64,000 nucleotides of DNA from Mariniblastus sp. (GTDB taxonomy: Bacteria; Planctomycetota; Planctomycetia; Pirellulales; Pirellulaceae). The notes below the pieces were generated by a model. The model did no database searches, was not told the DNA's origin, and worked only from the letters and a program-made list of their open reading frames with translations. Both the position numbers and the translations under genes were made by a program. This document shows, one piece after another, positions 1-64,000 of the stretch (positions are counted from its first letter, which is position 1; every line of letters starts with the position of its first letter). The stretch spans positions 79,078-143,077 of the forward strand of contig JAKVBF010000012.1 in the NCBI GenBank assembly GCA_022447555.1. The letters are read 5' to 3'.

Positions 1-2232
1 CAGGAACTTGGTTGGTCGGAAGCGAAAGAGATGGCGGCCGCGGGCGCCTTGGAGCTGGAAGCCCTGAGCCGTTCGGTGTCAGAAGCGGATCAACAAACGT
101 CGATCTCTTTGGTCGACCGATTCGATACACTATTAAGTTCGGGTCGAGAAATCGCGTCTTCAATGCACCGCGAACAGATTTTGAAGAAGACTCTGGAGGC
201 CGCTCGGGGACTGCTTCGCGGCCAGCGTACTTTGGTTATTCAAACGAACAGCAACGGTCAATCCATCCTTGCCGGACCAGCCGATCAGGAATTCGATTCG
301 GAGCTGGTTAATGAAGCGATGGTTAGTCGTAAGACGGTTGTTCGCGACTTTGAGAATGTTGATCAACATGGCGTTCGTTCGAAAAATACGGGGGGGTTTT
401 TGTGCAGCCCGATCACGGTAAATGACCGAGCCGTGGCTTGCATTTACGTGGCCAACGATTTCCTTAAGGGCTTGTATGGCGGTAACGAAATCAGGATCGC
501 AGATTATCTAACGAGTGCCGCCGGGGCTGCCTTGGAAAAGGCAAATGGCTTCGAGCAATTGGCTGAGCTGAATCAGACGCTAGAGCAAAAAGTCCTTGAC
601 CGGACTGCGACCGTGGAAGCGCGCTCTCGAGAGTTAGAGATCACCGCAGATGAGCTCAGAAAAGTACAAACGGATCTAGAAGTTGCACGGGATGAAGCGG
701 AGGCAGCTAATTCTGCCAAGAGCAGCTTCCTCGCTCGAATCAGCCATGAAATCCGTACGCCTATTTCCGCGGTGATTGGGTTTACCGAGCTAATGCTACG
801 CGGCGTGGTTACGGACCCTCAAGACCAAGCGAACAAGCTAGAAACCATTCATGCCAGCGGTAATCATCTTTTGCAATTAATCAATGATCTTTTAGACATC
901 TCCAAGATTGAAGCCGGCAAGATGGAGGTCGAGTCGATCCCGTGCGAGCCTGTGCAGGTCATCAGAGATGTGCTCGCAACACTCGAGGCAAGATCTAATC
1001 AGAAAGCGATTGATTTGCGTTTGCAGATTGAGGGAGAGGTGCCGCGATCGATTGTCAGTGATCCAACACGGATGCGGCAAATTTTTACCAATCTAATTGG
1101 TAACGCTATTAAGTTTACCGAAGTTGGAATGGTTAGCGCGACGCTGTCTTTCGAATCCTCGACAGATCAGATGTTGGTCGAAATAAGTGATACTGGGATA
1201 GGGATGACCGAAAATCAGCTTGAGAAAATATTTGAGCCATTCACACAGGCAGACTCGTCGACGACTCGTAAATTTGGCGGGACTGGGTTGGGCTTGTCCA
1301 TTAGCAAGCGGTTGGTGGAAACGCTGGGTGGATCGATGTCTGTCAAAAGCCGGCCTGGAATCGGCAGCCGCTTTGTGATCAAACTACCAATCGGCAGGAT
1401 GGCTGAAAGCGAGTGGGTGAATAACGATTGTCTTCTTCCATCAGAGCAAGCTCGTCGCGATAAAGCCTGGAGTGCGGTGCAGCTGCAAGGCCTAAGAGCT
1501 TTGGTGGTTGATGACTCCGAAACCAATCGGGAGTTGTTGAGAATTGTACTCGGTGAGGCGGGTGCTGTTGTTGAAATTGCCGAAAATGGGCGTCAGGCCA
1601 TGGAACAGCTAAAAGGAAATGACTCGGTCGATGTTGTTTTAATGGATATGCAGATGCCTGTTTTGGATGGATACGGAGCGACGCAGCAATTGCGCAAACA
1701 GGGATTCGACAGGCCCATCATAGCGCTGACTGCAAACTCAATGATCGGCGACGAAGGCCGGTGCCTAGCCGCCGGTTGCACGGATTATGTCTCCAAACCG
1801 ATCAATTTTGACGTCTTGTTAGAAAAATTGGGGTCCCTGCAGGGCACGCCAGCGAGGCAGGCTAAACACCTCTCTCCAACCCCGGCTCTTCAACCATCGG
1901 CAGAGACATTGCCGGCGGAGCAAATCGAACAGGACATACTCCAAACGATTGAGGCACTTCGGTATCCTCCGGAAGAGCCGTTCCGATCACTTTCTATTCA
2001 ATTTATTGAGAAAGTCAGAGGTAAGTTGCCAGAACTAGCGGCGGCGATTCGGAACGAGGATTTTGAAACACTCGGCCAACTCGCTCATTGGATTAAAGGT
2101 ACCGGAGGAACCGTCGGGCTTCCGCAGCTATCCGAAATCTCGATCCAGATGGAAAGCGCGCTTAAGGGCAGGTCTATTGACGAGGTCGTGGCTCACTACG
2201 AACGACTCAGGGGAATGATTTTGAGTTCGTGA
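1..2232 (+). CDS. Hybrid sensor histidine kinase (GAF-like, HisKA, HATPase, receiver, Hpt), probably 5'-truncated by the window
   Basis: Multidomain phosphorelay kinase. Numbering from the ATG at base 31, it has a GAF-like sensor region at about 40-170, a coiled coil at about 175-230, and a HisKA domain with the phospho-acceptor His239 in ISHEIRTP. The HATPase follows with N box (NLIGNAIKF), G1 (DTGIGM), F (FEPFTQAD) and G2 (GGTGLGL). A receiver domain carries phospho-Asp539 (VLMDMQMP) and the conserved Lys of SKPI. A C-terminal Hpt domain has His686 (LAHWIKGTGG). His-Asp-His transfer within one chain is therefore expected, with a separate response regulator not visible here. The frame is open from base 1 with no stop before base 31, and no strong ribosome site precedes that ATG. 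The gene probably starts upstream, perhaps as part of a larger planctomycete kinase with N-terminal domains. It ends with TGA. No transmembrane segment is visible, so it seems cytoplasmic. Confidence 0.9.
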   Translation, partial: QELGWSEAKEMAAAGALELEALSRSVSEADQQTSISLVDRFDTLLSSGREIASSMHREQILKKTLEAARGLLRGQRTLVIQTNSNGQSILAGPADQEFDSELVNEAMVSRKTVVRDFENVDQHGVRSKNTGGFLCSPITVNDRAVACIYVANDFLKGLYGGNEIRIADYLTSAAGAALEKANGFEQLAELNQTLEQKVLDRTATVEARSRELEITADELRKVQTDLEVARDEAEAANSAKSSFLARISHEIRTPISAVIGFTELMLRGVVTDPQDQANKLETIHASGNHLLQLINDLLDISKIEAGKMEVESIPCEPVQVIRDVLATLEARSNQKAIDLRLQIEGEVPRSIVSDPTRMRQIFTNLIGNAIKFTEVGMVSATLSFESSTDQMLVEISDTGIGMTENQLEKIFEPFTQADSSTTRKFGGTGLGLSISKRLVETLGGSMSVKSRPGIGSRFVIKLPIGRMAESEWVNNDCLLPSEQARRDKAWSAVQLQGLRALVVDDSETNRELLRIVLGEAGAVVEIAENGRQAMEQLKGNDSVDVVLMDMQMPVLDGYGATQQLRKQGFDRPIIALTANSMIGDEGRCLAAGCTDYVSKPINFDVLLEKLGSLQGTPARQAKHLSPTPALQPSAETLPAEQIEQDILQTIEALRYPPEEPFRSLSIQFIEKVRGKLPELAAAIRNEDFETLGQLAHWIKGTGGTVGLPQLSEISIQMESALKGRSIDEVVAHYERLRGMILSS

Positions 2233-2424
2233 TTTCTCATGAACGTCGGTCATTGAATCGCCGAATTCATTCGAACTGTCAGTCTATGAACCCCACGCCA
2301 ATTAGAAACAGAGTTTGATCGGGGCCTAATCTGGTGCAGTGTCTTGCGCGAGCAACCAGAGCGGCATTGAAATCAATAATCGATACCCGCACCCGCACAT
2401 TTTTGTAATTCACAGTTTCTAGAT

Positions 2425-3255
2425 TTAGTGAATGACGTCATCCCAGTTGATGTTGTCGTTGTGGGAATGCGTGAAACCCATGGCGCGTTCTTGGCGGACG
2501 GTCTCTTCGTCGCGAAAGGCCATAACGTACGTTTTGCGCCATTGTTCCGAAGTGTTCCCGCCGGACCCATGGACAATCCGCTCGTCATGGATCGTCACCG
2601 CTCCTCGTTTGACAGGCAGATAGACGAGTCGGTCTGTTGGCTTGGATTCGATGATCAGTGTATGCGATGCATCCCGACCGTCATCTTTGGGCTGGTGGCT
2701 TCTTAATTCCGGCTCTTTATTCGTTCCGGGGCAAACTTGAAGGCAGCCATTTTCGAGATCCGAATCACTTAAGGCGAGCGAGAAAGTTGCGGTCCAAGTA
2801 TTCTCGGTCTTGGGCCAATATCCGAGATCTTGATGCATCGCGAATTCGGCATTTTCCTTCTGCGGCTTTTTAGCAAGAAATTGTTCGTAGTCCATCACGG
2901 CCGTTCCTGCATACAATTGGTTGGCAACGCTCTGGGCTAGTTGGAAAAAGATATTGTCAACCAGTTCAGGACGATACTTGCTGGGCAGCATGGCATTGAC
3001 CAAGCGGAATTCTTCAATCGGTGTTCCGTAAGGCTGGCTCATGTCACAAAAATCTTTATTCATGCCGGGTTCCCGCCCCTGCACAAAGTGATCAAACCAC
3101 GGATCGAGTGTCGCCAATTCTTCTTCGGTCAAAAACTCGTTCAGTGTGAGATAGCCGGCTTCGGAAAACTGCTCGATTTCGCTATCGGTGACCCGGTATT
3201 GATTGCCTTGGCGACGTTGACGTCCCGAATCTTCGTTGGTGGAGCGTTGCGGCAT
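2425..3255 (-). CDS. Phytanoyl-CoA dioxygenase (PhyH) family protein
   Basis: 276-residue protein of the PhyH family of non-haem Fe(II)/2-oxoglutarate dioxygenases. The iron-binding facial triad is readable: His141 and Asp143 in MHQDLGYW, and His229 in IVHGSGGN. A downstream Arg240 (QWRKTY) could bind the 2-oxoglutarate carboxylate. The N-terminus (about residues 22-50, EIEQFSEAGYLTL) is the usual start of the PhyH fold. Members hydroxylate small molecules or lipids, and the substrate cannot be read from sequence. Planctomycetes carry many paralogues. The gene is convergent with the upstream kinase, with 192 bp between them and no obvious terminator hairpin. There is no signal peptide, so it is cytoplasmic. 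The start is the ATG at 3255 and no better in-frame start is apparent. Confidence 0.85.
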   Translation of the reverse strand: MPQRSTNEDSGRQRRQGNQYRVTDSEIEQFSEAGYLTLNEFLTEEELATLDPWFDHFVQGREPGMNKDFCDMSQPYGTPIEEFRLVNAMLPSKYRPELVDNIFFQLAQSVANQLYAGTAVMDYEQFLAKKPQKENAEFAMHQDLGYWPKTENTWTATFSLALSDSDLENGCLQVCPGTNKEPELRSHQPKDDGRDASHTLIIESKPTDRLVYLPVKRGAVTIHDERIVHGSGGNTSEQWRKTYVMAFRDEETVRQERAMGFTHSHNDNINWDDVIH

Positions 3256-3372
3256 GATAAACTCGTTTTCTCAAATGGTCACAGTGTCAAGCAATTCCAA
3301 AAAGTTGGTCCATGACATGCTTTGTTAAACGCAACCTTACAGAGGCTTACAAGAGCTGCATCGTAAAAAAGG

Positions 3373-3446
3373 CACCCCGAGCAGGATTCGAACCTGCGAC
3401 CTACTGATTAGAAGTCAGTTGCTCTATCCAGCTGAGCTATCGGGGC
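3373..3446 (-). tRNA. tRNA-Arg (anticodon TCT)
   Basis: A full cloverleaf is readable on the minus strand. The acceptor stem GCCCCGA pairs with TCGGGGT (first pair G-U). The D arm is AGCTCAGCTGGATAGAGC. The anticodon stem ACTGA/TCAGT holds loop CTTCTAA, giving anticodon TCT, which reads AGA/AGG. The T arm is GCAGG-TTCGAAT-CCTGC. The discriminator is G73. The 3' CCA is not encoded, since the following bases are CCT. A run of six T follows directly on the minus strand and could serve as a terminator. Confidence 0.96.
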
Positions 3447-3757
3447 AAATTGAGACGTTTCCGTTTAGCTGTTCGTATCCTAGCACAAAACCCCCGCTGA
3501 GTGGATGTGTGACCTGCTGGCGATCCCGGAACAGACGGCGGTTTGCGATGGAGCTTGAACTAGTGGATAAGTAACGCGATCAGTCAACAGCGATTGTCAC
3601 CCGTTGCAAAAAGACGGTGCCAACGAGCGGTTCGTTAATGGCAAGGGACAAGAAATGGTTTAGAATAGGACTTGTAAACAAATTGCGAGAGAGCTTTCCC
3701 GGGCGCTAGCTTGAGGCTGGCTGGTTACGAACTCTATAGAGCGGAATCCAGAAACTG
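3447..3757. other. Intergenic stretch between tRNA-Arg and the sulfatase
   Basis: 311 bp with no convincing reading frame, hairpin or repeat. It must hold the divergent promoters of the minus-strand tRNA and the plus-strand sulfatase. I see no clear -35/-10 pair. Confidence 0.5.
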
Positions 3758-5695
3758 ATGAATTTCAATGTCTTAAAATTGACCTCTTCACCGTTAACGA
3801 TTGTGTTTTTCTTTACCGCCTGGATCGTGTTAATGCTCGAGCCGACACCTGCGGTCGCTCAGACCGGTGACGCTCGCGCTCAGGGACGGCCGAATATTCT
3901 CTGGCTGACGGCCGAAGACATTGGTCCCCAGCTGGGTTGTTATGGTGATTCCGTAGCCAAGACGCCCAACCTCGATGCGATGGCAGCCCGCGGGATGGTC
4001 TTCGATGTGGCTTGGTCCAACTATCCGGTTTGCGCACCCGCTCGAACAACGATCATTACGGGAATGTATGCAGCAGCCAATGGTGCTGGCCATATGCGGT
4101 GCCTGCGGCCTTTGCCTGATGGTGTTGAGATGTTTCCTGAGATTTTGCGGCAAGCCGGCTACTTTTGCACGAACCGCACCAAAGAAGATTACAACCATCC
4201 CAAGTCCGGCAAGGTCTGGGATCAATCTAATCGTAAAGCCCACTTTAATAACCGACCCAAAGGAACCGGTTCGCGTCCGCCGTTTTTTTCCGTGTTCAAT
4301 CAGACAGTAACTCATGAAAGCCGAATTCGGAAACGCCCCCACCAAGCAGTGACCGACCCGCAATCCGTCCAGCTAGCGAGTTATTGGCCTGATCGTCCTG
4401 AGGTCCGACAAGACTGGGCTCAGTATTACGATAATATTGCTACGATGGATGATTGGGTTGGGGTCCAGCTTAACCAGCTGGAACAATCAGGGGTGGCAGA
4501 CAATACGATTGTTATTTTCTATGGTGACCATGGCTCTGGGATGCCTCGTCATAAACGGTACGCTGGCGACTCGGGCATGCGTGTCCCTTTCATCGTTTAC
4601 TTTCCTGAAAAATACCAACACCTGGCACCAGCCGGCTATGCAGCCGGCAAGCACTCTAAAGAGCTTGTCAGTTTCGTAGACTTGGCTCCAACGACACTCA
4701 GTCTGGCCGGGATTGAACCACCCCAATACATGCAAGGAAGAGCGTTTGCGGGTGCTTATCGCGCGCCTCCTGCTGCATTTCTTTATGGTTTTCGTGAACG
4801 AATGGATGAGCGTCCCGACTTATCTCGATCACTGCGGGACGATCGTTTCTTGTACATCCGAAACTACATGCCACATTTATCGGCCGGGCAGCACATCAAT
4901 TATCAGATGCAAACCCCCACAACGCGACTGTGGAGAGAGTTGTATGACGCAGGGAAACTGACGAAGGTGCAACGTCAGTTTTGGGAGGCTCGGCCCGCCG
5001 AAGAGTTTTATGATTTGCAGAAAGATCCGGAAGAAACCGTTAATTTAATTGACAACAAAAATTACCAGAAAGAGATCCGACGGTTTCAAGAGGCTCACCG
5101 GCGGAAGACCATGGAGATAAGGGACCCTGCGTTCATTCCGGAAACGATGCTTCACCGGATTGCCAGCCAGCCCACGGGTGTTGCCGGTTTCTGTTCGGAC
5201 TCTAAAAAGTATCCTCTCCAAAAGATTTTTGATGTTGCCAGCCAAGCGGCCCAGACCTCAGGGCCTGTTCCCCCAGCATTGTTGCAGCTAGCCCAATCAG
5301 AGAATTCGATTCTTCGATACTGGCTGGCGATGGCGTTCGTCAGCCGGGGCAGCGAGGCCTGCCAAAAGCATGTCACGCTTTTGAAAGAATTGATGCGAGA
5401 TCCAGTCCCTGCGGTGGCGGTGGCGGCAGCGGAGGCTCTAGCGGTACACGGACCGAAAGGTTCTGTAAAGCAAGCTGTCAATTTCCTGGTAAGCAAAGCG
5501 AATGTAGGCCAGGCAGATTTTTATGTAGCGGTTGCGGCCTTGAATGCTCTCGACCATCTGCCTTTAGCCGCTCAGGTGCCCGCTGGCGTGCTTAACCAAT
5601 TCCCCCGCCAAACCGACCAGATTCAACGGGGCGATGACTATGTTCAACGCCTGATTGAAAAAGTGTTGGCGAAAATCCAGGCCGGCCAACAGTAG
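3758..5695 (+). CDS. Secreted sulfatase with C-terminal HEAT-like region
   Basis: 645-residue alkaline-phosphatase-superfamily sulfatase. Residues 1-35 form a signal peptide with a cut near AVAQ. The metal-binding start NILWLTAEDIG is followed by the CxPxR signature CAPAR, with Cys92 expected to be converted to formylglycine. The motif DHGSGMPRHKR and a GMRVPFIVYFP segment are typical of the catalytic core, which ends near residue 440. Residues from about 500 to 640 contain Ala-rich helical repeats (for example a DPVPAVAVAAAEALAVHG segment), like a HEAT-repeat solenoid that could bind a partner or polysaccharide. Planctomycetes use many sulfatases on algal sulfated polysaccharides, but the substrate here is unknown. 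It stands alone, with no glycoside hydrolase beside it. The next gene on the strand is recG, about 100 bp downstream. Confidence 0.9.
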   Translation: MNFNVLKLTSSPLTIVFFFTAWIVLMLEPTPAVAQTGDARAQGRPNILWLTAEDIGPQLGCYGDSVAKTPNLDAMAARGMVFDVAWSNYPVCAPARTTIITGMYAAANGAGHMRCLRPLPDGVEMFPEILRQAGYFCTNRTKEDYNHPKSGKVWDQSNRKAHFNNRPKGTGSRPPFFSVFNQTVTHESRIRKRPHQAVTDPQSVQLASYWPDRPEVRQDWAQYYDNIATMDDWVGVQLNQLEQSGVADNTIVIFYGDHGSGMPRHKRYAGDSGMRVPFIVYFPEKYQHLAPAGYAAGKHSKELVSFVDLAPTTLSLAGIEPPQYMQGRAFAGAYRAPPAAFLYGFRERMDERPDLSRSLRDDRFLYIRNYMPHLSAGQHINYQMQTPTTRLWRELYDAGKLTKVQRQFWEARPAEEFYDLQKDPEETVNLIDNKNYQKEIRRFQEAHRRKTMEIRDPAFIPETMLHRIASQPTGVAGFCSDSKKYPLQKIFDVASQAAQTSGPVPPALLQLAQSENSILRYWLAMAFVSRGSEACQKHVTLLKELMRDPVPAVAVAAAEALAVHGPKGSVKQAVNFLVSKANVGQADFYVAVAALNALDHLPLAAQVPAGVLNQFPRQTDQIQRGDDYVQRLIEKVLAKIQAGQQ

Positions 5696-5791
5696 TATTT
5701 TGCGTTTGTTTAGCACCAGCCCCCCCTGCTCTGCCGCGGCTAAGTGGTTGCGTCGATAGTGGGCTATTGGTTGTCTCGGTATAATGAAATC

Positions 5792-7885
5792 ATGTCCACG
5801 ACTGACCATGACGAAGAACGGTTGAAACTCACCCAGCCGGTCCAATTTGTAAAAGGTGTGGGGCCGCAGCGGGCAGCTTTGCTAGGAAAGATGGGCGTTA
5901 AAACCGCGGGGGATTTGTTATTTTTCTTTCCCCGGCGTTATCAGGATTTCACTCAGCAATGCGACATCGCTGACCTTCAGGCAGAGCAGCCAGTCAGCGT
6001 TGTAGGCAAAGTTTACGATGTAGCGCAATCGGATTATGGAAATCGACATATTCTCAATGTCCTGATCGAGCAGCCAGATGGCTCTCTGTTGCGAGGCATC
6101 TGGTTCAATCAGCGTTATATGGTCAACAAGTTTGAAGCAGGCCAGGCCGTTCAATTTCGAGGAAAAGCTGCCAAGCGCAGCGGTCGCTGGCAGATGACAC
6201 ACCCAACGGTGATATGGATCGATGAATCGGAGGATGTCCCCTCGGGCCAGTTACTACCGGTCTACCCGCTAACGGAAGGTCTGAATCAAAGGCAGATCCG
6301 GAAAATTGTCGAGGCCGCTGTAGCGGATTATGCCGGTTTGGTCGTCGAATCGTTTCCAGAATCACTTCAACAAGAATTGAATTTATGTGATATTCACTCG
6401 GCTATTGAATGGGTTCACCAGCCTCAGGACGAGCAACAATACGAACGCGCGAGAAAACGGTTGGTCTTTCAAGAACTGCTGGTATTGCAACTTGCGCTGG
6501 CCATGCGTCGCCATCGGGTGCAGGCGCGTTCGGTCGCTCCTCCTCTGGAGTTGAGTCCTAAGATACGGGCTCGGATTCTAGGGCGACTACCGTTTGAGCT
6601 TTCGGAATCTCAATCGAAGGTGTTCGAGGAAATATCTACCGATATGAATCGTCCATTTCCGATGAACCGTCTGTTGCACGGCGAAGTCGGTAGCGGTAAG
6701 ACGATGGTCGCGATTTGCGCGATGATGCTATCCGTAGCGGCGGGCCATCAAGCGGCCCTGATGGCACCGACGGAAATTCTCGCTCATCAGCATTTTCAGA
6801 CGCTTAGCCGATTGCTGCAAAATAGTCGGGTGAAACTAGCGCTTTGCACAGGCAGTCAGAAGTCTTCTGAACGACGTCTGATCGACCAGCAGGTAGCTGC
6901 GGGAGATGTGGACGTAGTGATTGGCACCACAGCCATTGTGCAATCGTCTCTAGAATTCAAACAGCTGGGCTTGGTGGTAATTGATGAGCAACACAAATTT
7001 GGTGTGCGGCAGCGGGCCCGACTGAAACAATCAGGTTTCGATCCGCACTATCTGGTCATGACGGCGACTCCGATTCCCAGAACCATTACCATGACACTGT
7101 TTGGCGATCTTGATATTTCAGTGCTTGAGCGCCGAGCGTCGACCATTAGTAAAACGAACACCTATTTAGGAAGCGAGGCGACGCGCGATAAATGGTGGCA
7201 GTTTTTTGCCGACAAACTAAAGCAGGGCCGCCAAGGTTTTGTAGTGGCTCCGTTGGTCCGTGGTGCCGCAGATACAGCGGTCAACAGTGTCGAGAAATTA
7301 TATGAATCAATGGTACATGGCCCGCTAGAACCGTTTCGCGTTGGCTTGATTCATGGGCAACAGACATCTAATGAGAAGCAATCAACGATGGACAAATTTG
7401 CTTCGGGTCAACTACAAGTATTGGTGGCGACCGGTGTGATCGAAGTTGGGATTGATGTCCCTAATGCAACCGTGATGACGATTGAGTCGGCGGAACGGTT
7501 TGGCTTGTCCCAGCTCCATCAGCTGCGTGGACGGGTTGGCCGGGGCCAGCATCCGGGATATGTTTGTGCGTTCGCTACCAGCCAAGAGCCTACGGAAATA
7601 GAGAGGCTGAACGCGTTTGCCGAGATTGATAATGGCTTTGACCTAGCACAGGCCGACCTGCGGCTGCGAGGCCCGGGCAACCTATTCAGCACCCAGCAGA
7701 CCGGTTTTCCACCATTGATGATTGCGGATTTAACTCGTGATGAAGAGGTTTTGCAACAAACGCAAGAACAAGCGAGGTCGATCATTTCGGATGACCCTGA
7801 TTTGGCAGACCCCGGTTTGGCACGGTTGCGACAGTTGGTGCTTGTGCGGTATGGCAAAGCCTTAGAAATCAGTGATGTTGGTTAG
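5792..7885 (+). CDS. recG: ATP-dependent DNA helicase RecG
   Basis: RecG remodels stalled replication forks and branch-migrates Holliday junctions. The 697 residues match the family length. The N-terminal wedge/OB region begins with VKGVGPQRAALLGKMGV and FFPRRYQD. Helicase motifs are readable: Walker A GEVGSGKT, motif II DEQH (the usual RecG form), motif III TATPIPRT, and motif VI QLRGRVGRG. The C-terminal part includes the RecG-like LRGPGNLFSTQQTGF segment. An in-frame ATG lies further upstream at 5744, but the 16 extra residues (MVASIVGYW...) do not resemble RecG, so I chose the ATG at 5792. A TATAAT hexamer at 5780-5785 sits just ahead of that ATG with no fitting -35 box. Confidence 0.95.
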   Translation: MSTTDHDEERLKLTQPVQFVKGVGPQRAALLGKMGVKTAGDLLFFFPRRYQDFTQQCDIADLQAEQPVSVVGKVYDVAQSDYGNRHILNVLIEQPDGSLLRGIWFNQRYMVNKFEAGQAVQFRGKAAKRSGRWQMTHPTVIWIDESEDVPSGQLLPVYPLTEGLNQRQIRKIVEAAVADYAGLVVESFPESLQQELNLCDIHSAIEWVHQPQDEQQYERARKRLVFQELLVLQLALAMRRHRVQARSVAPPLELSPKIRARILGRLPFELSESQSKVFEEISTDMNRPFPMNRLLHGEVGSGKTMVAICAMMLSVAAGHQAALMAPTEILAHQHFQTLSRLLQNSRVKLALCTGSQKSSERRLIDQQVAAGDVDVVIGTTAIVQSSLEFKQLGLVVIDEQHKFGVRQRARLKQSGFDPHYLVMTATPIPRTITMTLFGDLDISVLERRASTISKTNTYLGSEATRDKWWQFFADKLKQGRQGFVVAPLVRGAADTAVNSVEKLYESMVHGPLEPFRVGLIHGQQTSNEKQSTMDKFASGQLQVLVATGVIEVGIDVPNATVMTIESAERFGLSQLHQLRGRVGRGQHPGYVCAFATSQEPTEIERLNAFAEIDNGFDLAQADLRLRGPGNLFSTQQTGFPPLMIADLTRDEEVLQQTQEQARSIISDDPDLADPGLARLRQLVLVRYGKALEISDVG

Positions 7886-7974
7886 CGTGGGTAGTCTTGC
7901 GCGGCGCAGGCGTTTAGGGCCGATGGCCCAAAATCCGAACGAGCGTGCGGAAGACTGAAAGAACCTCGAGCTCC

Positions 7975-8826
7975 ATGATCTACTTGCTGTTAAATATTGT
8001 TTTTGGTTCTTTGTTTGTGCTCAGTATCAAGTGGGTCCAAAATCGCAAACAAGAAGACATTGTCACCATCGGCATGATTAACTACATCGCCGGGGCTCTG
8101 GTGATTTTGCCAGAATTCATTCAGTCTCATCCCTCAATGGTGACGGCGTCAGCACTGGGCACAGGTGGTACGATGGGCGCGTGTTATTTTGTAGCTTTCT
8201 TTTTTGTGGTTTACGCCATTCGTTATGTCGGAGTCGCGAGCGCATCGGTGGTCGGTTCGCTTTCCATCCTTTGTCCGATCTTGATTGGGGTACTGGTCTG
8301 GAACGAGAGCCCTAATTTTTATCAGGTTCTAGGGATCGGAATGGCATTACTCTCGCTGTCGCTGATTGGCGGTTCGACTGACAGCCAGCGTCCGGTGGTT
8401 CGAGCATGGTTGGTTCCGGCCATGTTAATTGCTTTTTTCATTCTCGCGGGTGTTAGCCGTCTGTCGCAAGAAGCCTTTCGACATATTTGCCATGCCGAAG
8501 AGCGTTCCGTGTTTCTGTTCACGGCATTTAGCGTAGCCGCTATCCCGTCGATGGTCGCTCTTTTGATTCGCTGGAAACGAATTCGATGGCAGGAATGGTC
8601 GATTGGAATCATGCTAGGTACGGTTAATGTACTGCAGAGCCACTTTATTCTCAAAGCGCTGAAAGAGTTCCCTGGTTACATTGTTTTTCCCGTAGTGAGC
8701 GCCGGTGGATTGGTGTTTACGACGTTGTTTGCGATCAGCTTTTTACGGGAGCGGTTAACGTTCCGAGCCTACATAGGGATCGGCTTGGCAACGGTCGCGT
8801 TGCTTTTGTTAAACTGGGATTTGTAA
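7975..8826 (+). CDS. DMT/EamA-family inner-membrane permease
   Basis: 283-residue very hydrophobic protein with about ten predicted transmembrane helices, starting MIYLLLNIVFGSLFVLSIKW. Two homologous five-helix halves are typical of the drug/metabolite transporter superfamily. The first half has VASASVVGSLSILCPILIG and the second has FPVVSAGGLVFTTLFAISFL followed by ERLTFRAYIGIGL. These are the characteristic EamA helix pairs. The substrate is unknown. A GTG at 7945 would add ten polar residues (MRKTERTSSS). The ATG at 7975 begins directly at the first helix and is preferred. It lies between recG and a CxxC/TPR membrane protein, all on the plus strand, with 90 bp or less between neighbours, so a shared transcript is possible. 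Confidence 0.85.
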   Translation: MIYLLLNIVFGSLFVLSIKWVQNRKQEDIVTIGMINYIAGALVILPEFIQSHPSMVTASALGTGGTMGACYFVAFFFVVYAIRYVGVASASVVGSLSILCPILIGVLVWNESPNFYQVLGIGMALLSLSLIGGSTDSQRPVVRAWLVPAMLIAFFILAGVSRLSQEAFRHICHAEERSVFLFTAFSVAAIPSMVALLIRWKRIRWQEWSIGIMLGTVNVLQSHFILKALKEFPGYIVFPVVSAGGLVFTTLFAISFLRERLTFRAYIGIGLATVALLLLNWDL

Positions 8827-8866
8827 CGAAGGTTAAAAAAACGAGCGTTTTACAACGATTTTTCTC

Positions 8867-9955
8867 ATGACTGAAACGGAGGATCACCCGACGATGGTTC
8901 AACCGGTAAGGCGCGTTCAATTCAAATACCGCTGGCTTGATGAGGAAGGCAACGCCGTGGGCTTTTTTCGAAAATCAGGCTCTTTCGATGGCGATGTGTT
9001 GCAGCTAGACGACACCCGGATCCCCGCTGATGCCATACTTGATCTTCGAATACGCCAAGCCAAAACTTACCTCTGGTTGCGATCTGATTCAGAACCAGCA
9101 GTGAAGTTTGGGTTGATGGTATTGGGTAATCGTTTTAACGAAATTCACCATTCACTGAATCGAATTCTGCGACATCGAGTGTCTCAAGAAGAACGTGCGC
9201 GTTTAGCCAGGAAGGGTGACGCTCGGGCGTTCCGAATGCAAGAATGTCATCAGTGTCAGGCGGCCGTTGTTTTATCAGGCTTGCCCGTCACACCGCAGGT
9301 GTATTGTGAAGTTTGTGATTCTTTGTCCACCATAGCTGGTTCGGCGTCACAAGTGGCCTTCGAGAGACATTATCGCGTTTGTGGGGAATGCCAGATGTAT
9401 TCTCATCCGCGCAAGTTCACAATTTTCTACCTCTATTTTCTGTTCGTCATTTACGGCTTCTGGAATAAGACCATCTTTTGTTGCCCGGCTTGCATGCGGG
9501 GCAAGGCATGGAAAATGCTGATGGTAAACACACTGGGGTTGGTTGGTTTGCCGTTCGCGATGGTGCAATTGTATCGGGCTTACTCCCGCCGTTCTGTAAA
9601 AGGTCCGCTTCGGGGACTGGATGATGCCAACATTCTCGCAAGCAAAGGGAAAATTGATCAAGCTCTGGAAGGCTACGATCAGTTGTTGGACGCTCAGCCG
9701 GTCAATGCAGGTTTGAAGTACAACGTGGGTATCGGTTTGTTGCAGAAGGCTGAGTTAGAACACGCACAACGAATGTTTGAGTTGTCACTGGAAGATTGCA
9801 GTAACTATGGACCTTCGGTCTACGGGTTAATGGTCACGCTCGAGGCACAGGGGAAGGAGCAGGAACTGCAGAGTATGCGGCGATTCTGGGGGATCGACGT
9901 TGAGTCGCCAGTGTCGTCTGAATTTGGGCAAGAGGGACCCGAGGTGGAGTCTTAG
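8867..9955 (+). CDS. Unknown membrane protein with four CxxC motifs and TPR-like C-terminus
   Basis: I do not recognise the family. The 362 residues fall into three parts. Residues 1-115 are a soluble domain (FKYRWLDEEGNAVGF start) that may be a beta-rich PH-like fold. Residues about 120-205 carry four CxxC pairs (CHQC, CEVC, CGEC, CPAC), which suggests two zinc ribbons. Two hydrophobic segments are interleaved with the last pairs, one at FTIFYLYFLFVIYGFW and one at MVNTLGLVGLPFAMVQLY. The C-terminal 115 residues hold TPR-like helices (ASKGKIDQALEGYDQLLD and GIGLLQKAELEHAQRMFEL). A GGAGG lies 11 nt before a second in-frame ATG at 8894, so the true start could be residue 10. It is the last gene of the plus-strand run and is convergent with the esterase, with 7 bp between the two stops. 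Confidence 0.65.
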   Translation: MTETEDHPTMVQPVRRVQFKYRWLDEEGNAVGFFRKSGSFDGDVLQLDDTRIPADAILDLRIRQAKTYLWLRSDSEPAVKFGLMVLGNRFNEIHHSLNRILRHRVSQEERARLARKGDARAFRMQECHQCQAAVVLSGLPVTPQVYCEVCDSLSTIAGSASQVAFERHYRVCGECQMYSHPRKFTIFYLYFLFVIYGFWNKTIFCCPACMRGKAWKMLMVNTLGLVGLPFAMVQLYRAYSRRSVKGPLRGLDDANILASKGKIDQALEGYDQLLDAQPVNAGLKYNVGIGLLQKAELEHAQRMFELSLEDCSNYGPSVYGLMVTLEAQGKEQELQSMRRFWGIDVESPVSSEFGQEGPEVES

Positions 9956-9962
9956 TGCAGGA

Positions 9963-10724
9963 TCAGTTTCTGGGCTTTCGTTGTTGTTTCAACAGCCATT
10001 GATAGATCTCAGGGTTGGCATACGTTTGTGACCAGCTGTTGTGCTTGACCCCGTGATAAATGGTCATTTTGACTTTCTCCCCCCCGCTGTCCTTAATCGA
10101 TTTCACCATTTCTTTGGTTTTCTCGACGGGGACCACGCCATCCGCATCTCCGTGAAAAGCCCAGATCGGAACATCGACTAGCCGGGCTGCCGTTTTGGGT
10201 TTACCACCGCCGCAAATCGGGATAACGGCTGCGAACCTTTCCGGCGTTTTTGCCGCCAAAGCCCAAGATCCACGACCGCCCATACTGAGGCCAGTGAGAT
10301 AAATGCGATCACGATCTACGTTCAATGATTCGATCGAGTGTTCGACCAGTTGCTGAAGCTGACTGACCTGCCAGCTGTGGTATTTTTCAGGCAACTGGGG
10401 TGACACCAAGACGAAGGGGAAACTGGGGTCTTTTTCCGCTCTTTTAGGCGGCCCCCAAAGTTTCACCTTGTCGAGGTTGTCACCTCGCTCCCCATGGCCG
10501 TGGAGGAAAATCATCAGGGGCCATGGCTTGGTATGGTCCGAAGCTTCGTAGCCTTTTGGTAAAAAAAGCCAGTAATCGAGGCTGCCTCGATTATTTTTCA
10601 GTTCCAACGACTGAGGTGTTTGATTGCCGTCCCTCATGTTGTTTCCCGCATGGGCCTTCGAGTCACGGTGGATCAGCGATGTCAGGAAGGCAGAAATCGT
10701 AATTAAGTAAATCAAAGCACGCAT
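9963..10724 (-). CDS. Secreted alpha/beta-hydrolase (PHB-depolymerase / carboxylesterase-like)
   Basis: 253-residue hydrolase with an N-terminal signal peptide (LIYLITISAFLTSLIH, cut near AHAG). The fold begins with a YWLFLPKGY strand and the oxyanion-loop motif FLHGHGERG. The nucleophile serine lies in the elbow GLSMGGRG. The acid is in HGDADGVVP and the histidine in VKHNSW. This order is that of dienelactone-hydrolase, prolyl-oligopeptidase and PHB-depolymerase-like esterases. In planctomycetes such stand-alone domains are often carbohydrate or feruloyl esterases, but the substrate cannot be decided here. The product is expected in the periplasm or outside. It lies downstream of yebC on the same strand, with 52 bp between. 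Confidence 0.85.
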   Translation of the reverse strand: MRALIYLITISAFLTSLIHRDSKAHAGNNMRDGNQTPQSLELKNNRGSLDYWLFLPKGYEASDHTKPWPLMIFLHGHGERGDNLDKVKLWGPPKRAEKDPSFPFVLVSPQLPEKYHSWQVSQLQQLVEHSIESLNVDRDRIYLTGLSMGGRGSWALAAKTPERFAAVIPICGGGKPKTAARLVDVPIWAFHGDADGVVPVEKTKEMVKSIKDSGGEKVKMTIYHGVKHNSWSQTYANPEIYQWLLKQQRKPRN

Positions 10725-10776
10725 GGTTCCGCTCTCTCAGGAAAGACTCACGACCGCTGGGTCGCTGGGTTGGTTG

Positions 10777-11529
10777 CTATTCGTTGGCCAACTCAGCCAT
10801 TGCCTCGTCGGAGATGTTGAAGTTGGATGAAACGCTTTGCACGTCGTCATGGTCGTCCAAGGCCTCCATCAGTTTCAACACTTGTCGGGCCATCGAAACA
10901 TCTAGGTCGACCGTGTTCTGGGGTATTCGGATGACTTGTTTTGAAACACAATCGATACCAGCGTTTTCTAAGGCCAAGCTCACGTTGGAGTACACATCAG
11001 GACTACAGGTGACCTCGAAATGTCCCTCTAAAGTAGCGATGTCATCGGCACCAGCCTCTAGAGCTATTTCCATTAATTGTTCTTCGTCAGTCACATCCGT
11101 CGCGATTAAAAAAAGGCCTTTCCGGTCAAACATATAGGAGACGCATCCCGTCGCCCCGAGTTTACCGTTGCCTTTTTCAAACAATTTTTTTACTTCGGGT
11201 GCGGTGCGATTTCGATTGTCCGTCAAAATATCGCACATGATTGCAACGCCATTGGGCCCGTAGCCCTCGTATATGATCTCTTCAAATGCTACCGACTCTA
11301 ATTCACCCGCTCCTTTTTTGATGGCTCGGGCAATGTTGTCCTTCGGCATGCTGACCGCTCTGGCATCGGCAACCAAAGTCCTCAGGCGGATATTGACATC
11401 CATATCGCTGCCACCATTTTTAGCGGCCACCATGATCGCTTTGCTGATCTTGCTCCAGCTTTTAGCCCGCTTCGCATCGGTGGCGGCTTTTTTATGCTTG
11501 ATGTTTGCCCATTTGCTGTGACCGGCCAT
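10777..11529 (-). CDS. YebC/PmpR/TACO1-family protein
   Basis: 250 residues, the normal length. The signature N-terminus MAGHSKWANIKHKKAATD is present, followed by the three-domain YebC fold. Conserved segments include MPKDNIARAIKKGAGE, a YEGYGPNGVAIMCDILTDNRNRT stretch and GATGCVSYMF. The family is described both as a DNA-binding transcription regulator and, for the mitochondrial TACO1 branch and some bacterial members, as a translation factor acting at difficult peptide sequences such as polyproline. Location within the minus-strand translation cluster, next to infB/rbfA, fits the latter view. It is encoded 126 bp downstream of the endonuclease-III-like gene. Confidence 0.95.
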   Translation of the reverse strand: MAGHSKWANIKHKKAATDAKRAKSWSKISKAIMVAAKNGGSDMDVNIRLRTLVADARAVSMPKDNIARAIKKGAGELESVAFEEIIYEGYGPNGVAIMCDILTDNRNRTAPEVKKLFEKGNGKLGATGCVSYMFDRKGLFLIATDVTDEEQLMEIALEAGADDIATLEGHFEVTCSPDVYSNVSLALENAGIDCVSKQVIRIPQNTVDLDVSMARQVLKLMEALDDHDDVQSVSSNFNISDEAMAELANE

Positions 11530-11655
11530 ATCGCTCTATCGTCGTAAAACGGGAAAGGAAACGAAAAGAAGACGCACTTCTTGAATTTGTATTGTTGTGG
11601 TTCGCCAACCAGTGGGCGATGGCCTATTGACCAACCGATTCCCAAGGGCGCTAAA

Positions 11656-12738
11656 CTAGCGAGGTTTTTTTCGGGCGAGTCGCTTGGTTGCCGATTTCTT
11701 TTTACTACTCGAGGCCTTTTTTACGATTGACTTCCTGAGGGGTTTTTTCTTGGCGGGCGCTTTCTTCGCAACAGGCTTCTTTTTAACCGGCTTTTTCTTG
11801 GCGGGCGTTTTTTTCGCAACAGGCTTCTTTTTAACGGGTTTTTTCTTAGCAGTCGCTTTCTTCGCAACAGGCTTCTTTTTAACTGACTTTTTCTTGGCGG
11901 GCGCTTTCTTCGCGACGGTCTTCTTTTGGGCAGAAGCCTTCTTTTGGGCTGCCGCTTTCTTGTCTACAGCCTTTGTGGCTGAAGCTTTCTTCTTGGCTGG
12001 AGCAGCCTTTTTAGTTTTCTTGGCAGTGGAAAGATCGGCCTCTTTTTTCTTGCGACCGCCTCGTTTCGGAAATCTTTCAGCGGCGTCCGGCGCAATCGAT
12101 AGCAAGACTCCCCGGAGGTCTTTGTTGAATTTCGATTTATAAAACGCGGCAGCTAGCTGGTGAACCACCGACGAGAATTCGACCCCTTTGCTCTTAGGAA
12201 TGGTGCGCTCGAGTCCAGGGACTTTCCCTTTGGCCGCTTCGGCTTCAGTGACAATCCCCAAAACGATCATCAGGTTCATGGCCGCCTGGTCCAATGGGAT
12301 GTAATGCCCACCAAGGGCAACTTGGGCCACGTAGGAAATCACGAATGGGTGGACCCCTTTAAAACCCTCGAGCTGCTGAACCGTCTTGCGAAGGTTTTCT
12401 TTTTTGAGCGATTCGAGATCGAAGTTGTAATACTTTTCAAAGACACCATGCAGTGCCTTTTTGAGCAAAAGAGCAGACTCCGCGGGATCCGGCTGTTGCT
12501 TCATGATTTCAGCGAGCTCCACCGCAGTGGTGACCCGCACCTCGTTCCAGTCGAAAAACTGTTCTTGCAAACGAGCAAAAGACTCATCGGCCGCTTCGTA
12601 TTGAGAATTATTAAGGCAGCAGGCGAACATCATATGCTCCAAAACCGTCCGATTGGAGGGCGGCAATATCGGTGCGTATTGTTTCTTAGCGACCTTGTAT
12701 AGTTTGTTGATCAGTGCGGCGCGATTTGTAGCTGACAT
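11656..12738 (-). CDS. Endonuclease-III-like helix-hairpin-helix protein with histone-H1-like Lys/Ala/Pro tail
   Basis: 360 residues in two very different halves. Residues 1-225 are helical and resemble the HhH-GPD fold of endonuclease III. The segment FKGVHPFVISYVAQVALGG followed by YIPLDQAAMNLMIVLGI lines up with the family's hairpin and catalytic-Asp region. In that alignment the aspartate is kept (LDQ), the lyase lysine is absent (HPFV in place of RKTA), and there is no C-terminal iron-sulfur cysteine cluster. Residues 230-360 are a basic low-complexity tail made of KKPVAKKAPAKKKPVK-like 16-mers, like histone H1 or bacterial HctB/AlgP tails. It may be a DNA-binding or DNA-compacting protein, or a monofunctional glycosylase. 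It follows rbfA by 90 bp on the same strand. The glycosylase relationship is inferred from motif order only. Confidence 0.7.
   Translation of the reverse strand: MSATNRAALINKLYKVAKKQYAPILPPSNRTVLEHMMFACCLNNSQYEAADESFARLQEQFFDWNEVRVTTAVELAEIMKQQPDPAESALLLKKALHGVFEKYYNFDLESLKKENLRKTVQQLEGFKGVHPFVISYVAQVALGGHYIPLDQAAMNLMIVLGIVTEAEAAKGKVPGLERTIPKSKGVEFSSVVHQLAAAFYKSKFNKDLRGVLLSIAPDAAERFPKRGGRKKKEADLSTAKKTKKAAPAKKKASATKAVDKKAAAQKKASAQKKTVAKKAPAKKKSVKKKPVAKKATAKKKPVKKKPVAKKTPAKKKPVKKKPVAKKAPAKKKPLRKSIVKKASSSKKKSATKRLARKKPR
11731..11925. repeat. 48-bp tandem coding repeat
   Basis: The segment GCAACAGGCTTCTTTTTAAC recurs at 11768, 11816 and 11864, a period of 48 bp. A diverged unit follows at 11912 and a partial one precedes near 11731. 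It encodes the 16-residue Lys/Pro/Ala unit of the histone-like tail on the minus strand. Copy number may vary between strains. Confidence 0.85.
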
Positions 12739-12828
12739 ATCTTTTTATTTATGGGTAGAGTCTGTTGCGAGTGAAGCTAAGTACACCATTATAAGACCGT
12801 GGACGAGTTTAGCGTCGACGGCCTTTTA

Positions 12829-13266
12829 TCATGGTGATTCATTTTCTGGATCTTTTGCAGTGCTTGCCGTTACATCCTGAATCTCTGGTTCATCTGGTTC
12901 TCCGTCGTCCGTGGTCTCTGGTTCTTTAGGTAAGACTTCATTTAATATTCGAGTCACAGCGGTAGCGTTCTCGATCCCTTTGTCTAAAACAAACTGGACC
13001 CGAGGGGTATAGCGGGTATCGATCCGATTGCCGACCCGCTGCTGCAGGAATCCGGAGGCATGGCGAAGGCCTTTCAGGCAAAGCTCCTGTTTTTTTTCAT
13101 CGCCCATCACAGAGACGTGGATCTTGGCATGGCGTAGATCAGCCGAGACTTCGACAAATGTAACGGTAACATTGTTGACGCGAGGATCTTTTAAATCCGT
13201 CAAAATAGCCATTGAAACGACTTCTCGGATGGCTTGGGCGGCTTTTAAAACTCTTCGAGAACTCAA
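12829..13266 (-). CDS. rbfA: Ribosome-binding factor A (RbfA)
   Basis: 30S maturation factor with a type-II KH-like fold. The core is readable as VSMAILTDLKDPRVNNVTVTF, then VSADLRHAKIHVSVMGDE, then LRHASGFLQQRVGNRIDTRYTP and VQFVLDKGIENA, all typical. The acidic C-terminal tail (residues about 115-145) is an extension. The frame is open to a TTG at 13281, but an AGGAG lies six bases before a second TTG at 13266, and that start gives the normal N-terminus SSRRVLKAAQAI. It is the third gene after nusA and infB. It starts about 55 bp after the infB stop and is probably co-transcribed. Confidence 0.92.
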   Translation of the reverse strand: MSSRRVLKAAQAIREVVSMAILTDLKDPRVNNVTVTFVEVSADLRHAKIHVSVMGDEKKQELCLKGLRHASGFLQQRVGNRIDTRYTPRVQFVLDKGIENATAVTRILNEVLPKEPETTDDGEPDEPEIQDVTASTAKDPENESP

Positions 13267-13322
13267 CTTGATCTCCTGCAACGGTGAGCGGCAACGGGTA
13301 AAGCTATCGGGCTGAACCGTGT

Positions 13323-16064
13323 CTACAGCGTCCGGGCAACCTCTTCGATTTTGTAAGCCTCGAGCGTATCGCCTTCCTTGATATCGTTAAAACCAACCAG
13401 CTTGATACCACATTCCATGCCGCGTTGGACCTCTTTGGAATCATCTTTTTCACGCTTGAGTGACTCGATCGGGTAATCACCGATCACGCGACTGTCTCGA
13501 ATGACTCGCAGCCGGCACTCGCGCTGGATACTGCCTCGCATGACACGACAGCCAGCAATGGTTCCTGTGCGACTGATGCTAAATGTCTGTAGCACCATCG
13601 CCATGCCCTGTTCGACAATTTGCTCTTCAGGCTTGAGCTTGCCTTCAAGCATTGCCTTGAGATCATCGGTTATTTTATAAATGATGTCGTAACGGCGGAT
13701 TTCGATCTGAAGATTTTCTGCTAACGACCTAGCCGTTTCGTCTGGGACCACGTTGAAACCGATGATGACGGCTTCAGATGCTTCAGCAAGTCGTACGTCA
13801 CCCACCGTGATACCACCGGCTAGGGCTTGTTTGATTTCGATTTGAACTTCGGGGTGTGAAATTTTTCCAAGCTCTTTTTGGATGGCCTCAATAGAACCCT
13901 TGGTGTCAGCGCGAATGATCAGATTCAGCTTGACGACCTCGGCATTGGGGTCTCGCAGGCTGCCGCTCTCCATCAGCTCTTGGAACTGGAGGATGGAGGT
14001 TTTGACACTGCGGTTTCCAACCCGACTTTCGGTATCGCGGTCTTTACGCTGGGAGGCGATCTCGCGGGCATCTGCAATATCATCCAAGACATAGAACTTG
14101 TCACCAGCTCCTGGGGGGAAATCCAAGCCAGTTAGATTGACCGGAGTGGACGGACCCGCCTCTTCAATTTTTTTCTTGGGTCGCAAGGTGTCGTGCATTG
14201 CTTTGACGCGCCCGTGGGATGAGCCACAGACGATCACATCGCCAACACGCAACGTTCCTGTTTGTACCATCATCTTGGCAACCACTCCCTTATCCGACTG
14301 CTGCTCTGACTCGATGCACGTACCAGATGCTTGTCGGTCGGGGTTCGCCTTGAGCTCATGTAGTTCCGCGGTGACAAGAATGGTCTCCAGCAGCTCGTCA
14401 ATCCCATCACCTTTGATAGCGCTGGTACGAATCACTTCCGTTTCCCCACCCCATTCACTGGGTAGTAGTTCGTGTTGTGCCAGATCTTGGAAAGCCTTGT
14501 CTGGGTCCGCACCCTGCAGGTCGATTTTGTTAAGAGCGACAATGATAGGAACGCCGGCAGCCTTGGCATGGCTAATAGCCTCCTCGGTTTGCGGCATCAC
14601 GCCATCGTCGGCGGCTACGACGAGAACAGCAATGTCCGTGACATTAGCGCCTCGAGCTCGCATTTCAGTGAAGGCTTCATGACCCGGTGTATCAACAAAA
14701 GCAATTTTATTGCCACCTTTGTCAATTTCGTAAGCCCGAATGTGTTGTGTGATCCCTCCAGACTCGCCGGAGACAACGTCGATGCCAATGATTGCATCTA
14801 GAAGGGAGGTCTTTCCGTGATCCACGTGACCTAAAAAGGTCACGATCGGCGGGCGGGGGAGAAGTGTCGCCGGATCTTGTTCCTCTTCAAATACAGAAAC
14901 CATTGCGTCTTCAAGCGATTGAGCCTGGCGGACTTCAACGTTCTCAACATTGAAGCTTTCCAGCAACAAGTCAACGTACTCGTCATCGATCAACGAGTTG
15001 ATGGTCTTGTTGGACTCATCCCCTAATTGACGCGTGGTTAACAAAACTTGAACAGCGGGGACTCCAGCAACCTCCGACAGCTCTCTGACCGTACATGGGA
15101 GTTGCAGTACAAGGTTGTCTTTACGCGGTGCAGCTGTGTTGGCGACAGGGCCGGATCGGCGTCGATTTTGCCGACGGCGGTAATTACCACGCTCGTCATC
15201 TCCACCCGAAGGTCGACGTCGCCGCGTTCGCTGCTGGCGAGTTGATCCCAGACCAGAGTCGACACCGTCCCCTTCTTTGCTTTTGCCGCCACGCCTAGAT
15301 TTTTTACCACTGGAAGGCATTTGCCCCAACACGGACGGATCTTCTACCGGCACCGCGTTCTTGCCTTTGCGCTTAGTCTTCTTTTCTTTTGTTTTATCCG
15401 TGTAACGTTCCAAAGGCCCGGACGTTCCATCCTTGTCTTTTTTGAAACCATCTTTGGGAAGGGCAATTTCTGGCTTTTGAACCTTTTCACCCTTGGTCTT
15501 GGCCGAGGCTGCGGGTTGTTTTACGTCTGGCATCTTGGCCAGTTTGACGTTCAGCGCAGGCCGCTTACGCTGTCCGACTGGCTTCTTGGTGCCACTGCCG
15601 GGCCGTGGACGACCGAGCTCGGCAATTTTGTTCTGGATGGGTGCTGTCCGTGTCCATGGCTCATCCGACTTGGACGATGGTGACGCAGGAGTCTCGGGAT
15701 CGTCATCTTGCTCTTCGTGGACTTCGCTTTCGGCTTCGACCTCTTCCTCAAGTTCATCGTCTGTAGCCTTGGGAGCCATTTGCTTTGCATGCGAATCCAG
15801 GTTCACCATTTCCGAGGAACGGCGAGGGCTAGATCGATCGTTCCTCTGAGGTGCAGCATGGGCGTCCGATTCGTCACTGACGGCGGTGGCGGAATCAGAT
15901 TCGCCCCCGTCAATATATTGTTGAACCTTGGCTATTTCGTCTTCTTCGAGACTCGCTAGCGCAGACCCCTTGCCTTTGATACCCATTTTTTCACAGATAT
16001 CGAGCAGTTGCTTGTTATCAAGCCCCAACTTCTTTGCAAACGCGTAGATGCGTATTCCGGGCAC
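13323..16064 (-). CDS. infB: Translation initiation factor IF-2
   Basis: 913 residues. The N-terminal IF2_N domain (IRIYAFAKKLGLDNKQLL) is followed by a long charged, low-complexity linker rich in Lys, Asp, Glu and Arg (about residues 60-320) and a second IF2_N-like segment (LPCTVRELSEVAGVPAVQVL). The GTPase domain carries G1 GHVDHGKTSLLD, G2 GGITQHI, G3 DTPGHEAF and G4 NKID. Domains II to IV follow, with the C-terminal fMet-tRNA-binding part ending in ECGIKLVGFNDIKEGDTLE. The start is GTG at 16064 with AGGAGG ten bases ahead. Together with nusA upstream and rbfA downstream this is the classical cluster, separated from nusA by 151 bp. Confidence 0.97.
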   Translation of the reverse strand: MPGIRIYAFAKKLGLDNKQLLDICEKMGIKGKGSALASLEEDEIAKVQQYIDGGESDSATAVSDESDAHAAPQRNDRSSPRRSSEMVNLDSHAKQMAPKATDDELEEEVEAESEVHEEQDDDPETPASPSSKSDEPWTRTAPIQNKIAELGRPRPGSGTKKPVGQRKRPALNVKLAKMPDVKQPAASAKTKGEKVQKPEIALPKDGFKKDKDGTSGPLERYTDKTKEKKTKRKGKNAVPVEDPSVLGQMPSSGKKSRRGGKSKEGDGVDSGLGSTRQQRTRRRRPSGGDDERGNYRRRQNRRRSGPVANTAAPRKDNLVLQLPCTVRELSEVAGVPAVQVLLTTRQLGDESNKTINSLIDDEYVDLLLESFNVENVEVRQAQSLEDAMVSVFEEEQDPATLLPRPPIVTFLGHVDHGKTSLLDAIIGIDVVSGESGGITQHIRAYEIDKGGNKIAFVDTPGHEAFTEMRARGANVTDIAVLVVAADDGVMPQTEEAISHAKAAGVPIIVALNKIDLQGADPDKAFQDLAQHELLPSEWGGETEVIRTSAIKGDGIDELLETILVTAELHELKANPDRQASGTCIESEQQSDKGVVAKMMVQTGTLRVGDVIVCGSSHGRVKAMHDTLRPKKKIEEAGPSTPVNLTGLDFPPGAGDKFYVLDDIADAREIASQRKDRDTESRVGNRSVKTSILQFQELMESGSLRDPNAEVVKLNLIIRADTKGSIEAIQKELGKISHPEVQIEIKQALAGGITVGDVRLAEASEAVIIGFNVVPDETARSLAENLQIEIRRYDIIYKITDDLKAMLEGKLKPEEQIVEQGMAMVLQTFSISRTGTIAGCRVMRGSIQRECRLRVIRDSRVIGDYPIESLKREKDDSKEVQRGMECGIKLVGFNDIKEGDTLEAYKIEEVARTL

Positions 16065-16215
16065 GTAAGGTGACCCTCCTAGGTTATTGTGACCAAATAA
16101 TGTTGGCCGGTATGAGTTGCCAGTTATTGCTACATTTTAAAGTTTCCTCAGCTTGAACGCGGCTCGGGTCGGCAACTCTTAACGCCCGATTTCACGCACA
16201 AACAACGACACATTT

Positions 16216-17577
16216 TTAAGGTGAGTCTCCTTGGGGCGCCGGTTCACTGGGAACATCGGCGTCCCCGGTTCCAGCAGACTCCGCCGCCGCTTCTGATTCC
16301 GTACTGGATTCAGAGGCGGCCGCCTCAGCTTCAGCCTTGACTTTGGCCGCAGCCGCCTCGGCTGCTGCTAGGGTTTCGGCCGCCTTTTGAGCAGCCCGAC
16401 GTTGACGATTCTCTTCTTCGGTGGCTCGCTCAGCCTCTTCAGCCCGAGCTTCCGCCTGATTTACAATGTGATCCACCTGCTCAGCGGTCAATTCGCCCAT
16501 TTCCATCAAATCAGGTGGCTCGATAACCGATAAATCATCGTATGAGAGATACCCTTCACCCACCAGTCGATTGGCCAATTCCTCGGAACAACCATCGAGC
16601 GAGCAAAAGCCTTGCACAGCGCGGTCGATTTGTGTTTCTAATTCTTCTTGCGTCATGATTTCAATGTCCCATCCGCAAAGCTTGCTAGCCAGTCGGACGT
16701 TCTGCCCGCGTTTTCCGATTGCGAGTGAGAGCTGATCTTCGCGAACGAGTACAATGGCTCGGCCCAGCATTTGACAGAGAATGACTTCATCAACCTCGGC
16801 TGGTTGCAATGAATTGGGAATCATGATTTGAGGGTCTTCATCGTATCGCACGATATCAATCCGCTCACCAGCCAATTCATCGATGACCATCTTAATTCGA
16901 TTGCCTCGGACCCCCACACAAGCCCCTACACAATCAACTTTTGAGTCGATGCTGCTGACGGCTACTTTGCTCCGATAGCCGGGCTCCCGCGAAATGGCGT
17001 TGATTGAAATAACGCCGTCTGCAATTTCGGGGATCTCGGTTTCAAATAAGCGCTGAACCATCTTGGGGCGAGTTCGGCTGAGCACGATTTTAACGCGACT
17101 GCCCTGTGGTTTGACTTCGGTGACCAAAGCCCGAATGCGTTCGTTAGGCTGGTGAGACTCGCCCGGAATCTGCTCACTTCGAGGCAGTATGGCTTCGATA
17201 CCGCCCAGTGTGACGGTCGTCACTCGGCCTTCGTTGCGATGCACGGTTCCAGTAATAATATCGTTGATGATCTCATTGAATTCGAGGATCTGAGAATCGC
17301 GCTCAGCTTCGCGAACCTTTTGAATGATGACCTGTTTTGCCGTCTGGGCTCCGATCCGGCCGATCACTTCTTCGTAGTCGAGTTCTTCTTGACCGTTTCG
17401 ACCTGCGATCTGGCCGCTTTCCCGATCAATGATAAACTCGATGTCCGCCTCATCGCCAAAATGTTTGCGCGCTGCAGAGACCAACGCGGATTCGATCGCT
17501 CGAAAAACAACTTCTTTCTCGATGTTTTTATCACGATGAAGTGAATCGACGATTCGCAATACTTCGTTGGCGTTCAT
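16216..17577 (-). CDS. nusA: Transcription termination/antitermination factor NusA
   Basis: 453 residues. The N-terminal RNA-polymerase-binding domain ([19 protein letters not shown]) is followed by an S1 domain ([18 protein letters not shown]), KH1 ([22 protein letters not shown]) and KH2 ([18 protein letters not shown]). A helix-hairpin-helix-like segment around residues 330-380 and an Ala/Glu-rich tail complete it. NusA controls pausing, termination and antitermination. The gene starts 2 nt after the stop of the ABC ATPase gene upstream, so the two are almost certainly co-transcribed. RimP, which usually precedes NusA, is not present here. Confidence 0.95.
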
Positions 17578-17579
17578 GT

Positions 17580-18812
17580 TTAGTCTTTCGAAATGTTTTT
17601 ACCGGAGTCGGCGTCAAACCAGAGGATCCGTTCTGGGTCGATTGTCAACGCTACGGTTTGGCCGGTTTCAACCGGGTCGTTAGAGCTGGTTCTCGCTACC
17701 AACATCCCAGTGGCCCTCGGCGCTATATTCAAATTGTCGTTATCTTTATTCTCTGGAGCGTCGAACATTCGCGCCCTTGGTTCATCGGTTAGTGAAACAT
17801 GAACATGGGTCATGTCCCCCAAACGATCGATCGCGGTTACCGTCCCCCGTATGGGAGCGCGGAATCCCTCGCCCAGCCGAACATCCTCGGCTCGAAAACC
17901 AAGCACAACGGATCGTGTGTCCGCGCCAGCTTTCGGGCCAAACTTTGACTCCAGTTCCATGTTTAACCAGTCGTTTTGAAATCGCACGGTAGCACCGTTG
18001 TTTTTCAAAACACCCGATTGCAAATTGATTGGTACCGAGCCAATGAATTGGGCGACAAACAGGTTTGCCGGCCGGTCATAAATGGCCAGTGGTGTATCAA
18101 TCTGCAGTATCTTACCCCCGTTCATTACCGCCACTCGATCACCGAGGGTCATTGCCTCGACTTGATCGTGTGTCACGTAAATCATGGTTGCTTGCATCTC
18201 TTGATGCAGTCGCTTAAGTTCCACCCGCATTTTTTGACGCAACTTGGCGTCAAGGTTGGAAAGTGGCTCGTCAAACAAAAACGCCGCCGGATCCCGGACA
18301 ATCGCTCGGCCCAATGCCACGCGCTGTCGTTCACCGCCGGACAACTGATGCGGCTTGCGGTTGAGTAAATGGTCAATGCCCAAACGCTCGGCCGTCTGTC
18401 GTACCTGCTGGTCGATTCCACTGCGCAGCTTGCTAAGCTCCGCAGCCTGACCAGGCTTTAAAAGGCGTCTTATTCCACGATTAACTATCCCTCCGCCAAA
18501 ACGCAGTCGTAATCCAAACGACAAATTGTTGTAGACCGACATGTGCGGATACAACGCATAATTTTGAAATACCATTGCTATGTTTCGGTCTTTGGGTATC
18601 ACGTCGTTTACAACGCGATCACCAATCCGAATCGTACCACTGGTACACCGCTCTAGCCCCGCAATCAATCGCAGGGTCGTGCTTTTGCCGCAACCGCTGG
18701 GACCTACGAGGACCAGAAACTCCCGATCGTTTACGATCAAGCTGACGTCATCGACCGCCAAGTCAGCGCCCTGAAATCGCTTTGAAACATTTTCCAGGCT
18801 GACACTCGACAT
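17580..18812 (-). CDS. MalK/UgpC/MsmK-type ABC transporter ATP-binding protein
   Basis: 410-residue ATPase of the CUT1-like sugar importer class. The nucleotide-binding domain carries Walker [10 protein letters not shown], a Q-loop ([11 protein letters not shown]), signature [14 protein letters not shown], Walker [13 protein letters not shown] and an H-loop ([10 protein letters not shown]). A TOBE/MalK-type regulatory domain occupies the C-terminal third ([15 protein letters not shown], then [12 protein letters not shown]). It contains an insertion of about 30 residues ([18 protein letters not shown]) between the Q-loop and the signature. No permease or binding protein adjoins it, so it probably energises importers encoded elsewhere. 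Its stop is 2 nt before the nusA start. The ATG at 18812 gives the usual SLENVSKRF start; an upstream in-frame codon would add ten unsupported residues. Confidence 0.92.
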
Positions 18813-18931
18813 AAATGATGCACGCGCGCACTTTTTTCGCAATAATCGAACTAATGAAGATAACTCTCAGCCCTTGCTGGGTCAACGCCAGCCACGCGGC
18901 AAAACAGGCAATTTAGAGTTAGTTTGGTGTT

Positions 18932-18951
18932 AAAACCCAATAAATATGGGT
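18932..18951 (-). terminator. Weak hairpin after the VWA gene
   Basis: ACCCA at 18935-18939 pairs with TGGGT at 18947-18951 around a 7-nt loop, followed on the minus strand by a short T run. It lies 20 bp after the VWA stop. The stem is only five pairs, so it is uncertain. Confidence 0.35.
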
Positions 18952-18971
18952 CATTCACTCGAGTTGTCGAA

Positions 18972-20153
18972 TCAGTCGTCAATTACGGTGTAGGTTCCCT
19001 GATTCTGCTCGGCAATTTTCTGCATGGTCCATGCCCCGCTTTTTCCGCCTAAAGAGATCGTGTGGACCGGAATCATCTCTTCTGGCAATCGCTCATAAGA
19101 CTGGGCTTCGGCCCTTCCCGTTGCGCTGCCGTTAAAATGCTGTAAAACGGCCTCGACCAGAGGTAAATCGTCAAATTCTCCATCGGATAACAGAAATATG
19201 GCGTCGGGCCGCAGCTCGAAGGCCTTTTTCAGAGACGTCGCCACATAGGTCGTGCCACCGGGCTGCTGTTTGGCCAACCAATTAATGGCAGCCGTTTGAT
19301 TCTCACGATTGGCGGTTACGAGCTTTGGGGCACGGTTGTTCATTGCAACCGTGTATGAATTGTATAACAGAACCAAAAACTCCTGTGGCTCCATCAGATT
19401 GTTAATTGACGATTTTAGTTCCCGCGTCGCGCGGCGCCATCGCTTGTATTCATCCATGCTGCCGGAGCAGTCAATGATGAAAACAAATCGGGTCCCCTTC
19501 CCTTTGACTCCAAAAAACTTGACCCCAGCAGTAGCACCATCCTCGGTTGAATCGAAGGATCTTTCGATGCCGGCAGAACTGATTGATTCGTACTCATCCG
19601 TTAGCGCTTGAGCACCTGAGACACTTAGCGCGTCGGTCAGCATCGGAGCAATATCGCTAGAGTCGGGGAGTTCGATGGGCTCCGTCTGATCAATTTGCAT
19701 ATCCATTTTTTGGGCTGAATCGCCATCGATCACAATGTCAAAGGTGACCATTTCTTGCGCGCTTGGCGTGTGATCCAGAAGCAGGGAGATGGTTTCTCGA
19801 CCGGCAACGCCCAGTGTGACGACCGCCAACAGGAGGATCAGCGTGAGATGGAGGACCATGCTAATCATCCAACCGGTCATTCCGCGAATCGTATTGACAA
19901 TCCACGAGCTGGCTTCTTCCGGCTGCCCAGTGGCAGGTTGGGGGCTCGCCTTATCTGGATCGATCTTTGGGAAGCGTTCGGCAGCCTTAGGGGGAAGCAT
20001 GTCAGAAGCGTCGTCCGGCGCAGTGTTTGGACGCTCCGGAGGGTTGGCCGCCTGGCGGGCCTGGCCCGAAGCCGCGCGGCGGCGGGGTCGAGCGGCCTGC
20101 AGCCGCCGGCCACCAGCGGTGGGTTGAGATTGCTCGTTGGTGTTTTCGCTCAT
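18972..20153 (-). CDS. Membrane-anchored von Willebrand factor A domain protein
   Basis: About 393 residues. A disordered N-terminus rich in Pro, Ala and Arg (residues 1-85) leads into one strong membrane helix (MVLHLTLILLLAVVTLGVAG). A linker of about 100 residues and a C-terminal VWA domain follow. The VWA domain begins FVFIIDCSGSM, where DCSGS is the metal-dependent adhesion-site motif. The MIDAS Thr lies in GGTTYVATSLKKA and the Asp in LLSDGEFDD. The VWA domain is predicted outside the cytoplasm. Such proteins are frequent in planctomycetes and their ligands are unknown. The first in-frame codon is GTG at 20156, but the ATG at 20153 has AAGGGG just upstream and is preferred. It is divergent from the secreted secretin-like gene at 20435. 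Confidence 0.8.
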   Translation of the reverse strand: MSENTNEQSQPTAGGRRLQAARPRRRAASGQARQAANPPERPNTAPDDASDMLPPKAAERFPKIDPDKASPQPATGQPEEASSWIVNTIRGMTGWMISMVLHLTLILLLAVVTLGVAGRETISLLLDHTPSAQEMVTFDIVIDGDSAQKMDMQIDQTEPIELPDSSDIAPMLTDALSVSGAQALTDEYESISSAGIERSFDSTEDGATAGVKFFGVKGKGTRFVFIIDCSGSMDEYKRWRRATRELKSSINNLMEPQEFLVLLYNSYTVAMNNRAPKLVTANRENQTAAINWLAKQQPGGTTYVATSLKKAFELRPDAIFLLSDGEFDDLPLVEAVLQHFNGSATGRAEAQSYERLPEEMIPVHTISLGGKSGAWTMQKIAEQNQGTYTVIDD

Positions 20154-20434
20154 CACGCCCCTTAGTGACGGTTCGAATCGATTTTCGCACCCAGAAAAGG
20201 GTGAAGCGAGAATCGTTATTAAATGCTATCGGCGAGGCGCGGCAGCTCTCATTATTCCCATCTGGACTAGCATTTTCAAATTATCGATCAATTCTAGTCA
20301 ATTTCAGCAGCGAAACGCTAGCGAACGGATTGATTTATTCGTATTGCAGACGATTTGTCGGTGAATGTACACTCCGCAACCGATTTTCGACCTCTGGAAA
20401 AGTTTGCTTCTTGAACGAGCGACTGGAGACCTTA

Positions 20435-22048
20435 ATGCCCCCGACTCATATAAAAAACGATTTCTGTGGACATTCCCCATCGCGCAGTTTACCCATGATG
20501 CTTTCGACCGGCTGGCAAGTGACCGCTCGCACGGCGGCTGTTTGTTGTTGGTTGGGTTGTTGGCTGATAAGTGATTCGACTGATGCGGCCGTGCCTCAGG
20601 GTTTTGGATCTCCACCGGCTGCCCCAGCCAAGCCAGCTTCCACTCCCGATACGTCTAAGGTGACAACGCCCAAGACAACGCCCAAGACAACGCCCTTCCG
20701 TCCCTCGTTCAGCCAGCCAAAACAGACGGGGACAGGTCAGTCTGCAACCGGCACACTGACCCCCAGTGCAACCAGTGATAGTAACAGTTTTGGAGGGGCG
20801 GCGAATCTTCAAACCCTTCCTGTCCGTCCACCTGCCAGCCCTTCTAGCGCGAGCAGTGGTTTTGGTGCGAGATCAGCAACGGTCGCGCCTGCCCCAAGTA
20901 CCACGCCTAATATTGGCCGTGGTAGTGTCGCTCCGGGCGGGCTCAATCTCACACCAACCCCTTTGCCAACAAGTTTGCCGCCTGCGATTACCCCGGCCAC
21001 TGCAGCGCCTAAGAGAGATTCGTCGGCTTCACCACAGGCGATTACCAAGGTATCCAAATCATTCTCAAAGCTACCTAACGCGGCTGGTCAGGTCTGGCGA
21101 GAGTACGATATCACTCCCTACACATCGCGTATTGCTTCTGTGGAAAACCCCCAACAAGCGATCGTCGACTGGATTCTTTTGGAGACGGGTAAAGATATGT
21201 GGTTTCATCAGCCCTTGGGTATTTTGAGTGCTGACCGCCACAAACTTTATGTTTACCACAGCCCGGAAATACAGGCGGTGGTCAATCGGATTGTCGATCG
21301 CATGGTCCATACCCGCGGACAACTACAAAGCATCTCAGTCAACCTGATCACCATAGGAAACCCTAATTGGCGCTCCGAATCCTATTCAGTCATGCAGCCC
21401 ATTGACGTTCGATCGCCCGGCGTAGAAGCTTGGATGATCTCAAAGGAAAACGCGGCCTATCTCTTGGCTAATCTGCGGAGACGCCCCGATTTTCAAGAAC
21501 ACGGCAATGGTCGGCTGGTTCATCACGACGGTCAAACGGTTCGAGTCGAAAAGTATAGCCCACTGCAATTCGTGCAGAATATTCGCTGGACTCCCAATCA
21601 GGTTCCTGGTTACCAGCCCCAACTTAAAACCATCCAAGAAGGCTATGAGCTAACGCTTTCCAGCCTCACCTCTCTGGACGGCAAGAGCATTGAGGCCACC
21701 ATAGAGTGTGGCGTTGATCAAGTTGAGAAGTTGCGATCGGTAAAAATAGCGATCCCTGGGGGGCCGAATGCTAGTGGGGCCCAGGTGAACTTGCAGATTC
21801 CCCAAATGGTGAGCTGGGAAATCAAAGAGAGGTTTCGATGGCCGAATGATCAGGTGTTGGTATTGAGTTGTGGGGTGGTCGCCAACCCGCGACCCAAAAC
21901 CAATAATTCGCTCATTCCCGATCTGTTTGAAGTGGACCGTGAACGAGCGGACGCCTTGTTATTCATAGAATACCGGGGCCCTGAAGTGGCTCAGATGACG
22001 ACCCAACCGCAGCCGGTGGGCATGGCACCCGTTCAACCCCGAAGATAG
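20435..22048 (+). CDS. Secreted protein with Pro/Thr/Ser-rich linker and secretin-like C-terminal domain
   Basis: 537 residues. A signal peptide is expected from TARTAAVCCWLGCWLISDSTDA. Residues about 50-210 are low complexity, rich in Pro, Thr, Ser and Ala, with a TTPK repeat. From about residue 215 a folded region starts with VWREYDITPYTSR. It continues with SPEIQAVVNRIVDRMVHTRG, SISVNLITIGNPNW and, near the end, QMVSWEIKERFRWPNDQVLVLS. The layout resembles the short N-domains of GspD/PilQ-like secretins without a clear pore-forming barrel, but this is a weak similarity seen by eye. The frame is open from 20027, but that part overlaps the divergent VWA gene. A GGAG six bases before the ATG at 20435 decides the start. 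Confidence 0.65.
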   Translation: MPPTHIKNDFCGHSPSRSLPMMLSTGWQVTARTAAVCCWLGCWLISDSTDAAVPQGFGSPPAAPAKPASTPDTSKVTTPKTTPKTTPFRPSFSQPKQTGTGQSATGTLTPSATSDSNSFGGAANLQTLPVRPPASPSSASSGFGARSATVAPAPSTTPNIGRGSVAPGGLNLTPTPLPTSLPPAITPATAAPKRDSSASPQAITKVSKSFSKLPNAAGQVWREYDITPYTSRIASVENPQQAIVDWILLETGKDMWFHQPLGILSADRHKLYVYHSPEIQAVVNRIVDRMVHTRGQLQSISVNLITIGNPNWRSESYSVMQPIDVRSPGVEAWMISKENAAYLLANLRRRPDFQEHGNGRLVHHDGQTVRVEKYSPLQFVQNIRWTPNQVPGYQPQLKTIQEGYELTLSSLTSLDGKSIEATIECGVDQVEKLRSVKIAIPGGPNASGAQVNLQIPQMVSWEIKERFRWPNDQVLVLSCGVVANPRPKTNNSLIPDLFEVDRERADALLFIEYRGPEVAQMTTQPQPVGMAPVQPRR

Positions 22049-22253
22049 ATCAATCCTAGGCCAAGCCCTTTTTGATTTTAACGTTTGTTACAACGGGAAC
22101 TTTTTTTGATCCATATGGCGTTTTCATTTAAGTCGCCTATTAAGTCACCTCGACGATTTTCGGCAGGTGCGTAAAATGAGATTCACCACCAGATGTTCAT
22201 AGTTGTTTTGTTAAAACCGCCCCTTTTTTGAATCTATACTAACCGTTTGTTTC

Positions 22254-23576
22254 ATGTCTAAACTTGACCGTCGCATCGTTATCACAGGCCTTGGGGTCGT
22301 CAGCCCGATTGGGTGCTGTGCGGATTCGTTGTGGCAGTCTCTGGAACAAGGTTCTAGCGGGATTGGCCCACTGCAGCGAGTCCCGCCGGATCATTTGAAA
22401 TCCAAGGTTGCGGGCGAAGCATTGGGCTTCTCAGGTTCGATCGATGATTTTGGAGAACTCGACAAGAAGACCAAACGTAGTTTAAAAAAAGGTCTTAAGC
22501 TGATGTGCCGTGAAATTCAGATGGGTGTTGCGGCGGCCCAGTTAGCATTGTCCGACAGCCAATTGTCTCCAGAGGTTTACGACGCACACCGCATCGGCAC
22601 GATGTTTGGTAGCGACTACATCATCACCGAGCCAACCGAGTTCATTCGAAGCGTAAAAAATTGCTTGGATGAAAACCATCAATTTGATGTGAACCAATGG
22701 GGTGAGCGAGGGATCAGCCAGGTCGAACCGCTTTGGCTCCTCAAATATCTGCCAAACATGCCGGCGAGTCACGTCGCGATTTACAACGACCTGCGTGGCC
22801 CGAGTAATTCGCTCACGGTTCGTGAAGCGTCTGCCAACCTTGCCGTTGCTGAAGCAGCGACCATCATTGGTCGTGACATTGCAGACTACATGGTCGTCGG
22901 CGCGACAGGATCACGGATTCACTTATTGCGAACGCTACACGTTTCCCTTCAGGAAAGCCTTGCCGACGCTTCCGATCCGCGGTATGGAAATCAACCTGAG
23001 CGAGCAAGCCGGCCGTTTGATAAAGACCGTGGCGGAATGGTTCTTGGAGAAGGAGCCGGCAGTGTGATTCTGGAATCATTAGAAACCGCCCAAAGTCGCG
23101 GTGCCGAGATTCTCGGAGAAGTGATTGGCTATGGATCCACGTCGGTGGCGGATCGCGCCGGCGTCGCTGATTATCAGCAGGCATTCAAAAATGTTCTCAC
23201 CCGGGTGCTCGAATCGGCGGAGATAACCCCCGCCGAGCTTGGACATATCAACACACACGGTCTGGGGACGTTGCGCTGCGATCGTGAGGAAGCGTTGGCG
23301 ATTCGTGAGATTGTCGGCGAGCAGGTTCCTCTGGTATCACTTAAAGGACATATGGGTAATCTAGGAGCAGGTAGTGGGCTGGTAGAAATGAATGCGAGTC
23401 TATTAAGCCTAAAACAGGGCAAGCTGTTTCGGGCCCTCAATTATGACACGCCGGACCCCGACTGCCCCGTGAACTTGGTGACTGAAGGAGATGTCGACCC
23501 GGGCAAGGTATTCATCAACCTCAGTATGTCCATGCAGGGCCAAGCGAGCGCGGTCGCAATTCGCAAATTCCAATAG
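22254..23576 (+). CDS. Beta-ketoacyl-ACP synthase (FabF-like) homologue lacking the catalytic cysteine
   Basis: 440 residues with the thiolase-fold ketosynthase architecture: MSKLDRRIVITGLGVVSPIG at the N-terminus, LRGPSNSLTVREASANLAVA at the nucleophile elbow, SRPFDKDRGGMVLGEGAG, then NTHGLGTLRCD. Aligned without gaps to E. coli FabF, the nucleophile cysteine (TACTSG) falls on Glu191 (VREASA). The first catalytic His is kept (NTHG). The second (GHLLGAAG) appears as GNLGAGSG. The GFGG gatekeeper loop near the C-terminus is replaced by SMSMQGQ. The protein is therefore unlikely to condense acyl chains. It could be a chain-length-factor-like or decarboxylating partner of another ketosynthase. 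No acyl-carrier protein or other fatty-acid gene is adjacent, and no Shine-Dalgarno is visible before the ATG. Confidence 0.85.
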   Translation: MSKLDRRIVITGLGVVSPIGCCADSLWQSLEQGSSGIGPLQRVPPDHLKSKVAGEALGFSGSIDDFGELDKKTKRSLKKGLKLMCREIQMGVAAAQLALSDSQLSPEVYDAHRIGTMFGSDYIITEPTEFIRSVKNCLDENHQFDVNQWGERGISQVEPLWLLKYLPNMPASHVAIYNDLRGPSNSLTVREASANLAVAEAATIIGRDIADYMVVGATGSRIHLLRTLHVSLQESLADASDPRYGNQPERASRPFDKDRGGMVLGEGAGSVILESLETAQSRGAEILGEVIGYGSTSVADRAGVADYQQAFKNVLTRVLESAEITPAELGHINTHGLGTLRCDREEALAIREIVGEQVPLVSLKGHMGNLGAGSGLVEMNASLLSLKQGKLFRALNYDTPDPDCPVNLVTEGDVDPGKVFINLSMSMQGQASAVAIRKFQ

Positions 23577-23761
23577 CCGAGACGAAGACCAAACGCCTGC
23601 TTGCGGAATCTCTCGAGAGACCGGTCGGTTGAAAGACGCAGAATTGGCTTTGAAGCGTGTCGGCTGGGGGGTTGTGATCGCCCATCGGGCGTACCCTTAA
23701 TGGTTGAGGTGGTGTTGTCACCTGTAGTGCATGTGGCCGACGTCTACTTCGCTTGCAAAGC

Positions 23762-24034
23762 CTATTCTTCAGCGGTCTTTATCGGTAACCGGTCAAGCTG
23801 AAACGGAGTTCCGTTTTTGACCGGTAAGGTCTTCCGAATCATCCAGTGTAGCGATCCTCTCAATGCTGACACACCAGCTTTGGGATCAACCTCCTGCCTC
23901 AATTGGAACGAATCGATATACTGCCAACGGTCCAGTTCTGGCGTTATCTCATCTCTCACGCCCCTTAAGGATCGCTCGAGTCCCGCTTCAGTTGCGGAAA
24001 GAGGTTGCTCGCTGACGAACTTATCGGGATTCAC
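23762..24034 (-). CDS. Possible small hypothetical protein in a 693-bp gap
   Basis: A 90-codon frame starting with GTG at 24034, without a good ribosome site. The composition is plausible for a real protein (EITPELDRWQYIDSFQLRQE and LHWMIRKTLPVKNG). The frame is open a further 18 codons upstream to a TAA but has no ATG there, so it might also be a gene remnant. I recognise no family. The rest of 23577-24269 shows no other convincing gene, repeat or terminator. Confidence 0.35.
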   Translation of the reverse strand: MNPDKFVSEQPLSATEAGLERSLRGVRDEITPELDRWQYIDSFQLRQEVDPKAGVSALRGSLHWMIRKTLPVKNGTPFQLDRLPIKTAEE

Positions 24035-24269
24035 AGCTGAGCCCGACCAGTCACTGTGCGGTATGCGAACTGACCGAATTATCCGTTAAAGATTGACAGC
24101 ACCGTTTTTGCGGTTCGCAAGCCGTTTCAATACGAGTTTGGATACGGTTTCGTAGCTGGGATAAATCAAAGTTCGTGGAAAGAGACTGACGGTCGGTGTG
24201 GTCAGAAGAACCGTCTCAGTGGACCCAATCGATACAACTTACCGCTCGTCGGGTGGTCTCTAGGATGGA

Positions 24270-25655
24270 CTAAAAATGAAATTGCATGCCCGTTAACAGG
24301 CTAAAGCCATGGCGATGGCGTCCGTCTTGCGCATTTTCAACTCGATTTTCAACGAACCCAGTGTTGATGAATTCTAAATGTTGGTTCACTCGCCAGGTCA
24401 ATTGCCCCATTCCGCGTCGGGTGGTGGTATCGTGAATAGCGCGATCGGTAGCCGTGATGGCCGTGTTGTTATTGGTGATCGGCTGGGGATGGAATTCTCC
24501 GTATTGCAGCACAGCGGTCCAGCGGTCTGATTCGTAAATCAAGTTGGCGTACCCACCCCACCCCTCCAGCGGGACGTTATGACCATTGTTCAGTTGCCGA
24601 TTGTAAAGGCTACGGCCCCAGGTGATGTCGTCCAGCGCTAAGTTGGCTCGCCGCAGACCGTACTGATTGTAGAGCCACTCGGTCGAGAAACGCCAACGTC
24701 CCCGCCGCAACATCAAATCGAATCCGACGTAATTGTTGTATTCCTTTTGATGCTCGCTGCCGAGACCATCTTGCCATTTGACGCTGATCCCCGCATTGAA
24801 CGGAGCGGTTTCAACGCCCACCCGAGCGCAAATGGCTTTGCTCGAATTGGTGTCGAGTCCATCGCTCCCATTGGTGTAGGCGGCCGCCAATCGGAACCAG
24901 CCGGGTTGGAGCCGGAGTTGCAACCCCGTTTCCCGATATAGGATGCATTCACTGCGGATAAACGGGGCGTAAAAGCGATAGTTGGTGGTCCGAAAGTTAT
25001 TGGTTTGGGGGACGTAATAGCGGCCAAAAGGGCTGACAAAGCGTCCTAAATCGACCGCCCAATGATGACGTCCGACTGTCAGGAATAGTTGGGAGATGTC
25101 AAAAGCGTCGAGATTTCGAAAGTTGTTTGCGAAGGACTCTCGCAAGTTGTAGTCGTTCAGGATTCGATCATCGAATGGTTGGTTCAGGTAGAGCTCGCCA
25201 GTCACCGAATTTGTCCAGCCGCCCGCTTGATGCGTTAAGTGCATCAACGTTTGGCCCTCGACGGCAAAGGTTTCTTCTTGACCGGTAAACTCCCACCGCA
25301 TGTCGGCACTGTAAAAACTGCGGGCCGTCGCCCAAACGTCGAGCTGTGTGTTCCGGCTGGGATTCAACAGAAACGATTGGCAGCCGTATCCCAGTTGAGT
25401 TGGAGAGATCCAATCGCCAAAACAGCAGGCTGCCGGGCAGTCATCGGTGACCATAGGATTGACGTAGGACTCAAAACTCTCGTCGGGTAACTCGATGCTC
25501 GAGCCTGTGTCCGGGAGGATCTCGGATTGGTAGACATCCTGTGCTGAAGTGCCTGAAACCAGCACCACCATACTCAGCAGGCCGGCGATCAGACGACCGA
25601 ACCGCAGGTTGCCCCAGCGCAGCTTCAATAAGGTTGTCGATCGATCGCGGGGCAT
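24270..25655 (-). CDS. Outer-membrane beta-barrel (porin-like) protein
   Basis: 461 residues. An N-terminal signal peptide (LIAGLLSMVVLVSGTSAQ) is followed by a mature part of alternating polar/aromatic strands. Examples are NTQLDVWATARSFYSADMRW, HHWAVDLGRFVSPFGRYY, WFRLAAAYTNGSDG, RWRFSTEWLYNQYGL and LLTGMQFHF. The chain ends in Phe, as outer-membrane barrel proteins usually do for recognition by BamA. A CCFGDW segment near residue 75 is the only Cys-rich stretch. No substrate can be inferred; phosphate-selective-porin-like barrels are one possibility. It is monocistronic, flanked by about 230 and 270 bp of non-coding DNA. Confidence 0.75.
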   Translation of the reverse strand: MPRDRSTTLLKLRWGNLRFGRLIAGLLSMVVLVSGTSAQDVYQSEILPDTGSSIELPDESFESYVNPMVTDDCPAACCFGDWISPTQLGYGCQSFLLNPSRNTQLDVWATARSFYSADMRWEFTGQEETFAVEGQTLMHLTHQAGGWTNSVTGELYLNQPFDDRILNDYNLRESFANNFRNLDAFDISQLFLTVGRHHWAVDLGRFVSPFGRYYVPQTNNFRTTNYRFYAPFIRSECILYRETGLQLRLQPGWFRLAAAYTNGSDGLDTNSSKAICARVGVETAPFNAGISVKWQDGLGSEHQKEYNNYVGFDLMLRRGRWRFSTEWLYNQYGLRRANLALDDITWGRSLYNRQLNNGHNVPLEGWGGYANLIYESDRWTAVLQYGEFHPQPITNNNTAITATDRAIHDTTTRRGMGQLTWRVNQHLEFINTGFVENRVENAQDGRHRHGFSLLTGMQFHF

Positions 25656-25921
25656 GGAGTTAATCGGAGATTAAGGTCGTGACGGTTTGGATAACATTGG
25701 GAGATGTTCCAGTGGTGCAGAACGTTCGGAACGAACAGGCTGTACCAGAATAATCGTCTAGGAAAACTTTACGACTTGATTGGCCGATTGACCGGTAGAT
25801 CGTTCTGCGGGACGCAAACTCTTTTTGCAAACTGCCTAATCGTTACGGTGCAAAAACCCGATTGGGCGTCCGCATGAAAGATTGTCGAATCGGTAGACTT
25901 TGCCAGAGCGAAGGGAATCGC

Positions 25922-26392
25922 TTAGGAGAAGGAAGTGATTTCCAATCCAACGGTGGCCGATGACGGAGGGAACTCTGCACTGTTTTGAGCGCGTTCGTTT
26001 GGGATTTCGGTGATTTCAATCGACAGAAGGTTGTGGTTGCTCAACAATTTGGCAATCTCAACGCGCAGTGCATCGTATCTGCGCAGGGTCCCCAAGTGCT
26101 GACCGTTGAGGGTTACCTGGCCGTCAAAGTCGACCTGTTCGATAACGAGAAAGACGGGCTGCTCGGCCTCCAGACCGGTCGGCTTGTTGAACCGTCGCTC
26201 GATTTGGACGGACCCCCGAAAGCCGGGCCACAGTAATTTGGTCTCCAGTAAGTCAGGCCCCATTAAACCAGGCCAATCTGCCGGCCATTGAAAGCGAAAG
26301 GTTTTAGGCGGATCCGCCCCACCCTCTCCTGAGCGGACATTCGCCTGCCAGGGGCCGTGCAAACGAATTCGGTGAAATTCAGCATCCCGCAT
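25922..26392 (-). CDS. Stand-alone GH2-type sugar-binding (jelly-roll) domain protein
   Basis: 156 residues that look like the N-terminal galactose-binding-like domain of family 2 glycoside hydrolases. The start HRIRLHGPWQ is followed by a RRFNKP strand, VFLVIEQVDFDGQVTLNGQH, LGTLRRYDALRVEIAKLL and NLLSIEITE. This is the order of strands seen before the catalytic barrel in beta-galactosidases and beta-mannosidases. No barrel or catalytic residues follow, and no signal peptide is visible. The function is unknown. The pseudopilin gene upstream ends in a strong terminator at 26412-26445, so this gene is probably expressed from its own promoter between the terminator and 26392, although that space is short. 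Confidence 0.65.
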   Translation of the reverse strand: MRDAEFHRIRLHGPWQANVRSGEGGADPPKTFRFQWPADWPGLMGPDLLETKLLWPGFRGSVQIERRFNKPTGLEAEQPVFLVIEQVDFDGQVTLNGQHLGTLRRYDALRVEIAKLLSNHNLLSIEITEIPNERAQNSAEFPPSSATVGLEITSFS

Positions 26393-26411
26393 CGATGTTC
26401 GTTGGCTCCAT

Positions 26412-26445
26412 AAAAAAAGACCGACGGGCCAGTCGGCCGTCGGTC
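26412..26445 (-). terminator. Rho-independent terminator after the pseudopilin gene
   Basis: GACCGACGG (26419-26427) pairs perfectly with CCGTCGGTC (26437-26445) around a 9-nt loop. On the minus strand the stem is followed by seven T. It lies 21 bp after the pseudopilin stop. Confidence 0.9.
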
Positions 26446-26466
26446 CAGGATATCATGACGAGTCGG

Positions 26467-27933
26467 TTACTCGGGAACAAAGCTGTGAATGATCGACGCT
26501 TGTCGGAGCTGCTTAGTATTTTTCTCGACCAGCCGGAACGAGACTTTTAGGCCCCGAATCGGGTGTGAATAAGGGGGCATTGTCTCGCGCTCGGCCGTGT
26601 CATCCACCGCTGCAGTACCCCCGTCATCAACGCCATTTGTCCCTTGATCAACACCCGCAACGCCATCTTGGTCCACACCGTCCGATTCGTAAACAGGTGT
26701 CCACGTGTCGAAGACGTTTTGGTCGCCTACGTTGATCGCAATTAAGTTGTCAGTCGCGTCCAATTTCTTGATCCATAGCGGATAGTAGAAGTTCGAATCT
26801 GGGCCGAACCAGCCCGCACCCCCATAATTCAAATCGACGAATGCTCCCAAATTCGGAGCACCCTGAACGTAGTTTTCTCCACTAGTAATCAAGACATCTG
26901 ATGGCTCAACGAGCAAGCTTGCCGAGTTAAACTCCTGGACGGCTGCGTTAGGTGAATAAACGCGCACATCAAAACCCGCAACATTGGTAAGCACCACATC
27001 GTCACCATTGCGTTCCGCGTTGCTTGCCATTTTGGAGTTCGTTAAATTGAACCGTTTTGTTTTTCTTCGCTTCTGGTCTGCAACCTCATTAGCGCTGTAG
27101 TAGGCCACGTGTGGAAACCCATTAGCGGCGCCAGGATCGTCGAAAGTAATGTTGCAGAATCGGTTTCCACGGTGTCCCAGATCTTCCAATGAGTTGGCAA
27201 CCATGTTTGTACCATTATAGCGGCACGAGATATCACAGTAGCTTCGGAAGACGTTCTTTCGGTCTTCATCTGGATCACCTGCAAGTTCAAGTTGACTGGA
27301 TGCCCATAATGACGGCGATGGATTAAATTTCACATTGCTTAAGGGCAGCATTGCTAGGTCGGGCCGAATCAACAATACGCGGCGGTAAACGGTTACCGAC
27401 TCATCAAAATCGACCAATCCGTTCAGATTGCGATCATCCCAATCCGTCCACCAGACGATCTCGGCCATCGGTGATTCGACGATTTGCTCGTTGCCATTCT
27501 GATCCAGCCAACGCCCTCGAAACGGTTGTTCGGGCCGGTTAACTGTAAAGCTGATGATATCGTCGACGTCGCCCAAGTAAGAATACTGCTCTCTGTTGGC
27601 GATAGTTTTGGGTGGGATTAGGTTCTCGTTGACGACAGAGCCATCCGCATCACCGCGCGGCCCCTCCACGTACTCAAAATACCCTTTGGGCAATGCCGTT
27701 TGGGTCCAAGGTCGAGGGTCAAGGGTCATGTGTTCTAAGTCGGATCGCAGCAACTCCTGCGCGGCCCGTAGTTGGTTGGAGAGTTCGATGGTCGCGCGAC
27801 TGCGCTGCATCTCTCCGCTGGCGTACTTGAACGCTTCCATCATGGCCAGCAGAACGATCAAGGTCATGACCATCGCAATCAAGATTTCAACGAGTGTCAA
27901 ACCAGAGCGACGGGTGACGGGTGAGTGAGTCAT
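26467..27933 (-). CDS. GspJ/PulJ-like type II pseudopilin (prepilin-type N-terminus)
   Basis: 488 residues. The N-terminus has a prepilin peptidase site, RRSGLTLVEILIAMVM. The cut is after Gly, Glu is at +5 of the mature chain, and a hydrophobic helix follows, as in type IV pilins and type II pseudopilins. The large mature part (EHMTLDPRPWTQTALPKG, then DLGHRGNRF) is much longer than usual for GspJ, as is common in planctomycetes. Residues about 430-455 contain a Gly/Asp-rich DGVDQDGVAGVDQGTNG stretch. The frame is open to 28011, but an AGGAG seven bases before the ATG at 27933 fixes the start next to the pilin signal. No other secretion gene adjoins it. Confidence 0.85.
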   Translation of the reverse strand: MTHSPVTRRSGLTLVEILIAMVMTLIVLLAMMEAFKYASGEMQRSRATIELSNQLRAAQELLRSDLEHMTLDPRPWTQTALPKGYFEYVEGPRGDADGSVVNENLIPPKTIANREQYSYLGDVDDIISFTVNRPEQPFRGRWLDQNGNEQIVESPMAEIVWWTDWDDRNLNGLVDFDESVTVYRRVLLIRPDLAMLPLSNVKFNPSPSLWASSQLELAGDPDEDRKNVFRSYCDISCRYNGTNMVANSLEDLGHRGNRFCNITFDDPGAANGFPHVAYYSANEVADQKRRKTKRFNLTNSKMASNAERNGDDVVLTNVAGFDVRVYSPNAAVQEFNSASLLVEPSDVLITSGENYVQGAPNLGAFVDLNYGGAGWFGPDSNFYYPLWIKKLDATDNLIAINVGDQNVFDTWTPVYESDGVDQDGVAGVDQGTNGVDDGGTAAVDDTAERETMPPYSHPIRGLKVSFRLVEKNTKQLRQASIIHSFVPE

Positions 27934-28435
27934 CGAGGTGCTCCTAACAGGCAGGTTAAGTGTGGCAGGCGCCACGGTTTGTCGCTGATCAAGAAAAGGG
28001 AACTGAACCAACAGTTAAACGTGTGATCGCAACAGGATGGATTATATAAACTTGGGGCCAAAACCCGAATTCGAATTTTTTGCCGGTTAAATTACATTGT
28101 ACACGTTTATTTTGGCTTTGCTTTAGTTCCATCGGCAAAACACGTCGTTTGAGGCCAATTGTTACTGGAAACCTTGGTTTTGGGACTCAATTTGGGACTC
28201 AATGTGGGAACGCTTGGGCCCTTGCTGGGCCCCTAACTGGGGCCCTCACCGGCTAGTCCCAGATCGCTGGGGCTCTCATGGCGGCCGACTGTTTATCGCA
28301 ACATTAAACTTCTTATCACTTGAAGTCTGTTACTGCTTGCTGCCACGTTATGAAAACACCATCAATCAGGACTCATTGGATCAGGGCAGTTCGGCTCCAG
28401 TTGCCAATCGCGAAATCCCGGTCCCCTGATAGCAG
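27934..28435. other. Intergenic region with a short tandem repeat and a GC-rich hairpin
   Basis: 502 bp between glycyl-tRNA synthetase and the pseudopilin gene. It holds two adjacent copies of TTTGGGACTCAA (28179-28202) and a hairpin GGGCCCC-TAACT-GGGGCCC (28227-28245) without a T run. The part next to 27933 must carry the pseudopilin promoter. No gene is convincing. Confidence 0.6.
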
Positions 28436-30046
28436 CTATTCATCATTGATGCGTTTTCGAATGACTTCTGCGCACTCGTCGATTTTGATCCGCTGTTGTT
28501 CTAAAGAATCGCGGTCGCGAATCGTGACGGTTCCATCGGTTAATGTTTGCCCATCAACCGTAATGCAATAAGGCGTTCCCGCTTCATCTTGCCGTCGGTA
28601 GCGACGGCCGACAGCCCCTTTTTCGTCGTAGAAAACATTGAACTCCCGCTTTAAATCGAGGTAAACTTCTTTGGCTTTTTCGGGCATCCCATCTTTTTTA
28701 ACGAGTGGGAATACGGCGGCCTTCATCGGGGCAATTCGGGGGTGAAACCGCATGACCGTCCGTGTTTGCATTTTACCTTTATCATCCGGAGCTTGGTCCT
28801 CGGTATATGCTTCGCAAAGAAAGGCTAACGCCGCCCGGTCAGCCCCGGCCGATGGTTCGATCACGTGTGGTGTATATTTTTCGTTGGTCAGGTCGTCGCG
28901 GTAGCTTAGGTCCTTGCCACTTCCCTTCCACTTCGGTTTTCCGTCTTCGTCGAGTTGAACTTCAAGCGGGCAAGTTTTTTCATCCAGCTTACCCTCCATA
29001 TGACTCCTTAGATCGAAGTCGCCTCGATGAGAGATGCCTTCGAGCTCGCCATATTCACCTTCGGCCATGAATGGAAAGGCGTACTCGATGTCCGCAGTTC
29101 CGACCGAATAATGCGCTAGCTCTGCATCGTCGTGCTCACGCATGATCATACGGTCTGATGAAATGCCCAGTTTGGTGTACCAAGCCATGCGTCGATCTCG
29201 CCAGTAGCGATACCAGTCCGCGGATTGGTCGGGATGGCAGAAAAACTCAATCTCCATCTGCTCAAACTCACGAGAGCGAAATGTGAAATTTCGCGGCGTG
29301 ATTTCATTACGGAAACTCTTGCCGATTTGCGCGATTCCCAAAGGCAAGCGGTGGCGAGTGCTGTCTAGGACATTCTTGAAATTAACGAAGATTCCTTGGG
29401 CGGTTTCGGGTCGGAGGTAGGCCGCACCCTCTTCTCCCGACAGTGCTCCCACAAACGTTTTAAACATCAGGTTGAATTCGCGAGGCTCGGTGAGTGTGCC
29501 AGCCTTTTTCGCATCAGGTCCAACGACTTGCTCGAAGTCCTCGATTTCGGTCAGGCAGGTTACGCCTCCGTCCCATTGGAGATCGTCACTGTTTTTAGCC
29601 CTCAAATTAAAGAATTTGAGGGCGCGTTGTTCCATTTTTTGTTGTTCATCATCGCCAGCTTGAGCGGTAACAAAAATGCGTTTGTTTTTAGCTTCGACCC
29701 ATCGGCCGTTGATCTGATCATGGCGATATCGTTTTTTAGATTCACGACAGTCAACCATGAAGTCATGAAACAGGTCATAATGGCCAGAGCATTTCCAAAC
29801 TTGGGGATGCATAAGGATCGTGCAATCAAGGCCCTCCATGCTGAAGGGCGTGGGTGCGCCAGGTAGCGTGCTCATGTCATCGTGGCGGGATACCATGTCT
29901 TGCCACCACGCCTCCCGGACATTCCGTTTGAGTTCGACGCCCAACGGTCCGTAGTCCCAAAAACCGTTCAGACCTCCGTAGATTTCGCTGGATTGAAAGA
30001 GAAAGCCACGGCGTTTACAAAGCGAAACAATTGATTCCATCTGCAT
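28436..30046 (-). CDS. glyQS: Glycyl-tRNA synthetase, single-chain (alpha2) class II type
   Basis: 536 residues. It charges tRNA-Gly. The N-terminus SIVSLCKRRGFLFQSSEIYGG and FWDYGPLGVELKRN (motif 1 region) mark the eukaryote/archaeal-like homodimeric GlyRS rather than the GlyQ/GlyS heterotetramer. Motif 2 lies in GKSFRNEITPRNFTFRSREFEQ and the downstream IEPSAGADRAALAFL segment belongs to motif 3. The C-terminal anticodon-binding domain starts near APMKAAVFPLVKKDG and ends with TIRDRDSLEQQRI. The ATG at 30046 has GGGAG about nine bases upstream; an in-frame ATG two codons later is also possible. It is monocistronic on the minus strand. Confidence 0.95.
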   Translation of the reverse strand: MQMESIVSLCKRRGFLFQSSEIYGGLNGFWDYGPLGVELKRNVREAWWQDMVSRHDDMSTLPGAPTPFSMEGLDCTILMHPQVWKCSGHYDLFHDFMVDCRESKKRYRHDQINGRWVEAKNKRIFVTAQAGDDEQQKMEQRALKFFNLRAKNSDDLQWDGGVTCLTEIEDFEQVVGPDAKKAGTLTEPREFNLMFKTFVGALSGEEGAAYLRPETAQGIFVNFKNVLDSTRHRLPLGIAQIGKSFRNEITPRNFTFRSREFEQMEIEFFCHPDQSADWYRYWRDRRMAWYTKLGISSDRMIMREHDDAELAHYSVGTADIEYAFPFMAEGEYGELEGISHRGDFDLRSHMEGKLDEKTCPLEVQLDEDGKPKWKGSGKDLSYRDDLTNEKYTPHVIEPSAGADRAALAFLCEAYTEDQAPDDKGKMQTRTVMRFHPRIAPMKAAVFPLVKKDGMPEKAKEVYLDLKREFNVFYDEKGAVGRRYRRQDEAGTPYCITVDGQTLTDGTVTIRDRDSLEQQRIKIDECAEVIRKRINDE

Positions 30047-30231
30047 TGTGTTCTGCTCCCAGCCTGATAGGGCCTAGCATACGACCTTAATATTGCAAAG
30101 GCGGCCAAGACCTAGCAGCGCCTCAGTGATTTGTTGAATACGAGAGTCTACCGTTTTTTATGGTAGGCAGTCTACGCTAACCCGTGACAAAAACAGTCAG
30201 CGGACAGAATTGCTGACGCGTCCCGGTTCTT

Positions 30232-30984
30232 TCAACGGTCGCCGCTGTTAGTGAACCGAATGCTCCAGTCGGATAAATCTAGTTCGGGAACTTGGTCCAC
30301 CAAGTCAATCTGGCTGCAAAACTGAACGTCTTCCGCGAATTGATTTGCCAACAGGCCGTAACCACCTTTGGATTCAGTGAAAAAATCATAGAGTGACTTT
30401 TCCGCACGTTTGATTTGGCCGGCAGCCTGTATCCAGTGGTGAATGGCTAGTTGAGCTTGGTCGTCGAGCCAGTCGTCGGGTCGTTGAATGCGGTCCAATA
30501 AAGCCCCCGCGAACAGCACATCCTCGGAGGTTACTTGACGATCGGTGCCGGCACAAACAATGGTCACGCTATCCGCATCGACCAGTTCTGCAGCGGTTGC
30601 AGACAGGTTGGCAAAGCTACCGATTAGCACCCGCTGAGCGTAACGGCAACTTTCCATTGCGACCGTTCCGTTTGTCGTGCAGAGTACGACGTTACGGCCA
30701 GCTACAATTGATTGGGTGTATTCCCGGGGCGAATTTCCCTGGTCAAATCCATCGATGATCAACCCCCCTCGCTCGCCGCCTAAAACCGTGGCAGCTCCTA
30801 AGTCGTCGCGAATCTGCCGAGCTTGCTGAATGCTAGGCGCGGGGCGTATGGATTGAGCCCCATTAGCGAGGGCCGTGCAAATGGTAGTGGTTGCCCTGAG
30901 AACATCCGTCACGACCACCACATTCCCTTTCAGGGAGTCGGGTTCGATCAGTGCGGGTAACAGAGCGGCGCGTAAACGTGTCAT
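30232..30984 (-). CDS. comB: 2-phosphosulfolactate phosphatase family protein (ComB)
   Basis: 250 residues matching the ComB family. Readable motifs are VVVTDVLRATTTICTALANGA near the N-terminus, GGERGGLIIDGFDQGNSP, VVLCTTNGTVAMESC and VCAGTDRQVTSEDVLFAG. The characterised archaeal enzyme removes phosphate from 2-phosphosulfolactate, a Mg2+-dependent step of coenzyme M synthesis. No other coenzyme-M gene is nearby, and bacteria carry ComB homologues in other settings, so the substrate is open. A good AGGA seven bases before the ATG supports the start. It is divergent from ubiE/menG across a 162-bp spacer. Confidence 0.85.
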   Translation of the reverse strand: MTRLRAALLPALIEPDSLKGNVVVVTDVLRATTTICTALANGAQSIRPAPSIQQARQIRDDLGAATVLGGERGGLIIDGFDQGNSPREYTQSIVAGRNVVLCTTNGTVAMESCRYAQRVLIGSFANLSATAAELVDADSVTIVCAGTDRQVTSEDVLFAGALLDRIQRPDDWLDDQAQLAIHHWIQAAGQIKRAEKSLYDFFTESKGGYGLLANQFAEDVQFCSQIDLVDQVPELDLSDWSIRFTNSGDR

Positions 30985-31146
30985 ATTTCATCCTGGTTTC
31001 GTCGTGTTATCGTTTCGGCGTAGTTATGGCTAAACATAAGAGTCGCGTTAATGTATCCTGATTCGTTCGGTTCAGTGGTTTAGTTCAATAAAGCGTATCC
31101 ATTAACTCTTGGATCGCCCAGCTACCTATACACGGCTTCGAAAATC

Positions 31147-31854
31147 ATGGCGGTTGATAAATCAGGCGAGCGAGTACAGAAGATGTTTGGTGAAATCGCA
31201 CCAAACTACGACCGCATGAATCATTTGCTGTCGATGAACGTAGATCGCTATTGGCGGAGGCGAACGGTTCGCACGCTAAAGCTCAATAAGTCCCAGCCCA
31301 TCCTGGATTGTTGCTCGGGAACGGGCGATCTCGCGTTTGCCTTTGAAAAGGCAACCGATTATCAGGTGCCCGTGGTTGCGGCTGATTTTTGTCACGAGAT
31401 GTTGGCGGTAGGTGAGCAAAAACGAGAGCAACGCGATCCGAGCCAAGTTTCTTTCGTGGAGGCAGATACGCAAGATCTCCCTTTCGAAGATGATGTATTC
31501 CAGGTTGTTTCAGCCGCTTTCGGCTTGCGGAATGTGGCAGATACGAATCTGGGCTTGCGAGAAATGACTCGGGTCTGTGCTCCCGGAGGCCACGTCGCTA
31601 TCTTAGAATTCTCAACACCCCGAATGCAGCCGATAAAAGGGATGTACGCTTGGTACTTCAAGAACATTCTACCGAAAGTGGGACAGGCGTTGGCTCGGAA
31701 TTCATCGAGCGCCTACAACTACCTGCCAGACAGTGTCGGTGAATTCCCCGCGTATGAACAATTGGTAGATCGTATGTTATCAGCCGGATTATCGTCGGCG
31801 CGGTTTATCCCGTTGACGTTTGGCATTGCAACACTCTATGTAGGTGTCAAATGA
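31147..31854 (+). CDS. ubiE: Demethylmenaquinone/ubiquinone methyltransferase (UbiE/MenG)
   Basis: 235-residue class I SAM methyltransferase. It matches UbiE/MenG throughout: VQKMFGEIAPNYDRMNHLLSM at the start, motif I LDCCSGTGDLAFAF, DTQDLPFEDDVFQVVSAAFGLRNV, GGHVAILEFSTP and AYNYLPDSVGEFP. It performs the last C-methylation of menaquinone (or ubiquinone) synthesis. Menaquinone is the likely product in a planctomycete, but that is inference. No other quinone gene is adjacent. It is cytosolic or membrane-associated and divergently transcribed from comB. Confidence 0.93.
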   Translation: MAVDKSGERVQKMFGEIAPNYDRMNHLLSMNVDRYWRRRTVRTLKLNKSQPILDCCSGTGDLAFAFEKATDYQVPVVAADFCHEMLAVGEQKREQRDPSQVSFVEADTQDLPFEDDVFQVVSAAFGLRNVADTNLGLREMTRVCAPGGHVAILEFSTPRMQPIKGMYAWYFKNILPKVGQALARNSSSAYNYLPDSVGEFPAYEQLVDRMLSAGLSSARFIPLTFGIATLYVGVK

Positions 31855-31963
31855 ATCGCCCGATGGTTGTTGCATGATCCCACCGGTCGAAGGGTCGCCT
31901 TGTTTAATGTGAAGGCAATTGCCCGTATCGACTGATTTTCATGACAGCGAGTGATGCCCCGTT

Positions 31964-32740
31964 TTAGTCACCTCGACAAAAATCACATGACGGTACGTTC
32001 TTCAAGGAGATTTCGTGAAATTGCATGTCACGAAAATCCATTTGGAGCATTCGTCGCTCGAGGCTCTTACCAAAGCCAGCTAACAATTTAATCGCCTCCA
32101 TCGCTCCCATGCAGGCGACGGTGCCGGATGTCGCACCGAACACAGGGAACTGGCGTTTCCAATAATCGGGTGCCGCAGGTGTAATACACCGCAGGCAGGG
32201 CTGCCCCCCCGCAGGAAAGGTTGTGATCGTCGCAGCCGTGTCATACATGGCACAATTGATCATGGGTTTACTATGTCGCACGCAGGCGTCACTCATGGCG
32301 AAGCGTTCCTCAAACAACGGGGCGGCGCCGATGCAAAGATCGACTTGGGGCACCCATTGTTCGGCAAGCTCAGGGGTCAAGTTTGAGGCGATTGGAACGA
32401 TCTTCAGGCGAGGATTTAAGTCCAGCAGTCGGCGCTTAATCGTCTCAATGCGAGGCTTACCAAGCCAGTCATGCGTCATCAGTAGCTGCCTGTTGAGATC
32501 CGAGTGTTTGACATTTCCACCGTGGGCAATCACCATCCGGCCAATACCGGCTGCTGCTAACTCATAGGCAACAACACTGCCCAAACCACCGCAGCGAGAG
32601 ATCAATACAGAGCTGTTTTTGAGGCGACGTTGCCCCTGTTCACCGAAATCATTTGTCCAGATTTGCCACTCGTAGGTTTTTTGCTCTTCTTCCGTCAAAG
32701 CGTCAGCCGGTGTCTTGGGCAGGTGATTGTTTTGGTTCAT
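31964..32740 (-). CDS. ThiF/MoeB/HesA-family adenylyltransferase
   Basis: 258 residues of the E1-like superfamily. These proteins adenylate the C-terminal glycine of a small sulfur-carrier protein (MoaD, ThiS). The nucleotide loop reads ISRCGGLGSVVAYELAAAGIG, with Arg-Cys in place of the first Gly of GxGGxG. The following HGGNVKHSDLNRQ keeps the Asn-Arg-Gln used for ATP. Two zinc pairs are present, CLRC in the middle and CDFC at the C-terminus. It starts 39 bp after the stop of the molybdate/tungstate-type ABC ATPase and is probably the last gene of that operon. A role in molybdenum or tungsten cofactor synthesis therefore fits, though no MoaD-like partner is in the window. Confidence 0.85.
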   Translation of the reverse strand: MNQNNHLPKTPADALTEEEQKTYEWQIWTNDFGEQGQRRLKNSSVLISRCGGLGSVVAYELAAAGIGRMVIAHGGNVKHSDLNRQLLMTHDWLGKPRIETIKRRLLDLNPRLKIVPIASNLTPELAEQWVPQVDLCIGAAPLFEERFAMSDACVRHSKPMINCAMYDTAATITTFPAGGQPCLRCITPAAPDYWKRQFPVFGATSGTVACMGAMEAIKLLAGFGKSLERRMLQMDFRDMQFHEISLKNVPSCDFCRGD

Positions 32741-32779
32741 GGTTAACGTTCTTAATTGAGTGAGCGTGTCAGCGGAGAG

Positions 32780-33424
32780 TTAGGATCGGATCCGGACAAT
32801 ATCTTGCCCAACCATCTCAAATACAATCGTACCCAGTTCGGTGGCCTCAGCGGGATTATGGGTGATGTGTAGAACGGTCACTCTCTCTTGGCTGTGTACT
32901 CGTTTTAGTAGCGCGGAGATTTGGGATTTGGTTGTCGGATCCAAGGCACTCAAAGGCTCGTCAAGGCAGAGCAACTGCGGCCGGAAGGCCAAGGCCCGAG
33001 CAAGGGCTACGCGTTGCCGTTCGCCGCCGGAAAGGCCTTGTGGAAAACGTTTGAGAATGTTGCCAATCCCCATCAGTTCGGCCAATTCGGCGACGCGTGC
33101 TCGTCGCTCTTTTTTTGCAATCCGCCGGATGACCAACGCGTATTCGATTTGATGATCGACTCGCATGGTGGGAAATAAAACCGAGTCTTGTGGGACATAA
33201 CCCACATTGCGATCGAAAGCGGGCTGACGCGTGACTTCGTGATCACCTAACTGGATCGAGCCGCTGGTGACCGGGCGGAGACCACAAATCGCTTCGATTA
33301 AAGTGGTTTTACCGCAGCCGGTCGGACCCATCAAGATAGCGTAAGACTGGTCGGGCAAAGTTAGATTCACACCCGCAATATGAAAGCTGCCTTGTCGCAT
33401 GGCTAGTTCGCGGATTCGGATCAT
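32780..33424 (-). CDS. Molybdate/tungstate-type ABC importer ATPase
   Basis: 214 residues, a compact importer ATPase. It has Walker A GPTGCGKTT, Q-loop VPQDSVLFPTM, signature [17 protein letters not shown], Walker B LLCLDEPLSALDP and H-loop HITHNPAEA. The frame is open to 33640, but the ATG at 33424 overlaps the permease stop as ATGA and the protein then begins properly with MIRIRELAMRQGSF. It lacks a separate C-terminal Mop regulatory domain. With the permease at 33421-34404 and the binding protein at 34401-36014 it forms a complete importer. Confidence 0.88.
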   Translation of the reverse strand: MIRIRELAMRQGSFHIAGVNLTLPDQSYAILMGPTGCGKTTLIEAICGLRPVTSGSIQLGDHEVTRQPAFDRNVGYVPQDSVLFPTMRVDHQIEYALVIRRIAKKERRARVAELAELMGIGNILKRFPQGLSGGERQRVALARALAFRPQLLCLDEPLSALDPTTKSQISALLKRVHSQERVTVLHITHNPAEATELGTIVFEMVGQDIVRIRS

Positions 33425-34404
33425 CGCCGCCCTCCTCGGTACCCACTTAGTAGCAACAGGCGTGTTGTTATGAGTGCGACGACCGCTACGGAGATCAGGA
33501 TTAATGATGCGACGACGGCACCCCGTAGGTTTCCGAATTGAAAGTTTAGATAAACGGTCGTCGATAAAACTTCCGTCTTCATTCTGGCGGTTCCAGCAAA
33601 GATCAGAATGGGTCCAAACTCTCCCAGTGATCTTGCCCAAGCCAGCGTGAATGCGGCGACCGTACCACGCCAGGCTTGGGGCATGGCAACGGTATAAAAG
33701 ACGCGAAACCGCCGCGCGCCGAGGGTTAACGCCACCAACTCGGGCCGCTCGTCAATTTGTTCGAATGTATTTCTCATCGTACGGATGGCAAACGCGGCTG
33801 CTACCGTGAATTGAGCTAAAATGATGGCCGGAATCTCGTAAGTGATCCCCCGAATCCCAGGGAATCCAAGCCACGAGAAAAAGTCTTGCGTTGTGTGATC
33901 CAGCGCGCGGCCGAGCGGGGTTTGAAATAAAACGAGCAGACTGATTCCGACGACTAAGGGTGGTAGCACAATTGGGACGTCAAGTATCGTGTCGACCGAG
34001 TGCCTGATTAGTTGCGCAAGTTGATTCAATCGAGGGCGTTGCTCAAGGTTGCGTTGAATCGAATCGCGTCCCAATCGAGCAAGGACGTAGCCGGTTGGAA
34101 CGGCCACCCAGATTGAAAGAATCGCTGCGAGGCTGCAGGTCGTTAGGCTGAGGTAAATCGAAAACCGGACTCGCTCGTCGGCAAGAGACGTTTGTATATC
34201 GACCCAGTTGGCATACTGGAAATCGACAAAGACCAGCAAAAGGATCAAAATGAGATACAGTCCACCTAGTCCCGACATGGAAGACCAAAACAGCCAGCTG
34301 GTGCGGCGGCCGAGGGAGCAACGGGATGCGGGACGGTCTTTCGGCATGTTCGGCCAAGATCTCTTGTTAGATTCGTCGTGATTCACGGTTTGTTGTGAAA
34401 TCAA
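33421..34404 (-). CDS. ABC importer permease (ModB/WtpB/TupB-like)
   Basis: About 327 residues with five to six membrane helices (GGLYLILILLLVFVDFQ, TTCSLAAILSIWVAVPTGYVL, VVLPPLVVGISLLVLFQ). The cytoplasmic EAA-like loop is readable as LVALTLGARRFRVFYTVAMPQAWRG, which contacts the ATPase. Helices after it include LAWARSLGEFGPILIFAG, typical of molybdate, tungstate and sulfate permeases. The frame starts with a TTG at 34404, overlapping the binding-protein stop as TTGA. An ATG at 34347 is an alternative and gives 308 residues. Downstream it overlaps the ATPase gene by ATGA, so translation of the series is likely coupled. Confidence 0.88.
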   Translation of the reverse strand: MISQQTVNHDESNKRSWPNMPKDRPASRCSLGRRTSWLFWSSMSGLGGLYLILILLLVFVDFQYANWVDIQTSLADERVRFSIYLSLTTCSLAAILSIWVAVPTGYVLARLGRDSIQRNLEQRPRLNQLAQLIRHSVDTILDVPIVLPPLVVGISLLVLFQTPLGRALDHTTQDFFSWLGFPGIRGITYEIPAIILAQFTVAAAFAIRTMRNTFEQIDERPELVALTLGARRFRVFYTVAMPQAWRGTVAAFTLAWARSLGEFGPILIFAGTARMKTEVLSTTVYLNFQFGNLRGAVVASLILISVAVVALITTRLLLLSGYRGGRR

Positions 34405-36014
34405 TCTTTTTCAGTGGCTTTGACACGGAAGCCTGCTTTTTCAAAACTGTTCATTGTATCGGAACGGATGATCATCTCGAACAACCGCCGCATCAACTCA
34501 GGATTTTTTGTTGACTTTGAAATGGCCCATGGCTGAACCGCTTGGGAAGCCCGAGAGTGATGGAGTGGAATGATTTTGATATTTTTCGTTAAATGTGGAT
34601 CGGCCATCACATTGGATCGATAGACAAAGGCAACGTCCAATCCGCCGGCCGTCAACTGACTGACCAACGTCGGACCGGCGTCGACGGTGACAGCAGACTG
34701 TTCTTGGATTTTTTCATAAAGGGCTTGGTAAGGCGTGGAAGAAAGAAGTTGTTGAGTCAACCAACCCAAGGCAGATTGATCGGGATCGCACAAACCAATT
34801 CGCAGGTTGGCATTCAATAGGTCTTTGGGTGACCTGATTTGGCTTGCCTGCGTCTCCTCGATGGCCATGACGATATCGTTACTGCTAACCGAAATAGGGG
34901 CCTGAAAATATTCCTGTACCTGCTTCATGAAATGTGTATCGCAGGCAAAGAACGCATCGGGGAAAAGTTCGGGGTCATTGATTGAATGAATGGATGCCAC
35001 CAGCTTGCCGCACCCTTCCCAACGCGAGTAGATATTGACTCCGTGGCGTTCTCCAAAATGCCGAACGCGTTCTTCTAAAACAGGAGTGAACATCGAGCCC
35101 ATAAACAGATGTACTTCAGGTACCTCTTCCCAGTGATCCCCGGGGTGAGTCACAAATCCGAAACGGTGAAACGCGGGGCCCCCGGTGTCGGGTGCCGACA
35201 TGAATCGAGCGAATTGGATGGCCAGTGTTGGGTGTGAAGAAGTGGCGAGCACGGCCAGGCCAACACGGCCGGCAATTTGGTCTTGGGGGTCGACGTAGGC
35301 CGCAATCTCTAAAACAGGCTGGTCGCTTCCCTGATTTAACTGATTGACGGTCGTGTCCCATACGATTGCTGCATCCAGGCTACCTGTGATGAGAGCCTGA
35401 GCGAGTGTCATGACATTCTCTGAATCCGTTTTTCGATTGACTTCCAGAGGGATCAGCAATTGGTCGCGTTTGGCGATGGCTCTTGCCATCTTCCCGATGG
35501 CGGCCCGTTCGGATGTTAATCCGTATGAAATTTCAGTTCGGCTTACCAGATCGCTAAGACTCTGGATGTCCCAATCGCTTCCTGCAGCGACTGCGATGAC
35601 CGGTTTTTGTACGGCCAATGGAAAAACTTCGCGGAACATGCCGTCATTCTGCCCCTTTTCCAACAGCAAATCATCCGCCAGGATACAAAGGTCGGCGCCG
35701 CGTTGAACGCCCGATTGGAATTCGGTCGCGATCTGTCCCGCTAATTCACCCGATCCACCTGTTCGAACAATTTCTAAATGGGTTCCCATTAATGCATTGA
35801 ATTCGTTAACCAGCTGTTCCACAGGCCGCGCGACGCCGGCCGCACAATAAACATTGATCTGGACGTTATCGGCAGTGGTGCGCCGCGCGTCGGGTCTCAA
35901 CCGGAGAGAAAAGGTTAACAGCAGGAACACGACCACGATGGATGCGAGGCCCAACAATAAAGCGACCGAGGCGCGACCATTCCGGTTGTTTTGGGTTGTC
36001 CGACTGAATATCAT
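34401..36014 (-). CDS. Membrane-tethered protein with two tandem molybdate-type solute-binding domains
   Basis: 537 residues. One N-terminal hydrophobic segment (ASVALLLGLASIVVVFLLLT) acts as an anchor or signal. Domain 1 (about 45-285) begins INVYCAAGVARPVEQLVNEF and has GGSGELAGQI and LAQALITGSLDAAIVWDT, which is the ModA/WtpA pattern. Domain 2 (about 300-530) repeats the fold with FTPVLEERVRHFGERHGV, DAFFACDTHFM, LRIGLCDPDQSALGWL and VSQLTAGGLDVAFVYRSN. Most ABC importers have one such domain, so the doubling is unusual. The ligand is presumably an oxyanion such as molybdate or tungstate. It overlaps the upstream ATPase gene by ATGA and the permease gene downstream by TTGA. Confidence 0.85.
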   Translation of the reverse strand: MIFSRTTQNNRNGRASVALLLGLASIVVVFLLLTFSLRLRPDARRTTADNVQINVYCAAGVARPVEQLVNEFNALMGTHLEIVRTGGSGELAGQIATEFQSGVQRGADLCILADDLLLEKGQNDGMFREVFPLAVQKPVIAVAAGSDWDIQSLSDLVSRTEISYGLTSERAAIGKMARAIAKRDQLLIPLEVNRKTDSENVMTLAQALITGSLDAAIVWDTTVNQLNQGSDQPVLEIAAYVDPQDQIAGRVGLAVLATSSHPTLAIQFARFMSAPDTGGPAFHRFGFVTHPGDHWEEVPEVHLFMGSMFTPVLEERVRHFGERHGVNIYSRWEGCGKLVASIHSINDPELFPDAFFACDTHFMKQVQEYFQAPISVSSNDIVMAIEETQASQIRSPKDLLNANLRIGLCDPDQSALGWLTQQLLSSTPYQALYEKIQEQSAVTVDAGPTLVSQLTAGGLDVAFVYRSNVMADPHLTKNIKIIPLHHSRASQAVQPWAISKSTKNPELMRRLFEMIIRSDTMNSFEKAGFRVKATEKD

Positions 36015-36676
36015 GATCGCCTTACCGCTTCAACTAAGGCCCCGTTTTTCAAGGTGTAGCAGCGGTCTGCATGAGCCTCCACAGAGGCATCATGCGAGGC
36101 GACCAGGACCGCGCCTCCGGAGTCAGAAAACTCGCGCAACACCTGAAAAACGAGATCACTATTTTTACGATCGAGGTTGCCAGTGGGTTCGTCCGCAATG
36201 AGCAATTCCGGCTGGTGTACAAGGGCTCTTGCTAAGGCAGCGCGTTGCCGTTGCCCTTGGCTGAGGGCTTCAGGTTTATGATCGGACCAGTCGGCTAATC
36301 CCACGCGATCCAACCATTCATCGGCGGATTGTGTGGAGCTGTTGGTGGGTAGCATGAGATTATCACGAAGCGTTAAGTAGGGAATCAACTGCAGTGTTTG
36401 AAACAGGTAGCCAATGTCACGAGCGCGAATTCTTGCCCTCTCTTGCGCTGCTACTTCGTATACGGAGACGCCTCGAATCTGGACGATCCCCTCTGATGGC
36501 TGCAGCATGGTTCCACTATTCAAGAGAAGCGTTGTTTTACCCACTCCACTTTCGCCTAATATTCCGACCATCTGCCCTGGCTCCATTGCCAGATCGAGAT
36601 GGTTCAAGACGGATCGCTTGCCTCGCGGGCTATGGAACTGGTGGGAAAGGTTCGAGATGTCTAATAGGTTGTTCAA
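36011..36676 (-). CDS. LolD/MacB-type ABC transporter ATPase
   Basis: About 221 residues if translation starts at the TTG at 36676, five bases after the preceding gene's stop. The frame itself is open to 36790, inside that gene. The protein has Walker A GESGVGKTT, Q-loop LFQTLQLIPYLTL, signature LSQGQRQRAALARALVH, Walker B LLIADEPTGNLD and H-loop VASHDASVEAHAD. The QTLQLIPYLT and DEPTGNLDRKNS features place it in the MacB/LolD group, which works with FtsX-like permeases such as the one encoded just upstream. Its own stop overlaps the start of the tandem binding protein. Confidence 0.85.
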   Translation of the reverse strand: MNNLLDISNLSHQFHSPRGKRSVLNHLDLAMEPGQMVGILGESGVGKTTLLLNSGTMLQPSEGIVQIRGVSVYEVAAQERARIRARDIGYLFQTLQLIPYLTLRDNLMLPTNSSTQSADEWLDRVGLADWSDHKPEALSQGQRQRAALARALVHQPELLIADEPTGNLDRKNSDLVFQVLREFSDSGGAVLVASHDASVEAHADRCYTLKNGALVEAVRRS

Positions 36677-36681
36677 AGGGC

Positions 36682-37860
36682 TTAGCTTTCTTTGCCAATG
36701 GAGTCCGCTGGTAAACGGGTGGCCGCAATCAGTGCTGGCAGGCAAGCCGCCAGACCGGCCAAGACAATGGAAACCAATAGAATGATCCAAGGTTGTGACC
36801 AGTCAATCGTGAACCGCTTTCCCGTTGCCTCGAACGAGTTCAGACAGTAACTATGGGCTAACCAAGAACCGATTGCACCTCCTAAGAGGCCTCCTAGTAA
36901 TGTCAGTAAAACGGAACGGCCGACCAAAAGAGTCAAAAGCTGAGTGGACCCATATCCGATTGCCTGAAAAACGCCCATTTCGTTACGTCGCTGCAGAGTA
37001 TTCCAGAACGTCATGGCAAGAATGGTCAGGACGAGCATGGTCCATAGCATGTTTTGAATGACGACACTGTTGGAATGATTGAGTGAGCGAATACTAGCTC
37101 GGGCATTGGCCATTTGCTCTCGTCTTAAGAGCACGGCTTGGTCGGTAATCCGAGCCAGTTCATTAGACAAGACAGTTTCTGACTTGAGACCGGTTCGTTC
37201 GCACTCTTCTTCGGTGCATTCGATGGCTTCAATACGGCTTAGCTGGTTTATCTTGTTAAATAGTGTTTGGGCCAGAGAAAGGTCTAGCAAGACAGCACCG
37301 TCTTGCCAGGTTCCATTCGACCGATTTACGCGGGCCACCCTAAGCGATTGGTTCTGGACGACGACTTCGGCCTTGTCGTCGCGCTGAATGCCTAACGTCG
37401 CTGCCAGTTCGCTACCAAGCTGAACTTGTCCCTGAGGAATCGACCGTTGCATGGGTGACTTAGGGCGGCCGGGCATCGGTACCGATGCTGAGATGCCGAC
37501 CAGTCGGACAGGTACTGTTTTCTCGGCATAACGAACTCGAGTTTGAACTTCCAACATCGGAATCAGGTGGTTCAGAGAGGCGCGGTATTCGATCAGTTGA
37601 TCCATTACCGCTTCGCTCATCGTCTCGGAGGCAAAACCTCCGCTGCGATAATACGACAACTGATCGACCTCCGCCGGTAGAATCACTACATTGGATCCAA
37701 TGTCTCGAACGTTTCGGGTGATCTCCTTCTCAAAGCCGTCTCGGGTAACGGAATAAAACGTGACGGCTGCGATAATCACCATCACCACGACGGTGAAAAG
37801 CAGGCTGGTTTTCCAGCGATGGAGTATTTCCCGAATAACTAACGTGGTTGTTCCAATCAC
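36682..37860 (-). CDS. FtsX/MacB/LolC-like ABC permease
   Basis: 392 residues. The N-terminal helix (TSLLFTVVVMVIIAAVTFYSV) is followed by a large periplasmic domain of about 190 residues (IGSNVVILPAEVDQLSYYRSGG, then VRLVGISASVPMPGRPK). Three helices then form the C-terminal FtsX unit (LWTMLVLTILAMTFWNTLQRRNEMGVFQAIG, LLVGRSVLLTLLGGLLGGAIGSWL, IILLVSIVLAGLAACLPAL). This layout is shared by MacB and LolC/E, which move lipoproteins, peptides or antibiotics, or act as mechanotransmitters. The start is a GTG at 37860 overlapping the previous stop (GTGA). Together with the LolD-like ATPase it would form a type VII ABC machine, with the adjoining single-helix protein as possible partner. Confidence 0.87.
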   Translation of the reverse strand: MIGTTTLVIREILHRWKTSLLFTVVVMVIIAAVTFYSVTRDGFEKEITRNVRDIGSNVVILPAEVDQLSYYRSGGFASETMSEAVMDQLIEYRASLNHLIPMLEVQTRVRYAEKTVPVRLVGISASVPMPGRPKSPMQRSIPQGQVQLGSELAATLGIQRDDKAEVVVQNQSLRVARVNRSNGTWQDGAVLLDLSLAQTLFNKINQLSRIEAIECTEEECERTGLKSETVLSNELARITDQAVLLRREQMANARASIRSLNHSNSVVIQNMLWTMLVLTILAMTFWNTLQRRNEMGVFQAIGYGSTQLLTLLVGRSVLLTLLGGLLGGAIGSWLAHSYCLNSFEATGKRFTIDWSQPWIILLVSIVLAGLAACLPALIAATRLPADSIGKES

Positions 37861-39128
37861 GATGTTGGCCTGCCTGCTCCGGGAGTCAGGCGATTCCCCA
37901 AAAATACAATGAAAACCAACAGAATCAAGATCATCCCAAGCAGCAAGCCCCAGGGGATACTTCCCTGAGTTCCCTGAGTGGCGGGCGTTGCATCGGCGAC
38001 CGGCGGCAGAGGTGTTTCAGTGGACGGCGTGCCCCGCGCGCTTTGCTTTATTTCTGGAACCGCAGAGGCAGTCGGTTCTGCTGGCGTCACCAGAGGATCT
38101 AAGTGGTCGAGTTCGTGGATGACCAGCCCGCTGCCCAAGCGGGGTTGCGGCTCTTGGCCGACCGGATTTCCTAGTGAGGCACCCTTTTGAATGATCTGAG
38201 TGACTTCAGCTTGCACGAGGGTTGAATGGGGATCGAAATCAAGACTGGTTTCAGCGGCGCGCTCATTAGCCAGCGTCCATCGATGCAGGATTTGTTGACC
38301 ATACAGCCATTGTTGATCGAGATCGCATTCGCAGTTTCGGCCGCAAATGCTGGCACGCGCTACAAGCCTCTCTTCGAGCTGCTCACTGGCGGTCATGATT
38401 CCACCGAGGACCACACCCTGCCCGTAAAGGAGGACGATTTTTGGTTCGTTCATCGATTCGGCTTGGAGGCCGAGTGACCGAATCAACCATGACTCCTGTT
38501 TTCGATCCGACACCTTTAATTCATATAAGCCCGGTCCCTGATCAGGCGCTTTCTCGTAGGACCACATCTGTTTTTTGATAGAATCAATTGCTTCCTGCGC
38601 CGCGGTTCGCGCTGAAGCGTCGGCTGCTTGCCGGCCAGATTGAATCAAAAGTACTCCGCATAAAGATTCTGATAAATCATCCAGTATTTGATTTCTTAAC
38701 GGTGATTCAACGATCCCAGAGAGCGTCTCGGATAGTTCATCCACGGGTATCTGCAGGGCGATTTGATCGCCCGTTGAACTTGTAAGGGAGGCGGCAAAAG
38801 GCGGCTTCTCTCTTCCTTGGGGGTTAGTCGCGTGAATCACACTTGCTTCGGGCCCCCCTTCGTCCACCCACAAGTAGTGGATATTTGTCCGATCCAGCGC
38901 CCGCTTAACCTGTGCATTCCATTGTTCAAACTGGGCGGCTGTAGCCGAATTGGGTTTGATGATTTGAAGGCGCCATGGATCACGATGAATATTCACAAAC
39001 GCCACATCTCGAACGCTATATTTACAGGGTAGTGGATTCGAGGGATAGAATCCTACCCCGGTAAACAGGGTGATCAGCATCAGTATTATTTTGGTTACGT
39101 TCATTCCACAGTCATCGCCATCGAACAC
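37857..39128 (-). CDS. Unknown membrane-anchored protein with CxxxCxC motif
   Basis: 423 residues, family not recognised. It has a signal-like segment near the N-terminus (VTKIILMLITLFTGVGFY), a large exported domain (FVNIHRDPWRLQIIKPN, YGQGVVLGGIMTASEQLEERL), a cysteine motif CGRNCEC at about residue 270, a Pro/Thr/Ala-rich linker and a C-terminal membrane helix (WGLLLGMILILLVFIVFLG). The exported part could contact the FtsX-like permease encoded next, whose start overlaps its stop. The frame starts with GTG immediately after the PQQ gene's TAG (TAGTG). The ATG at 39104 is a possible alternative. Confidence 0.65.
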   Translation of the reverse strand: MFDGDDCGMNVTKIILMLITLFTGVGFYPSNPLPCKYSVRDVAFVNIHRDPWRLQIIKPNSATAAQFEQWNAQVKRALDRTNIHYLWVDEGGPEASVIHATNPQGREKPPFAASLTSSTGDQIALQIPVDELSETLSGIVESPLRNQILDDLSESLCGVLLIQSGRQAADASARTAAQEAIDSIKKQMWSYEKAPDQGPGLYELKVSDRKQESWLIRSLGLQAESMNEPKIVLLYGQGVVLGGIMTASEQLEERLVARASICGRNCECDLDQQWLYGQQILHRWTLANERAAETSLDFDPHSTLVQAEVTQIIQKGASLGNPVGQEPQPRLGSGLVIHELDHLDPLVTPAEPTASAVPEIKQSARGTPSTETPLPPVADATPATQGTQGSIPWGLLLGMILILLVFIVFLGNRLTPGAGRPTS

Positions 39129-42100
39129 TATTTTTCGGGCAAGTCCTCACTCACGGTGCGAGGCAGAAAACCCATCGATGTTTCGAGCCAGCTACCGCAA
39201 GAACACCCGCCCCCACCTTCTGCCGCGAGGAGCATCCCTTGGGCTGGCACGACACTAATCCAGCAATCGGTCCGTATCCGATCAAAACGATGAACCTTTT
39301 CGTTGCGAACATCCCACCAGGTCGTTTCTCCAAGTCGAGAAAACATTCCCTGGGTACTCAAGGAATAGCTGGAACATCCATGACCGGAGGGGAATCCACG
39401 TGTCACGGTTTCACCGGTTGCTAGGTTCAAAACCTCGGGCCGCAAGTAAACCAACTCGCCTTGGATGGCGGGACGTGATATATGTTTCCCATGGTGATTG
39501 GTTTCCCAGTCAACTGTGCGAACCCAATTCCGCTGTCCGCTGATCGGATCGAATGAACGAACGGAAAATTGGCTGAGGGTAGCTTCAGAGGCTGCTATGA
39601 TTAACGATCGCTGATCGGGTTGACCTCCGCCCGCCAGATAAAGGCTTGCAATATGCCCAACGAAGGGCTTCAGTTGCTGGGCCCATTGTTTTTGGCCGGT
39701 TGCTACATCCAAGCATACCAATTCATGCGACTGTCCAGCTTCTATGGAGATACGCCGCGTGGCGGCGTTTTGGTTCGCTTGTGTCATGTCTTGAATGAAA
39801 TAAATGCGATCATCCATAATCGTGATGGTTGGGTGCAGCACTAACCCTTCGTATTGCCAGATTGCTTTGCCTGTTTCGGAAGCAATGGCAAACAACAAGT
39901 CCCCGGCTACAACGTGTGTATCAGGTCCCCCGGTCGAGTCAAACCAATTTTTAGAACCCCACCAGTCCATGTAGGCGGCTGAGCGGTCGACTGCGGTTCC
40001 AACCAACAAATTATCATGGCGGGCAATATAACCCCATGATCTTTTTGCCTTTTTCGAAGCCGCAAGCGGCAACGAAAATTGTTTTAAAATTTTTCCGTTT
40101 CGTCCATCCATTTTCCACGCCTGATTCTCAGCTGCGACATAGACCGCTTCTTCGTCAGCGCACCAATTAGAACAATCGTGGGGAACGTTCCAGCGCATGA
40201 CGGTGGGCGATTCTACGCTCCAAAGAATGCTGCCGCTGAAACTATCCAAAGCGATCATCCGCTGCTGGCCTTGCAAGAACAATCGCCCTCCGACGGCCAG
40301 CGGCGATGGTTTCCGGTTTTGTCGATCGGTTTGATAACGTGGCCCCGGTCGGCCAATCCATTGAGTTGCCAAATCTTGGCGGGTTGATGCGTCTGATAGG
40401 GTTTCGCCGCCAAATGCGCTGTTATCGGACTGGCCGTACATGTGGCTCCAGTCGCCGGATCCACTCAATGGTTGGCGCTTCCAAGCAACTTGATTGCCGT
40501 CGTGGAGGATCCCACCTGATGGACGAACCAAACGACGAATGTCAGGCGTGTTTTCTTCGGCCATCACAACTGTGGCGAATGCGGCAGGCAATTGCTTCAA
40601 GGGCAAGGCCATGGCGGAGAGCTGTTTGCCATAAAACAATTGCTGAGAGCGACTCGTGATTTTAGCCTGCCATTGTTTGCGAACTTGGTCCGTTTCCGAA
40701 TCATTCGCGGTTATTAAAACAACATTGAATTGGCTACCGGCAGCGAGCTCCATCGCGCGTTCGGCCATCGATGCCCCGACAACGATTGCGAGACCTCGAG
40801 GGTTTGCCGCTAGAGAATTGATCGCGGCGACTTGCGAATCTGGTTTCCCGTGACTCCCTCTTAGCCAGTCGAAATGCGTATCCAAGGAAAAGCTAAGGGT
40901 CGTCCGAGCGTCGACGGAGTCACTGTCTTTTAGTTGATACTGTATTTCTCGTCGATAGGGTAAATCAGAGACCACGATACGATGCCTAGTGGAGACCCCT
41001 TTAGGCCCGGTGATGCGCCGCACGAAATCATCACCGATGATCTCGACGATTGTTGGGCATTCCGTGACAGTGCCGTATTGAATTTCGACACTTCCTGCCC
41101 GGATGTAATTAGCAACTGGACCCCATGTTACAAATTGAGAGTCAGATTTTTTTTCCGGCGCCGGTGGCGCTGGAAATTCAGATGCGCTTGCGGCGAACAT
41201 TCGTTGAACGCTAGGGCCATCCAACGCGGTAGAGTAGATTCTCAACTCTTGAAGGGCACCTTCCAATGGATAGGACTCGTTGACATCTTTGTATGCGCCG
41301 ATGGTGAATAAGCATTTGGCAGAATAGCTAATTGGACCCTGCTCGGCCTGCGTGCTGGCTACCAAAGATCCATTGACATACAAACGTGTCTCGCGACCAT
41401 TATAAGTGCCGACTAGGTGATTCCATGATTGCAATTGAAAAGGGTTTGGGCTTGTCAGGTAGGTGAGTCCACTTTGAGAGCCGGCCATCGCAAAACAAAA
41501 CTTGTCATCCCTAAATCCGAGCAACCAACCATGTTCGGTGGAGCCATCATCTTGAATACACCCGGCGACACCACCCCATTTCAAAGGCTTATCCACTCGA
41601 ACCCAAGCCTCGACGGAAATCGACTCATTTGGGAGTGATTGAGAGACCTCCGATGCCAGTGGGAAATAGCCGCCTTGCAGCTCAATGCCCTCAACTTCAT
41701 CGGATTCGCCGATCTGGATTGCGACTCCGTCGCCCGATAGAGTTGCATCGGCGGACCCTTCCTGATCCTTTATTGTCATCCCGCTCAATTGGGTTGTCGT
41801 CACGGGCAGGCCCGAGATTGTGGACATCCCAGATCGGTGGAAGACCCAACGGTGTAGGAGGTTTTTTTGACGAACCGGGCTCACCGGAGGTGATTGCCAC
41901 GTCTTATTTTTAGGGCTTGGCTGGGGCTGCCAAGGCGAATCGGCTGTGTCGGAGAATGCATAAACATTCCCCTCGTCGGTTGATACCACTAAGTGGTTTC
42001 CAGCGACGGCCAGCCCAAATCCACGCCCTTCAATGGCGGCCGACCAGATCACTTCCCCCGAATCGGCATCGACGGTGGTGACATGGTCACGCCCTCCAAC

Positions 42101-43183
42101 AATTAATTGGTTGCCCGATCGAATCAGCTCTAAAGGTTCGTCGACGTTGCGTTGCCATTGCAGCTCGTTACCAGATCGCTTGGCGGCCAAAAGTTTTTCA
42201 CCGTCGATCACGAAGAAATGGTCGGGGTCCACAACGAGGGAGCGACCTCGGGGAAACGAAGCGACACGTTCTTTGCCTTCAAACACGCCAATCTGTCCGT
42301 TGCGGGCCGCACCACCCCCTTCCGTTCGAACGACTTCCCCAGCGGGCGTCAAAACGATTGTGACGCCGCCACCACCTGGCAGGCTGCCCAAATTCTTTCC
42401 ACTGGTGCGATCAAAAACCAAGGGAGCAATGCGACCTTGAGGCACGATCAACCGATTTTCGGCAACCAATAGGGAACCTTCTAGTGTGGCGTTTTGGTGC
42501 TGGGTTAGGAATGTCGGAAGATCGGATTCGAGTTTTCCCGTTCTGGCATCAACCGCGCAGATGTAGGACTCACGCCAGGGCATAAAGGATGCCGCAAAAT
42601 ACGCAAGACCATCTCGAAGGGTCACGCCTGTTCGAACAGGGTAACAGCTAATGAGCCGATCGTTATTGATGATTTTTCTTGGTTCTGCATGTTGTGCTGC
42701 GCTGGGGCTAAATTTCCATTCCAGCGTGCCGCTGGCTTTGTCCAAGCAATAGGCAAAGCCATCGTCGCACCCAAAATAGACGCGGTTGTCAGTGACGGTC
42801 GGTGAAAGCCGGATCGGGCCATCGGCGATAAATGTCCAGCGAGACTCGCCCGTCACCAAGTCCAACGCGATTAACGAATCTTGGCTGGAAGATCCGAAAA
42901 ATAACATTTCGCCGTCGCTGACCGGATGAAAGCAAGCGTCGTAACCTCGCATTGCAGGCAAATCGCGAATCAGATTGTAGGCATCCCAGCGAGCGGGTCC
43001 ATCCCAAGCTGGATCGGGAGGCAAGGGTGACCTCCAAATCCAGGCCAATTCCATTTTGGCGCAGTCGAGCGATGCCCTTGAGTTTCCCGACCGCGCGTTG
43101 TCACCGCGAAAGGTGGGCCAAGATTGTGCGGTGCAATCGACTAATAAAAATCCGCAAATCAGAACGGCTAAGCCATGTTTCAT
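39128..43183 (-). CDS. Giant exported PQQ-propeller/LamG/Rossmann-like/PQQ-propeller protein
   Basis: 1351 residues from the ATG at 43183, which starts a clean signal peptide (KHGLAVLICGFLLVDCTAQ); the frame is open 30 codons further without support. The mature protein begins WPTFRGDNARSG. A BamB-like PQQ propeller with blades such as LDKASGTLEWKF spans about 20-430. A LamG/concanavalin-like domain (HGWLLGFRDDKFCFAM, LFTIGAYKD) spans about 500-660. A fibronectin-like stretch and a Rossmann-like segment (GLAIVVGASMAERAMELAAG) at about 780-890 resemble a degenerate methyltransferase. A second propeller, introduced by SGDWSHMYGQSDNSAF, fills the rest. It heads the co-translated transporter operon. 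Whether it binds PQQ or acts as a scaffold is unknown. Confidence 0.85.
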   Translation of the reverse strand: MKHGLAVLICGFLLVDCTAQSWPTFRGDNARSGNSRASLDCAKMELAWIWRSPLPPDPAWDGPARWDAYNLIRDLPAMRGYDACFHPVSDGEMLFFGSSSQDSLIALDLVTGESRWTFIADGPIRLSPTVTDNRVYFGCDDGFAYCLDKASGTLEWKFSPSAAQHAEPRKIINNDRLISCYPVRTGVTLRDGLAYFAASFMPWRESYICAVDARTGKLESDLPTFLTQHQNATLEGSLLVAENRLIVPQGRIAPLVFDRTSGKNLGSLPGGGGVTIVLTPAGEVVRTEGGGAARNGQIGVFEGKERVASFPRGRSLVVDPDHFFVIDGEKLLAAKRSGNELQWQRNVDEPLELIRSGNQLIVGGRDHVTTVDADSGEVIWSAAIEGRGFGLAVAGNHLVVSTDEGNVYAFSDTADSPWQPQPSPKNKTWQSPPVSPVRQKNLLHRWVFHRSGMSTISGLPVTTTQLSGMTIKDQEGSADATLSGDGVAIQIGESDEVEGIELQGGYFPLASEVSQSLPNESISVEAWVRVDKPLKWGGVAGCIQDDGSTEHGWLLGFRDDKFCFAMAGSQSGLTYLTSPNPFQLQSWNHLVGTYNGRETRLYVNGSLVASTQAEQGPISYSAKCLFTIGAYKDVNESYPLEGALQELRIYSTALDGPSVQRMFAASASEFPAPPAPEKKSDSQFVTWGPVANYIRAGSVEIQYGTVTECPTIVEIIGDDFVRRITGPKGVSTRHRIVVSDLPYRREIQYQLKDSDSVDARTTLSFSLDTHFDWLRGSHGKPDSQVAAINSLAANPRGLAIVVGASMAERAMELAAGSQFNVVLITANDSETDQVRKQWQAKITSRSQQLFYGKQLSAMALPLKQLPAAFATVVMAEENTPDIRRLVRPSGGILHDGNQVAWKRQPLSGSGDWSHMYGQSDNSAFGGETLSDASTRQDLATQWIGRPGPRYQTDRQNRKPSPLAVGGRLFLQGQQRMIALDSFSGSILWSVESPTVMRWNVPHDCSNWCADEEAVYVAAENQAWKMDGRNGKILKQFSLPLAASKKAKRSWGYIARHDNLLVGTAVDRSAAYMDWWGSKNWFDSTGGPDTHVVAGDLLFAIASETGKAIWQYEGLVLHPTITIMDDRIYFIQDMTQANQNAATRRISIEAGQSHELVCLDVATGQKQWAQQLKPFVGHIASLYLAGGGQPDQRSLIIAASEATLSQFSVRSFDPISGQRNWVRTVDWETNHHGKHISRPAIQGELVYLRPEVLNLATGETVTRGFPSGHGCSSYSLSTQGMFSRLGETTWWDVRNEKVHRFDRIRTDCWISVVPAQGMLLAAEGGGGCSCGSWLETSMGFLPRTVSEDLPEK

Positions 43184-43754
43184 CTGGACAATTCCCAACA
43201 ACCAGTCGTATGTCGCTTTCCATCTTGAACGAATTTGATCTAAAAGCCAATCATCGACTGTCGGTTGGCGCAAATTTTTCTGAGAACGTTTAGGCGTTGC
43301 ATCTTGCGATTTCCTTTAACGTGGGCAGCAGATGAGCTGTTGGGATACAATCCCATCACTCTCGTCCGGGGAGTTGTCTCGCGAACGCGGTCAGCCTGAC
43401 TAGGGAGTTCAAGTTGTTGCAGAAAAATACAGGGATCCCAACCTCATCCGCCCAAGGTTTCGGCCATCTTTTGGCTGCCCTGGCGTATAGACAGTGGAGT
43501 TGATGGGCAGGGGCACTTGGCTCGCGTTTGTTTTTTATAAACTTTGGAGACGTCATAATCTGGGAGCTTTACCAACAAGTTCGTCATCACATAGCAAGCA
43601 ATACGGCGGGTCGCGCAAGCGCTGTACAGAACAAGCTGGTCGTCGGACCGACCGACTGGAGGAGAAAATTGAAGCGATTGCCTTGGCCTGGCAAGCTTTA
43701 TGGGAGATTGTCAGTGAAATTACAAATTTCACAGAAGGCCATTTGTGAACCAAA
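43184..43754. other. Gap between the PQQ operon and the small zinc-ribbon gene
   Basis: 571 bp that must hold the promoter of the minus-strand operon near 43183-43350. Several short frames on both strands do not look like proteins. No repeat, terminator or RNA element is evident. Confidence 0.4.
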
Positions 43755-43913
43755 ATGGAAGAGGTTGTCGCGGGTGACGGAAAGCGAGATGGCAAGATGT
43801 CATCCTCTGCTCATACCTGTCACGCTTGTAGCAGAACGACGAGTCGTCGAACCGATCATTGCACCTATTGTGGTGGGGGAAATCCTTGGCCGGAGGTGTT
43901 TGGAAAGCGATAA
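43755..43913 (+). CDS. Possible 52-residue zinc-ribbon protein
   Basis: A very short frame from ATG to TAA. Its second half holds two CxxC knuckles ten residues apart, CHAC and CTYC, with the tail CTYCGGGNPWPEVFGKR. That spacing and the Gly after the second knuckle suit a treble-clef or zinc-ribbon fold. The first 14 residues are polar, and an internal ATG at 43797 would give 38 residues containing the whole ribbon. The ribosome site is poor. It lies about 100 bp before pepD on the same strand. No family is recognised; it might bind nucleic acid or a protein partner. Confidence 0.5.
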   Translation: MEEVVAGDGKRDGKMSSSAHTCHACSRTTSRRTDHCTYCGGGNPWPEVFGKR

Positions 43914-44014
43914 TTAGGCATAATGAGAGTTCGTGATAAGGGCGGCTTCGATGCATCACTGTCGCAATTCCCTTAGGACACACTCCATCATTCAGGCAAC
44001 TTTCGGAATAGACC

Positions 44015-45505
44015 ATGACCACGAATCGATCCTTATCCACAACCAACCCTTCCGTACGGCAGTTAGAGCCAGCAAGCCTATGGGGTCACTTTGCCGATCT
44101 CAATGATGTGCCTCGTCCTTCTAAAAAAGAAGAGCGCGTGATTGCTTTCATGCGATCGTTTGGAGAGTCGTTGGGGCTGGAGACATTGGTGGATGAGGTA
44201 GGGAACGTGATCATTCGCAAGCCAGCGACGCCGGGTTTTGAAAATCAGCTGCCGATTGTCATGCAGTCGCACTTAGATATGGTATGTCAAAAAAATGCCG
44301 ACACGAATTTTGATTTTGATACAGAGGGTATCAAGATGCAGGCCGATGGAGATTGGGTTGTCGCTGAGGGCACGACACTGGGTGCTGACAATGGAATTGG
44401 CGTAGCCGCAATCATGGCGGTTCTGTCCTCAAGTGACGTGGAACATCCGGCGCTCGAGGGTCTTTTTACGATCGACGAAGAGACCGGAATGACGGGGGCT
44501 CAAGGGCTGCGGGGTGGCGTCTTGAATGGTCGGATTATGCTGAATTTGGATACCGAGGACGATGACGAGTTAACGATTGGATGTGCCGGCGGTGTCAATG
44601 TGTCCGCGGTGCAGCAATACCTGCCCGAGGATTCACCCGCAGGGACGCATGGTTTTAAACTGTCCGTGCGAGGTTTACAGGGTGGGCATTCTGGAATGGA
44701 CATCGCCTTGGGTCGAGGAAACGCCAACAAGATTATGAATCGACTGTTGTGGGGCGCGTCGTCCAATTTTGGGGTGTCGGTTGCCGAGGTGGATGGTGGT
44801 GGCTTGCGGAATGCAATTCCGCGAGAGTCGTTTTCTTTACTTGCCGTGAATAGCGATCAGGCTGACGAATTCAACGCTTGGCTAGACAGCCAATCGGAGA
44901 TCATCCAGGCCGAGTACAGTGTGACGGATCCGGATCTCAAGATTATTTTAGAATCACTGACTCACGTACCCGAAAAAGTAGTTCCCGAAAAACTGCAAAA
45001 GTATTTGTTAGGTTGCCTGTATGGTGTTCCGAATGGAATTTATCGGATGAGTCCAAGCATCCCGGGATTGGTGCAGACCTCCAACAACTTGGCTCGGGTC
45101 CTGATTAAAGATGGTGAAATTCAAATCAACAATTTAACTCGCAGCAGTGTTGACAGTGAAAGAAAAGACTTGGCCAACGCGATCCAAGCACTGCTTGAAC
45201 TGACTAAATCACAAATTGAAATCTCGGGCGACTACCCAGGATGGCAGCCAGAGCCCGACTCGACGATTGTTGCTTTAATGTCACATCTGTACGAAGAGAT
45301 GTTTGATGAGAAACCAAACGTTGCAGCGTGTCATGCCGGTTTGGAGTGCGGGCTTTTGGGTGCCAATTATCCGGACATGCAATTGATTAGTTTTGGCCCT
45401 AATATTCGCGGCGCCCATTCCCCAGATGAGAAAGTGCAAATCAGTAGTGTTCAGAAATTCTGGAAGTTTCTACTAGAAACACTTAGGCGGATTCCAGCCG
45501 CCTGA
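44015..45505 (+). CDS. pepD: Cytosol non-specific dipeptidase (PepD, M20 family)
   Basis: 496 residues, the usual length. PepD hydrolyses a broad range of dipeptides including aminoacyl-histidine. The two-zinc M20 active site is readable: His and Asp in QSHLDMV, bridging Asp in GADNGIG, catalytic Glu pair in DEETGMTG, ligand Asp in NLDTEDDDE, and a late His in CHAGLECG. The N-terminus (LEPASLWGHFADLNDVPRPS) is typical. A lid/dimerisation domain occupies about 190-390 (VRGLQGGHSGMDI). It is cytosolic, with no signal peptide. It lies alone on the plus strand, convergent with the PQQ gene at 45612. Confidence 0.94.
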   Translation: MTTNRSLSTTNPSVRQLEPASLWGHFADLNDVPRPSKKEERVIAFMRSFGESLGLETLVDEVGNVIIRKPATPGFENQLPIVMQSHLDMVCQKNADTNFDFDTEGIKMQADGDWVVAEGTTLGADNGIGVAAIMAVLSSSDVEHPALEGLFTIDEETGMTGAQGLRGGVLNGRIMLNLDTEDDDELTIGCAGGVNVSAVQQYLPEDSPAGTHGFKLSVRGLQGGHSGMDIALGRGNANKIMNRLLWGASSNFGVSVAEVDGGGLRNAIPRESFSLLAVNSDQADEFNAWLDSQSEIIQAEYSVTDPDLKIILESLTHVPEKVVPEKLQKYLLGCLYGVPNGIYRMSPSIPGLVQTSNNLARVLIKDGEIQINNLTRSSVDSERKDLANAIQALLELTKSQIEISGDYPGWQPEPDSTIVALMSHLYEEMFDEKPNVAACHAGLECGLLGANYPDMQLISFGPNIRGAHSPDEKVQISSVQKFWKFLLETLRRIPAA

Positions 45506-45611
45506 GAATAACAATGTGCTGACTAACTAAGCAGCAAAACTGATGCAGGGTGAGCGCTTTAGATCAGATGGTTGCGGCAGAAGACGTTTGTCTGTCGAGC
45601 GGTACCCGGCA

Positions 45612-46913
45612 TTACCGCGCCAAGCAGTAAAGCCATTGGCTTGCTTGGCCTTTATCCTGAAAGCCGACCCGTGCGTAGATCCGACTGTTCACGATGGTCA
45701 AACTGGCAAAGCTGGATTGACCCAGCTGGTTTTCGGCAACCGGAATGTATTTCTCAGGGCTGGCCTGAAAGACAAAGGTTTTTCCTCGTTCCGTAGTGAT
45801 GTATATGTTACCGCCGGCCATCACCGGTGAGGCGCTGATGGGGCCAGCTAAACGCTGCTTCCATCTTTCCTGTCCCGTGACGGCATCCCAACAATAACCG
45901 ACCCCTCGATCGCTGACACCATAGACAAACCCGCCATTGACCAGCAATGACTGCTCGTAAGATTTTACGCGATTACTCCATAGGAGCTCCACTTCACCAC
46001 TGGCCCGGATGGCTAACGTTTTACCTCTTGGGTAGCCACCACTGGCAAACACGAGGTCAACGGTGATCGGAATACTGGGTGCTGGCCAGCCAACATACAA
46101 ATCCAGAGCCGTGGAAACCATGGTACCGCAAGTCACTTCCCATGGACCTTCCACAGACCAGAGGGGTTGTCCGTCTTTCGGATCGTAACTGCGAACGCTC
46201 CAGCTTCCACTGATTAACAGCTGATCGCGACCCGCGACCCGATGAACAATTGGCGACGAGTATCCCGTTCCTCGATCGCGTGGGGTTCTCCATCGTTCCT
46301 TGCCATCCTTCTGGTGAAACGCAACCAACGCGCCGATTTTCTCGCACTCCAAGGAAACGATGACCAAGTCTTCAAAGAGGCAGGGTGAAGCACCGTATCC
46401 GAAAGGGTATTTGGGCAAGAAATCTCCGACTGTTTTTTGCCAAATCAGATTTCCGTCATGATCGAGAGAAGCCAATTCTACTTGGTCATTATTCCAAAAA
46501 TTGGCAAACAGCCGGTCCTTGGTGGCGACAATGGTTTGCGATGCGTGCGTGTTGTTTGGGTGAATCTGTGGACTGAGGTTGCCTGTGCATATGGTTGTTT
46601 GCCAGAGTAAATCGCCCGACTCGCGAGAGAAACAAAGAACCGATTGGGTTCCTTTGGCCTCCTGGCACGTCGTCAGAAAGATACGCTGACCCACAATGAT
46701 TGGGCTGGAATGACCTCGCCCTGGGATTTTTGATTTCCAACGGACGTTCGTGCGATCGTCCCAGTGAACGGGTGGCTGTTGACCTGGTGACGCAATGCCA
46801 TCCTTAGTAGGACCTCGCCAAACGGGCCAATCATCTGAGGCTCGGCTCGGCTGAGCCAGTGTGATTATGACCCCGATCGTCACCAGAAGAAATTTAATAT
46901 CATGTTTTGGCAT
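45612..46913 (-). CDS. Exported PQQ-like beta-propeller (BamB-like) protein
   Basis: 433 residues. A signal peptide (KFLLVTIGVIITLAQPSRAS) precedes a single propeller starting DDWPVWRGPTKDGIAS. Blades carry the repeated Trp-docking pattern, for example ISGSWSVRSYDPKDGQPLW, GVGYCWDAVTGQERWKQRL and GGNIYITTERGKTFVFQ. The opening WPxWRGP is the common form in planctomycete and verrucomicrobial exported propellers, and the fold is the same as in the second propeller of the 1351-residue protein. Catalytic PQQ residues cannot be judged. It is monocistronic and convergent with pepD. Confidence 0.88.
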   Translation of the reverse strand: MPKHDIKFLLVTIGVIITLAQPSRASDDWPVWRGPTKDGIASPGQQPPVHWDDRTNVRWKSKIPGRGHSSPIIVGQRIFLTTCQEAKGTQSVLCFSRESGDLLWQTTICTGNLSPQIHPNNTHASQTIVATKDRLFANFWNNDQVELASLDHDGNLIWQKTVGDFLPKYPFGYGASPCLFEDLVIVSLECEKIGALVAFHQKDGKERWRTPRDRGTGYSSPIVHRVAGRDQLLISGSWSVRSYDPKDGQPLWSVEGPWEVTCGTMVSTALDLYVGWPAPSIPITVDLVFASGGYPRGKTLAIRASGEVELLWSNRVKSYEQSLLVNGGFVYGVSDRGVGYCWDAVTGQERWKQRLAGPISASPVMAGGNIYITTERGKTFVFQASPEKYIPVAENQLGQSSFASLTIVNSRIYARVGFQDKGQASQWLYCLAR

Positions 46914-47049
46914 TTTATTTTCAGTGTTACGGGATTAAAGAGATGGAGAGTTTACTTGACGTTTCACTCTACAAAGCGAGGGACAGAGTGTTGGAGAATT
47001 GCTGCGTCGTTTCACAAATCATCTTAGGATAACTCACACTCCGTCTTTA

Positions 47050-48039
47050 CTACTGGAACAGTCGTTCGGCTCGTACCACGGTGCGGTAGGGAGCGGGATA
47101 GCCTTCGATCGTTAATGCTGAATCTTGGGGGTCCAGAAAGTCCCGCAGGCTTTCATAAGGAGCCAATTCAGTGGCCCGTTGCTCTTCTACCGTTACAACT
47201 TCGTGAGAGACCACTTCAACGTTTTTATAACCACTTCGTCGGACCCAGTTGACGAGGCAATCAGCTGTGGGGACAAAATAAACATTCCGTGCTTTGGCAT
47301 ACCGATCTTCTGGAAATAAAGCCATTGATCCCTTACCCGGAATCGTTTGGCTTTCAATGATTGCGGTCCCTCCAACCCTGAGTGTTTGGTGCAGTCTTCG
47401 GAGAATTCCGATTGGGTTACGATGGTGATACAAAATCCCCATACACAAGACCATGTCGAATTCTCGATCAAAAAGATTCAAGTCTTCGACACCCATGAGT
47501 TCGTATTGCAAATTAGGTAGCTGGAGGTACCGTTGCATCAACTCGAAGGACAGGAAAAATGGAATGGAGGGGTCGATTCCCAACATCAACCGGGGTTGAT
47601 GGTGAGCTGCACGAAACATGTAGTAACCATTGCCGCACCCGACGTCGAGTATTTGTTTACCCTCGAGAGAACCAAGAGCGGGCAGGATTCGCTCCCACTT
47701 GAGTGAAGAATTCCATTCGGAGTCAATTTCATGTCCGAATAGGCGAAACGGGCCTTTTCGCCAGGGAAGGAGTTGAAAGATGGCTTTTTCCAGTAATTCG
47801 TGCTGCTGTTCCGTTAGGTCGGAACGATTGCCGATGGTAACATGAGGCGAATCCAAGTCCCGTTGTATCGGACCCGTTAATTCGTCTACTAACGGTAAGG
47901 CGCTGAGGGCCGCTGCCTGTTTTTGGAAATACGGCCGTTCCATTTTTTGACGTCGTTCGGCTCGAATCTGTTGGACTTGGTGAAAGTCCACTTGGGAGAG
48001 CTTCGTTTTAAAAATGTCGGGGCGTTGCCAGGTCAGCAT
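47050..48039 (-). CDS. cmoB: tRNA U34 carboxymethyltransferase (CmoB)
   Basis: 329 residues. CmoB transfers the carboxymethyl group of carboxy-SAM to 5-hydroxyuridine at position 34, making cmo5U. The family signature is clear: the N-terminal helical part ends with LPWRKGPFRLFGHEIDSEW, followed by SLKWERILPALGSLEGKQILDVGCGNGYY (motif I, in two parts), GIDPSIPFFLSFELMQRYL, FDMVLCMGILYHHRNP and FPEDRYAKARNVYFVPT. The gene is divergent from cmoA, which makes the cofactor, with a 55-bp spacer, so both steps are encoded together. Confidence 0.95.
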   Translation of the reverse strand: MLTWQRPDIFKTKLSQVDFHQVQQIRAERRQKMERPYFQKQAAALSALPLVDELTGPIQRDLDSPHVTIGNRSDLTEQQHELLEKAIFQLLPWRKGPFRLFGHEIDSEWNSSLKWERILPALGSLEGKQILDVGCGNGYYMFRAAHHQPRLMLGIDPSIPFFLSFELMQRYLQLPNLQYELMGVEDLNLFDREFDMVLCMGILYHHRNPIGILRRLHQTLRVGGTAIIESQTIPGKGSMALFPEDRYAKARNVYFVPTADCLVNWVRRSGYKNVEVVSHEVVTVEEQRATELAPYESLRDFLDPQDSALTIEGYPAPYRTVVRAERLFQ

Positions 48040-48094
48040 TGGACGTGATGATCAAAAAGAGAGTCAGTAAACGGGCTGAAGCCCATTCGATATT

Positions 48095-48841
48095 ATGGTG
48101 CAAATCGATCGTTTGTTTAATGAGATCAATCCAAAAGTTGGGGATTTTACGTTTGATGAGAACGTCGCCCGAGTTTTTGATGATATGATTTCACGAAGCA
48201 TTCCCTTGTATTCTGATGTACAGCGACTGCTGCCGGTTTTATCCGGTCTTTTAGACCATCCCGTCATCAAGGTTGTCGATTTAGGTTGCTCGACGGGAAC
48301 CTCACTGATTCACTTGGCCCGCGCGTTACCCGATCGGCAATTTGAATTGATCGGTGTTGATAATTCTCAGGCCATGTTGACGAAGTGTGCGGAAAAGCTG
48401 GACGCGTTGGGCTTACAGGATCAGATTCAATTAACCCAAGCCGATATTCGAGAATTCGAGATCCGAGACGCTTCCATCGTCTTAATGAACTACACCCTTC
48501 AGTTTGTCGATTTGAGTAGCCGGTCCTCCCTGTTGGCCCGGATCCGCCAGTCGATTCGCCCTGGTGGTTTCATGTTGGTAAGTGAAAAAGTATCTCATCA
48601 CCAGCCGGTTATGGACGAGGCCTTGGTCGAGTTGTATTTTGAATTTAAACGTCGCAACGGCTATAGCGAGCTGGAGATCTCAAGAAAACGAGACGCTCTG
48701 GAGACCGTCTTAGTGCCCCTTTCCGTGGATGGGAATCAGCAGCTCTTCGAAGAGGCTGGATTCCAGGAGATCGAACTGCTGTTAAAGTGGTTTAACTTTG
48801 CCACGTTTATTGCTCGGGTCGGCGGAGCCGAATCTCAATGA
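48095..48841 (+). CDS. cmoA: Carboxy-S-adenosyl-L-methionine synthase (CmoA)
   Basis: 248 residues. CmoA makes carboxy-SAM from SAM and prephenate. Signature segments are FTFDENVARVFDDMISRSIP at the N-terminus, motif I VVDLGCSTGTSLIHLA, IGVDNSQAMLTKC, SIVLMNYTLQFVD and GGFMLVSEKV. The C-terminus ends with FEEAGFQEIELLLKWFNFA, where CmoA has its conserved WFNF. It is divergent from cmoB and shares a promoter region of 55 bp (48040-48094). A GTG directly after the ATG is an alternative start; there is no obvious Shine-Dalgarno. Confidence 0.95.
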   Translation: MVQIDRLFNEINPKVGDFTFDENVARVFDDMISRSIPLYSDVQRLLPVLSGLLDHPVIKVVDLGCSTGTSLIHLARALPDRQFELIGVDNSQAMLTKCAEKLDALGLQDQIQLTQADIREFEIRDASIVLMNYTLQFVDLSSRSSLLARIRQSIRPGGFMLVSEKVSHHQPVMDEALVELYFEFKRRNGYSELEISRKRDALETVLVPLSVDGNQQLFEEAGFQEIELLLKWFNFATFIARVGGAESQ

Positions 48842-49242
48842 CGTGGTTTCAATCCCTGTCACCCTTCAGATCAACGTTTGTTTTTGTCAGGTTGGCTGAT
48901 TGTCGGCAACTTCATGCTGCCAGAGGAATCTAGCGCCTCTACTTTTAGGGATCGAATCGTAACGAGCCGTAGTGGCAACAGAAAAAAAACGGTCCAGGCG
49001 AGTTTTGATCAATGTATCGATTGTTCTGATCGTATGTTTCCAATAAGGCTCAATTGTCGAAAGATCGCAACGTGTTTTGGCACGAAAGAGTTTTCAAGTA
49101 GGCCTGGCGTTAGAGATTTTCTTGAAGTTCTATAAAAAACCCCCGAATCGGAGTTTTCCGCGGGCTAGAGTTCACCTGACGTTGGTAGTGATTTTGGGCC
49201 GTTGCCCTTTTCAACTGTCTTCAGTATGTGAGACGAAGTCTG
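48842..49242. other. Gap downstream of cmoA
   Basis: 401 bp. An imperfect hairpin near 49137-49158 (AAAAC...CCGA-A-TCGG...GTTTT) with a T run on the minus side may be a weak terminator. A TTG-started 85-codon frame at 48878 looks random. The last part must hold the promoter of the 49243 gene. Confidence 0.4.
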
Positions 49243-49749
49243 ATGAAAACAAATAAATTCAAATTCGCCGGTTGCTCGGTAATCGTCCTGTTCTGCCTGT
49301 TGTTCGGTTTTTTGGCAATGCGGGGAACCGCCTCGTCATCGCGGGAATTGCCTCTAGCCGAGCAAATTCTCGTAGACGCAGGTGTTCCTGAATTCTCCGA
49401 TGTTGCCATTTGCCAACCGGCAATCACCTCGACGGGTGATGAGATCAGCAAGTCGCTCACGACCCATCACTCCATCTCTGAAACGCGAGCTTTTTACGAA
49501 CAGACGATGGGCGAGCAAGGCTGGCACTATCAGGCTTTGGATATGGGAAGAGCGAACTCGTACAGCAACGAGTTCCACAAAGGCAATCAGGTATTTATGC
49601 TTTCAGCAACTCCTGCCCAGCAAAACCACCAACACACTTTCATACGAATCAGTTACCGCAAGCTTTCCAATGCGGAGCAGCAAAGCCGCAGCCGAAACGG
49701 CTCCGGTGTTCATTTACGACGACAAACTCGGGAAATTGGTTTTCAATAG
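49243..49749 (+). CDS. Unknown exported or membrane-anchored small protein
   Basis: 168 residues. An N-terminal signal or anchor (FAGCSVIVLFCLLFGFLAM) is followed by a mature domain with PLAEQILVDAGVPEFSDVAI, then HHSISETRAFYEQTMGEQGW and HTFIRISYRKL. The sequence around SETRAFYEQTMGEQGWHYQ is like the small planctomycete or proteobacterial domains in which a helix built on RxFYxxxMxxxGW precedes beta strands, but I cannot name a family. The ATG at 49243 is chosen over a GTG at 49228 because it starts directly at the signal. A strong terminator follows at 49778. Confidence 0.6.
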   Translation: MKTNKFKFAGCSVIVLFCLLFGFLAMRGTASSSRELPLAEQILVDAGVPEFSDVAICQPAITSTGDEISKSLTTHHSISETRAFYEQTMGEQGWHYQALDMGRANSYSNEFHKGNQVFMLSATPAQQNHQHTFIRISYRKLSNAEQQSRSRNGSGVHLRRQTREIGFQ

Positions 49750-49777
49750 GTAAGAGATGTCAGCCAATTCACCTGAA

Positions 49778-49809
49778 AAGCCCGGCATGGTTTCATGTCG
49801 GGCTTTTTT
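49778..49809 (+). terminator. Strong rho-independent terminator
   Basis: AAGCCCGGCATG (49778-49789) pairs with CATGTCGGGCTT (49794-49805) with one G-T wobble and a GTTT loop, followed by a run of T. It ends the plus-strand gene at 49749. The A run before the stem may also serve the minus-strand gene ending at 49829. Confidence 0.93.
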
Positions 49810-49828
49810 ATTTCCGTCGGTTGCCGGA

Positions 49829-50611
49829 TTACTTTTGCGAGTCCAGCAATTCCTGAATTTCGGCGGGTAGTTCGAAGGTCTTCTGCTGATCGACTTCCTG
49901 ATTGTATTCAATTTTTTCCATTTGAATCACTTGGGACATTCCATTGGGAAGACTTTGCTCCATCTTGAATGCGGTTTTCATCCCGTCGACGTCCCGATAA
50001 TCGCTAATGATCGAAGTTACTTCCATCTTGCCCATGTTGCTGACGAGCTGGGCATCGGTTCGGAGTAAGAGTTTTGAGCCGATTGAATAGTAGTCGGTTG
50101 TTTTTGTATCATCGTGTTTGGTCAGCTCCACCTTGTAGCACTTTTCTCCTTCGACCTCTTCGATACCGACACATTTCAAATCCTTGTAATAATCTTTCGG
50201 AGCCAAGACCTTTTCAAAGTTCGCCTCTTCCATCAGCTGCTTGGCTTCTGCATCTTTGAGAATTCTGGGTCCCGTCATCGTCGATAACTCCCAAGCGGTT
50301 TTTCCGTTGGAACCCTGCTTCTGTTCTCCCAATCCCGCCAAGACAATGTTCGCTCGAACTTTGTTCGGAGGGCATTGGACAATAGTCATATCACCCGTGA
50401 GCCCAGCTTGGGGTACGGAAAATTTACCGGTTAATTTTGTGGACTTGATTGCTTTGTATTTTTCCACCCCCCCGGTTACTTTGACGAAGTCTTGAATCAC
50501 TTCTTCGGCGTTGGGCAATTTGTCTGCTTCCTGTGCAGCCGTCGCTGCGGTTCCACCGTAGACGAGGGTTGCCATCAGCAGCCAGGAATGAGCGTATTTG
50601 AAATAAAACAT
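49829..50611 (-). CDS. Exported LolA/outer-membrane-lipoprotein-sorting-like protein
   Basis: 260 residues with signal peptide (WLLMATLVYGGTAATAAQ). The mature region has the half-barrel LolA/LolB-like pattern. It opens with EVIQDFVKVTGGVEKYKAIKS, then KLTGKFSVPQAGLTGDMTI strands. The middle has YYKDLKCVGIEEVEGEKCYK and YYSIGSKLLLRTDAQ, and the end SIISDYRDVDGMKTAFKM. These motifs also occur in the planctomycete and Bacteroidetes proteins annotated as outer-membrane lipoprotein-sorting-like. It may carry lipid or lipoprotein, but that is inference. CGGAG is well placed before the ATG. It lies 46 bp downstream of the S41 protease gene on the same strand and is probably co-transcribed with it. 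Confidence 0.75.
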   Translation of the reverse strand: MFYFKYAHSWLLMATLVYGGTAATAAQEADKLPNAEEVIQDFVKVTGGVEKYKAIKSTKLTGKFSVPQAGLTGDMTIVQCPPNKVRANIVLAGLGEQKQGSNGKTAWELSTMTGPRILKDAEAKQLMEEANFEKVLAPKDYYKDLKCVGIEEVEGEKCYKVELTKHDDTKTTDYYSIGSKLLLRTDAQLVSNMGKMEVTSIISDYRDVDGMKTAFKMEQSLPNGMSQVIQMEKIEYNQEVDQQKTFELPAEIQELLDSQK

Positions 50612-50657
50612 TTTGATCTCCGGTCTGGTTTGATATTCTTATTGGTTCGGTCAAGGG

Positions 50658-52022
50658 TTATTTGGTTGTGTCGGGCTGTTGCTTTTCAATCCATTCGATC
50701 GCGCGTGCTAAAACAGGATCACCCTGTGCTTTTAGCGATTTACGACCAACGACGATTTCTTCATCGGGGATGACCCCGTCAGCCTCGAGTGAGCGGCCAG
50801 ATGCCGAATGATAGTCTGCGATGGCATATTGAAAACCATCACCGTTGGGAAGCTTTGAGACGACAGAGGGAAGTGCCAGTCCAGCGGTCCTTGCACCAAA
50901 AACCCTTGCTAAACCAAGGTCTTGCATCCCTCCTGCAAAAATTTCAGCGGACGAGATTGAGCACTCATCAACCAGTACAGCAACCGGAACGGTGATTGGA
51001 TTGGGGCGAGCGTTCAAATTGAATTTCATCTTGGCACCTTTCATCGACATCGTGCCTAGAGGGCTGGGCTCCGTAGCGAATTGGGATGCCATCCCCATCG
51101 TCATGGCCGCAATCCCCCCGACATTGTCGCGCAGATCAATGATGAGTCCGCTGGAGTGTTCTGGATTGCGAATGGTTGCATTGTATTTCGCCATGATCCG
51201 AACAGGGTCCAGAAAGGCGTTAAACCAATAGTATCCAATATTGCCGTCCAGTGTTTTGGCGACTTGGTCGACACGCATCGACGGTAGGTTGCCGAGTTGA
51301 CTGGGCTGACCGGGCGTGGCAGAAAGTGGTAAGTCGACGGATCGCATTTGATTTTGATGGTCGCGGAATTCAAAATGAATGGTTTCGCCTTGGGCTCCGG
51401 AAGTGAGACGTTTTCCAATCATGCCCACAATCGTTTCCTGTCTCATCGGGCCATGAGCTGATTTGCCAGCGACTTCTAATATTTCTTGTCCCGTTCGGTC
51501 ATCAATTTTTTCCACAATCCAGCCAGGCTGCACGCCAAATGATTCCGCAGGAGATTCGGGCCGCACTTGAGTGACGACTAGCCCATCTGTTGATCGGCGA
51601 ATTCGAATGCCCGCGTCATGGTCTTTCGCTCCGCCTTGTTCTTCAAGGATGCCATAGGCGCTCGCCGGGATAATCCCAAAATGGGATTGTTCCAACCGGT
51701 TGACCAACTCACCCAAGATCTCTCGAACTTCGTCCAATGAACGAGATTGTTTGATCTTGGGACGCAGTTCGGCTCGGGCTTGGTCCCAGCTGTCCCCCAC
51801 CATATCTGGGTCCCAGTGAGTGTCTTTGATTCGTTGCCAGACTTCGTCAAAAGTCTGGAGCTGGATTTCCGCGTCAAACTCGGGTTCCGTTGTCGATGTT
51901 TGTGCATGCAGATGACTCGAGAGAGAGGTCAGGATGACCGACCAAAAAACGAGTTGCTGTATCCTGCCGGTAAATAGACCCGCGATAAAATTTTCCCCGA
52001 GTGGTTTTGAGTTAATCCGCAT
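50658..52022 (-). CDS. Exported S41-family peptidase with PDZ domain
   Basis: 454 residues. A signal peptide (LVFWSVILTSLSSHLHAQ) is followed by an N-terminal helical part (DEVWQRIKDTHWDP), a PDZ domain (about 150-230; VTQVRPESPAESFGVQPGW) and the S41 core. The core contains IDLRDNVGGIAAMTMG and the Ser-containing CSISSAEIFAGGMQDLG. In the CtpA group a Lys follows about 25 residues later (FGKG). Here that segment reads GARTAGLALPS with no Lys, so the active-site dyad may be of the tricorn/IRBP-like S41 type or weakened. It probably trims or degrades envelope proteins. A good GGGAG precedes the ATG. It is followed closely by the LolA-like gene. Confidence 0.85.
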   Translation of the reverse strand: MRINSKPLGENFIAGLFTGRIQQLVFWSVILTSLSSHLHAQTSTTEPEFDAEIQLQTFDEVWQRIKDTHWDPDMVGDSWDQARAELRPKIKQSRSLDEVREILGELVNRLEQSHFGIIPASAYGILEEQGGAKDHDAGIRIRRSTDGLVVTQVRPESPAESFGVQPGWIVEKIDDRTGQEILEVAGKSAHGPMRQETIVGMIGKRLTSGAQGETIHFEFRDHQNQMRSVDLPLSATPGQPSQLGNLPSMRVDQVAKTLDGNIGYYWFNAFLDPVRIMAKYNATIRNPEHSSGLIIDLRDNVGGIAAMTMGMASQFATEPSPLGTMSMKGAKMKFNLNARPNPITVPVAVLVDECSISSAEIFAGGMQDLGLARVFGARTAGLALPSVVSKLPNGDGFQYAIADYHSASGRSLEADGVIPDEEIVVGRKSLKAQGDPVLARAIEWIEKQQPDTTK

Positions 52023-52213
52023 AAGTCGCTCCCTGCATCGAAGTGATCACCATCCTCATCCATACTTCGGCAGTAATATCCAAGTTTCAGATGCTCAGGG
52101 CATCGTGAAATAAAACGGGACGGACAGTCCCCGACGAACGATGAGATAGGGTTAGGCTAGAGAAAGCTCGCTCCGCCACGGTGAGCAAAACGTTAGATTT
52201 TAAAGATTTCCGA

Positions 52214-52250
52214 TTAAAACGCCACGCCAAATCTTGTTGGGCGTGGCGTT
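52214..52250 (-). terminator. Rho-independent terminator after the Gfo/Idh/MocA gene
   Basis: AACGCCACGCC (52218-52228) pairs with GGCGTGGCGTT (52240-52250). The minus strand then reads TTTTAAT. It lies 24 bp after the stop of the oxidoreductase gene. Confidence 0.9.
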
Positions 52251-52273
52251 CTTAGTTCGGTCGCGTTCGACAA

Positions 52274-53731
52274 TTAAGATTTCTTTGAACCGGTTTGTAA
52301 CTTGGGCACTTCGAATCCGGCTCGATATTTCCTGGACATCATTGCTGCCGCCCGTTCATTGCCTAGAACCGTCTCGGTTTCAGGGTCCATTTTTAGCTCG
52401 GCTCCCAAAACCACCGGAGTCTGATCATCCAGAGGTATGCCATTGGCCGTCAGGTGCTGGCACATTCGGTCAAACGAGTCTTGGAACAACTCTGATTCGC
52501 CGGTCATTTTTTCCGCGATCTCGGCCTTGGAAGTTGCCTTGCCAAGTTGGTGTGAGACCCCACCCGTATGGCACAACGCACTCGATAAATGTCCTTCCTC
52601 GATCGGTGCATTGAGCAATTTAGGGTCTTGAGCTTCGACGGCCTGCAAGAAGTTTTGGTAATGGTTACCACCCTTCTGCCATTTTTTTACCTCGTTATCA
52701 TCGTTGTCGTAGGCGATCGCGGCCGTATAGCTGGGGATCACAACGTACCCCTTTTCGCACTGGACGATCACACCGATTCGCGAACCACGGTAGTTGTCCA
52801 TATTGCCTCCCCAGCCGTTTTTCTGAAATTCCTTGGCTTTAGGCAAGCCGCGAGTCTCGAAAATCAATGGCGCCGCTGGATAGTCATGGATCACGGTTTG
52901 CGTGTTGGGCGTATCGGCTGCGTCTTGGTAACCCAGTCGGCCGCCGATGCTCAGCACTCGGGGAGATACGGTTTGATAACCGAGGAACCATCTGGCAATG
53001 TCCATTTGATGGATTCCCTGATTGCCCATGTCACCATTGCCTGTATTGAAATCCCAGTGCCAGTCGTAGTGCATCCGGGGTCGCATGAGCGCCCGTTTTT
53101 CCGCGGGTCCACACCAGAGATCGTAATCAACGGTCTTGGGAATCACCAATGGTTGCTCCAGTTGGCCGATGCTCTTTCTCGGTTTGTAGCATGTTCCAAT
53201 GGCGTATTTAATCTTACCGAGTTTGCCACTCTGCACGTATTCCACGGCTTCTTTCAAAGCCGGGCTTGAGCGGCTCTGTGTACCGCATTGGATAATACGG
53301 TCATATTTTTTGGCCGCTTCGGCCAACTGCCGCCCTTCCCAAACATTGTGGGAAACCGGTTTTTCGCAATAGACATCCTTACCCGCTGCGGCTGCCTTGA
53401 TGCCAATCAGAGAATGAGTGTGATTGGGCGTTGCAATCGAGACGACGTCGATCGATTTTTGGTCTAACAATTTTCTAAAATCAACAAATCGCTCGACGTC
53501 CATTTCCTTGGCTCGATTGTTGAGAATGGTCTCGTCGCAGTCGCACAAGGCGACCACGTTTTCTTTCAGCCCCTGAATGTGGTTTTGGCCGCGACCATTT
53601 AATCCAATGACGGCAGCTCGAACCTTCTCGTTGCTGCCAAGAATGCGACCATAAGATCGGGCTGGAAGGGCTGTCGCAGCACCCGCTGCAAGAATGCCGG
53701 ACTTGATAATCGTTCGCCTCGAATATTTCAT
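52274..53731 (-). CDS. Tat-exported Gfo/Idh/MocA-family oxidoreductase
   Basis: 485 residues. The N-terminus has a twin-arginine signal (YSRRTIIKSGILAAGAATALPA), so the protein is folded with its nicotinamide cofactor before export. The Rossmann domain reads VRAAVIGLNGRGQNHIQGL, then ALCDCD and VSIATPNHTHSLIGIKAAAAG, then the CEKPVSHN motif with the conserved Lys of this family. The C-terminal half is the alpha/beta substrate domain (MHYDWHWDFNTGNGDMGNQG, as typical for planctomycete members). Substrates are usually sugars or cyclitols, but none can be named. The ATG at 53731 starts directly at the Tat signal; the frame is open 14 codons further. A terminator at 52214 ends the gene. Confidence 0.92.
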   Translation of the reverse strand: MKYSRRTIIKSGILAAGAATALPARSYGRILGSNEKVRAAVIGLNGRGQNHIQGLKENVVALCDCDETILNNRAKEMDVERFVDFRKLLDQKSIDVVSIATPNHTHSLIGIKAAAAGKDVYCEKPVSHNVWEGRQLAEAAKKYDRIIQCGTQSRSSPALKEAVEYVQSGKLGKIKYAIGTCYKPRKSIGQLEQPLVIPKTVDYDLWCGPAEKRALMRPRMHYDWHWDFNTGNGDMGNQGIHQMDIARWFLGYQTVSPRVLSIGGRLGYQDAADTPNTQTVIHDYPAAPLIFETRGLPKAKEFQKNGWGGNMDNYRGSRIGVIVQCEKGYVVIPSYTAAIAYDNDDNEVKKWQKGGNHYQNFLQAVEAQDPKLLNAPIEEGHLSSALCHTGGVSHQLGKATSKAEIAEKMTGESELFQDSFDRMCQHLTANGIPLDDQTPVVLGAELKMDPETETVLGNERAAAMMSRKYRAGFEVPKLQTGSKKS

Positions 53732-53890
53732 TTTGAATTCCAATTCATCGCTCGTGTGGATAACCGCATTCATTCAGTGGTTTTGTCTTCAGTTTAATAC
53801 TGTCGGTGACAGAGTCAAACTGCCCGCCGAAGAATCTATGAGAATCATCACCATCGACCAAGCAGATCTTCATGGGTGGTCTTTTAGTGA

Positions 53891-53926
53891 AAGAAAAAAA
53901 GCCGCTCACGTTAGCAAGCGGCTTTT
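53891..53926 (-). terminator. Rho-independent terminator after the selenoprotein candidate
   Basis: GCCGCT (53901-53906) pairs with AGCGGC (53917-53922), extended by A-T pairs. A run of seven T follows on the minus strand. It lies 31 bp after the TAA at 53957, the end of the read-through frame, and thus supports that longer gene end. Confidence 0.88.
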
Positions 53927-53956
53927 AGCGTATCTTCGATATTGAGCGACGACCAC

Positions 53957-54415
53957 TTAGTTTTGTGACCAGCCCTCAATGTGCTTATTTGTCTTGGACA
54001 GGTCATCCAAAACTTTTTCAACATCCAGATCCTTCACAGCTACAAAAGTCGCGGTGGCGGTTCCAGTGTCGCAATTCAATTCAGAGATTCCTTCAACTTT
54101 GGTCAATGCGCCTCGGACCGAGGCTGCGCATCCACCTCACGTCATGTTTGGTAGTTTGAGAGCGACTACTTGAGTTTCTCCATCATCAGACATTTTAGGT
54201 GTGTAGGATGTTGATTCTTCTTCTTTAGCCGGCGCTGGTTCAGCGTCAGCATTTTCGTCGGTTTTGGGTTCGGCTGTTGCGTCAGGTGTCGCGTCAGGTG
54301 TGACTGCTGGCGCGGCTGCTGGTTCAGCGTCTTTTTTCGCTTCACCGCATCCTGCCAGAATGACAGCACTGGCCAGAAATAGGCCGAGGGCCGAAAGGCT
54401 CTGTAAGGTTTTCAT
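53957..54415 (-). CDS. Putative selenocysteine-containing HMA-domain lipoprotein (in-frame TGA read as Sec)
   Basis: 152 residues if the TGA at 54139-54137 is read as selenocysteine 93. The N-terminus is a lipoprotein signal (LFLASAVILAGC, lipobox LAGC), then an Ala/Pro/Glu/Thr-rich linker to about residue 75. The last 75 residues form a heavy-metal-associated domain. It reads QVVALKLPNMT, then the TGA codon, then GGCAASVRGALTKVEG, ISELNCDTGTATATF and EKVLDDL. In HMA proteins the metal-binding motif is MTCxxC, so the TGA replaces the first Cys (UxxC). A SECIS-like hairpin follows the TGA. GGAG lies seven bases before the ATG, and a terminator follows the downstream TAA. Ordinary gene calling would end the gene at residue 92. 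The alternative is a simple nonsense mutation. Expected function: metal binding or redox chemistry at the cell envelope. Confidence 0.85.
54106..54131 (-). promoter_or_regulatory. Candidate bacterial SECIS element
   Basis: On the minus strand ATGCGCAGCCTCG-GTC-CGAGGCGCAT folds into a lower stem ATGC/GCAT, a GCA bulge, and an upper stem GCCTCG/CGAGGC. The apical sequence is GGTC, starting 17 nt after the TGA. In E. coli fdhF the loop GGUCU starts 18 nt after the UGA (from memory). The loop sequence and spacing therefore fit SelB recognition. Confidence 0.75.
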
Positions 54416-54599
54416 TGATAGTCTCCAAAATTGAAATGAATCTCGATGGGCCGTAGCGTGACGGCTCCTAATACATTTTGTTCCAATACATCGTGATGGA
54501 ACAGCGAAAATATGTTGGGAAATCGTAGTTATTTCGCATGAAAGTCAAAAAAGAGGCGGCAAATGGGTAATCGTGGGCCAATCTAGGTCAAATTGACGC

Positions 54600-54634
54600 A
54601 AAAAAAGACCAACTACGGATTTGTAGTTGGCCTT
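54600..54634 (-). terminator. Rho-independent terminator after the His-rich lipoprotein gene
   Basis: CCAACTAC (54609-54616) pairs with GTAGTTGG (54623-54630), and the minus strand continues into a run of T. It separates the transcript of the gene at 54782-54982 from the selenoprotein candidate. The rest of 54416-54781 (366 bp) has no gene and must hold the latter's promoter. Confidence 0.88.
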
Positions 54635-54781
54635 ATCTATCAGAAATCACGTTCTGTTTGAACACGATTAATTCAGTTTAAACCGGGCGTGGTCAAGGAA
54701 TTTTATTCTTTTTGACGTCTTAGGTCACTTGCCGAGGATGTCGCAACACCTTCAGCCGAGAGAGCGAACTCCCTGCTTTAC

Positions 54782-54982
54782 TTATTCCTCGTCCCCGCCT
54801 TCGGCGTGGTCATGATCTTCACCTTCGGCGTGGTCATGATCTTCACCTTCGGCGTGGCTGTCCTCGGTAGCTGGTGCTGCGTCCGCTGGAGCCTCTGTTT
54901 TTACGGCTGCGTCGCAACCACTCATTACCATGAGGCTGCAGCCGAATAAGCCTACCAGCATCAGTCGTATTAATACTTTCAT
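54782..54982 (-). CDS. Small lipoprotein with His/Asp/Glu-rich metal-binding tail
   Basis: 66 residues. A lipoprotein signal with lipobox MSGC (LMLVGLFGCSLMVMSGC) leads to a mature chain of about 43 residues. It begins with Ala/Pro/Thr spacing and ends in repeated GEDHDHAE units followed by GGDEE. Clusters of His and acidic residues of this kind bind Zn, Ni, Cu or Co. The role could be metal buffering at the membrane surface. AAGGG lies seven bases before the ATG. The gene lies upstream of the HMA lipoprotein on the same strand with a terminator between. The two share the pattern of a lipobox, an acidic linker and a metal-binding end. Confidence 0.8.
   Translation of the reverse strand: MKVLIRLMLVGLFGCSLMVMSGCDAAVKTEAPADAAPATEDSHAEGEDHDHAEGEDHDHAEGGDEE
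54800..54857. repeat. 24-bp tandem repeat in the His-rich lipoprotein gene
   Basis: TTCGGCGTGG recurs at 54800, 54824 and 54848. The first two units are identical over 24 bp and the third is partial. Each unit encodes eight residues (GEDHDHAE) on the minus strand, so copy number could change the metal capacity. Confidence 0.9.
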
Positions 54983-55307
54983 CGTTTTGCCCTTAAGAGT
55001 TCAAAAATTGGGTCACTGTGATTTCGACCCCCCCGTTATCTTGAGTGATAGGGTGCTAAAAAGGAAGTGGTGGCTCTTGGAAACCTTCATTTCCTTGAAT
55101 TAAAATCAAACAACCGCGGCCTTGGTAAACAGGCTATACTTTTTTAGTTCGGGGTCGGCCCTTTTTGAGCGGGGCTGATTTAAAAGGATTCCTTGATCGT
55201 TGGGCGACAATTCGCAATCTTGGCCAGGCTCACAGGTTGGATTGTCCAGCGAGTTCCGCCTCAGTCGGTTTTGTTAAGTTCTTATCGCCTTCCCTCGGGA
55301 GTAATTT
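54983..55307. other. Divergent promoter region upstream of hemG and the His-rich lipoprotein
   Basis: 325 bp without a convincing gene. A TATACT at 55135-55140 could be a -10 box but has no matching -35. A CGGGAG sits six bases before the TTG start of hemG. No RNA element was recognised. Confidence 0.4.
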
Positions 55308-56726
55308 TTGAATCAGCACTTCGCAATCATCGGAGGCGGCATCACAGGCCTAGCGGCAGCGTTGCGGCTTGAGCAAAAAGCTCCCCAATCTCAGGTTACT
55401 TTGGTTGAATCGGCTGATCGCCTAGGCGGTGTCTTGCAAACCCGGCTTAAGAATGGCTATCTCATTGAGCATAGCGCCGATATGTTCACAACGGAATTGG
55501 GTATCATGCCGGCGTTGTGTCGCGACCTGGGACTGGAGAATGAGCTGATTCCAACTAACACGGTTGGCCGAAGAGCGTTTGTGGCAAAAGGCCATCGCTT
55601 GCATCCCGTACCGAATGGTTTTTCCATGATGTTACCACATCGTATGGATTCCATTTTAGATTCAGAATTATTGGATCCAGCAGGACGCTTGCGGCTGTTG
55701 GCCGAACGATGGGTGCCTCGTTCAGATGGCGAATCCGATGAAAGTTTGGAGTCTTTTGCGGTCCGAAGGTTTGGTCAGCAGGCATTTGAACAGTTGATTC
55801 AGCCGTTGATCAGTGGGATTTATTCAGCCGATCCGAAAAAATTGAGCATGCGAGCTGCGCTGGGGCGATTTGTGAGCATGGAGCGAGACCATGGCAGTCT
55901 GATTCTTGCTGCCAAGGCGATGAAACAGCCGACTTCTTTGGAGGCTGGATCCAGCGGCGCGCGATATGGAATATTTCTGGCGCTTAAAAATGGTATGCAG
56001 TCGCTAATCGATCGAATGGCCGAATCCCTTAAACGCACCCGAATCGTTTATAACACTCAGGTGAAGAGTGTTTTGCCGATCGCCGAGGGCCGCTGGCAAA
56101 TTCAAGCAGCAAATACCGGTTGGCCTGATCTGGAACCGATAGACGGATTGATTCTGGCGGCACGTGCCGATGTAGCCGGAAAATTACTGAGCTCGCTTAA
56201 TACTGGGTTATCTCGCCAGTTATCCGCCATCGAAAACGCATCAATGGCGATTGTTATAATGGCGGTGGATGCGTCACAGATTCCTCAGGCGCCTGAGTGT
56301 TTTGGGTTTGTGGTCCCTGAAGTTGAGGGTCGAAATCTCGTGGCTTGCAGCTTCGCCAGCAATAAATTTCCTGGCAGGGCCCCTCAGGGGAAGGTTTTGC
56401 TCCGTTGTTTCATTGGCGGTAGCCTGCACGCTGAGAGAGTCAAGCTGGACGATGAGGAATTGTTCGCCATGGCTCGTCAAGATCTCGCCGAATTGATTGG
56501 CTTTCGTGGTGAGCCGGAGTTTCAGCAGGTCATTCGATGGAGTGAGTGTATGCCGCAATACCACGTCGGCCATCTCGAGGGCAAGACCGCCATCGAGCAA
56601 CAGATGGCAGGGCTTGCAGGGATTGAGCTCGCGGGTAACAGTTATGGGGGCGTCGGGATCCCGGTTTGTGTGGCAAGTGGCCAACGCGCGGCCGATCGAT
56701 TGATCGACGGGGCGACGAAAAGTTAG
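55308..56726 (+). CDS. hemG: Protoporphyrinogen oxidase (HemY-type, FAD-dependent)
   Basis: 472 residues. This oxygen-dependent flavoenzyme oxidises protoporphyrinogen IX to protoporphyrin IX in haem synthesis. The FAD-binding Rossmann start FAIIGGGITGLAAALRLEQK and the ESADRLGGVLQTR segment are clear. The family motif FQQVIRWSECMPQYHVGHLE is followed by GIELAGNSYGGVGIPVCVASG, which closes the FAD site. The start codon is TTG with GGGAG six bases ahead. No other haem gene is nearby. The next plus-strand gene, the peroxidase, begins about 100 bp downstream. Confidence 0.92.
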   Translation: MNQHFAIIGGGITGLAAALRLEQKAPQSQVTLVESADRLGGVLQTRLKNGYLIEHSADMFTTELGIMPALCRDLGLENELIPTNTVGRRAFVAKGHRLHPVPNGFSMMLPHRMDSILDSELLDPAGRLRLLAERWVPRSDGESDESLESFAVRRFGQQAFEQLIQPLISGIYSADPKKLSMRAALGRFVSMERDHGSLILAAKAMKQPTSLEAGSSGARYGIFLALKNGMQSLIDRMAESLKRTRIVYNTQVKSVLPIAEGRWQIQAANTGWPDLEPIDGLILAARADVAGKLLSSLNTGLSRQLSAIENASMAIVIMAVDASQIPQAPECFGFVVPEVEGRNLVACSFASNKFPGRAPQGKVLLRCFIGGSLHAERVKLDDEELFAMARQDLAELIGFRGEPEFQQVIRWSECMPQYHVGHLEGKTAIEQQMAGLAGIELAGNSYGGVGIPVCVASGQRAADRLIDGATKS

Positions 56727-56824
56727 ACGCAGTTTTGTATTTTAACGGCTGAACCGAGACTCGCATCCGAGCGGTTGTTTCAAAGAGGTCCAGCGATCAC
56801 ACAGTCAAACTATAATGGTACGTA

Positions 56825-57421
56825 ATGATGATGAATGGAAACTTGTGGCTCTTCGTTTGGATGATTGGAATGATGTCGTGTCTGACGACGATCGCAATGG
56901 CTCAAGACGCAGGCCAAAGCAAAGCTCAATCCAAAGAGGCGTTGAGTTTTAAAATGAAGTCAATCGACGGCAAAGAAGTTGACCTTTCAAAGTATAAAGG
57001 TAAGGTCATTGTCGTTGTGAACACGGCCTCAAAGTGTGGCATGACGCCACAGTACGCGGGCCTACAAAAATTATATGAAGAGAATTCACCGAAAGGATTA
57101 CTAGTCTTGGGATTTCCCTGTAATCAATTTGGCCGGCAAGAGCCCGGTACGGATTCTGAGATTAAGTCGTTTTGCACGGAGAATTACGGCGTGAGTTTCC
57201 CGATGTTTGCCAAGGTAGATGTCAATGGCCGGAAACAAGCTCCTTTCTTTAAGAATCTAAGCCAAATGGATCTTCAACCGAAAGGACCGGGGAAGGTGCA
57301 GTGGAACTTTGAAAAATTCGTGATCGACCGAAATGGAAAACCGATTGCCCGGTTCAGTCCGCGGACCAAACCGAATGACCCGGAGTTTCAAAAAGTCATC
57401 AAGACAGCCTTGAGTCAGTAA
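56825..57421 (+). CDS. Exported glutathione-peroxidase-family protein (Cys type)
   Basis: 198 residues. A signal peptide (LWLFVWMIGMMSCLTTIAMA) precedes a complete peroxidase domain. The peroxidatic residue is Cys71 in NTASKCGMTPQY, encoded by TGT, so this enzyme is not a selenoprotein. The Gln is in FPCNQFGRQEPG and the Trp/Asn in VQWNFEKF. The second Cys (FPC) may resolve the disulfide, and the physiological donor may be thioredoxin rather than glutathione. Export to the periplasm is predicted. Three ATGs stand at the N-terminus and the first is used. A terminator follows at 57440. Confidence 0.93.
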   Translation: MMMNGNLWLFVWMIGMMSCLTTIAMAQDAGQSKAQSKEALSFKMKSIDGKEVDLSKYKGKVIVVVNTASKCGMTPQYAGLQKLYEENSPKGLLVLGFPCNQFGRQEPGTDSEIKSFCTENYGVSFPMFAKVDVNGRKQAPFFKNLSQMDLQPKGPGKVQWNFEKFVIDRNGKPIARFSPRTKPNDPEFQKVIKTALSQ

Positions 57422-57439
57422 TCGCTTGCGGCCCGAATC

Positions 57440-57471
57440 AAGCTCTGGCACTTTTCGCTGGAGCTTTTTTT
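57440..57471 (+). terminator. Rho-independent terminator after the peroxidase
   Basis: AAGCTC (57440-57445) pairs with GAGCTT (57461-57466), with partial inner pairing GC/GC, followed by seven T. It lies about 20 bp after the stop of the peroxidase gene. Confidence 0.85.
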
Positions 57472-57659
57472 ATGCCCATTGGTTTATTGGATTGGTGAAA
57501 TCGGCGTCATGCTGCAACAATTTGCCAGCCAGCCTTGGAATTCCTGGTTTGATACACTGGTCGATTCATTGACATCTGCCAAAATATAAACCGCTGGATT
57601 CCGATTTCGTTGGCGCCCGATCAAAGGGTGCAATAGGCTTCTTTGACGAGGTAGATACC

Positions 57660-59075
57660 ATGAAGAAAATCAGCATTTCGTTTTTAGCTTTTTGTGTGTT
57701 CAATGGCTCGCTGCTGATTGGCCAAGAATTCGATGCGGTCATCGAAAACTATCGCCCGATGGCTGAACAAATGATCAAATCGGGTCGGCAGGATAACGAT
57801 ACGTATGTGAAGCTTCAAGAACTGTGCGACGACATTGGCAATCGCCTGAGCGGGAGTGATGCCTTAAATCAAGCGATTCAGTGGGCCCAGCGATCGATGA
57901 AAGCGGATGGACAGCAAAACGTTCGGGCCGAGAAAGTCATGGTTCGTAAGTGGGTTCGTGGCAGGGAAAGCTGTCGGATGATAGAACCACGTGAAATGCC
58001 GTTTGGCATGTTGGGCTTGGGGGGGTCTGTAGGGACGCCCCCCGAGGGAATCACCGCGGAAGTGATTGTTGTTAAGGACAAAGCCGAACTGGACGCTCTG
58101 CCCGACGAGTCGATTCGGGGTAAGATCGTCGTTTTCAATTTTCCTATGCCGCCCTTCTCCCCGACCGAGGGATCTGGTTATGGGGATGCCGTAGCCTATC
58201 GCAGCAATGGTGCGAAATGGGCTTCCGAGCGGGGTGGTATTGCCGCGCTGGTCCGATCATGCACGGCCTATTCACTTGCGACACCCCACACTGGGGTGAT
58301 GGGGTACAGTGGAGGTCCAGAGGTCAAAAAAGTTCCCACAGCGGCCATTACGATCGAAGCTGCGACATTGCTGTCTCGTCTGCAAGCTCGCGGCAAAGTT
58401 CCGGTGGTGCAACTGAAAATGAGTGCCCAGAATCTAGGAGAGGTTCCGTCAGCAAATGTTTTAGGAGAGATCGTAGGGAGTGAAAATCCTGAGCAGATCG
58501 TAGTCATTGGCGGTCATTTAGATTCTTGGGATGTGGGGACGGGCGCGCAAGATGACGGCTGCGGATGTGTTGTTGCCATGGAGGCACTGAACATGATTCG
58601 TCAAGCTGGATTAAAGCCGCGGCGCACGATTCGTGTGGTGTTATGGACCAATGAAGAAAACGGTGCTGCGGGCGCTGATAGCTACGCAGCACGACACCAA
58701 GCGGAAGATCATGTTGCTGGAATCGAGTCTGATTCGGGGGGATTTGCACCCGAAGGTTTATCGATCGACATGCAGGATGACCAAAAAGAGGCACTCGCCA
58801 TACGCCAGTTAACAAAAATACTTAGCCTATTAGACTCGGTCGGTTCCACTCGAGTCCAAGCTGGTTTTTCCGGTGTGGATGTCGGTCGTCTTAAAGACAT
58901 GGGAACCGCCTGCATGGGGCTGACCGTCGATGGTCGGCTCTACTTCAATACCCACCATACATGGGCTGATACGGTGGATAAGGTCAACCCTAAAGAATTG
59001 ACCGACTGCGCTATCACGATGGCGGTGGCGATCTTTGTCATTGCGGACATGCCCAATCGGCTGGGAGAGGAGTGA
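57660..59075 (+). CDS. Exported M28-family zinc peptidase (PGCP-like)
   Basis: 471 residues with an N-terminal signal peptide (ISISFLAFCVFNGSLLIGQ). A PA-like inserted domain spans about 110-240 (KIVVFNFPMPPF, RGGIAALVRSC). The two-zinc M28 core follows: ligands in GGHLDSWDVGTGAQDDGCG, catalytic Glu-Glu in WTNEENGAAG, Asp in ESDSGGF, and a late His in YFNTHHTWADT. The arrangement matches plasma glutamate carboxypeptidase-like aminopeptidases, which cut dipeptides or short peptides. GAGGT lies at a normal distance before the ATG. Confidence 0.92.
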   Translation: MKKISISFLAFCVFNGSLLIGQEFDAVIENYRPMAEQMIKSGRQDNDTYVKLQELCDDIGNRLSGSDALNQAIQWAQRSMKADGQQNVRAEKVMVRKWVRGRESCRMIEPREMPFGMLGLGGSVGTPPEGITAEVIVVKDKAELDALPDESIRGKIVVFNFPMPPFSPTEGSGYGDAVAYRSNGAKWASERGGIAALVRSCTAYSLATPHTGVMGYSGGPEVKKVPTAAITIEAATLLSRLQARGKVPVVQLKMSAQNLGEVPSANVLGEIVGSENPEQIVVIGGHLDSWDVGTGAQDDGCGCVVAMEALNMIRQAGLKPRRTIRVVLWTNEENGAAGADSYAARHQAEDHVAGIESDSGGFAPEGLSIDMQDDQKEALAIRQLTKILSLLDSVGSTRVQAGFSGVDVGRLKDMGTACMGLTVDGRLYFNTHHTWADTVDKVNPKELTDCAITMAVAIFVIADMPNRLGEE

Positions 59076-59134
59076 GCCGTCTTGCAATAGGCCGAATAGA
59101 GAATGAGGAGACTAATTGCGCTAATGAATTAGGA

Positions 59135-59875
59135 TCAGAGTTCAATGATCTGCCCATCAAAGGCGACCTCGAGCTTTTCATAAATGGCATTCACGGAATC
59201 AAGATTCAGAGGCGTGTCCGATTCGTTCTGCGGATTGATGTGCACCAGGTAAGTGCGGCCCGCATTGGCCATCGCAGCGACCTCGGCCACCGGTGTCAGG
59301 CAGCTATGGCCGGTCAAAGCCGCCCGGTCTTCGAAACCATCGGGGAAATAACATTCGTGAATAAGCGTTGATACGCCTTGGATCTGATGGAGGTAAGTCG
59401 CCTGTGGAGCGGCTGTCGTGTCCGTGATATAAGCCAAGCTGGAGTCGTCCCAGTCAAAACGAAACCCATGGCTTCCTCCAGGATGATCTAGGGGAATCGT
59501 AGCGACTGGTGTGCCATCACTGAGCTTAAGTGATTCGCCTTCAAAAGGCTGGATTATGAAGTTAGGTTTTACCGGGAATAGCGAAGGATTAAACAAATGA
59601 TTTTCAATCGTGCCAACCTTGTCCGCCGCGACGTGCACGGTGGTGGTCGTCCCTTTGCCTTGCATGATGTCGTACAAAAAGGTCAGACCGATCACGTGGT
59701 CGAGGTGCGCATGGGATAGCAAGATATCTAAGTGGTCGGTTTCGATTAGGTCCCGAGCCCTGAATATACCGGTTCCCGCATCCAGAATGATCCCCCGTTC
59801 TGGCATCATCAGACAAGCCGTTTGTCGGGTGTTGTTGGGATGGTAACCAGTTGTACCGAGAAAATGTAGCTTCAC
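59135..59875 (-). CDS. Metallo-beta-lactamase-fold hydrolase (RNase Z-like group)
   Basis: 246 residues, no signal peptide. The start KLHFLGTTGYHPNNTRQTA and the first metal motif SHAHLDHVIGL (HxHxDH) define the fold. Later ligands are the His of LIHECYFPDGF and the His of LVHINPQNE. The layout resembles RNase Z/ElaC-like and phosphodiesterase members but lacks a long exosite arm. The substrate is open: tRNA 3' ends, cyclic nucleotides or organophosphates. It is convergent with the M28 peptidase and lies about 140 bp beyond the end of the AsmA-like gene on the same strand. Confidence 0.85.
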   Translation of the reverse strand: MKLHFLGTTGYHPNNTRQTACLMMPERGIILDAGTGIFRARDLIETDHLDILLSHAHLDHVIGLTFLYDIMQGKGTTTTVHVAADKVGTIENHLFNPSLFPVKPNFIIQPFEGESLKLSDGTPVATIPLDHPGGSHGFRFDWDDSSLAYITDTTAAPQATYLHQIQGVSTLIHECYFPDGFEDRAALTGHSCLTPVAEVAAMANAGRTYLVHINPQNESDTPLNLDSVNAIYEKLEVAFDGQIIEL

Positions 59876-60015
59876 GGATTTTTGCCAATGGAGAAAGGAA
59901 ATGGTTGTTCGTATTCTATCCCAAGATCTGGCAGCTGGGTGCCGGGCAAGAAATCATTCCGGATAATTTTCGATACAGCAGGATTTTGGCATGCGGAGGC
60001 GTGCCCCGTTTCAAA

Positions 60016-63000
60016 CTAAGGACGCTTGTCTTGCTCGCGTTTGTTGAATAGACGTCCCAGGCCGTTTTGCCAACCGGCCTCCAGTTTATCACCCAGCTCT
60101 TCTTGAATGATTTGATTGAGCCCACTCTGTAGTTTGTCGAACTCTTGGGAGACCTTGCCACCTAAATTTTCTCCGGCGGACTCCAGTTGCTCACCCACCA
60201 CGTCGCGAATTGCTGATCGGGCAGTTCGTCTCAGGAATTCTCGCGAAAATCCAGCCATCGCCTGACGATTTAATTGCGGATGAGAGAACGTGCCTGAAAT
60301 CGGAATATTAATCGATTGACCGCGAAGCCCGGCAAGCAGCGGTTCTTTTTCAATCCAGTGGTCGAGGATTTTAATCGATGCGACGATGTCCAGTGAGTGG
60401 TCGAACCCAACCGAGCCGCTAGTCACGATCGTCATGCCGTTATAAATAAATTTTAGTTGATCGTGATAAACGCGCTCGTTTTGGACGGCGTAGGTCACCA
60501 CCTGATCACCCACCTTGACCCACGTTTTTTTCTGGGATTGATTCGCAATTTTAGGTTTGATTAACAGCAAGAGTTGGTCCAACAAAGGCAGCAACTGGTG
60601 GGCCATTGGGCCCGGCCCGATCGCAATATCTTTTAAATGCAGCTGTCCACGAGCACTCGTTTTTAGTGGCTGCATCAGTGGAATCAGAGCGCCCTGAGTC
60701 GATAATCCAATAATTCCTTCAGCGGTCGTCGCATCGGCCAACATAGGTGTCGCGAATTTTAGCCATTGCCGAGTGTGTTCCGGAGTTAATTTTATGTCGT
60801 TGATGACTTGTCCTGATTGCAGGCTTAAGACCGGGCTGGCAGTCCGGCAATCCAATGTTGGTAAGAGCTTGGCAAGGTTGCCGGCAAAGCCCGGGGAATT
60901 ACTTTCCAGTTGGAAGACGGAATCGTTCAGACCGATGATTAATTGGCCTGGTGCGATGGGGATTCCAAATATATTTGCATGGCTCCAGGCCAGTCCCGAT
61001 TGGGCTTGCAGCTCGGGGGTAAACCATTGCTGAGAACCGTTTGATTCTGGAGAGAGTGGGCCTTGGATCGCAATGTCTTGCCAGCCCACACCCTGAAGAA
61101 ATGCGAAATCACCCAAGGCTTGTTGCGTCATTTTATTGACGTTGTCCCAATCGAGCTTCCATTTACCGCGGATGTCCGAAACCATGCGCGAGCCCAGTTC
61201 GTCGATGCGTCCATTACCTCGTAGGTTGAGCAGTTTGGAATTTAACTTGAGGCCCCCGAAACGAACACCTTGAAACTGGTCGTCGACGAAGACAGTGGCG
61301 TCGATTAGCACAGTTTCTTCTTCCCAAAGCACTGAGCGATCGAAGCTGGCTGGCGATCTGTTGATGGGGTTCGCCAGATTGGATCCGGCTGGCGCAGCGC
61401 CGGGCGTTGGCGATTGACTGATGGTCAGACCTTGAATTCGCGTTGAGGTGGTACCACCAATTGCACGGTTTTTCGAGGTAAAGTCAACTTGGCCATCGGC
61501 AATGCCGCTCCAAGCGATCTGATCCGTTGGACGACAGAAGCCAAACCACATCGAAGCGCGCCGAAGGTCAGCTTGATAGGCGATGGGTCCGGTCAATTGG
61601 ATTCGATCCAAAAAACGGATCCGTAGCTGGTTAGTGGTAGCAGCCAAAGCCGAGCTGGAAAGAGAAGCGCTTTGAACCAAGACCTCTCCAGTTTCTAGCT
61701 GAAACTCAAGATCTGCGGAACCGATTACTTGAGGCTCTTGAATCTGAACCCCCTTACCCGTGAAAGAGAATTGGTTGGCGGTGAAACTCAATTGATTGAT
61801 TTTCAATGTGGGCGAGTTGAAAGCGATAACAAATTCGGATGTTAAGCTCCCGTCAGTGGCCAACGCAGGTAGGTCGATCACGTTTCGAATGTGATTGAAC
61901 CAGCGATCGATTGAGCCAGTGGTTTTACAGGAAATCTTTAGGCCATCGAGTGACTTTAAATCTGAAATAGGTTGCAGCAAATTCAGAGATAGGACTTCAC
62001 CGCCAACGATGAGGCTTAATTGCCCTTGCCCCAGCCTCGCCCCACGAAGGTTCTGGAAGTTGGCCTTACCCTTCATATCAAATTGTACTTTTTCCTCGGA
62101 CCAGCGTTGAATGCCCGAGGTGGAAACCATCGGTTTTTCGATCACCACATTGCTTTCAAACTGGACGGGAGCGCCTAGCTGACCATTTTCTGATTCGGGG
62201 GCAGCTTGCCAAGCCAAACGACCACCGAATTGGCCGGCCAATTCAAACTGGGATAGGTCTAAGAAATCTCCAAGCTGGTGTCGTAGTTTTTCCAAATCTC
62301 CTTGGAACGTGAAATTTCCGTTGGCTAAAGAGGCCTTGCCGACGAGCTCTAAAAAGTCAGATTCAATGGATAGATTTTCTACAAGCACTTGGCCATTATT
62401 TTCGGATGCCGTACCCTTCACTCGCAGCGGGCGGTGCCAGGCGATCTGGCGTTCTGACTGCTTAGCCCGAACGTTGGCAACGTCTAGGTTGAACATGATT
62501 CGCTGGACGCTCGATTGCTTGCGGGTGTTGGCGTGCAAGGTGACCGTGCCGGAGGTGATTTGAACGTCCTCTCTTATTCCGAGGGTCTTGGGTAGCATCG
62601 GAATAACGCGCGCTAGGTCGGTTTCGAGGTCCATTTCAAAGGGCGAGGATGGAAGTTGCCCCTCGGCTGCCATGTCCCAAATTTGGGAGAGATCGAATTC
62701 GCCGTCGATCCGAACCTGACCAATATCTGATTCGGCAGAAAATTGCTTGGCCGTGATCCGCTGGGTTGTGACACATAATTCCCCACGTGCATCCACACGT
62801 TGGAGTGAGATGCGATCACTTCCAAGGAGATCGGTAGCCAGCACTTCGAACTCTTGCGCATAAAGCTGTTTGATATTGAGCGATACTCGTTGGTCCTGAA
62901 GATCGAAGAGGGTGGTGAGTGTGCCGGTCAACACTCCCTTCAGGGTCACCGGGAGTAGCAGTCGATCGATCAATGGGTCAACTACTGAGAGCGGGAATTG

Positions 63001-63705
63001 ATCGGATTTTATTTTGGCGTTAATGGACGAACCGGTGAGTTCTTTTTTTCCGGGGTCTACAAAAAAGTCTAATGACAATCGGCCAGCTGCTTGGTCTTGC
63101 CCGGCGGTTTGGAACGAAATCAAGCCTTGTAGAGGACTGTCGTCGTGTGCCAGTGAGACCGTCGCTTGGATGGAGTCGAGTTGGCTGTTCCGAGTTTGTT
63201 CGCTTGTGGCCAATTGAACGTTGCCGTTGACGATTATTAATTCCAACTGAGGCAGAGACTGTAGGGTTAGGTCTGATTCTCTCGTTTGAAGGTAGGTGGC
63301 GAGGACCGATTCGAGATTACTCCCTTGTTCTGTCAAATGGAGATTCAGTGTTGGTTGGGTGATTTCAATTCGTCCTAAGTTAGTTGATCGAGCGAAATCA
63401 ATCAGTCGGTTGGAGGTCGTCACTTGAGCGATGGTGATGACGGTTTGACCTTCGATGTCCTGAAGGGTGACCCCGTTCAGTTCGATCGGAGAAAACCAAC
63501 CAAGCGAGACCGAGTCAACGGCCAAATGGCCATTGAGATCTGATGTCGCCCAATCAATCAAACGTTGTTTTAATGGAGAAATCGAAAGTAACGTTGGCAG
63601 AAAAAAGAGGACCACGGTAATGCAGGCGACCGACGCGATGAGACGGCGAGGCCATTTCCACTGCCTTGGTAGCCCTGAGATGGGATCGGGATGAGTGTTC
63701 GCCAT
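60016..63705 (-). CDS. AsmA/TamB/YdbH-like envelope protein
   Basis: 1229 residues. A single N-terminal membrane helix (RLIASVACITVVLFFLPTLLS) is followed by an AsmA-like start: LIDWATSDLNGHLAVDSVSLGW, VTLQDIEGQTVITIAQV and RIEITQPTLNLHLTEQGSNL. A very long series of beta-strand repeats follows. Near the C-terminus GMTIVTSGSVGFDHSLDIV leads to an amphipathic helical end (SQEFDKLQSGLNQIIQEEL). Proteins of this superfamily form hydrophobic grooves that bridge inner and outer membrane and carry phospholipids or assist outer-membrane protein assembly. Neighbouring genes do not show which. The ATG at 63705 is the only reasonable start. The remaining 295 bp to the window end contain no gene I can support. 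Confidence 0.85.
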   Translation of the reverse strand: MANTHPDPISGLPRQWKWPRRLIASVACITVVLFFLPTLLSISPLKQRLIDWATSDLNGHLAVDSVSLGWFSPIELNGVTLQDIEGQTVITIAQVTTSNRLIDFARSTNLGRIEITQPTLNLHLTEQGSNLESVLATYLQTRESDLTLQSLPQLELIIVNGNVQLATSEQTRNSQLDSIQATVSLAHDDSPLQGLISFQTAGQDQAAGRLSLDFFVDPGKKELTGSSINAKIKSDQFPLSVVDPLIDRLLLPVTLKGVLTGTLTTLFDLQDQRVSLNIKQLYAQEFEVLATDLLGSDRISLQRVDARGELCVTTQRITAKQFSAESDIGQVRIDGEFDLSQIWDMAAEGQLPSSPFEMDLETDLARVIPMLPKTLGIREDVQITSGTVTLHANTRKQSSVQRIMFNLDVANVRAKQSERQIAWHRPLRVKGTASENNGQVLVENLSIESDFLELVGKASLANGNFTFQGDLEKLRHQLGDFLDLSQFELAGQFGGRLAWQAAPESENGQLGAPVQFESNVVIEKPMVSTSGIQRWSEEKVQFDMKGKANFQNLRGARLGQGQLSLIVGGEVLSLNLLQPISDLKSLDGLKISCKTTGSIDRWFNHIRNVIDLPALATDGSLTSEFVIAFNSPTLKINQLSFTANQFSFTGKGVQIQEPQVIGSADLEFQLETGEVLVQSASLSSSALAATTNQLRIRFLDRIQLTGPIAYQADLRRASMWFGFCRPTDQIAWSGIADGQVDFTSKNRAIGGTTSTRIQGLTISQSPTPGAAPAGSNLANPINRSPASFDRSVLWEEETVLIDATVFVDDQFQGVRFGGLKLNSKLLNLRGNGRIDELGSRMVSDIRGKWKLDWDNVNKMTQQALGDFAFLQGVGWQDIAIQGPLSPESNGSQQWFTPELQAQSGLAWSHANIFGIPIAPGQLIIGLNDSVFQLESNSPGFAGNLAKLLPTLDCRTASPVLSLQSGQVINDIKLTPEHTRQWLKFATPMLADATTAEGIIGLSTQGALIPLMQPLKTSARGQLHLKDIAIGPGPMAHQLLPLLDQLLLLIKPKIANQSQKKTWVKVGDQVVTYAVQNERVYHDQLKFIYNGMTIVTSGSVGFDHSLDIVASIKILDHWIEKEPLLAGLRGQSINIPISGTFSHPQLNRQAMAGFSREFLRRTARSAIRDVVGEQLESAGENLGGKVSQEFDKLQSGLNQIIQEELGDKLEAGWQNGLGRLFNKREQDKRP

Positions 63706-64000
63706 GGGCTACCCATGATTGATAGATTGGTGAGCAAAAAGAAAAACCGTACCGTCCTGCGGATTCTAGAAACCTAAGGGAAATTAACCTAGGTGAATTG
63801 TGTCGCTCAGTCGCCAGACCGAGATCATGCGGTTGCTAGCAGCCTGTACTTTCATGACCTGTAAGCTCTAACTAGTTTCCGGAGTGGTAACCATTTAGGT
63901 CACCATCCAGTCCAGAAACGGTAATTACGATCTATTTCGGGACGCGTCTGTAGGGCCAATCCGTTAACTCTTTTCGTCACTCGGTAACTCAAAACGGTCG

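Follow-up and report, generated by a model that had tools for sequence, protein, structure and literature searches.

A conserved in-frame UGA in a putative lipoprotein gene of Mariniblastus sp. very probably encodes the selenocysteine of a UxxC metal-site HMA domain

Introduction

Selenocysteine (Sec) is inserted at UGA codons by an established mechanism, in which SelB bound to a SECIS hairpin brings the Sec-tRNA to the codon, and most of the roles that have been assigned to Sec are catalytic. Selenoproteins with an HMA domain are already known as predictions. A table of the GOS survey names Mercuric transport protein MerP among selenoproteins (PMC2398784), and passages of a 2026 review include a UxxU metal-binding family and a UxxC cation ATPase among predicted selenoproteins and describe UxxC as a common redox motif in those predicted for bacteria (PMC13188914).

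Here we have analysed a window of 64,000 nt of Mariniblastus sp. (contig JAKVBF010000012.1), whose minus strand carries a gene (54415-53957) that, judged from its sequence, very probably encodes a selenoprotein. MerP (TIGR02052; PDB 1osd, 1afi) resembles the predicted window protein in having a single extracytoplasmic HMA domain, and TIGR02052 is the best NCBIfam match of the latter (32.8 bits, below the cut-off of 92.55). In contrast to MerP, the window protein has a lipobox and a long linker, and no mer genes were seen nearby. The UxxU metal-binding (seleno)protein family NF041115 likewise has a small HMA-like domain that carries Sec at its metal site, but is named for two Sec residues (UxxU), whereas the window protein has UxxC and scores 25.1 bits against a cut-off of 95. 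In the MerT/CopZ fusion-like heavy metal transport selenoprotein NF045683, a CopZ-like domain matches residues 80-127 of the window protein (30.1 bits); this model is a 235-position fusion with a cut-off of 375 bits, and the window protein matches the CopZ-like part only. Lastly, small bacterial CopZ-like HMA proteins (L049-L110) show, over the matched stretches that were compared, the same core IPNMTCGGCA, with Cys at the place of the TGA.

A scan of 40 members against NCBIfam, with cut-offs given for the first member only, returned no dedicated family model. Searching the literature by title, we found no description of a lipid-anchored UxxC HMA selenoprotein, although an earlier one in specialist papers is possible. 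The same search found none of a YceI-fused or four-Sec tandem selenoprotein (selenoprotein combined with YceI gave no paper), and PMC12013277 and PMC5029168 contained no matching terms. A sequence-only reading of this DNA had named no described lipid-anchored HMA protein of this kind. Our searches agree with this for the lipid-anchored UxxC form; HMA selenoproteins at large, by contrast, had been predicted before (the table of PMC2398784, NF041115, NF045683).

Results

An open frame continues through an in-frame TGA into an HMA domain

The minus-strand frame opens at the ATG at 54415 and reaches a TGA at 54139-54137 after ...LPNMT (92 aa). Beyond this TGA, the frame stays open for 59 further codons (GGCAASVRGALTKVEG...GWSQN) up to a TAA at 53959-53957, and reading the TGA as Sec gives a product of 152 aa with Sec at residue 93. 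The context of the TGA in this product is ALKLPNMT-U-GGCAASVR, at the place of the first metal-binding Cys of HMA domains. From its N-terminus, the product consists of a signal peptide that ends in LAGC, a linker rich in Ala, Pro and Glu, and the HMA domain, which makes up the C-terminal half. The lipobox LAGC was recognised by eye at residues 20-23, and its G22 and C23 are nearly invariant in a 40-row alignment. The features of the locus are as follows.

53957-54415, minus strand: very probable selenoprotein gene, 152 codons with Sec as codon 93, then TAA (TGA-spanning open frame and Pfam HMA in the joined product)
54137-54139, minus strand: predicted Sec codon TGA, placed where the HMA domain has its first metal ligand (of the domains read, 75 have TGA here and 6 a Cys codon)
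54110-54124, minus strand: SECIS-type hairpin GCCUC-GGUCC-GAGGC at nt 16-30, the U of UGA being nt 1 (fold energy and covariation)
53981-54160, minus strand: HMA domain, residues 86-145 (Pfam PF00403, 40.6 bits; predicted fold)
54347-54415, minus strand: signal peptide and lipobox LAGC, with residue 23 as the putative lipidated Cys (by eye)
53897-53926, minus strand: terminator-like hairpin 3' of the selenoprotein gene (consensus scan)
54605-54634, minus strand: terminator-like hairpin 5' of the gene, between it and the small lipoprotein gene upstream (consensus scan)

Since terminator-like hairpins lie on both sides, the sequence suggests that the selenoprotein gene is probably transcribed alone, as a single gene.

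The joined product matched Pfam HMA (PF00403) over residues 86-145 with 40.6 bits (E 3.5e-10; cut-off 24.8), while the part before the TGA gave, on its own, no HMA match in Pfam. The metal site is UxxC, a variant of CxxC in which Sec replaces the first Cys and the second Cys is kept. AlphaFold2, run with 25 sequences and with Sec entered as Cys, predicted beta 81-87, alpha 94-105, beta 110-116, beta 121-127 and alpha 132-142, that is, a beta-alpha-beta-beta-alpha fold, the ferredoxin-like last strand not being resolved in the model. Block means were 87-93 pLDDT over residues 81-140, and the low values of the N-terminal part brought the overall mean to 69.6. The best solved match in a structure search, and the only one under E 0.001, was oxidised MerP 1osd (E 1.0e-4, TM 0.78 by target length); a sequence profile search also matched MerP and the HMA domains of copper ATPases. 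These results bear out what the sequence-only reading had described at this locus: the HMA-type sequence over 59 codons behind an in-frame TGA is confirmed by a Pfam match that spans the TGA, the terminator noted after the frame was recovered by consensus scan as a terminator-like hairpin at 53926-53897, and the placing of the TGA at the first metal-binding Cys agrees with the same ligand position in 74 other HMA domains read.

The TGA is conserved and is exchanged for Cys in relatives

When 196 genomes of the order were searched with the joined protein, 21 of them had matches; 13 of the matching places contain one internal TGA, and the 12 best places were all among these 13. A profile built from 14 TGA-bearing domains then matched 66 of 241 family genomes with an E value no higher than 1e-6, and 58 of 392 genomes across the phylum, there mostly weakly and without TGA. 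We fetched 80 loci around the profile and earlier matches, leaving out about 14 weak places of the family search (at most 40.2 bits, one with TGA) and dropping L048 (the same gene as L186) before counting, and read 85 domains, the window included.

The first ligand position was TGA in 78 of these domains, Cys in 6 and another codon in 1. Three TGA domains in which the next Cys or Sec lies at a different distance (L243, L244, L245) were set aside, leaving 75, and L242, the seventh non-TGA row (a partial match in which the motif is absent), was excluded from both the TGA and the Cys sets. A Cys codon stands at +3 from the TGA in 74 of the 75 domains, the exception being the degraded copy L237. 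This copy (genome G620) appears to be a decayed HMA selenoprotein domain, with UxxR for UxxC, an extra TAG and no intact hairpin.

Cys occupies the place of the TGA in L191 (genome G605), L192 (G592), L203 (G580), L218 (G579), the second domain of L215 (G603) and L241 (G576). The Cys-form L192 nests in the window's own five-row group (support 96/96), beside the Sec-form L246. The tree, which was built on few columns and leaves 33 of its 72 inner branches open, needs 4 Sec/Cys label changes, and its well-supported branches force at least 3.

When the window's codons after the TGA were compared with those of L186 and L187, two orthologues from the same genus, dN was 0.10-0.12 and dS 0.60-1.15, from which it follows that the half beyond the stop has been selected as protein. 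A sequencing error is very unlikely, because many separate assemblies share this triplet. A search of plasmid records at E 1e-5 was negative. The argument, first made from the coherence of the downstream half, that this is no old pseudogene has thus gained from purifying selection after the TGA and from the covarying hairpin described below, and the homologues that had been called for, with either a conserved TGA or Cys at residue 93, exist in both forms, TGA in many species and Cys in six relatives.

A covarying hairpin follows the TGA

The RNA after the window's TGA folds with -20.6 kcal/mol (z -3.41 against dinucleotide shuffles). Hairpin counts were made on all 75 TGA rows (71 distinct), with no selection for pairing and with L237 included. 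Standard pairs filled 85.4% of the stem cells, compared with 33.0-49.6% when one arm was slid by 1-3 columns. Two-sided changes occurred at all five stem pairs, in 50 cells against 11.2 in shuffles, and none of 500 shuffles reached the covariation score. Stem variants among the rows include GUUUC/GAAAC, UCGUC/GACGA, ACGUC/GACGU and GCUGC/GCAGC. Other rows form their stem in another register: CGUUC-CGUGAA-GAACG in L219 and its kin, GCGUC-CGUGAAA-GGCGC in L205 and its kin, and AGUGC-GGUCU-GCACU or a near variant in L224, L234 and the L230 repeats.

Stems with 5 or more pairs were present in 73 of the 75 TGA rows (not in L231 or L237) and in 1 of the 6 Cys rows. Across the TGA rows the best stem averaged 6.29 pairs, against 4.83 in synonymous recodings whose codon pool came from the same short region, which itself favours stems; the energy difference was mild (mean z -0.67). 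As recodings average 4.83 pairs, stems of 5 pairs are not unusual by chance, and we relied on the covariation instead. Loop positions 22-23 (GU) are invariant, although a Val codon there would force GU. The GGUC loop of the window presumably resembles that of the E. coli fdhF element. An Rfam scan of the stretch gave no family match; bacterial SECIS elements are too variable for a single model, and this result was therefore not counted against a selenoprotein.

The genome encodes the Sec machinery

Absence of selA, selB, selC and selD had been named beforehand as grounds against a selenoprotein, and all were found in the same genome (4.19 Mb, 62 contigs, 97.5% complete): selA with 569 bits, selB with 357.9 bits, selD with 273.2 bits and a tRNA-Sec (selC) with anticodon TCA with 68.6 bits against a cut-off of 47. 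The four genes are spread over four different contigs. The selD match lies inside a 733-codon frame (L013 1393-3594, minus strand), the first half of which looks by eye like an FAD oxidoreductase.

We compared 50 family genomes with the TGA form, a list made by hand from the family profile search (TGA and about 50 bits or more), with the remainder. A selA match at E 1e-60 or better was present in 45 of these 50 and in 80 of the 191 others (Fisher P 2.8e-10, a value that overstates the independence of the cases, as the genomes are kin). Among the remaining five TGA-form genomes, four have selB above cut-off and one, G687 (80% complete), is without selA or selB match. In two of the Cys-form genomes, G579 and G580 (each 99% complete), selB was not matched at E 1e-50 and selA was matched only at low scores, 297 bits (over the cut-off of 267.9) and 260 bits (under it). 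Two others, G605 and G592, retain selA and selB, yet use the Cys form. Low-scoring selA-like matches (252-308 bits) were seen in G579, G580, G015, G078, G093, G097, G172, G616 and G606, and this group is perhaps a SelA-like paralogue.

The domain occurs in several kinds of carrier protein

By a rough pattern, 44 of the 78 TGA rows have a lipobox ahead of the domain, L240 being doubtful among them. By motif, 11 rows carry a YceI-like fusion, and in the one row run against Pfam (L198) YceI scored 111.7 bits. Among these 11 is a second predicted selenoprotein gene of the window's own genome (L189, G000:C1:550369-550584), with the Sec-HMA domain behind a YceI-like domain. In 11 further rows the N-terminal part is longer and without lipobox; of the three run against Pfam (L215, L224 and L236), L224 alone gave a weak LTXXQ match (18.1 bits, below the cut-off of 24.3). 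L230 (G620:C92, about 36749-37876) reads as a single 450-residue lipoprotein in which every one of four HMA domains has its own in-frame TGA at the ligand place and its own GUC-loop hairpin, four TGA codons in all. Across L250-L255, from other planctomycete classes, and L256 and L257, from two more genomes of the family, there are HMA-like domains in which TGA occurs as UxxC, UxxxC or UxxxU, and several of them lie behind a lipobox.

Neighbouring genes

At 71 loci, inspected by eye, the genes that recur as neighbours differ with the orthologous group: the same flanks surround the gene in the window, L186 and L187, and another group sits beside rpsO/pnp-like genes. No metal-transport partner was seen among these recurring neighbours, and mer genes were absent from the Pfam matches of six neighbour genes in the window. 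We accordingly dropped a reading of the locus as a mer or cop operon, and the proposed metal role draws on the HMA domain.

Upstream of the selenoprotein gene, 54782-54982 on the minus strand encodes a 66-residue His-rich lipoprotein with EDHDHAEG repeats and no HMA domain, the N-terminal part of which shows about 40% identity to the selenoprotein over residues 1-59 of the latter. The same-genus orthologue L048 has a similar His-rich repeat inside the selenoprotein itself. On the plus strand, 56825-57421 is a glutathione-peroxidase-family gene in the Cys form (NTASKCG), in a genome that uses selenium; glutathione-peroxidase-like genes are also found near the selenoprotein gene in L186 and L187.

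Discussion

Our computations show an open frame, a UGA that is conserved, a hairpin that covaries, the genes of the Sec machinery, exchange between Sec and Cys, and the predicted fold of the domain. That Sec is inserted in vivo and the protein lipidated, and which metal it binds and to what end, we infer. The reading that we regard as likely is a lipid-anchored, extracytoplasmic Sec-x-x-Cys HMA protein, with Sec insertion driven by a SelB hairpin, that acts as a soft-metal trap or relay. SelB would bind the hairpin 16-30 nt downstream, and the UGA at 54139-54137 would be read as Sec. The product would be exported and lipid-anchored via its lipobox, the flexible linker spacing the HMA domain from the membrane, and Sec93 and Cys96 would make the site of a MerP/CopZ-type HMA domain outside the cytoplasm. 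By analogy with MerP and CopZ, the most likely partners of the Sec-Cys pair would be soft, thiophilic ions such as Cu(I), Hg(II) or Ag(I). A selenolate, softer and more acidic than a thiolate, would bind them more tightly and be deprotonated at lower pH. Such a membrane-tethered site could capture, buffer or hand over Cu(I), Ag(I) or Hg(II).

A redox role is a serious rival to this metal role, even if we rate it as unlikely. The protein would again be a selenoprotein, with its Sec-x-x-Cys working as a lipid-anchored selenenylsulfide oxidoreductase or oxidant sensor on an HMA fold. In its favour, the Sec-Cys pair would be exposed on the oxidising side of the membrane, the locus has a glutathione-peroxidase-family gene close by (56825-57421), none of the recurring neighbours seen is a metal-transport gene, and passages of the 2026 review describe UxxC as a common redox motif in predicted bacterial selenoproteins (PMC13188914). 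Against this, several carriers add His/Asp/Glu-rich stretches (HDHAEG in L048; L231), which suit metal binding. HMA domains are metal-binding domains and are not known as redox enzymes. The neighbour genes seen favour neither role.

If the TGA were instead a true stop, the gene would encode a 92-residue lipoprotein followed by a decayed remnant. The 92-residue part would indeed make a complete small lipoprotein, and a similar one without HMA domain is encoded upstream (54982-54782); nevertheless, the codons beyond the TGA are under purifying selection, 74 other domains have this TGA, the hairpin covaries and 49 of the 50 TGA genomes have selA or selB, which together make this reading very improbable. 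Least probable of all is a changed genetic code in which the TGA stands for another residue such as Trp. Any code that reads TGA would leave the frame open, but of the window's 34 ATG frames with 250 aa or more, 9 terminate in TGA, the selenoprotein genes of L026, L027 and L028 themselves end with TGA, selB and a tRNA-Sec with anticodon TCA are present, and the residue in rows without TGA is Cys in 6 of 7.

Taking the soft-metal reading further, planctomycetes may possess a phylum-wide, undescribed class of extracytoplasmic selenium metal-binding modules, in which Sec rather than Cys would be the working ligand for high-affinity capture of soft metals (Cu, Hg, Ag) at the surface or in the periplasm and which would span the lipoprotein form, the YceI fusion, the helical-domain fusion, the four-Sec-HMA tandem and the UxxxC/UxxxU forms; for this broader proposal, class and range together, we see the chances as evenly balanced. 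Standard gene finding ends such genes at the TGA, and a class of metal-site selenoproteins is thus probably mis-annotated in planctomycetes. The repeated Sec/Cys swaps at one metal ligand would offer a natural test of what a selenolate does in extracytoplasmic soft-metal binding. A four-Sec-HMA protein would be unusually selenium-rich for a bacterial protein, and a family with Sec as metal ligand, if true, would bear on why cells pay for Sec.
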